Shown here one piece after another: positions 1-23,093 of a stretch of 23,093 nucleotides of DNA (its first letter is position 1; the number at the start of each line of letters is the position of its first letter). The stretch comes from a virus. The notes below the pieces were generated by a model that searched no databases, was not told the DNA's origin, and was given only the letters and a program-made list of their open reading frames with translations. Location: the IMG/VR virus record IMGVR_UViG_3300010149_003931, positions 1 to 23,093 of that record; one strand, 5' to 3'. A program made the position numbers and the translations under genes.

Positions 1-1181
1 GAAACTGGTCAAGTAACGGGTGTCGAGGGACACTTGAAGCTTGTACCGGTTTCGGTAAGACTTACACCGCGATTCTTGCTATTGAGGCTCTGAACAAACA
101 GCAGCCCGGTAACAAGACGCTTGTTATCGTACCTACTATCCACTTAAAGCAACAGTGGACAAAGCAGGTCGAACACTTAGACGGAGTAACTGTACTAGTT
201 GTTAACACAGCTATCAAGTACACGCACGACGTCAACCTGCTCATCTTGGATGAGATTCATAACTACGCAACTAATGTCTTTGGTGCCGTTTTCGAACGTG
301 TATCCTACAAGAAGATATTGGGTCTAACAGCGACAGTTGCCAGAACAGACGGCAACGACTACCTCCTACGACAGAAAGCACCTATCATCGATACGGTCAA
401 GTTGGAAGAGGCGCTGAGTGCAGGGTACGTCAGCCCATTCAGGGTATTGAACGTACCGGTGTACCTAAACGACCAAGACCGCGAGGATTACCAGAAGCTA
501 AGTAAGAACTTCTCTTACTATTTCAGCAAGTTCGGTAATGACTTTGGTCAAGCTATGAATTGCCTTAAGTCAGAGCAAGCATGTGAGAACTTCTCACGTC
601 GCTCTGCAGATGATGCAGACCAAGTACGTATCAACGCTATCAACTTCAACCGCAACATGGCAAAGCGGAAGAAGATGCTGTACATGAATCAGTCAAAGGT
701 AGACTCTGTCTATCGTTTGTGCACTGATTTGAAACTAAAGACGATTACATTCAGCGAGTCTGTTGACTTTGCTGATGCTGTAACTAGCCGCCTGCCCGAC
801 TCTGTGTCGTACTCTTCTAGAATGCCAATCAAGAAGAGACGTGCTGCGTTGTTTGCCTATGAGAAAGGAGACGTTCGTATCATCAATACTGCGCGCGCTC
901 TTGACGAAGGCTTCGACGTACCGGGTGTAGAGTTAGCCATCATTTCCAGTGGCAGCAGCTCTCCCCGACAGGACGTACAGCGTACTGGCCGTGCCATTCG
1001 ATTCGTCGAAGGTAAAGTCGGTTACATCGTCAACTTATATATGCCCGACACGCAAGACGAGAAGTGGATGCGCAAGCGTCAAGCTAACTCGACTAACATA
1101 CAGCATGTACAATCACTCGACCAAGCTATCCACATGATGGGTGGCGACATAGACCTATCACACTTAGATATTACACTATGA
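1..1181 (+). CDS. SF2 DEAD/DEAH-type helicase (XPB/SSL2-like), 5' end cut by window
   Basis: The frame is open from base 3, so the N-terminus lies outside the window; 392 residues are visible. A TTG at 246 encodes the residue just before the Walker B motif and is not the start. Counting from the first visible residue, motif I is TGFGKT (15-20), motif II DEIH (83-86), motif III TAT (109-111), and motif VI QRTGRAIR (326-333), with the motif V segment ALDEGFDVPG shortly before it. This order and the GFGKT sequence fit XPB/SSL2/UvsW-type SF2 DNA translocases, which remodel forks and recombination intermediates using ATP. The stop overlaps the next start (ATGA), so it is translationally coupled to a replication operon. 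The family call is firm; the exact role (fork reversal, D-loop unwinding) is inference. Confidence 0.92.
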   Translation, partial: NWSSNGCRGTLEACTGFGKTYTAILAIEALNKQQPGNKTLVIVPTIHLKQQWTKQVEHLDGVTVLVVNTAIKYTHDVNLLILDEIHNYATNVFGAVFERVSYKKILGLTATVARTDGNDYLLRQKAPIIDTVKLEEALSAGYVSPFRVLNVPVYLNDQDREDYQKLSKNFSYYFSKFGNDFGQAMNCLKSEQACENFSRRSADDADQVRINAINFNRNMAKRKKMLYMNQSKVDSVYRLCTDLKLKTITFSESVDFADAVTSRLPDSVSYSSRMPIKKRRAALFAYEKGDVRIINTARALDEGFDVPGVELAIISSGSSSPRQDVQRTGRAIRFVEGKVGYIVNLYMPDTQDEKWMRKRQANSTNIQHVQSLDQAIHMMGGDIDLSHLDITL

Positions 1182-1717
1182 TTCGATATTGTTTGACACA
1201 TCACCTCGATACGCAGCAAGTACTTGTACTTAACGCACTGTATCAGGGTGACAGAGAAGTTATTGCAGACGGCTACGGCAAGTCTGTACTGTCGTCTGAG
1301 TTTGTAGACCTGCCTGACCTAATCAGTCGCGGGTTTATTGAGCTAATCGACGAGAGCAAGCCAGCTACACTGATGAACCTCGAGATTACTAACGTAACTC
1401 GTGCGTTGTTCGGTGAAGATGTGTCTGGTGACTACTTCGACGAGTTCGTAGACACGTACCCTAGATTCCTTTGGATTGACGGTAAACGTGTAGCTGCGCT
1501 TAATGCTGACATGGACGAACTTCGTGAGAAGTACGAGAAAGTAGTCAGTAAGAAGGGCATGCATACACGTATCATGAAGGCACTCGAGTGGGCTGCTGAC
1601 AATCATGAGATACACATGGGCATCAAGCTCTGGTTCTCATCACGTCAGTGGACTGCTATCGAGGACATCATGAACGACACGACAGGTAAAGCTTTGCCCG
1701 GTGCAAGACTTCTCTAA
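1178..1717 (+). CDS. hypothetical protein, possible replication accessory factor
   Basis: A 179-residue soluble, acidic protein that I do not recognise. Its start overlaps the helicase stop (ATGA at 1178) and its end overlaps the DnaB-like helicase start by 17 bases. Residues from about 89 onward contain DTYPRFLWIDGKRVAAL followed by a helical, charged stretch and a tryptophan-rich end (LWFSSRQW). A YP-x-K/R-x-A pattern of this kind also occurs in some phage replisome-organiser proteins, but the similarity is weak and may be chance. No catalytic motif, signal peptide or membrane segment is visible. Its position directly before a DnaB-like helicase makes a helicase-loader or adaptor role conceivable; this is positional inference only. 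Confidence 0.75.
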   Translation: MIRYCLTHHLDTQQVLVLNALYQGDREVIADGYGKSVLSSEFVDLPDLISRGFIELIDESKPATLMNLEITNVTRALFGEDVSGDYFDEFVDTYPRFLWIDGKRVAALNADMDELREKYEKVVSKKGMHTRIMKALEWAADNHEIHMGIKLWFSSRQWTAIEDIMNDTTGKALPGARLL

Positions 1718-2705
1718 CCTACCTATCCAGACCAGTAAACTTGCTGCTACTAGTGCACACGACGACATTAATAATGCTCGTAACGGTGAACGCATAGTAC
1801 TGGCAAGTCGCTGGGACAAGCTAAACTACATGCTGCTCGGCGGCTTTCAGTTTGGTCAGACCTACATGCTCTGTGGAGCGTCAGGTCACGGCAAGTCCTA
1901 CATGCTTAACATGTTGCTCCGTGACTTTACTAACCCCACACTGCAGAAAGACCCGTCTAAGACTCGCGTGCTGCACTTCTCTTTCGAGATGTCTGCTGCT
2001 GCAGAGATGACGCGTCGTATTAGTACGTTGACAGGTATCAGCTACCGCAAACTCATGTCTGCAGACCGTCCCTTAACAGGTGACGAGTTTGAGCAGGTTA
2101 AAGTTGCGTCTAGTCGACTGACAGACGAGCCTATCTACTTTGTAGAGACGCCCGGCAACCGTCAGCAGATACGTGATACCATTGACCGCATGAAACAGAA
2201 GTTTCCTGACGATGATTTGGTAGTGACGCTCGACCACACGTTGCTCGCCTCTTCGATGCCCGGAGAGAACGAGATACAAACGTTGGCTGAGCTAGGCAAG
2301 ATGTTTATTGACATCCGTAAGGAGTACAATACACTTAACATCCTGCTGTCACAGCTCAACGACAAGATAGAAAGTTCAGGTAGACGTGACCCTAGTGTCC
2401 CTTCGCTTCACTTTCCAACCAAGACCGACATACACGGTTCCAAGCAGCTTTACCACGCTGCAGACGTCTGCCTTGTAATGCACCAACCTGCATTGCTCGG
2501 TCTAGAAGTCTACGGACCAGACCGTGTACCAACAATGACTGAAGAGGGCCAGAACCTCATCAGTATGCACGTACTCAAGAATCGACATGGCACGCAGGGT
2601 TACACCCGCATGATTTCGAATCTAGAGAATGGCAGAATTGACCCTTGGGTTGACGGATATAGCAGTGCACATGCTTCCGACGGCCCACTTTTTAATATAC
2701 AGTAA
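1701..2705 (+). CDS. DnaB-like replicative DNA helicase (RecA-like core only)
   Basis: 334 residues. Walker A is GASGHGKS (59-66); LHFSFEMS (91-98) matches the DnaB F-S-x-E-M-S segment; Walker B is VVTLDH (174-179); LLSQLN (215-220) and KNRHGTQG (293-300, the DnaB KxRxGxxG hairpin region) complete the family signature. DnaB-family helicases form hexamers that unwind DNA 5'-3' at the fork. The protein is shorter than bacterial DnaB (about 470 residues) and lacks its N-terminal primase-interaction domain, as in many phage versions. I chose the GTG at 1701, which overlaps the upstream gene by 17 bases; no ATG occurs before the Walker A region at a useful position. The primase is encoded three genes downstream. 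Confidence 0.92.
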   Translation: MQDFSNLPIQTSKLAATSAHDDINNARNGERIVLASRWDKLNYMLLGGFQFGQTYMLCGASGHGKSYMLNMLLRDFTNPTLQKDPSKTRVLHFSFEMSAAAEMTRRISTLTGISYRKLMSADRPLTGDEFEQVKVASSRLTDEPIYFVETPGNRQQIRDTIDRMKQKFPDDDLVVTLDHTLLASSMPGENEIQTLAELGKMFIDIRKEYNTLNILLSQLNDKIESSGRRDPSVPSLHFPTKTDIHGSKQLYHAADVCLVMHQPALLGLEVYGPDRVPTMTEEGQNLISMHVLKNRHGTQGYTRMISNLENGRIDPWVDGYSSAHASDGPLFNIQ

Positions 2706-2708
2706 TAC

Positions 2709-3377
2709 ATGGAACTTCCTACTGAACGGACCCCGGCGAGCCGTAAATCGCCACGACTCTTGACTCTCTTCGGACAATCAAAGGTCGGTAAGACTACAAC
2801 TCTTGCCACGCTTGACAACTGCTTGATTATTGACACCGAGCAGGGTACTGACATGGTTGACGCCATGAAGGTACAGTGCAACACATTGCAAGATGTCATG
2901 GCTGTCCTCAAGGCTCTCAGAGAGAAAGAGGATAAGTACGACTACATTGCACTCGACACCATTGACAACATCGTCAACTGGATGGAAGAGTTTGTGTGTG
3001 CATCAGAAGGTGTCAAAACCATTGGTGACCTTGACTTCGGTAAGGGCTATGCTATGGTGCGTGACAACGTGATGAAGATTCTTACCCAACTTAAGCCTCT
3101 GGCTAATAAGGGTGTCATCCTCATCGGTCACCGCAAGAAGACTTTGATTGCCAATGAAACGGACATCAAGGTTAACACCAGCAGCCTTGACCTGTCCGGT
3201 AAGCTCAAGAACTTTATCATGGCTGACAGCGACGCTATCGGCTATGTGTTCCGTGATGCTGAGGGCAACCTCAAGGTCAGCTTTATGGCCGACGACGAGA
3301 CCGAAGCCGGTGCTCGTTGCCCACACTTGCGTGGCGAAGTAATTGACTTCGACATGTCTAATATCTACATTGACTAA
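2709..3377 (+). CDS. Sak4-like RecA/RAD51-type ATPase (AAA_24)
   Basis: 222 residues. Walker A is GQSKVGKTT (22-30), Walker B IALDT (80-84), followed by VILIGHRKK (136-144) at the position of the RecA-core beta-4 region. Size and motif spacing fit the phage Sak4/AAA_24 family, short RAD51-like single-strand annealing ATPases that act together with a cognate SSB in phage recombination. The SSB gene follows immediately, overlapping by one base (TAATG), which supports this role. No RecA L1/L2-rich C-terminus is evident, so it is not a full RecA/UvsX. The family is well supported; annealing activity is inferred from relatives. Confidence 0.87.
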   Translation: MELPTERTPASRKSPRLLTLFGQSKVGKTTTLATLDNCLIIDTEQGTDMVDAMKVQCNTLQDVMAVLKALREKEDKYDYIALDTIDNIVNWMEEFVCASEGVKTIGDLDFGKGYAMVRDNVMKILTQLKPLANKGVILIGHRKKTLIANETDIKVNTSSLDLSGKLKNFIMADSDAIGYVFRDAEGNLKVSFMADDETEAGARCPHLRGEVIDFDMSNIYID

Positions 3378-4177
3378 TGCAGCCGAACACCAACTTCGCA
3401 TCCGTCAATACACCAGTAACCCCAAACGTTAGTAATACCACCGCCATGTACAATATCGATAACACCGTAGAAGCCCCTAAGTCTAACCAGCCAATGCCTG
3501 CTGGAATTAACCAGAACGTCCGTTTGCTCGGTGTGTTCTTTGAGGCTCTGCGTCAAGACGGTACCGGTGGTAACGTTCTCAAGTTTAACTTTGAGGATGC
3601 ATCAGGTCGTCGTTTCCGTCACACGGAATTCGAAGTCGATGTTGAGCGTGAGCGCAGCAATGCTAAGCAGTGGGGTAAAGACCCAGAGAAGCAGGTTCGT
3701 AATGCTTTGATGGGCCTCTCTGGTCGTATCAAGCACATCCTGTCTTGCTTCTTGCCTGCTGACAAGGTTGTTATTCAGGGCAACACGTGGGACGACTTCG
3801 GTGGTAACATCGTGACGCTCTTGGGTGACGCGTATCAGGGAATCGAGTGCCGTGTTAAGTTGATTCTTAACAACAAGGACTACTGCATGTTCCCTAAGCA
3901 GGCGTTCCGCCCGTTCATTCAGCGGATGGATACTCCTGACACGTTGGCTATCGAAGCTAAGTACGAGCGCATCGAGCCTAAGTCTTCTGCTGGTACCTCT
4001 GGTAACAGTTTGGATGCTTTGCTTGACGCTGCACCTGCACCTGCGGCACCTACATCTTTGGATGACGCTATCGCAGCAGCTGCAACACCACAGGCAGGAC
4101 CTGCACCATGGGATGCTGCACCTAGTGGACTCGACGCTGCAACCGGTACCTCTAGCGACGAAGACCTCGTATTCTAA
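3377..4177 (+). CDS. ssb: single-stranded DNA-binding protein (SSB)
   Basis: 266 residues. A polar, asparagine-rich N-terminal tail (1-27) precedes a beta-rich region of about 28-195 consistent with an OB fold. An Ala/Pro-rich low-complexity linker follows (about 205-255). The protein ends in the acidic tip SSDEDLVF, which resembles the DDDIPF tip that bacterial SSBs use to recruit partner proteins. It would coat single-stranded DNA at forks and during recombination. The start overlaps the Sak4-like gene stop by one base (TAATG). An AAGGA lies at its 3' end and serves the next gene. The call rests on domain layout and tail plus the Sak4/primase context rather than on a unique motif. Confidence 0.8.
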   Translation: MQPNTNFASVNTPVTPNVSNTTAMYNIDNTVEAPKSNQPMPAGINQNVRLLGVFFEALRQDGTGGNVLKFNFEDASGRRFRHTEFEVDVERERSNAKQWGKDPEKQVRNALMGLSGRIKHILSCFLPADKVVIQGNTWDDFGGNIVTLLGDAYQGIECRVKLILNNKDYCMFPKQAFRPFIQRMDTPDTLAIEAKYERIEPKSSAGTSGNSLDALLDAAPAPAAPTSLDDAIAAAATPQAGPAPWDAAPSGLDAATGTSSDEDLVF

Positions 4178-4180
4178 GGA
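4176..4180 (+). promoter_or_regulatory. Shine-Dalgarno-like AAGGA before the TTG start of the primase
   Basis: AAGGA overlaps the SSB stop codon and sits 8 bases before the TTG at 4189. It is one of very few Shine-Dalgarno-like sites in the block and decides the non-ATG start of the primase; most other starts here have none. Confidence 0.5.
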
Positions 4181-4188
4181 ACCCGAGT

Positions 4189-5157
4189 TTGTACTCGATA
4201 CTACCTACAGTTAACCGCGATTGGATTCTATCTCGTATTGCTCAAGAGCAAATCATGGAACGCTACATAGGCGTACCTATCAGGATTAACGAGAAGTTCC
4301 ACTCACCGTTCCGGAAAGATGAGTCTCCTAGCTGCGTGTATTATTACAACAAAGCTGGGAAACTCTTCTTCCGGGACTTCGGTAAGGGTAGGCCAATGGA
4401 CTGCTTTGAGGCTGCGTGTGTTGTTTACCAATGCACGTTCTCAGAAGTACTAAAGCGAGTAACAGATGACTTCAATCTAATCAAGGCAGCAGTGCCTAAG
4501 AAAGACTACAGTCACCTAGAACTGGCTAGACGTATTGCAGCTGAGCCTACTAACATGTCCATCGAGCCGTACACATTGAACGGTTCATGGGATTTAGACC
4601 ATGCAGGTATGAGCTTCTGGGCGTCGGTTGGCATCTCGCCAGCCACGCTTAAGAAGTACAAAGTGTTTCAACTTAACCAAGCATGGGTTAACGACAAAGT
4701 TGTTTATCGACATTCGGCAACCAGCCCGGGCTTTGCCTATTGGTTCGGTGACGATAAATACAAACTGTACTTCCCCTTACGAGATAAAGTTCGCTTCTTG
4801 CAGAACACTGATATCGTACAGGGACATGCACAACTCCCAGCGGAAGGCCCGCTACTAGTAATCACAAAGTCCATGAAGGACACCATGCTCTTCCACGAGT
4901 ACGGTGTTGCTGCATGCGCACCACAGTCAGAGGTTCACCCCTTTGCAGATGGTGATGTAGATGAGCTTAAGAAGCGCTTCAAGCGTATCGTGCTCTGCTA
5001 CGACTATGATTACACGGGAGTCAAGAACACTAACAAACTGCGTAAGCAATACGATTTGGATTACTGTTTTGTAGAAGGCGCTAAAGACCTTAGCGACCTA
5101 TACCAAGCAAGTCCTTATCACGCAGAACGTTGGGTAACCAAACTAAAGAATGGCTGA
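4189..5157 (+). CDS. DnaG-type TOPRIM DNA primase, zinc-finger-less
   Basis: 322 residues from a TTG start preceded by AAGGA. Residues about 31-80 resemble the CHC2 primase N-terminal fold (FHSPFRKDESPSC at 37-49, then LFFRDFGKG and DCFEAA) but the zinc-binding cysteine/histidine set is missing. A TOPRIM domain follows: VITKSMKD (224-231), LCYDYDYTG (269-277, the DxD pair) and KDLSDLY (299-305). In the first TOPRIM motif the usual catalytic glutamate is a lysine (K227), a substitution I also associate with other phage primase-like proteins. It should synthesise RNA primers for the DnaB-like helicase encoded upstream. The odd glutamate position leaves open that it needs a different metal ligand. 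Confidence 0.85.
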   Translation: MYSILPTVNRDWILSRIAQEQIMERYIGVPIRINEKFHSPFRKDESPSCVYYYNKAGKLFFRDFGKGRPMDCFEAACVVYQCTFSEVLKRVTDDFNLIKAAVPKKDYSHLELARRIAAEPTNMSIEPYTLNGSWDLDHAGMSFWASVGISPATLKKYKVFQLNQAWVNDKVVYRHSATSPGFAYWFGDDKYKLYFPLRDKVRFLQNTDIVQGHAQLPAEGPLLVITKSMKDTMLFHEYGVAACAPQSEVHPFADGDVDELKKRFKRIVLCYDYDYTGVKNTNKLRKQYDLDYCFVEGAKDLSDLYQASPYHAERWVTKLKNG

Positions 5158-5404
5158 AGATAATTCATCTATGATATGGTGTGTGCAAGTGTACGATACA
5201 CAAGAGCACTCACTGCAAGTACAAGCTTACCGCACTAAGGAAGGCGCGATTGGGTGTGTCTCCGAAGTCAAGCAACAGCTGGACGAGCAGGGAGGTTACA
5301 CGTACACTCGTCCGGAAGGTAGCGTTATGGCATTTGATGCCGAGTCTACAGAAGGCGAGCGCCGTGTGTCTTGCGACGTATATGAGGTATGGCTCAATGA
5401 TTGA
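5150..5404 (+). CDS. small hypothetical protein
   Basis: 84 residues, soluble, mixed alpha/beta in appearance: an N-terminal beta-like segment (IWCVQVYDTQEH), a helix about residues 30-46 and a C-terminal YEVWLND. No known motif. It overlaps the primase by 8 bases and the RusA-like gene by 8 bases, so it is embedded in the coupled operon, which supports its being real. A competing reading in another frame over the same bases is rich in Lys/Ser/Thr and looks non-coding. Function unknown. Confidence 0.72.
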   Translation: MAEDNSSMIWCVQVYDTQEHSLQVQAYRTKEGAIGCVSEVKQQLDEQGGYTYTRPEGSVMAFDAESTEGERRVSCDVYEVWLND

Positions 5405-6020
5405 GATAGTCATTGACGAGTACATCACTCACGTCGAACTTAGCAAGTCACGTAAGGCAAAGTACTACAAGAAGAACGGTAAAATTCCTAAGAAGTACAG
5501 CAAGTACAAGCAGTATGACATCAAAGGTCGTCTGCTAGGTGCTGATGGAGAGCCAATCATTGCTAACCCGGCGAGTGTAAACACGCCAAGGTTGCTAAAG
5601 ATTAACGGCCAATCCTTGTACTCTGGTAACATGAACCCTATGGTACGTAGTAAAGTTGTGAATGTCATCAAGTCATTCATGACGGACTGCTTACCAGACA
5701 TCGAGCCATTGGCTGTACCCATCCGGGTAGAGTCTGACTTGTATGCCCCGTTACAAGGGAAGAACTGGGATCTTGACAACCAGTGGATTTACCACAAGTG
5801 CTTCCTAGATGCTGTAGTAGCTAAGGGAATCATACCTGATGACAACATTATGTTTGTCACGCAGGCTCCTGCATTCCGATTCTTTCCTGTTGACCACAAG
5901 GAAGACCGGAAGATTGTGTATCGTCTTATCCCAGAGGATAGGAAAGAGATACTAAACCATGGTGCTTACAAAGCATTCCATGAAAGTGATTCGTCCTCTA
6001 ACGAGTCACTCACGTTCTAA
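5397..6020 (+). CDS. RusA-like Holliday junction resolvase
   Basis: 207 residues from the ATG at 5397. The frame is open further upstream (an ATG at 5181), but that part only shadows the preceding gene and has no coding character. The signature is WDLDNQ (124-129), K134, D138 and GIIPDDN (144-150), reproducing the RusA pattern DxDN-x-K-x-D-x-G-x-DD in which the aspartates bind catalytic metal. RusA enzymes are homodimers that cut four-way junctions symmetrically. This protein is longer than E. coli RusA (about 120 residues) because of a basic N-terminal extension of about 100 residues (KKNGKIPKKYSKYKQY) that may contact DNA. It fits with the Sak4, SSB and RecE-like genes as a recombination set and could also debranch replicated DNA before packaging. 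Confidence 0.85.
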   Translation: MIEIVIDEYITHVELSKSRKAKYYKKNGKIPKKYSKYKQYDIKGRLLGADGEPIIANPASVNTPRLLKINGQSLYSGNMNPMVRSKVVNVIKSFMTDCLPDIEPLAVPIRVESDLYAPLQGKNWDLDNQWIYHKCFLDAVVAKGIIPDDNIMFVTQAPAFRFFPVDHKEDRKIVYRLIPEDRKEILNHGAYKAFHESDSSSNESLTF

Positions 6021-6069
6021 CCGCTCATAGACTGCAATATCTGCAAGAGAGCAACTCAACACAAGAAAC

Positions 6070-8352
6070 ATGAAGTTTAAGAATACATCTGCCGAGTACC
6101 AATCAACGATTAAGGTAGGCAAGAAGATGGGCTTTGCCCCAGAAGCAGAGAGTTTCCTGATGGACATGATGTCCGATGGTCTGTACTCTGATAAGTTTGG
6201 AAGCATCGTCCGCGAGATTGCCAGTAACTGCATCGACGCTAATGTCGAGGCCGGTAGTACTGACCCTGTAAGCATTTCTGTCACGGCACCTAGCAGCTTC
6301 ACCAATTCTGGTGAGATTGTGTTCCAAGACAGCGGTGTGGGTATCTGCCCTGACCGTATCGAAGACATCTTCACATTGTACTTCGCGTCTACAAAGCGCG
6401 ACGGTAACGATATGATTGGTGGTTTCGGTATTGGCGCTAAGTCACCATTCGCATACACGGACGTGTTCCGCGTAGAGACATGGTGCAACGGTAACAAGTA
6501 CACGTATCTCTTGGAGAAGCGTGGACAGGACCGTACCTGTACACTCCTTGACACAGCTGTCGAGGAAGGTAAGGGTACAAAGATTCGTATCCCTGTTAAA
6601 GATAAGTGGGATTACGAAAAGTTTGTTGATGCTATTAATGAGCAGACAATGCTCATGCGACCTTTGGCCGTAACCCTTAGCGACAACAAGGCATACGAAT
6701 CTACCGAGGTGTTTGAATTCGAGAACTTCTTTGTTTCTCGTGACCGCAATGGCACTTATGCCACTAGCAAAGTTGCATTGGGCAATGTTGTATACCCTGT
6801 TGACAAGGACGTCTCTGGCGAATACTTGGCATCTTGCAGCATTATCCCAAAGCTTGAGATTGGTTCTTGTATGCCTACCATGAGTCGTGAGTCTATCCAG
6901 ATGACCGACGACACTAAGGCGTACATTAAGAAGCGGTATCAAGACTCTTTTGCAGAGTTGCAGGCTATGGCCGATGGACAACGTGGTACTACTACTAGTA
7001 TCTTGGAATTCATCAAGGATGACAGCAGGTTCCTGATGACTCTTGACGGCACTGACGTTGAGATTGACTTGAGGTTTGGCGGATACGGACGGGCTACTAG
7101 CATCAAGAAAGAGAATGTAACTCTTGAAGGATTCGAAGGGGTTGACCGTCACATGGTTCGCTCTTACGCTCAGTCTGTTTGTGAAGTTACTGCTCAGTAT
7201 ACTCAGAAGTACAGCGGAAGCGGCAGCACATGGCGTAATGCCAAGTCGTCTGACAGCTCTCGGTACCACCAGTTTGTTGTAGACAGTAAGACACGTAACT
7301 ACAACGACCCAAAGCCGTTGTTCATCCGGTGGAAAGCTGAAGATAAGCTGACGCCTGCAGACAAGGAGGTCATGGAAGAGATGCTTAAGGAGGAAACAGA
7401 CTACACGTCTATCCACCTTATCCAGCGCAGAGCTGACTTCCCTGTTGGCGGTTATACCAAGATTGCTAACTTCAATGAGCCCGTACCTGTTGAAGGTGCA
7501 GAAGCTCTTCGTGAGTCATTGTGGAACAAGTTCGGCAAGAAGATTCTTGTAGAACTGATGGACCGCACTGACAAGTTTGAAGATTGGCAGGCTAGCCCTG
7601 AGTACATTGCTCAGCGTAAAGAGGCCATGAAAGCGTTGCGTACCAAGACAACAAAGAAGGACCGCTCTAAGACTCAATACCGTTTGCGCGGAATTGGTAG
7701 GAAGGGTGTGTATGACTTTGAGTTGAAAGACTTGCAGCGTATGGTTCGTGGTGCCGTACTTTACATGACTAGCAAAGAGGTTAACGCGCTTAAGGAGGTT
7801 CATAAGGAATCTGATTGCCGTTGGATGGACTTTACTGATTGGGTTTTCGAGACCTTTGAGAAACCAGCTAACATCTCCTTCTTTGCAGTTAGCGAGAAAG
7901 CTGCTAAAGAGTTTAAAGAGATGGGCGTCTTTGTCGACTACGTCTCTTGGGCTAGTAAGCAGGAAGCTCGTAAAGACTCCGACATCATCCAACTGCGTGC
8001 ATTCGTAGAGAGCTTTAGGTCTCAGCCCGGAGCACCTTACTTCATTGAAGCATGTGTGCAGGCTGACGAATCTTTTGCTAAGGTATACAACCAAGTAATG
8101 AAGCTTGACCGTATTGCCCATATGCGCGGTGTAGTACAGACTGGAACCTGCCCTGAGGGTAAGACCACGTTTAGCTACATGAACCACACTGTGTCTATTG
8201 CACCTATTGTTAAGATGCTTGACCTGTACAACAAGCGTGGTGAAGGTGACTTCTTGACCGAAGCTATCTGCAACATGCGTTCGTACGGAGGCCACTACAA
8301 GTCTAAGTGTGAGCAAGCGTTTGCACTCCTTATGCCTAACAAGCAGAAGTAA
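6070..8352 (+). CDS. rIIA: rIIA-like GHKL-ATPase protein
   Basis: 760 residues, close to T4 rIIA (about 725). The N-terminal Bergerat (GHKL) ATP-binding fold is clear: N-box REIASNCIDAN (48-58), G1 box QDSGVGI (86-92), G2 box GGFGIGAKSPF (117-127). The remaining C-terminal two thirds is a charged region without motifs I recognise. In T4, rIIA and rIIB are membrane-associated proteins that allow growth on lambda (rex) lysogens; the biochemical role is not settled. The rIIB-like gene follows after a 47-base gap. No membrane helix or signal peptide is visible. The gene starts after a 49-base non-coding leader lacking a Shine-Dalgarno but containing AACACAA five bases before the ATG. Confidence 0.88.
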   Translation: MKFKNTSAEYQSTIKVGKKMGFAPEAESFLMDMMSDGLYSDKFGSIVREIASNCIDANVEAGSTDPVSISVTAPSSFTNSGEIVFQDSGVGICPDRIEDIFTLYFASTKRDGNDMIGGFGIGAKSPFAYTDVFRVETWCNGNKYTYLLEKRGQDRTCTLLDTAVEEGKGTKIRIPVKDKWDYEKFVDAINEQTMLMRPLAVTLSDNKAYESTEVFEFENFFVSRDRNGTYATSKVALGNVVYPVDKDVSGEYLASCSIIPKLEIGSCMPTMSRESIQMTDDTKAYIKKRYQDSFAELQAMADGQRGTTTSILEFIKDDSRFLMTLDGTDVEIDLRFGGYGRATSIKKENVTLEGFEGVDRHMVRSYAQSVCEVTAQYTQKYSGSGSTWRNAKSSDSSRYHQFVVDSKTRNYNDPKPLFIRWKAEDKLTPADKEVMEEMLKEETDYTSIHLIQRRADFPVGGYTKIANFNEPVPVEGAEALRESLWNKFGKKILVELMDRTDKFEDWQASPEYIAQRKEAMKALRTKTTKKDRSKTQYRLRGIGRKGVYDFELKDLQRMVRGAVLYMTSKEVNALKEVHKESDCRWMDFTDWVFETFEKPANISFFAVSEKAAKEFKEMGVFVDYVSWASKQEARKDSDIIQLRAFVESFRSQPGAPYFIEACVQADESFAKVYNQVMKLDRIAHMRGVVQTGTCPEGKTTFSYMNHTVSIAPIVKMLDLYNKRGEGDFLTEAICNMRSYGGHYKSKCEQAFALLMPNKQK

Positions 8353-8358
8353 TATCTC

Positions 8359-8384
8359 GGGGGCCGGTAACACTGCCGGTCCCC
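8359..8384 (+). other. GC-rich hairpin between rIIA and rIIB
   Basis: A nine-base-pair stem (GGGGGCCGG with CCGGTCCCC, one G-U pair) and an 8-base loop lie six bases after the rIIA stop and 15 bases before the rIIB start. No T-tract follows, so it is not a classical intrinsic terminator; it could stabilise the rIIA mRNA 3' end, attenuate readthrough or tune rIIB translation. Confidence 0.6.
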
Positions 8385-8399
8385 ACAACACAATACATT

Positions 8400-9539
8400 A
8401 TGAGTAACCCAACAATTCACGCCGTACGTCACGGCAATCAAGTTCACGTTATCGTGGACACCGACATGTACCAGCGCAACTTTGACGAGCAGGATTCTGC
8501 TGTTGCATTGTACAACCAAGCACTGACTGCACGTGCTAACCCGACAGGCGTCAACGTAGAGCTCTTGCTCGACGAGGTGCTGCCCGGTCGTAAGCTCGTT
8601 GCAGATAACGTGTTTGCAATCAAGAACGGAGAGTTCTACCTCGCAGGCTACGAGACTGTAGCTATGCCAGAAGAACTGGTCGTACGTATCCAAGCTCACA
8701 TCGAGCAAGGTATTAGCGTGCAACCGCTCGTTAACTTCTGGAAGTTGTTGCTCCTTAACCCGGATGCACAAGCTCGCCAAGACACGTTTAAGTTCATGTC
8801 TGAGTACGACTTCCCTATCACTGACTCTGGTTACTTCATCGGTTACCGTTCTGTTCGTAAGACAGACAAGACCTATGATGCTGTAACTGGCTGGGTACCA
8901 CAGAAGTACGTGGAACTTAAGGCTACTGGTGAGAACCCAGCAGACTACACTGCTATGACCGACCCCGACGGCGGAGAGTTTGTAGCCGTAAAGACAGATG
9001 TAATTACTGACACCAATGGCAACTTCATCTCACCAGAACACGTGCTCGGCAACCTCGAGGAAATGTTCACCAACCAAACGACGGGCGTCACGGATGCCCC
9101 TGAGTATACGGATTGGCACAGCGGTACTACTAGTGTTCGCCTCGGCGGTACGGTTTCTATGGACCGTAGTTCTGTTGACTGTAACCCTGCCAATACTTGC
9201 TCTAGTGGCTTGCATATTGGCGCTCCGGGGTATGTCAAGAACTTCGGAGGCGGGTCGCAAAACGTCCACTTGGCGTGCCTCGTAAACCCGATGAACGTGT
9301 GTGCTATCCCGTCAGACTACTCGTATCAGAAGATGCGTGTCTGCGAGTACTACGCATACGGCATTGTAGACTTGGCTAACGATATGGAGATTCGTACTCC
9401 GTACTTCGAGCTGGACTACAAGACGTTTGAACAGCGCGAGCTGGACAAGCAACTGGAAGAGTACGAAGCAACTATTGAGGACAGCAAGTCTGCAGTAGCT
9501 GCCCGTGCTATCATTAGCGAGCGGCGTGTCTACGCCTGA
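8400..9539 (+). CDS. rIIB: rIIB-like protein
   Basis: 379 residues. The central and C-terminal parts carry the features I associate with phage rIIB-like proteins: FWKLLLLNPD (118-127), a segment ITDSGYFIGYRSVRK, then SMDRSSVDCNPANTCSSGLH with several cysteines, then LVNPMNVCAIPSDY. T4 rIIB (about 312 residues) works with rIIA, and the adjacency here is a strong contextual match. A charged helix ends the protein (residues about 340-375), possibly a partner-binding coil. The start at 8400 has no Shine-Dalgarno but has AACACAA six bases upstream. The last 14 bases overlap a possible small gene starting at GTG 9526. The pair probably affects exclusion systems or host membrane state; this is inferred from T4. 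Confidence 0.85.
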   Translation: MSNPTIHAVRHGNQVHVIVDTDMYQRNFDEQDSAVALYNQALTARANPTGVNVELLLDEVLPGRKLVADNVFAIKNGEFYLAGYETVAMPEELVVRIQAHIEQGISVQPLVNFWKLLLLNPDAQARQDTFKFMSEYDFPITDSGYFIGYRSVRKTDKTYDAVTGWVPQKYVELKATGENPADYTAMTDPDGGEFVAVKTDVITDTNGNFISPEHVLGNLEEMFTNQTTGVTDAPEYTDWHSGTTSVRLGGTVSMDRSSVDCNPANTCSSGLHIGAPGYVKNFGGGSQNVHLACLVNPMNVCAIPSDYSYQKMRVCEYYAYGIVDLANDMEIRTPYFELDYKTFEQRELDKQLEEYEATIEDSKSAVAARAIISERRVYA

Positions 9540-9714
9540 GCGTAACCCGTTCCCTCTACGTTACACCTCAAGCCACCGTACTCCAACTACGGTGAGCTTT
9601 GAGGTGCGTGGGGCAACGATGGAAAGAGGCGCTCAGTACGAGAGCTTTTCCGCAGACCGGTATGACACAGAAGTGCTTAAGCTTATACCTAAAGTACACT
9701 GGACATTCCCTTAA
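9526..9714 (+). CDS. possible small hypothetical protein
   Basis: A 62-residue frame starting with GTG at 9526 inside the end of rIIB and filling most of the 192-base gap before the DnaA-like gene. Content is polar (VSTPERNPFPLRY... ending KLIPKVHWTFP) with no motif. A shorter version could start at the ATG near 9619. Support is only its position, the overlap style typical of this operon and the absence of any other content in the gap. It could be an untranslated spacer instead. Confidence 0.4.
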   Translation: MSTPERNPFPLRYTSSHRTPTTVSFEVRGATMERGAQYESFSADRYDTEVLKLIPKVHWTFP

Positions 9715-9731
9715 CATTTAACACTAACACA

Positions 9732-10439
9732 ATGAGTTCACTTAAACCATCTTACTGGACCTTTCCGGGTATGGCTGTTACCAAAGCATTGGTACAGACT
9801 GCTCAGAATCCAGAATTGCCTACTGCTACTCGGGTTCTCACCGAGTGTCTGAAGGAATTTAATGTATCAGACGACGAGTTCTACGGACGTAGTCGGCTTA
9901 AGAAGATTGTCAGAGCACGTCGCTTTGCAGGCTTCATCTTGTTCCACTTCTGTGGTTGGTCATTTGTCAAGCTTGCCAAGTTTGTTGAACGTGACCGTAC
10001 CAATATGATGCACCATGTACGTGTGCTCGAGAACGAGCTTACGTGCTACCGTGAGGAACGTGAGTGGCTGTACAACATCCTTGAACGCCTCGACATCTTA
10101 GACCTATCATCCAGCGGCAACGACTGGTATCATGCATGGGCTCACAATCAAATGAAGGATTCGGACTTGTACCACAACCTTCTAAAACTTGACGCAGCTG
10201 ATGCGCTCAAGGAGATTATGAAAGTCACGCATGCCGATGGTCGTAAAGACCTGAACCCTGCTAACAAAGAAGTACGTGAAGGCAATAGCCAGCGACGTAT
10301 GGAAACTGTTGGCGGGTGGATGGCTCTTAAGCGGCGAGCTGATGGAGTTGCATGCAAGAGTATTGAGGACTATGTCCTTGAAGAAAGAGGAACGAAGAAG
10401 AACTTCGAACCTAAAATTAACCCTTACGACAAGTACTAA
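9732..10439 (+). CDS. DnaA domain IV-like DNA-binding protein
   Basis: 235 residues. Residues about 33-102 resemble the C-terminal origin-binding domain of DnaA: VLTECLKEFNVSDDEFYGRS, then KIVRARRFAGF, and the recognition-helix signature ERDRTNMMHHVRVLE (86-100), comparable to GRDHTTVLHA in DnaA. There is no AAA+ ATPase part, so this is a stand-alone domain IV. Such proteins could mark a phage origin through DnaA-box-like sites or regulate transcription. The rest (about 110-235) is charged and without motif. The start has no Shine-Dalgarno but an AACACTA five bases upstream. The stop overlaps the nuclease start by one base (TAATG). Confidence 0.78.
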   Translation: MSSLKPSYWTFPGMAVTKALVQTAQNPELPTATRVLTECLKEFNVSDDEFYGRSRLKKIVRARRFAGFILFHFCGWSFVKLAKFVERDRTNMMHHVRVLENELTCYREEREWLYNILERLDILDLSSSGNDWYHAWAHNQMKDSDLYHNLLKLDAADALKEIMKVTHADGRKDLNPANKEVREGNSQRRMETVGGWMALKRRADGVACKSIEDYVLEERGTKKNFEPKINPYDKY

Positions 10440-11458
10440 TGCTGGTATATGACCCATACTATGACATTAAAGCAGTGAGTAACAGTGCGTTACAGCACAT
10501 CAACCCTGAACAGGGTGGCTCGCCTGCTAAGTTCAAACAGCATTGGGACGGCAAGTTGCCCGGACTTAAGACATCTGCTCTTGAGTTCGGCAACCTCGCT
10601 CACCTTGCTGTGCTAGAGCCGCACTTGCTTAACTACGTTGTAGACAAGACCAATACACCTGATAAGATTCGGGACATTGTAAAGGAAGTCTTCGAAGTAG
10701 CTAGCAAACAAGTAAGTCCGTTTGACCTTGACAAGCCTCAAGAGATTGGGACCTTTGAATCTTACTACCCTGCAATCATTAGCGCGTGCGAGAAGTACAG
10801 CTATGGTGCTACGTGGAAAGAGGAGACTCGTCTTAACAAGGTTATGGAGAAAGGCGGTTCTTACTTTGCACTGCTTGCAAGTTCTAAGGACAGCGGTAAG
10901 TTTGTTATTACTAGTGCACAGGAAGAGCGGCTAAACCACGTCATTACTGGCGTGACAAATGACCCGCTCGGTGTTACGTTTATGACAACTGATTCTAGCG
11001 AAGACTCTGTTGAGTACTACCACGAGAAAGAGGTTGTGTGGCAAGAAGACGGGTACAGCTTTCCTCTCAAGGGCAAGCTCGACCGCCTACGTGTTGACCA
11101 CGCAAACAGAGAGTTCACTGTTATGGACTTAAAGACTACCGGCAAATCCCTTGCCGAGTTCTCTGACTCGTTTGAGAAGTACCACTACGCGCGGCAGGTT
11201 GCAGCTTACGAGCTGGCTGCTAGCAAGTGGTGCCAACAAGAGTTCAGCGCAGAGTACAAGCCAAGCCACCGCCATGTTATCCTTGCCGTTGAGACAAGAG
11301 GTGACTACCGTGCAGGCAAGTTTGTAATTAAGCGCAGCACTATTAACGCAGGTAAGGAAGAGTACTTGTCCTTACTTGACAGACTGCAGCACCACTTTGA
11401 GACAGGTGACTGGGTCAATGACTATGAATACTCTAAAAATGGAGCTTACTACATCTGA
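10439..11458 (+). CDS. PD-(D/E)XK exonuclease, RecE/Cas4-like
   Basis: 339 residues. The N-terminus has the RecE/exonuclease-VIII pattern: AVSNSALQHIN (12-22), LEFGNLAHLAVLEP (48-61). The nuclease core follows: E198 (EKEVVW), GKLDRL with D215, TVMDLKTTG with D230 and K232, and a Q-x3-Y motif (Q253, Y257) typical of the RecB/AddB/Cas4 branch. Enzymes of this type resect double-stranded ends for annealing-based recombination. A nuclease of this class plus the Sak4-like ATPase and SSB would make a complete single-strand annealing set. No four-cysteine iron-sulphur cluster is evident, so it is not a typical Cas4. It overlaps the DnaA-like gene by one base and the next gene by about 20. Confidence 0.85.
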   Translation: MLVYDPYYDIKAVSNSALQHINPEQGGSPAKFKQHWDGKLPGLKTSALEFGNLAHLAVLEPHLLNYVVDKTNTPDKIRDIVKEVFEVASKQVSPFDLDKPQEIGTFESYYPAIISACEKYSYGATWKEETRLNKVMEKGGSYFALLASSKDSGKFVITSAQEERLNHVITGVTNDPLGVTFMTTDSSEDSVEYYHEKEVVWQEDGYSFPLKGKLDRLRVDHANREFTVMDLKTTGKSLAEFSDSFEKYHYARQVAAYELAASKWCQQEFSAEYKPSHRHVILAVETRGDYRAGKFVIKRSTINAGKEEYLSLLDRLQHHFETGDWVNDYEYSKNGAYYI

Positions 11459-11918
11459 AATAGAACAGGTGGATTGGCTGCTGGAGCATATCAATGAAAA
11501 TGTAGACTGGTCGAACCCCTTCAAACAGGAGGAGTTCGGCAAGCTACGTTCATGGGTTGCTGATGCAACAATGCAACCTGTTGACTACGTTACTGTCGAT
11601 GGCAACACCGACGGTGGCAGGCTGTACGCAAAGTTGCGCGTGCAAGCTAAAGAAGAACGGGCTAAAGAAGTGTATGCAGATATCCAATTGCTACGGTTTG
11701 ACAAGTACGCACACCTCAACAATGCACGAGGTACAGCGCTTGCAGCCTTGGAGTATGCAAAGACACAGCACGCGGACCGTCAGAGTTTCTCTGCAGAAGG
11801 TCCAACTGGTGCTGTCTTCTACGGGTCTAGCCCAGAGCGCGTAAAGCGTGCGCTCGAAGGACACAATTCCTACCGGAAGCGTGTTCGTGTATCACTAAAC
11901 AAGACAACGTTCCGATGA
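11439..11918 (+). CDS. hypothetical protein
   Basis: 159 residues from the ATG at 11439, which follows an A-rich run (CTAAAA); in-frame ATGs at 11376, 11418 and 11424 would give longer products overlapping more of the nuclease gene, so the start is uncertain. The N-terminal half is acidic (TTSEIEQVDWLLEHINENVD), the C-terminus basic (HNSYRKRVRVSLNKTTFR). No recognised motif, membrane segment or signal peptide. The end overlaps the DUF3310 gene by four bases (ATGA). Its place between the nuclease and DUF3310/ThyX suggests a DNA or nucleotide metabolism role at most. Confidence 0.75.
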   Translation: MELTTSEIEQVDWLLEHINENVDWSNPFKQEEFGKLRSWVADATMQPVDYVTVDGNTDGGRLYAKLRVQAKEERAKEVYADIQLLRFDKYAHLNNARGTALAALEYAKTQHADRQSFSAEGPTGAVFYGSSPERVKRALEGHNSYRKRVRVSLNKTTFR

Positions 11919-12169
11919 GCAGTAAACTTAGAGCGCGTACCACACAAGTGCCAGCTAAACCAAAAGCACAAGTAGGCGGTACGCATTACAGCAGACTTGC
12001 CATCGAGCCTATCCAGTTTATCGAGACTAACCAGCTCGGTTACCACGAGGGTAATGTTGTCAAGTACGTCAGCCGTTGGCGTAATAAGAACGGTATAGAA
12101 GACCTCAAGAAAGCCATCTGGTATATTGAGCGACTAATTACAATTGAACAAGAGAACGAGAAAGAATGA
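11915..12169 (+). CDS. DUF3310 family protein
   Basis: 84 residues. The family signature is present: GGTHYSRLAIEPIQFIE (21-37), GNVVKYVSRWRNK (47-59) and DLKKAIWYIERL. DUF3310 domains are common in phages; T7 gp1.7, a nucleoside monophosphate kinase, carries one. This short version has no P-loop, so a kinase role is not demonstrated. It lies immediately upstream of ThyX (four-base overlap, ATGA), which is consistent with a nucleotide-pool function. The N-terminal 20 residues are basic and Thr/Pro/Ala-rich. Confidence 0.85.
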   Translation: MSSKLRARTTQVPAKPKAQVGGTHYSRLAIEPIQFIETNQLGYHEGNVVKYVSRWRNKNGIEDLKKAIWYIERLITIEQENEKE

Positions 12170-12816
12170 ACGTAAAGTTAATTGCACATACACCAGACCC
12201 AGAGAAGACGATTGTTGAGGTAGCAAGGGTGTCTAGTTCGCGCAAGGACAAGACTAGTAACTATGCAGGCTTGGTCAAGTACCTAGCCAAGCATGCGCAC
12301 TGGTCTCCGTTCGAGCATGCAAGCTTTACGTTCGAGATTCAGACGAGCAAGGCAATCGGCATCCAGCTGATTCGCCACCGCTCGTTCTCGTTTCAAGAGT
12401 TTAGTCAACGCTATCAAGACGTCAACCAGCTCGACGAAATGTTTGAGCCGTTGGAGTTGAGAGCTCAGTGTGACAACAATCGCCAGTCCAGCAGCGAAGT
12501 AATTGACCCAGAGATTCGCGTCTCGGGTGGTTACATCAACGCTAACCGGATGATTCAGAACCACTTGGCCTCTGCTCGCAATCTGTATAACACACTGATT
12601 GAGAACGGAGTAGCACGTGAGCAGGCACGTTTCATCTTGCCTCTCACCACAAGCACCACTATCCACATGACCGGTAACGTGCGCTCATGGATTCATTTCC
12701 TAGAGCTGCGCGATGACGAGCATGCTCAGTTAGAAATCCAACTTGTGGCACAGGAGATTAAGAAGTATCTTAAACCCCTGCTTCCCACCGTTGCGGAAGC
12801 TCTTAATTGGAAATAA
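12166..12816 (+). CDS. thyX: flavin-dependent thymidylate synthase ThyX
   Basis: 216 residues. The diagnostic ThyX motif RHR-x7-S is seen at 70-80 (RHRSFSFQEFS, continuing QRY), preceded by HWSPFEHASFTFEI (45-58). ThyX converts dUMP to dTMP using FAD, NADPH and methylene-tetrahydrofolate, as a homotetramer, supplying thymidylate for phage DNA synthesis. Length matches the family. The start overlaps DUF3310 by four bases and the stop overlaps a cysteine-rich micro-ORF by one (TAATG), so it sits near the end of the coupled operon. No gene for a modified thymine pathway is visible nearby. Confidence 0.95.
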   Translation: MNVKLIAHTPDPEKTIVEVARVSSSRKDKTSNYAGLVKYLAKHAHWSPFEHASFTFEIQTSKAIGIQLIRHRSFSFQEFSQRYQDVNQLDEMFEPLELRAQCDNNRQSSSEVIDPEIRVSGGYINANRMIQNHLASARNLYNTLIENGVAREQARFILPLTTSTTIHMTGNVRSWIHFLELRDDEHAQLEIQLVAQEIKKYLKPLLPTVAEALNWK

Positions 12817-12962
12817 TGGATTGTGATTTTTGTGAAGAAGGCAAGTGTACTTGCATCAAGATGAACTCTGAACTAGTCAAGGCTAGTGCAGAGAAAATGG
12901 CAGACGTAAAAGTCTGTGACCTCAAAGGTGACGCAGGAGACTGCGAAGCTTGCGGGGCATAA
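12816..12962 (+). CDS. cysteine-rich 48-residue micro-protein, putative zinc binder
   Basis: The ATG at 12816 overlaps the ThyX stop in the same TAATG arrangement seen at other junctions of this operon; the frame ends at TAA 12960-12962. The 48 residues include seven cysteines: MDCDFCEEGKCTC at the start (C3, C6, C11, C13), C34, and CEAC near the end (C43, C46). Paired C-x2-C motifs at both ends are typical of small zinc-ribbon or rubredoxin-like knuckles. No homologue is recognised. The same bases hold several inverted repeats, so an RNA role is an alternative or additional possibility. It is the last gene of the plus-strand block. Confidence 0.62.
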   Translation: MDCDFCEEGKCTCIKMNSELVKASAEKMADVKVCDLKGDAGDCEACGA

Positions 12963-13004
12963 CTGTTATGGTACTAGGGAGGGGTTCGATTCCCCTCCAC
13001 AGTT
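12961..13004 (+). other. tRNA T-arm/acceptor-like RNA element without D and anticodon arms
   Basis: A 7-bp stem, GGAGGGG (12978-12984) with CCCCTCC (12992-12998), closes a canonical T-loop TTCGATT. Directly adjoining is a 6-bp stem AACTGT (12961-12966) with ACAGTT (12999-13004), so the two helices would stack as the acceptor/T half of a tRNA. Where the D arm, anticodon arm and variable loop should be there are only 11 bases. No complete tRNA can be folded by using upstream sequence. It may be a tRNA relic, a T-arm mimic or an attachment-type fragment. Confidence 0.55.
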
Positions 13005-13038
13005 CACGGGTTGAACGCCGTATTGTGTTAGAGAAAGG

Positions 13039-13079
13039 AAAGCAAAGGGGCCCGGCGTAGAGAACCGGGCCCGCTTTCT
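13039..13079. terminator. bidirectional intrinsic terminator between convergent blocks
   Basis: GGGCCCGG (13048-13055) pairs with CCGGGCCC (13065-13072) around a 9-base loop, extended outside by AAAGC (13039-13043) with GCTTT (13073-13077) across a small bulge. T-rich tracts follow on both strands (CTTTCTTT on plus; CCTTTGCTTTCC on minus). It abuts the stop codon of the minus-strand giant gene and follows the last plus-strand elements, so it should end both transcripts. Confidence 0.85.
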
Positions 13080-16000
13080 TTATCCTTCGAACCAGTCGGC
13101 GATATTCTTAGCAGTGCTATACTGCTTCTGCATCTCACCCACTTGCATCAGCCTCATACCGTGGCTAATACCCGGAAGCATCTTACCGGTCAGCGTGCCC
13201 AACTTGGTCTTACCCTTGTTAACTCCTGACTTGTAGTGTTCCATTCCCTCGCCGTGTACAATGTAACCGGCACCATCCTCGACCATCTGACTGACAACCT
13301 TAAGGCCACCGTCTAATCGAGTCATAGCAGCAAACGGATTCTCTGCCATAGAGTTAAACGTTTCGAACAATCCCCATGGAGTGTACGTGTTCATCTCCTG
13401 TGTCAGGCGCTGCGCACGGTTAAGTCCAAGGCCAATCCAGTAGTTGTCTTCGTCTTCCTCGTCAAGCATACCATACATCAAAGCGAGAGCAAGGAAGCCT
13501 GCGATACCAGTGCCGACCTCAGTCAAGGCGCGCATCGCGCCCTTGTACATGTAAGGAGAGTCCTCCTTCATCTGACCAACAGCCTCTTTCATAGCCTTCA
13601 TGTCGCCAAGGTTCTGACCAACAATGCCCAAGAACTGCCACATGCTAGTGTACCAGCCTGCTTCTTGACGCTCGCGCGACTCGTTGTAAGCATCAGTACC
13701 AAAACGCTTCTTGATGTTCATCGGCAACCACCGGCGGAACTGCATAGCAGCCCGTCCCCATGCAACACGTTGCCATGTTCCGGAGTCTTGCTTATTGTAT
13801 GCACCGTGAATGTGGTGGTTCAAAGACTTAGCCTTGTTACGGAAACCTGCAAGGTAGCTGTTGTCAAGGTCAACGATTTCACCGTTACGCTCTACTGTTG
13901 CACCTTCAGGCAACTTAACGTTACCGTCCTCGAACACAAAGCAATCAAACAAGTTAGACTTACTATCATCAGCAAGAGTAACTTCCTGCTTCATCATCAT
14001 AGCAAACGCTGTCTGGTTCTGCATAAGCACCTCACCCATTGTCTGTCCAACAAACAATGCGTTAAGGGCAGTAGAACCTTTGGTCTCACGCTTACCGAAC
14101 GGCATCTCCCGCTGGTCGTCTGCAATGTCAAGCAAGTTAATCAAAGCACTGGTCCGGCTAGTGTAGTTACTACGCTTGCCACTAACGATGTCGTTAGTAA
14201 GTGTAATCACATCGCTGGAAACAATACCCCAAGCGCGCTTGCCGTGCTCTTTGTCGTAGTGCTCACCGCCTGCAGTCTCCAAATGGCGCTGGATGTTACC
14301 GTAGGCAAAGTTGTTGAACCAAGCCATTACGTTAATACCTACGCCCATGAGAGAGGTGTAAGTCTGGAAGCCTGCAACTGCACCGTCGAGACGGCTAGCG
14401 TCTTCCCAGTTATCGCCGAGCATGCCTTCCAACCAGCTGTCAAGTGCAACACTAGTGTTAGTACCTGCAACTTTCTTAGCGCGCCACTGACGTGCACGCT
14501 CACCTTTCTGACCCATAAGGATGACGTGCTTACCGTCAACAACGTCAGACTGGTTAAACACATCACGGGTCATGTACGCGAATGACTCGAGTCCAGCTTT
14601 AGCACTTTCCAAGTGCGCACGCTTAACACTCTCACCCAACATAGAAGCAAAGCTGTCCATGTTCAAACCGGCCATCTCTTCTGCAGTTGCAGGACGAGCG
14701 ATGCGGTCACGAGTGTAGATAGGGTTACCAGAAGAATCAATAAGAACGCGCTCTGCATTCTTCAAGTCCTGAGAACTGTCAACCAAATTCTTAGCGCCTT
14801 GCGTAACGCTTTTCTTTTTATTTTTTAGGCGCTCGAGAATTGAACCAGTCTCGTTAGACGCGCTCCTGATAAATGGAACGTCACCGTCTTCCAAGAACTT
14901 AGAGTCCTTACCAAGTCCGTCCTTCATCTCCTTACGGATGGCAGTCAACGCTGCGGCAGCAGCAGGAGACATTGACTTAAACGCAGGATTCTTTTGGCTA
15001 GCCTTTGGAACTGGACGACCGTCTGCGTTAGCAGGATAGTTGTCGTTCTTGTACTCAGGCTTAACAGTCATGGTAACGAAACGGCTGTGCTCGTTCATTG
15101 GAATGAGCTTACCGTCTACTTCAACTACACCGTTTGCAGCGTCAAACTTACGCAACGTCTCTTCGCCTGCAAGCTTTGCCTCAGCGCGGGCAATGTCAAA
15201 GTTCTGGTCAATGGCAAAGTCGTTAAACTCCAGCATCATCTCCTTCTTAGACTCCAACATTGCATGCATCTCAGCCTCGGCCTGCTCAATAGCAGAGTCG
15301 TAGCTCTTCAATCCATACAACTTACGAGCTGTCTTCAACTCGTTAACCTCTTCAACCTTAGACCGAAGTCCAATAGTTGGGAAGCGGAATGACTTGTAGT
15401 ATGAAGAGTTCTGCGGAAGCTCAGAGTTTTGAGCGTGGAACTTAATCCACTCACCCTCACGGCCAGAGTTCAACATGATGCGCGCTTCGCGTGCACCTTC
15501 AGTATACTTAGCGGTGTGCTCCGTAATAAACTTACCAGTAGCCTTGTCTACAATGTCCTCAAGCTTGACGCCCTCTGCTTTTGCTTTCTTAAGAATGTTA
15601 GCAATGCGAATCTCAGCCTGACGACCTTCGATACGACCTTCCTCAACTGTGTCAGCAATCTGCTTAGCAATGAGCTGCATAACGGGGTTGTTGAATTCCT
15701 TCACACCCAGCGTGCCCATCGTAGCCTTGTTAACGTCAGTCATCATGGCCCGCATCTCTGGGTCATTAGCAAGCTCAAAGATTGTGCTGTAGTTCTCGGG
15801 GTTGTTAGCCCAAGCAATCAGCTTAGGGTTAGTGCTGTTGTTGACCAACTGCTTACTCAGAGTCTCAGCAAGCTGCTCCTTAAGAACAAGCTCTGCGTTA
15901 ATGATACGGTCAAGCTCTTCTTGCAAGTTCTCGTAAGCCTCACGAACCTTTATACTACCACCGGCCTCAGGGTCCATACCCTCAAGCACTGAGCGCAAAG

Positions 16001-19000
16001 TCTCCAAAGACTGCAGCGCAGTGTGTGCCTCTGACAATGCAATTGCTTCAGACTCGCCAATACGGTTAGTAGAGAACCCGTCATTTGTCAGAGCAGACAA
16101 GCGGCTGGTTACAGCACTAGCTGTAAGTAGCTCAGTCTTAGCGACTTGGTGAATAGCGACAAGCTTTGTACCTACGTTAGGCTTCTTAGTTACAAGAGCG
16201 TGCTGACGAGACAGACGTGACGCAGCAACCTCGAACTCGGTAGATGTAAACTTACGAGTCTGATACTGCTGTGCTAGCTCGCCCCACTTTTTCTTAAAGT
16301 CTTCCGCTACACTAGTACCGGTCTTCTTGCGGCGCTGCTGTTGTACAGTGCTTACCTTCTCGCTAAGAGCAGGCAACGGCCCGTCGTCCATCAACATCTC
16401 AGCCAATTGCAAAGTAGCCTTTGGTGTAATGCCGAATACTTTACCGATGGCGCGCAGGATGCGGTTCATGGTAGTACGGAAGCGGTTAGTTTTTGGGTCT
16501 CCTGATTCAAAGATGTCTGTCGCGTCGCGTCCAATTGAAGTAACGAGCGCCTCCATAGCGAGGTCACGTGCATCTAAATCAGAGTACGCTTCTGCTACTT
16601 CGTTCCACAACTTAGAGCCTTTCAACTCTTCAATAGCCTGCTGCACCAGTGGGTGTGTAAACCCGAGTGCCTCAACAAGTACGTGACCGAACTCGTGTGC
16701 TACTGTGTCACGCTGCAACTTGTCTGGGTGCATAGTGATAGTGGCTGCGCCCTTATCAATTACAACCTGACCGTTAACATCTAGCGTGCTGTCAAACTTA
16801 ATAGTTACAGGAATGCCTGCCTTAGCAAAGCGTGCCTGCAAGTGAGCCACTTTAGCCTCAGTGCTGCTGTCCTTACCGTAAGCAAGTCTAGACTCAAACA
16901 TACCAAGCTGCTTACCGGGAACAACAGTCTCTTTAGCTGTAGCCTCAACCACTTTTTGACGAGTACGGCCGGGTTCCACTCTATCAAGTGAAACAGAAAC
17001 GTCTACTGGCTTACCAGCAAACTTTTGACCGTCGTTAGGAGAGTCAACAAGGATGTAGCTGATGACGCCGCTTTCGTCCTCACTGTCTGGGAGAATGATA
17101 CGGTTGTCAGCTGTCTTGTAAGCACCTGCTACTTGGCGATTGAATGCCTCCTCTAACGCTGCGTCAGCGGTTGCACCCGACATGAAAGGAAGGTTAGGGT
17201 TGTGCACCTGTGCCCTGTGGATATCAATAACAGACTTAAAGGAAACTTCCATTCCGTTAATACCAGCTGCTCCAGACTCAGCAGCAAGCTCAGCCTGCAG
17301 TGAGTCGGGCAAGACACGCGTAAAGCGTGACTGGCTCAAGCCGTAACGTGAACGCTGCGCCTCGTATGCGCCGATAGCATCTGCAAACAACATCAAGTCT
17401 GTGTCGCCGCTTTCATACAAGTTGTTCAAAGCTTTCTGAACAGCAATCATTTCCATGTCGTCGTTGACATTCATCAACATGACATTGTCGTAGTACAAGT
17501 CGCCTTGCTTATAAGGAGACGGGTGTACCTGAATCTTGCTAAGTACAAGAGCAAGGTCTTCGTTTGTAGAAAGAAGCTCTGCGTTCTTGTTAAACACACG
17601 CGTCCACTGCTCCAAAGAGTAGTTCTCTTTCAGCTCAGGAAGCTTAGCAACGTTACGCGTCTCGCGTTCGCCCATAGCAGTATACACTGTGCTGTCAGCA
17701 GCAATGGCCAAAGCAGCCTGCTGGCGGATGTACTCATCGTGCATCTGGAAACTCATAGACGCTGCCAGCTTAGAGCCTGAGAACATACGACGCAAGAGCA
17801 AGTAGTTGTCACCAGTTTCGGTAAGAATATCACCGGCTCTCAAGAACATAGAACGAACTGTGCCCTTAGTCTCAAGGCTAAACGGCTGACGAGTACGCGC
17901 GCCGTCACTATTAACGTAGTCCTTCTGTTTGATAATCTGCTCCTTAAGACCAGTGCTGTAGCTTTCAAAGTCTTTCTCCTTCTTGTCGTGGGTCTTCTCA
18001 ACTCCCTTTGCAATGCCTGCACGGTCAATACGCATAGCGTCTCCCTGCTCGTTAAGCGGCTTAACAACGTGGTGTTGGAACTGGCCAATAGCAGAAGTCA
18101 TTAAACCGATAGAAGAGAAACTTGCGTCAAAACCACCAGCGCTTTCCTTACTGCTAAACAAGTTGCGGTTAGCAGGAAGCTCAAGCTTTGTCTTGCCCTT
18201 TATGTCTAGGTTCATTGCTATAGCAATGGAGCCAATAAACTGTTTACCAGTTTCAGAGTCATTCAAGACATTAACAACTGTGTTTTTAGCGGTTCCTTTA
18301 ATTTCAATGTGGCCATCAGCGACCATCTGCATAGGCTTAGACTGGATAATGTCGACAGCAAAGTCAACGTCTCCGTTAGTCATCATTAACAGCGCAGAGA
18401 ACAGGCTAAAGTTGTTGTTGTTAACACCAAGCTTACCATACACGGGGTCTTTAGCGCCGTCCATAGCTGCTGCAACCATCTCAGTGTGCAACCCTACAAG
18501 CTTTTTGCTGACTTTAGATGAGTCAAACGATGCTATCTTAGCAGCGTTGCCCAACTTAAAGTCAACCTTAAACACAAACCCGTTACGGATAAAGTCCTGC
18601 AAGATGAGGTTCTTGTTTGCAGCCTGTCCTTTAAGAGCGATACCCGCGCGGTTGTCACCCAGCATCATAGTGTGCGTAGTAACGGCGTAAGGGTTGTCCT
18701 TAATAAACTGCTGCTGCTCTGCTGAGCGCAAGCCTTTCTTCTCTGCAATGTCTGACAACGTGTCAAAACCTTGAGGAGCCTGAATGCTTTCCAGCATACG
18801 TGGGTCCATGTAGGTCTCACGAATAATGTCGTACAACTCGTTTGACTTCTTAGCAAGCTTAGTCTTAGCGTTAGTGTCACGCCACTGGAACACAAGCTTA
18901 TCGACGTCAAAGTCAGAACCCATCTGAGTTACAAACTCGTCAGGTACAATAGCACCGTCTTGACCTTCTGGCAAGAACTCTACAACCTCAACCATAGAGC

Positions 19001-22000
19001 CAGAGTTAGGTGCCTCTGAAGGAATACGTACACAGAACATCTCTAAGAGCTCTGGGTGTGTAGACTTAATCTCCGCAAAAGACATGTCAGCAATGCGGTC
19101 GCCTTTGTAAGTCTTAGGAAGGTAGTCGCGGTTAACAACAATCTGTGCAGGCGCAACCTTACCGTCGACTAGGCGCATGCCTTTCAACCTATTCTTACGT
19201 GTGCTGTAGAACTGTGAGCTAATCTGTACCTGTGTACCACCGAAGATGCGAACCTGCTTAGCCTCGTTCTCAATAGAAGAGAACAAAGCAGTACGCACTG
19301 CGCCGATAACTGTAGGGCCAGTAAAGTTGCCCTGTTGTACTTGGTCAAGAACGTAAGCAGGAACATCCTGAGCCTCTAGCTTCTCTAGAATAAAATCACG
19401 GAACGCCTCCTTATCAACGTTACCAGTTTCGTTTTCAAACTGCTTAAAGAGGTTGTCAGCTTGAGTGCTGTAGATGCTGTCAAGCGCTTTCATAAACTTG
19501 TCACGAGCAGCAGCACCTTCTTCACCACGATTCAAGACACCGTGCGAGATAGCAATACGCTCCATCTGCGACATCATCTTGTTAGTGCTGTCGTCATGCC
19601 AGTGGTCTGTAACGTGAACCTGCTTACCGTAGCCGTCCATAGGCAACGTGTGCACGTTCTCCTCACTAAACCCAATCACTTTAAACTCCCCAGTCTCTGG
19701 GTCAATAAGCTCAACCTCGCCCTTAGTGTTACCCACTTTGTGCGCTGTGCCCATTTGCACTTGGTCAATCTTATTCTTAGAGTCGTTCATAAACGCAGCT
19801 AGCTTACCGAAGTCGCCGGGCATTGCCTCGAACACAGGAATAATAGAGTTCTTAATCTGCTGTGACTGCAACATGCCGTCAGCTGCAATAGTACGTGTGT
19901 AGTAGAAAGGCTTGTACGGGCGGAAAAGCTTCTGCTTCTCAGAGGCAGAAAGAGCCTCACCTTTACGCGCTTTGTCCAACGCAGTCTGCAACTCTGGAGT
20001 CATGTCACCATGCTCAAGCAAAACAGTTTCGTAGAAGTCAAGCGTGACGTAAGTCTGCGCGTCTGCAATCTCTACGCCGCCGTACTGCTTATTACCATCA
20101 GCATCAATAAACTTAGCCAGCTCTGCTGTTCCGCCGTTAGCTGGGTCAGTTAGGTCAAACCTAACATCTTTCATAGTGACGCTACGGAAGTGGGTCTTCT
20201 TAGTAACGCCAGCGTTTACAACAGCAGGAGAAGCAATGTGCTTGTGACGCTTCTGCATGTCGGTAGTGTTACCGTCTGCCTTCTGCTTGAACTCGTTGGC
20301 TGTACCAGCCAGAGCAATAGACGTAGATGCGTTACTAACATAGCCAGTTACTGTAAGCTGCTTAGCTGCCTGCTCAAGACTTAGACCTGTGCTGCTGGAC
20401 TCATGTGCGTTGATAAACGAAGTCTGCTCCATAAGACTGGTAGCTTCGTTCATTAACTGCTCAAGCAAAATCTCAGCAGCTTTGTCCAGCTCGCTAGACA
20501 GCTGCGCTGAGGTCGTGATAGTAAAGAAGTCTCCGTCTGTAGTAGAGAACTTAGAACGCATGTACGCGTTCACAGCTGGGTTGCTAAAGCGGCCTTTACG
20601 ATGGCGAAGCTCAGTAACCTCTGCAAAGATGATACCCTTCAAGGCCGTAAGCGCTTTAGTCTTTCCGGCGTCTGTGCTTGGATTAAACACTACAGCTGGT
20701 ACAATGTAGCTGTTACCTGCATCAGACAATGTAGTTACAGGGTACATAGAACCCAAACCTCGCACACCGTTAAGGATAGACATTTGATACTCATACGTCT
20801 GCTGGTCAGTCATGTTAGTGTAGGTAGTACCTGCACCTGCTGACATACCTCCATACCGGCGAGTACCCATACGGCGAGCCGCTTGGATGTTAAAGTCACC
20901 GTTCTTACGACCGTTAAAGATAAGACGACCGTAGTTTGTGACGTACATACGTGGGTCGGCAAACACCTCTTCACGAATCCTAGTCTCGTACATTTGGTCG
21001 GTCTCTCCATCCCGCTGCTCGAACTGGTTAAACCACTTACCGATAAAGCTAGGCACTTGCTTGCTAAAGATACGAGTACCTTCAACGTTAGTAAGTGTAG
21101 AAGAGACTGCACCTCTGTCGTTATCTGCAAAGTAAGCAGACAACTTCTCAATCATGTCAACAAAGTTAGCCTGACGGCTGTCCTGCGTGTCATCGTTTGC
21201 AGACTGCAAAGCTTTAAATGCTTTTACTGCACCCTCTGCATACGTAAACAAGTTGTTAAGGTTCTGCTCTCCTGCTTCTGCTGCCAGCTCAAGACTGGTT
21301 TCAAAGGCTGCACTGTCAATAGTGCTAAAGCCCATGGCTGTAAGAGCGGCTCCAAGCTTCTTAACTTTCTGCTCTTGTGAGAGGAAGTCGTCATTCTTAA
21401 TAGCTACAATACGAGCTGCCCACTTGTCAAGGTTTGGAATGTCTGCAAGGGCGGCAGCAACAGTAGCTTGGTTGCGCATAGCCAAAGTACGTGTAAACGT
21501 TTCTGAAAGTTCTGCCCGTCCTTTGTTGGCTGACACTTCTTCAGAACCAGTACGCTTCATACCTGTAAAGAACTGCGCCAAAGTCTCAACGCTCTGGTCT
21601 TGCAAGTTCATAGCCAAGAGCTTAAACTCTGGGTACACCTCACCCATTGTCATCAGACGTGCAAGCATGTCCTGTGGGGTGGCTGCACTAGCAAGCTTCT
21701 GTGACAAGAACGGGAAGTTCAAATCAACGTTCATACCACGAGGCAAGCCAAAGAAAGACGAGTGTGCTGTCTTACCAGACAACTCGTTAACTGCGTCAAT
21801 AGCTTCAGCCAGCTTTTCGTGTGCCTGCTCTAATGCTTTATCGTTGTTATTCTCCTTAGCAGTTTTAACTTCAAGCATAGCCAACTCAGCCGTAGCCATA
21901 GCCTGCTTAATCTTGCTGCTATTCTTCATAGTAGCACGCGTAATCTGCGGAGTAGCTTCAATCAAATCGCGAACAGTCTGTGACAGGCTGTCCTTCGGAT

Positions 22001-23093
22001 TCATCTTCTGGAACTTCTTCTCGTCGTACTGCTCAGTTGCGTTAGTACCAACAGTGTGCTCGTTAGAAATCAAGTCCTCTACGTAAGACTGGAACTTGCT
22101 GTCCTTAGAGAAGTGCTCAATAACTGCAGCTCTACGCTGGCCTTCAAACAAGTTAGCCAAGTTCTGGCGAGCCATAGAGTCTGCAGGCATAACAGCCGCT
22201 GCATCATCAGCTGCCATACGCATTGTGCCATCCATAGTAAGTCCAATCAGCTCGCCTGTAAGCGCCTGCTTGCGGGACATTCCGGGATACTTATTTTCAA
22301 AGTCTTCTCTAGAGAGCTCGCGGATTTCATTAAACCTAGCAAAGCTTGGAGATTTCATAGCTGTACCCATGCGGAACTCCTCGCCTACATACCGGCGGAG
22401 AACACCTTGCAGCTCCTCAATAACAACTGCGTTGTATTCAGGTGCATATGGAATAGCTTTCATGAAACGAGTTGTGAAGTCGTTAGTACGTGGGGTCATG
22501 TTGCTAAACGTACCACGGTTCATACCTTGATACACGCGAGTGCTTGCAAGGTTACCACGGACCAAAGCTCCAATCAACTCCATAAGCTCTGAGAAGAACC
22601 TACGAACAACAGACTTGTCTTTGTTAGACAGTCCGTCTGTAAGCATGTACTCACGGAACTCTTCAGCCAACTCTTCTTCCAGCTGCTCTTCGTTCTTGTT
22701 CGGGTACTTCTTACGCATTTCTGCAAGCACCTTCTCCTGACGCTTAGGGTCAAGGAACATGTGGAACACAGCGTGGAACGCTTCGTGGTACTCTGTACCT
22801 ACAACTGCAAGGTTAGACACCTCAACAGCACCTGCCTCAAAGATACCATAGGCAGTAGTTCCACCACGTTGAATCATACCCTTGACCCGCTTAAACGGAA
22901 CGTTAGGCATGTTCTTAGCCCACCACTCTTCAGCAACCTTCATGTCAAGAGGTGTAGCCTTCTCACCGTTGGCTGCTCCCTCTGCACGCTCGACACTGAG
23001 GAAGCGTCTGCGGTTAGTGCGGTTCTCTTTTCTAAACCTACGAATCTCCTGACGGCGTGCCTCAGCTGCAGCCTCATCAATGATGGGCTTGTA
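13080..23093 (-). CDS. giant multidomain protein: virion RNA polymerase-like with two zincin motifs, 5' end cut by window
   Basis: Open from the right edge to TAA at 13080-13082: 3337 visible residues, N-terminus outside (the Met at 22943 is internal; 50 in-frame residues precede it). Numbering from the edge: zincin-like motif 1 YHEAFH (H103, H107; E144/E145 downstream); RNA polymerase active-site motif GSDFDVDKL (D1394, D1396, D1398) with VRIPSE starting 39 residues earlier, as in the catalytic double-psi barrel of beta'-type polymerases; zincin motif 2 HEFGH (2133-2137, E2181 downstream); a long Glu/Lys/Ala-rich helical region about 2350-2640; hydrophobic segments about 2903-2934 and 3184-3211; and WGRAAMQFRRWLP near 3110. 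crAss-like phages package such a polymerase and eject it to transcribe early genes. Polymerase identity is strongly suggested, not proven; the zincins may be degenerate. Confidence 0.85.
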   Translation of the reverse strand, partial: YKPIIDEAAAEARRQEIRRFRKENRTNRRRFLSVERAEGAANGEKATPLDMKVAEEWWAKNMPNVPFKRVKGMIQRGGTTAYGIFEAGAVEVSNLAVVGTEYHEAFHAVFHMFLDPKRQEKVLAEMRKKYPNKNEEQLEEELAEEFREYMLTDGLSNKDKSVVRRFFSELMELIGALVRGNLASTRVYQGMNRGTFSNMTPRTNDFTTRFMKAIPYAPEYNAVVIEELQGVLRRYVGEEFRMGTAMKSPSFARFNEIRELSREDFENKYPGMSRKQALTGELIGLTMDGTMRMAADDAAAVMPADSMARQNLANLFEGQRRAAVIEHFSKDSKFQSYVEDLISNEHTVGTNATEQYDEKKFQKMNPKDSLSQTVRDLIEATPQITRATMKNSSKIKQAMATAELAMLEVKTAKENNNDKALEQAHEKLAEAIDAVNELSGKTAHSSFFGLPRGMNVDLNFPFLSQKLASAATPQDMLARLMTMGEVYPEFKLLAMNLQDQSVETLAQFFTGMKRTGSEEVSANKGRAELSETFTRTLAMRNQATVAAALADIPNLDKWAARIVAIKNDDFLSQEQKVKKLGAALTAMGFSTIDSAAFETSLELAAEAGEQNLNNLFTYAEGAVKAFKALQSANDDTQDSRQANFVDMIEKLSAYFADNDRGAVSSTLTNVEGTRIFSKQVPSFIGKWFNQFEQRDGETDQMYETRIREEVFADPRMYVTNYGRLIFNGRKNGDFNIQAARRMGTRRYGGMSAGAGTTYTNMTDQQTYEYQMSILNGVRGLGSMYPVTTLSDAGNSYIVPAVVFNPSTDAGKTKALTALKGIIFAEVTELRHRKGRFSNPAVNAYMRSKFSTTDGDFFTITTSAQLSSELDKAAEILLEQLMNEATSLMEQTSFINAHESSSTGLSLEQAAKQLTVTGYVSNASTSIALAGTANEFKQKADGNTTDMQKRHKHIASPAVVNAGVTKKTHFRSVTMKDVRFDLTDPANGGTAELAKFIDADGNKQYGGVEIADAQTYVTLDFYETVLLEHGDMTPELQTALDKARKGEALSASEKQKLFRPYKPFYYTRTIAADGMLQSQQIKNSIIPVFEAMPGDFGKLAAFMNDSKNKIDQVQMGTAHKVGNTKGEVELIDPETGEFKVIGFSEENVHTLPMDGYGKQVHVTDHWHDDSTNKMMSQMERIAISHGVLNRGEEGAAARDKFMKALDSIYSTQADNLFKQFENETGNVDKEAFRDFILEKLEAQDVPAYVLDQVQQGNFTGPTVIGAVRTALFSSIENEAKQVRIFGGTQVQISSQFYSTRKNRLKGMRLVDGKVAPAQIVVNRDYLPKTYKGDRIADMSFAEIKSTHPELLEMFCVRIPSEAPNSGSMVEVVEFLPEGQDGAIVPDEFVTQMGSDFDVDKLVFQWRDTNAKTKLAKKSNELYDIIRETYMDPRMLESIQAPQGFDTLSDIAEKKGLRSAEQQQFIKDNPYAVTTHTMMLGDNRAGIALKGQAANKNLILQDFIRNGFVFKVDFKLGNAAKIASFDSSKVSKKLVGLHTEMVAAAMDGAKDPVYGKLGVNNNNFSLFSALLMMTNGDVDFAVDIIQSKPMQMVADGHIEIKGTAKNTVVNVLNDSETGKQFIGSIAIAMNLDIKGKTKLELPANRNLFSSKESAGGFDASFSSIGLMTSAIGQFQHHVVKPLNEQGDAMRIDRAGIAKGVEKTHDKKEKDFESYSTGLKEQIIKQKDYVNSDGARTRQPFSLETKGTVRSMFLRAGDILTETGDNYLLLRRMFSGSKLAASMSFQMHDEYIRQQAALAIAADSTVYTAMGERETRNVAKLPELKENYSLEQWTRVFNKNAELLSTNEDLALVLSKIQVHPSPYKQGDLYYDNVMLMNVNDDMEMIAVQKALNNLYESGDTDLMLFADAIGAYEAQRSRYGLSQSRFTRVLPDSLQAELAAESGAAGINGMEVSFKSVIDIHRAQVHNPNLPFMSGATADAALEEAFNRQVAGAYKTADNRIILPDSEDESGVISYILVDSPNDGQKFAGKPVDVSVSLDRVEPGRTRQKVVEATAKETVVPGKQLGMFESRLAYGKDSSTEAKVAHLQARFAKAGIPVTIKFDSTLDVNGQVVIDKGAATITMHPDKLQRDTVAHEFGHVLVEALGFTHPLVQQAIEELKGSKLWNEVAEAYSDLDARDLAMEALVTSIGRDATDIFESGDPKTNRFRTTMNRILRAIGKVFGITPKATLQLAEMLMDDGPLPALSEKVSTVQQQRRKKTGTSVAEDFKKKWGELAQQYQTRKFTSTEFEVAASRLSRQHALVTKKPNVGTKLVAIHQVAKTELLTASAVTSRLSALTNDGFSTNRIGESEAIALSEAHTALQSLETLRSVLEGMDPEAGGSIKVREAYENLQEELDRIINAELVLKEQLAETLSKQLVNNSTNPKLIAWANNPENYSTIFELANDPEMRAMMTDVNKATMGTLGVKEFNNPVMQLIAKQIADTVEEGRIEGRQAEIRIANILKKAKAEGVKLEDIVDKATGKFITEHTAKYTEGAREARIMLNSGREGEWIKFHAQNSELPQNSSYYKSFRFPTIGLRSKVEEVNELKTARKLYGLKSYDSAIEQAEAEMHAMLESKKEMMLEFNDFAIDQNFDIARAEAKLAGEETLRKFDAANGVVEVDGKLIPMNEHSRFVTMTVKPEYKNDNYPANADGRPVPKASQKNPAFKSMSPAAAAALTAIRKEMKDGLGKDSKFLEDGDVPFIRSASNETGSILERLKNKKKSVTQGAKNLVDSSQDLKNAERVLIDSSGNPIYTRDRIARPATAEEMAGLNMDSFASMLGESVKRAHLESAKAGLESFAYMTRDVFNQSDVVDGKHVILMGQKGERARQWRAKKVAGTNTSVALDSWLEGMLGDNWEDASRLDGAVAGFQTYTSLMGVGINVMAWFNNFAYGNIQRHLETAGGEHYDKEHGKRAWGIVSSDVITLTNDIVSGKRSNYTSRTSALINLLDIADDQREMPFGKRETKGSTALNALFVGQTMGEVLMQNQTAFAMMMKQEVTLADDSKSNLFDCFVFEDGNVKLPEGATVERNGEIVDLDNSYLAGFRNKAKSLNHHIHGAYNKQDSGTWQRVAWGRAAMQFRRWLPMNIKKRFGTDAYNESRERQEAGWYTSMWQFLGIVGQNLGDMKAMKEAVGQMKEDSPYMYKGAMRALTEVGTGIAGFLALALMYGMLDEEDEDNYWIGLGLNRAQRLTQEMNTYTPWGLFETFNSMAENPFAAMTRLDGGLKVVSQMVEDGAGYIVHGEGMEHYKSGVNKGKTKLGTLTGKMLPGISHGMRLMQVGEMQKQYSTAKNIADWFEG

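Follow-up and report, generated by a model that had tools for sequence, protein, structure and literature searches.

Among the hallmarks described for crAss-like phages are giant virion RNA polymerases (RNAPs); RNAP genes of these phages encode up to about 6,000 aa (PMC10136315). The RNAP of phage phi14:2 is a virion protein that transcribes the early genes (PMC7886860); it is active in vitro and has been tied to rifampicin-resistant early transcription (PMC10136315). Three phi14:2 proteins, gp65, gp66 and gp67, carry MS/MS-based virion annotation, and gp66 is annotated as the catalytic RNAP subunit. Virions of crAss001 contain three RNAP-associated cargo proteins, and gp50 of this phage has been detected in virions (PMC10172136). 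In Thermus phage P23-45, gp96 is a giant virion protein that combines a two-barrel RNAP with a metallopeptidase domain (PMC10770324). Because giant crAss RNAP genes have already been described, the enzyme reported here is a divergent addition to a known class; it opens no new enzyme class, and the phage type has already been solved from phi14:2.

The window, by which we mean the whole 23,093-nucleotide stretch of viral DNA that was analysed, holds most of a giant protein from an uncultured crAss-like phage. We regard it as very likely that this chain is a crAss-type single-chain two-barrel DNA-dependent RNA polymerase, homologous to gp66, which by analogy would be packed in the virion and serve early transcription. 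The minus-strand frame at 13080-23093 has no stop in 3,337 codons and continues past the window edge, which leaves the N-terminus of the protein outside it. Full-length relatives measure 4,982 aa (L001), 4,656 aa (L009) and 5,290 aa (L017), and from these a full length of about 4,700-5,300 aa is expected. The features of the chain are as follows, with residues numbered from the edge of the window.

22494..22946, minus strand: peptidase-like region 1, N-terminal to the polymerase, with HEAFH (aa 103-107; 22787-22773); from HExxH conservation.
20394..22076, minus strand: helical stretch (aa 340-900) from peptidase-like region 1 to the polymerase core; conserved within the lineage only.
17241..20393, minus strand: RNA polymerase core, the part folded (aa 901-1951); AlphaFold2 model and 6VR4 match.
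19614..20081, minus strand: probable double-psi beta-barrel (DPBB) B region with three conserved lysines; aligned to about 955-1090 of gp66, the assignment being by position relative to gp66.
19913-19911, minus strand: K1061 (YKPF), lysine in 60/63 homologues.
19853-19851, minus strand: K1081 (QIKNS), lysine in 63/63 homologues.
19739-19737, minus strand: K1119 (AHKVG), lysine in 62/63 homologues.
18849..19256, minus strand: probable DPBB-A (aa 1280-1415), carrying RIP and DFDVD; from the model and motif invariance.
19020..19028, minus strand: R-x-P motif, here RIP (aa 1356-1358).
18897..18920, minus strand: GSDFDVDK, predicted metal-binding catalytic loop (aa 1392-1399); aligned to GSDFDIDK of gp66.
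18585..18692, minus strand: conserved stretch that contains DNRAGIALKGQAANKN and follows DPBB-A, a candidate for the bridge-helix/trigger region; from column conservation.
18435..18470, minus strand: AAMDGAKDPVYG, second conserved block past DPBB-A; Asp in 68/70 and Lys in 54/70 homologues.
16419..16811, minus strand: peptidase-like region 2, C-terminal to the polymerase, with HEFGH (aa 2133-2137; 16697-16683); from HExxH conservation.
13152..14765, minus strand: C-terminal region (aa 2777-3314), homologous to phi14:2 gp65; from BLASTP.
13080..23093, minus strand: giant ORF, the C-terminal 3,337 aa of a longer protein; from the open frame and full-length relatives.
13048..13072, minus strand: strong intrinsic-terminator-like hairpin directly past the stop of the giant ORF, with a 9-bp stem of which 8 pairs are G-C; its arms are near-symmetric (13039-13055/13065-13081).

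An earlier note on this DNA had read GSDFDVDK, with three alternate aspartates, on the minus strand, and an R-x-P signature 38 residues before the first of them. Both were found, the loop at window 18920-18897 and RIP at 19028-19020, with 38 residues from the arginine to the first aspartate of DFDVD. The DFDID variant that the note attributed to phi14:2 gp66 was also correct, as the phi14:2 motif is GSDFDIDK. In an alignment of 73 rows, 72 of which reach these positions, the arginine and proline of R-x-P, the three aspartates and the next lysine showed no variation (72/72). The G, S, D, F, D, D and K of the loop were likewise kept in 72/72 homologues, an invariance of SDFDVDK that is partly selected for because the patterns used to gather loci include it; R-x-P and the lysines were absent from those patterns. 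The R-x-P lies 38 or 39 residues ahead of the first aspartate in nearly every homologue. Additionally, aa 1351-1400 are the best-conserved 50-residue block of the giant protein, with 36 of 50 residues identical between the window and two relatives.

AlphaFold2, run without templates on aa 901-1951, gave a model with a pLDDT of 81 and a pTM of 0.81. When this model was compared with the PDB by Foldseek, the sole match under 0.001 was 6VR4, which is phi14:2 gp66 (E 1.8e-24). VIA-align gave a Z of 18.8 for 6VR4 over 932 residues, a loose superposition (rmsd 4.9 A) that covers the range of both double-psi beta-barrels of the predicted model. Below 6VR4 came RDR2 (Z 14.0), QDE-1 (12.7), P74 gp62 (9.4), and AR9 and cellular beta' (about 8). 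The AR9 and cellular beta' matches were confined to model residues of about 380-650, and it is the DPBB-A portion (382-540) that matches these chains. The 6VR4 structure is later than the data on which the original AlphaFold2 weights were trained, and the match should therefore go beyond simple recall. Among predicted viral structures, 56 models fell under 0.001, and the named ones were largely from crAss-like phages. No T7-like single-subunit polymerase fold (N4-type, Schitoviridae) was among the fold or sequence matches listed; the significant match is a two-barrel enzyme.

Searches with the whole giant protein against Pfam and PHROGs gave nothing above chance, and PDB sequences searched by phmmer and with a 3-row profile gave chance matches only; homology is therefore drawn from crAss genomes and from the fold. 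By BLASTP, the window core matched gp66 with an E of 6e-9, placing GSDFDIDK of gp66 on DFDVD. A profile of the window family matched gp66 in hhalign with a probability of 98.1% and an E of 1.4e-13, over 438 columns that cover both barrel regions and end on DFDVD/DFDID. The proposal of a two-barrel, multisubunit-type RNA polymerase, for which the earlier note had suggested structure prediction and a profile search as checks, is thus supported by the match to the 6VR4 fold and by the gp66 profile match.

Against 50,697 phage records, tblastn with the motif region found crAss-like phages, including a Rudgehvirus 'putative RNAP catalytic subunit'. With the 1,051-aa core, tblastn found 119 phage records, many annotated as RNA polymerase, and those in the tallies and rows listed were crAss-like, Flavobacterium or Cellulophaga phages. 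A scan with the motif block picked out 265 related stretches of viral sequence; 80 were retained. The closest relatives found were the IMG/VR contigs L001-L003, at about 45% identity; L009 is more distant. Public phages gave no match at the DNA level, and one pattern scan of bacterial and archaeal genome contigs gave 0 confirmed homologues. In an RNAP tree built on a very divergent alignment, the window, L001, L003, L009 and L017 form one clade (support 100), which lies near the sampled Intestiviridae, Steigviridae and Suoliviridae and inside none of them.

Past DPBB-A, the earlier note had pointed to a segment, DNRAGIALKG, at about 18620-18670 that could belong to further active-site elements. 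This segment does lie in a conserved block; DNRAGIALKGQAANKN (aa 1480-1495) is at 18656-18609, and two glycines of the block are kept in 55/71 and 63/71 homologues. Its role at the active site is a candidate one: from its position, the segment may correspond to the bridge-helix/trigger region.

The polymerase is the middle part of a longer chain. Across 9 aligned homologues, region 1 keeps both histidines and the glutamate of HExxH, as well as a downstream glutamate, without exception. Its HEAFH region is matched by the giant protein of cr53_1, which has HEAWH (E 2e-5); Pfam gave no match. The helical stretch that follows may correspond to the N-terminal portion of gp66. For aa 20-910, BLASTP against gp66 gave nothing significant, and AlphaFold2 gave a poor model (pLDDT 63, pTM 0.35) with no match in the PDB, so that it supports neither a zincin fold for region 1 nor a counterpart of the gp66 N-terminus. 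The HExxH of region 2 is kept in all five giants, and a related region lies in separate proteins of L057 and L091. The C-terminal region matched phi14:2 gp65, a virion 'RNA polymerase associated protein', by BLASTP (E 1.8e-15) and, in Rudgehvirus, the C-terminal portion of the RNAP protein (E 2.7e-25).

In L001, L009 and L017, one ORF (4,656-5,290 aa) contains the N-terminal region, HEAFH, the polymerase, HEFGH and the C-terminal region. The giant of L003 ends before its C-terminus where the sequence is cut. A PDDEXK-like region was matched in the giants of L001, L003 and L017, and the Rudgehvirus ZnMc_tr protein was matched by the N-terminus of the L003 giant (E 2e-33) and by that of the L009 giant (E 1e-30). 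In the named crAss-like phages examined, these parts are spread over two or more genes, although some other contigs, L046, L067 and L088 among them, also have the RNAP and a C-terminus of gp65 type in a single ORF. Judging from the reading frames, the window lineage joins in one predicted chain of about 4,700-5,300 aa parts that elsewhere are split among several large crAss proteins.

The window spans 23 kb and has no structural genes; the phage is placed among the crAss-like phages through relatives about 45% identical in the polymerase. In the relatives G001, G002, G003 and G005, the giant ORF stands at the end of the structural gene run; the window is cut on that upstream side. The TerL, portal and major head protein of G002 and G003 match PHROGs families (E 4e-92 to 4e-143), and both have a portal, head protein, tail tube and IHF like those of phi14:2. 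In its plus-strand half, the window carries genes for a helicase, a DnaB-like helicase, Sak4, primase, RIIA, RIIB and a DnaA-C-like protein, together with a PDDEXK exonuclease, DUF3310 and ThyX. Similarity of RIIB spans many phages and is uninformative on host. In G001 and G005 an opposite-strand gene run likewise follows the giant gene, and the run of L009, read by eye, includes relatives of the window exonuclease and RIIB. ThyX, PDDEXK nucleases and RNAP giants are described features of crAss phages (PMC7886860). Neither the window nor most relatives showed Shine-Dalgarno enrichment, which would fit a Bacteroidota host.

Based on these results, we propose a model for how the giant protein may act. 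DFDVD would be the catalytic loop, in which three aspartates on DPBB-A hold the catalytic magnesium, and in the predicted fold this loop would face conserved DPBB-B lysines of the same polypeptide. The polymerase would form the middle of the chain, flanked by two zinc-peptidase-like regions, with the gp65 counterpart at the C-terminus. The giant chain, by analogy with phi14:2 and crAss001, is probably carried in the virion; it would be ejected with the DNA, refold in the cell and transcribe the early genes and the replication genes that the window has on the opposite strand. We infer that the window protein most likely acts as the virion RNAPs of phi14:2 and crAss001 do.

The second part of our model is far more tentative. 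The HExxH regions could cut the chain, have a role in ejection, or do something else. We think it rather doubtful, though conceivable, that the transcription cargo which is divided among separate proteins in crAss001 and phi14:2 is one chain here, and that the bracketing HExxH regions cut it once it has been assembled or ejected, releasing a gp66-like polymerase. If true, the phage virion would contain a polyprotein polymerase that processes itself.

Other explanations can be weighed against an early-transcribing virion polymerase. The three aspartates alone are a weak signal, because shuffling a protein of the same make-up should yield a bare DxDxD 0.61 times, and on this basis DFDVD and R-x-P might be a chance motif in a large polyvalent or structural protein. 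DFDxD was present in 2.4% of shuffles, but an R-x-P 35-42 residues before DFDxD occurred in 0/3,000. The conservation of aa 1351-1400 and the R-x-P spacing across homologues are stronger than any shuffle statistic. Given the invariance in 72 homologues and the sequence and fold matches to 6VR4, we give the chance reading practically no weight; the fold and profile matches refute it. It is also very improbable that this is a decayed polymerase in which the fold is retained and catalysis lost. Identity to the window falls to 14-50%, yet the window and every aligned relative keep the catalytic-site letters, and the frame is open over all its codons.

A polymerase that kept the two-barrel fold might instead be mainly a non-virion enzyme made late, or have another role with nucleic acids, and take no part in early transcription. 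Non-virion two-barrel RNAPs do exist in some phages, such as P23-45 gp64 (PMC10770324). However, the position of the giant ORF at the end of the structural genes in relatives is that of phi14:2 gp65, gp66 and gp67, with their virion annotation, and the C-terminus of the window giant matches the virion protein gp65. We therefore consider a non-virion role improbable and favour a polymerase packed in the virion.

Set beside known systems, the window extends the crAss-like virion RNA polymerases by a deep uncultured lineage whose one-chain architecture is extreme. It also supplies family-wide invariants that can be mutated: R-x-P, GSDFDxDK and the three lysines. The likeness to phi14:2 gp66 (6VR4) includes a single chain, a barrel-B region before the barrel-A region, GSDFD[IV]DK, an R-x-P 38-39 residues upstream, the fold shared over 932 residues and a gene after the structural genes, although local identity between the window core and gp66 is only about 16-27%. 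In phi14:2, gp66 is a separate protein of 2,180 aa with gp65 and gp67 as separate neighbours, whereas in the window the gp65 counterpart and the peptidase-like regions are on the polymerase chain. The HEIMH at aa 245 of gp65 may be compared with the HEFGH region of the window giant. Among cultured phages, the Bacteroides phage crAss001 (Steigviridae) has in gp50 a GSDFDVDK loop identical to that of the window, but in a frame of 2,416 aa, with gp49 encoded downstream as a separate subunit.

QDE-1 and RDR2, the eukaryotic RNAi polymerases, share the single-chain two-barrel fold (VIA Z about 11-14) but differ in template use and biology, and no sequence match between them and the window protein was found. 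P23-45 gp96 resembles the window giant in joining a two-barrel RNAP and a metallopeptidase domain in a giant virion protein; it differs in its fusion to the tape measure protein of a long-tailed phage and in its DFDGD motif. Structures of the gp64 type from Thermus phages match the window core model with a VIA Z of 9.3-9.4. In the Intestiviridae, Rudgehvirus jaberico likewise has the RNAP core and a gp65-like C-terminus on one chain, and its upstream ZnMc_tr protein matches the N-terminus of the giant in the window's relatives. CrAssphage LMMB, of the same family, has proteins annotated as RNAP catalytic subunit fusions. These fusions in Rudgehvirus jaberico and CrAssphage LMMB take up two ORFs, whereas the window lineage has one.

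The replication operon and the operon of the giant gene converge, and in the window they are separated by inverted repeats (12901-13081):

12901-12916, further inverted repeat
12973-13003, further inverted repeat
13039-13081, GC-rich hairpin, directly past the stop of the giant open reading frame

In this crAss-like lineage, a RIIA-like (HATPase) gene and a RIIB-like gene are part of the replication block (window 6070-9539). RIIB also had matches in cr116_1 and in numerous phages of other hosts.

Two of the closest relatives, the IMG/VR contigs L001 and L002, come from different samples and have almost identical giant genes. The lineage is thus found repeatedly between datasets. Several crAss RNA polymerase giants in the public records (H8-H14) are labelled 'nuclear pore complex protein-like', 'DNA helicase' or 'exonuclease V', and because of such labels these proteins are overlooked by a name-based search.

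The catalytic motif reads DFDND in L017 (position 10337), a contig of the same polymerase clade, and LDYDID in the polymerase of Flavobacterium phage Fpv3. Thus, the fourth position of the motif, and even the phenylalanine, is changeable. Under the standard code, the polymerase frame of cr53_1 (around 15592) is interrupted by TAG codons, with four in the match; these codons are consistent with the TAG recoding reported for crAss-like phages.

The part of the giant protein that is absent from the window displayed a weak PD-(D/E)XK nuclease match in two relatives, L001 (residues 850-1130) and L003 (residues 882-1130; PDDEXK_1, E 0.0045). A PD-(D/E)XK nuclease has likewise been reported in some crAss transcription proteins.
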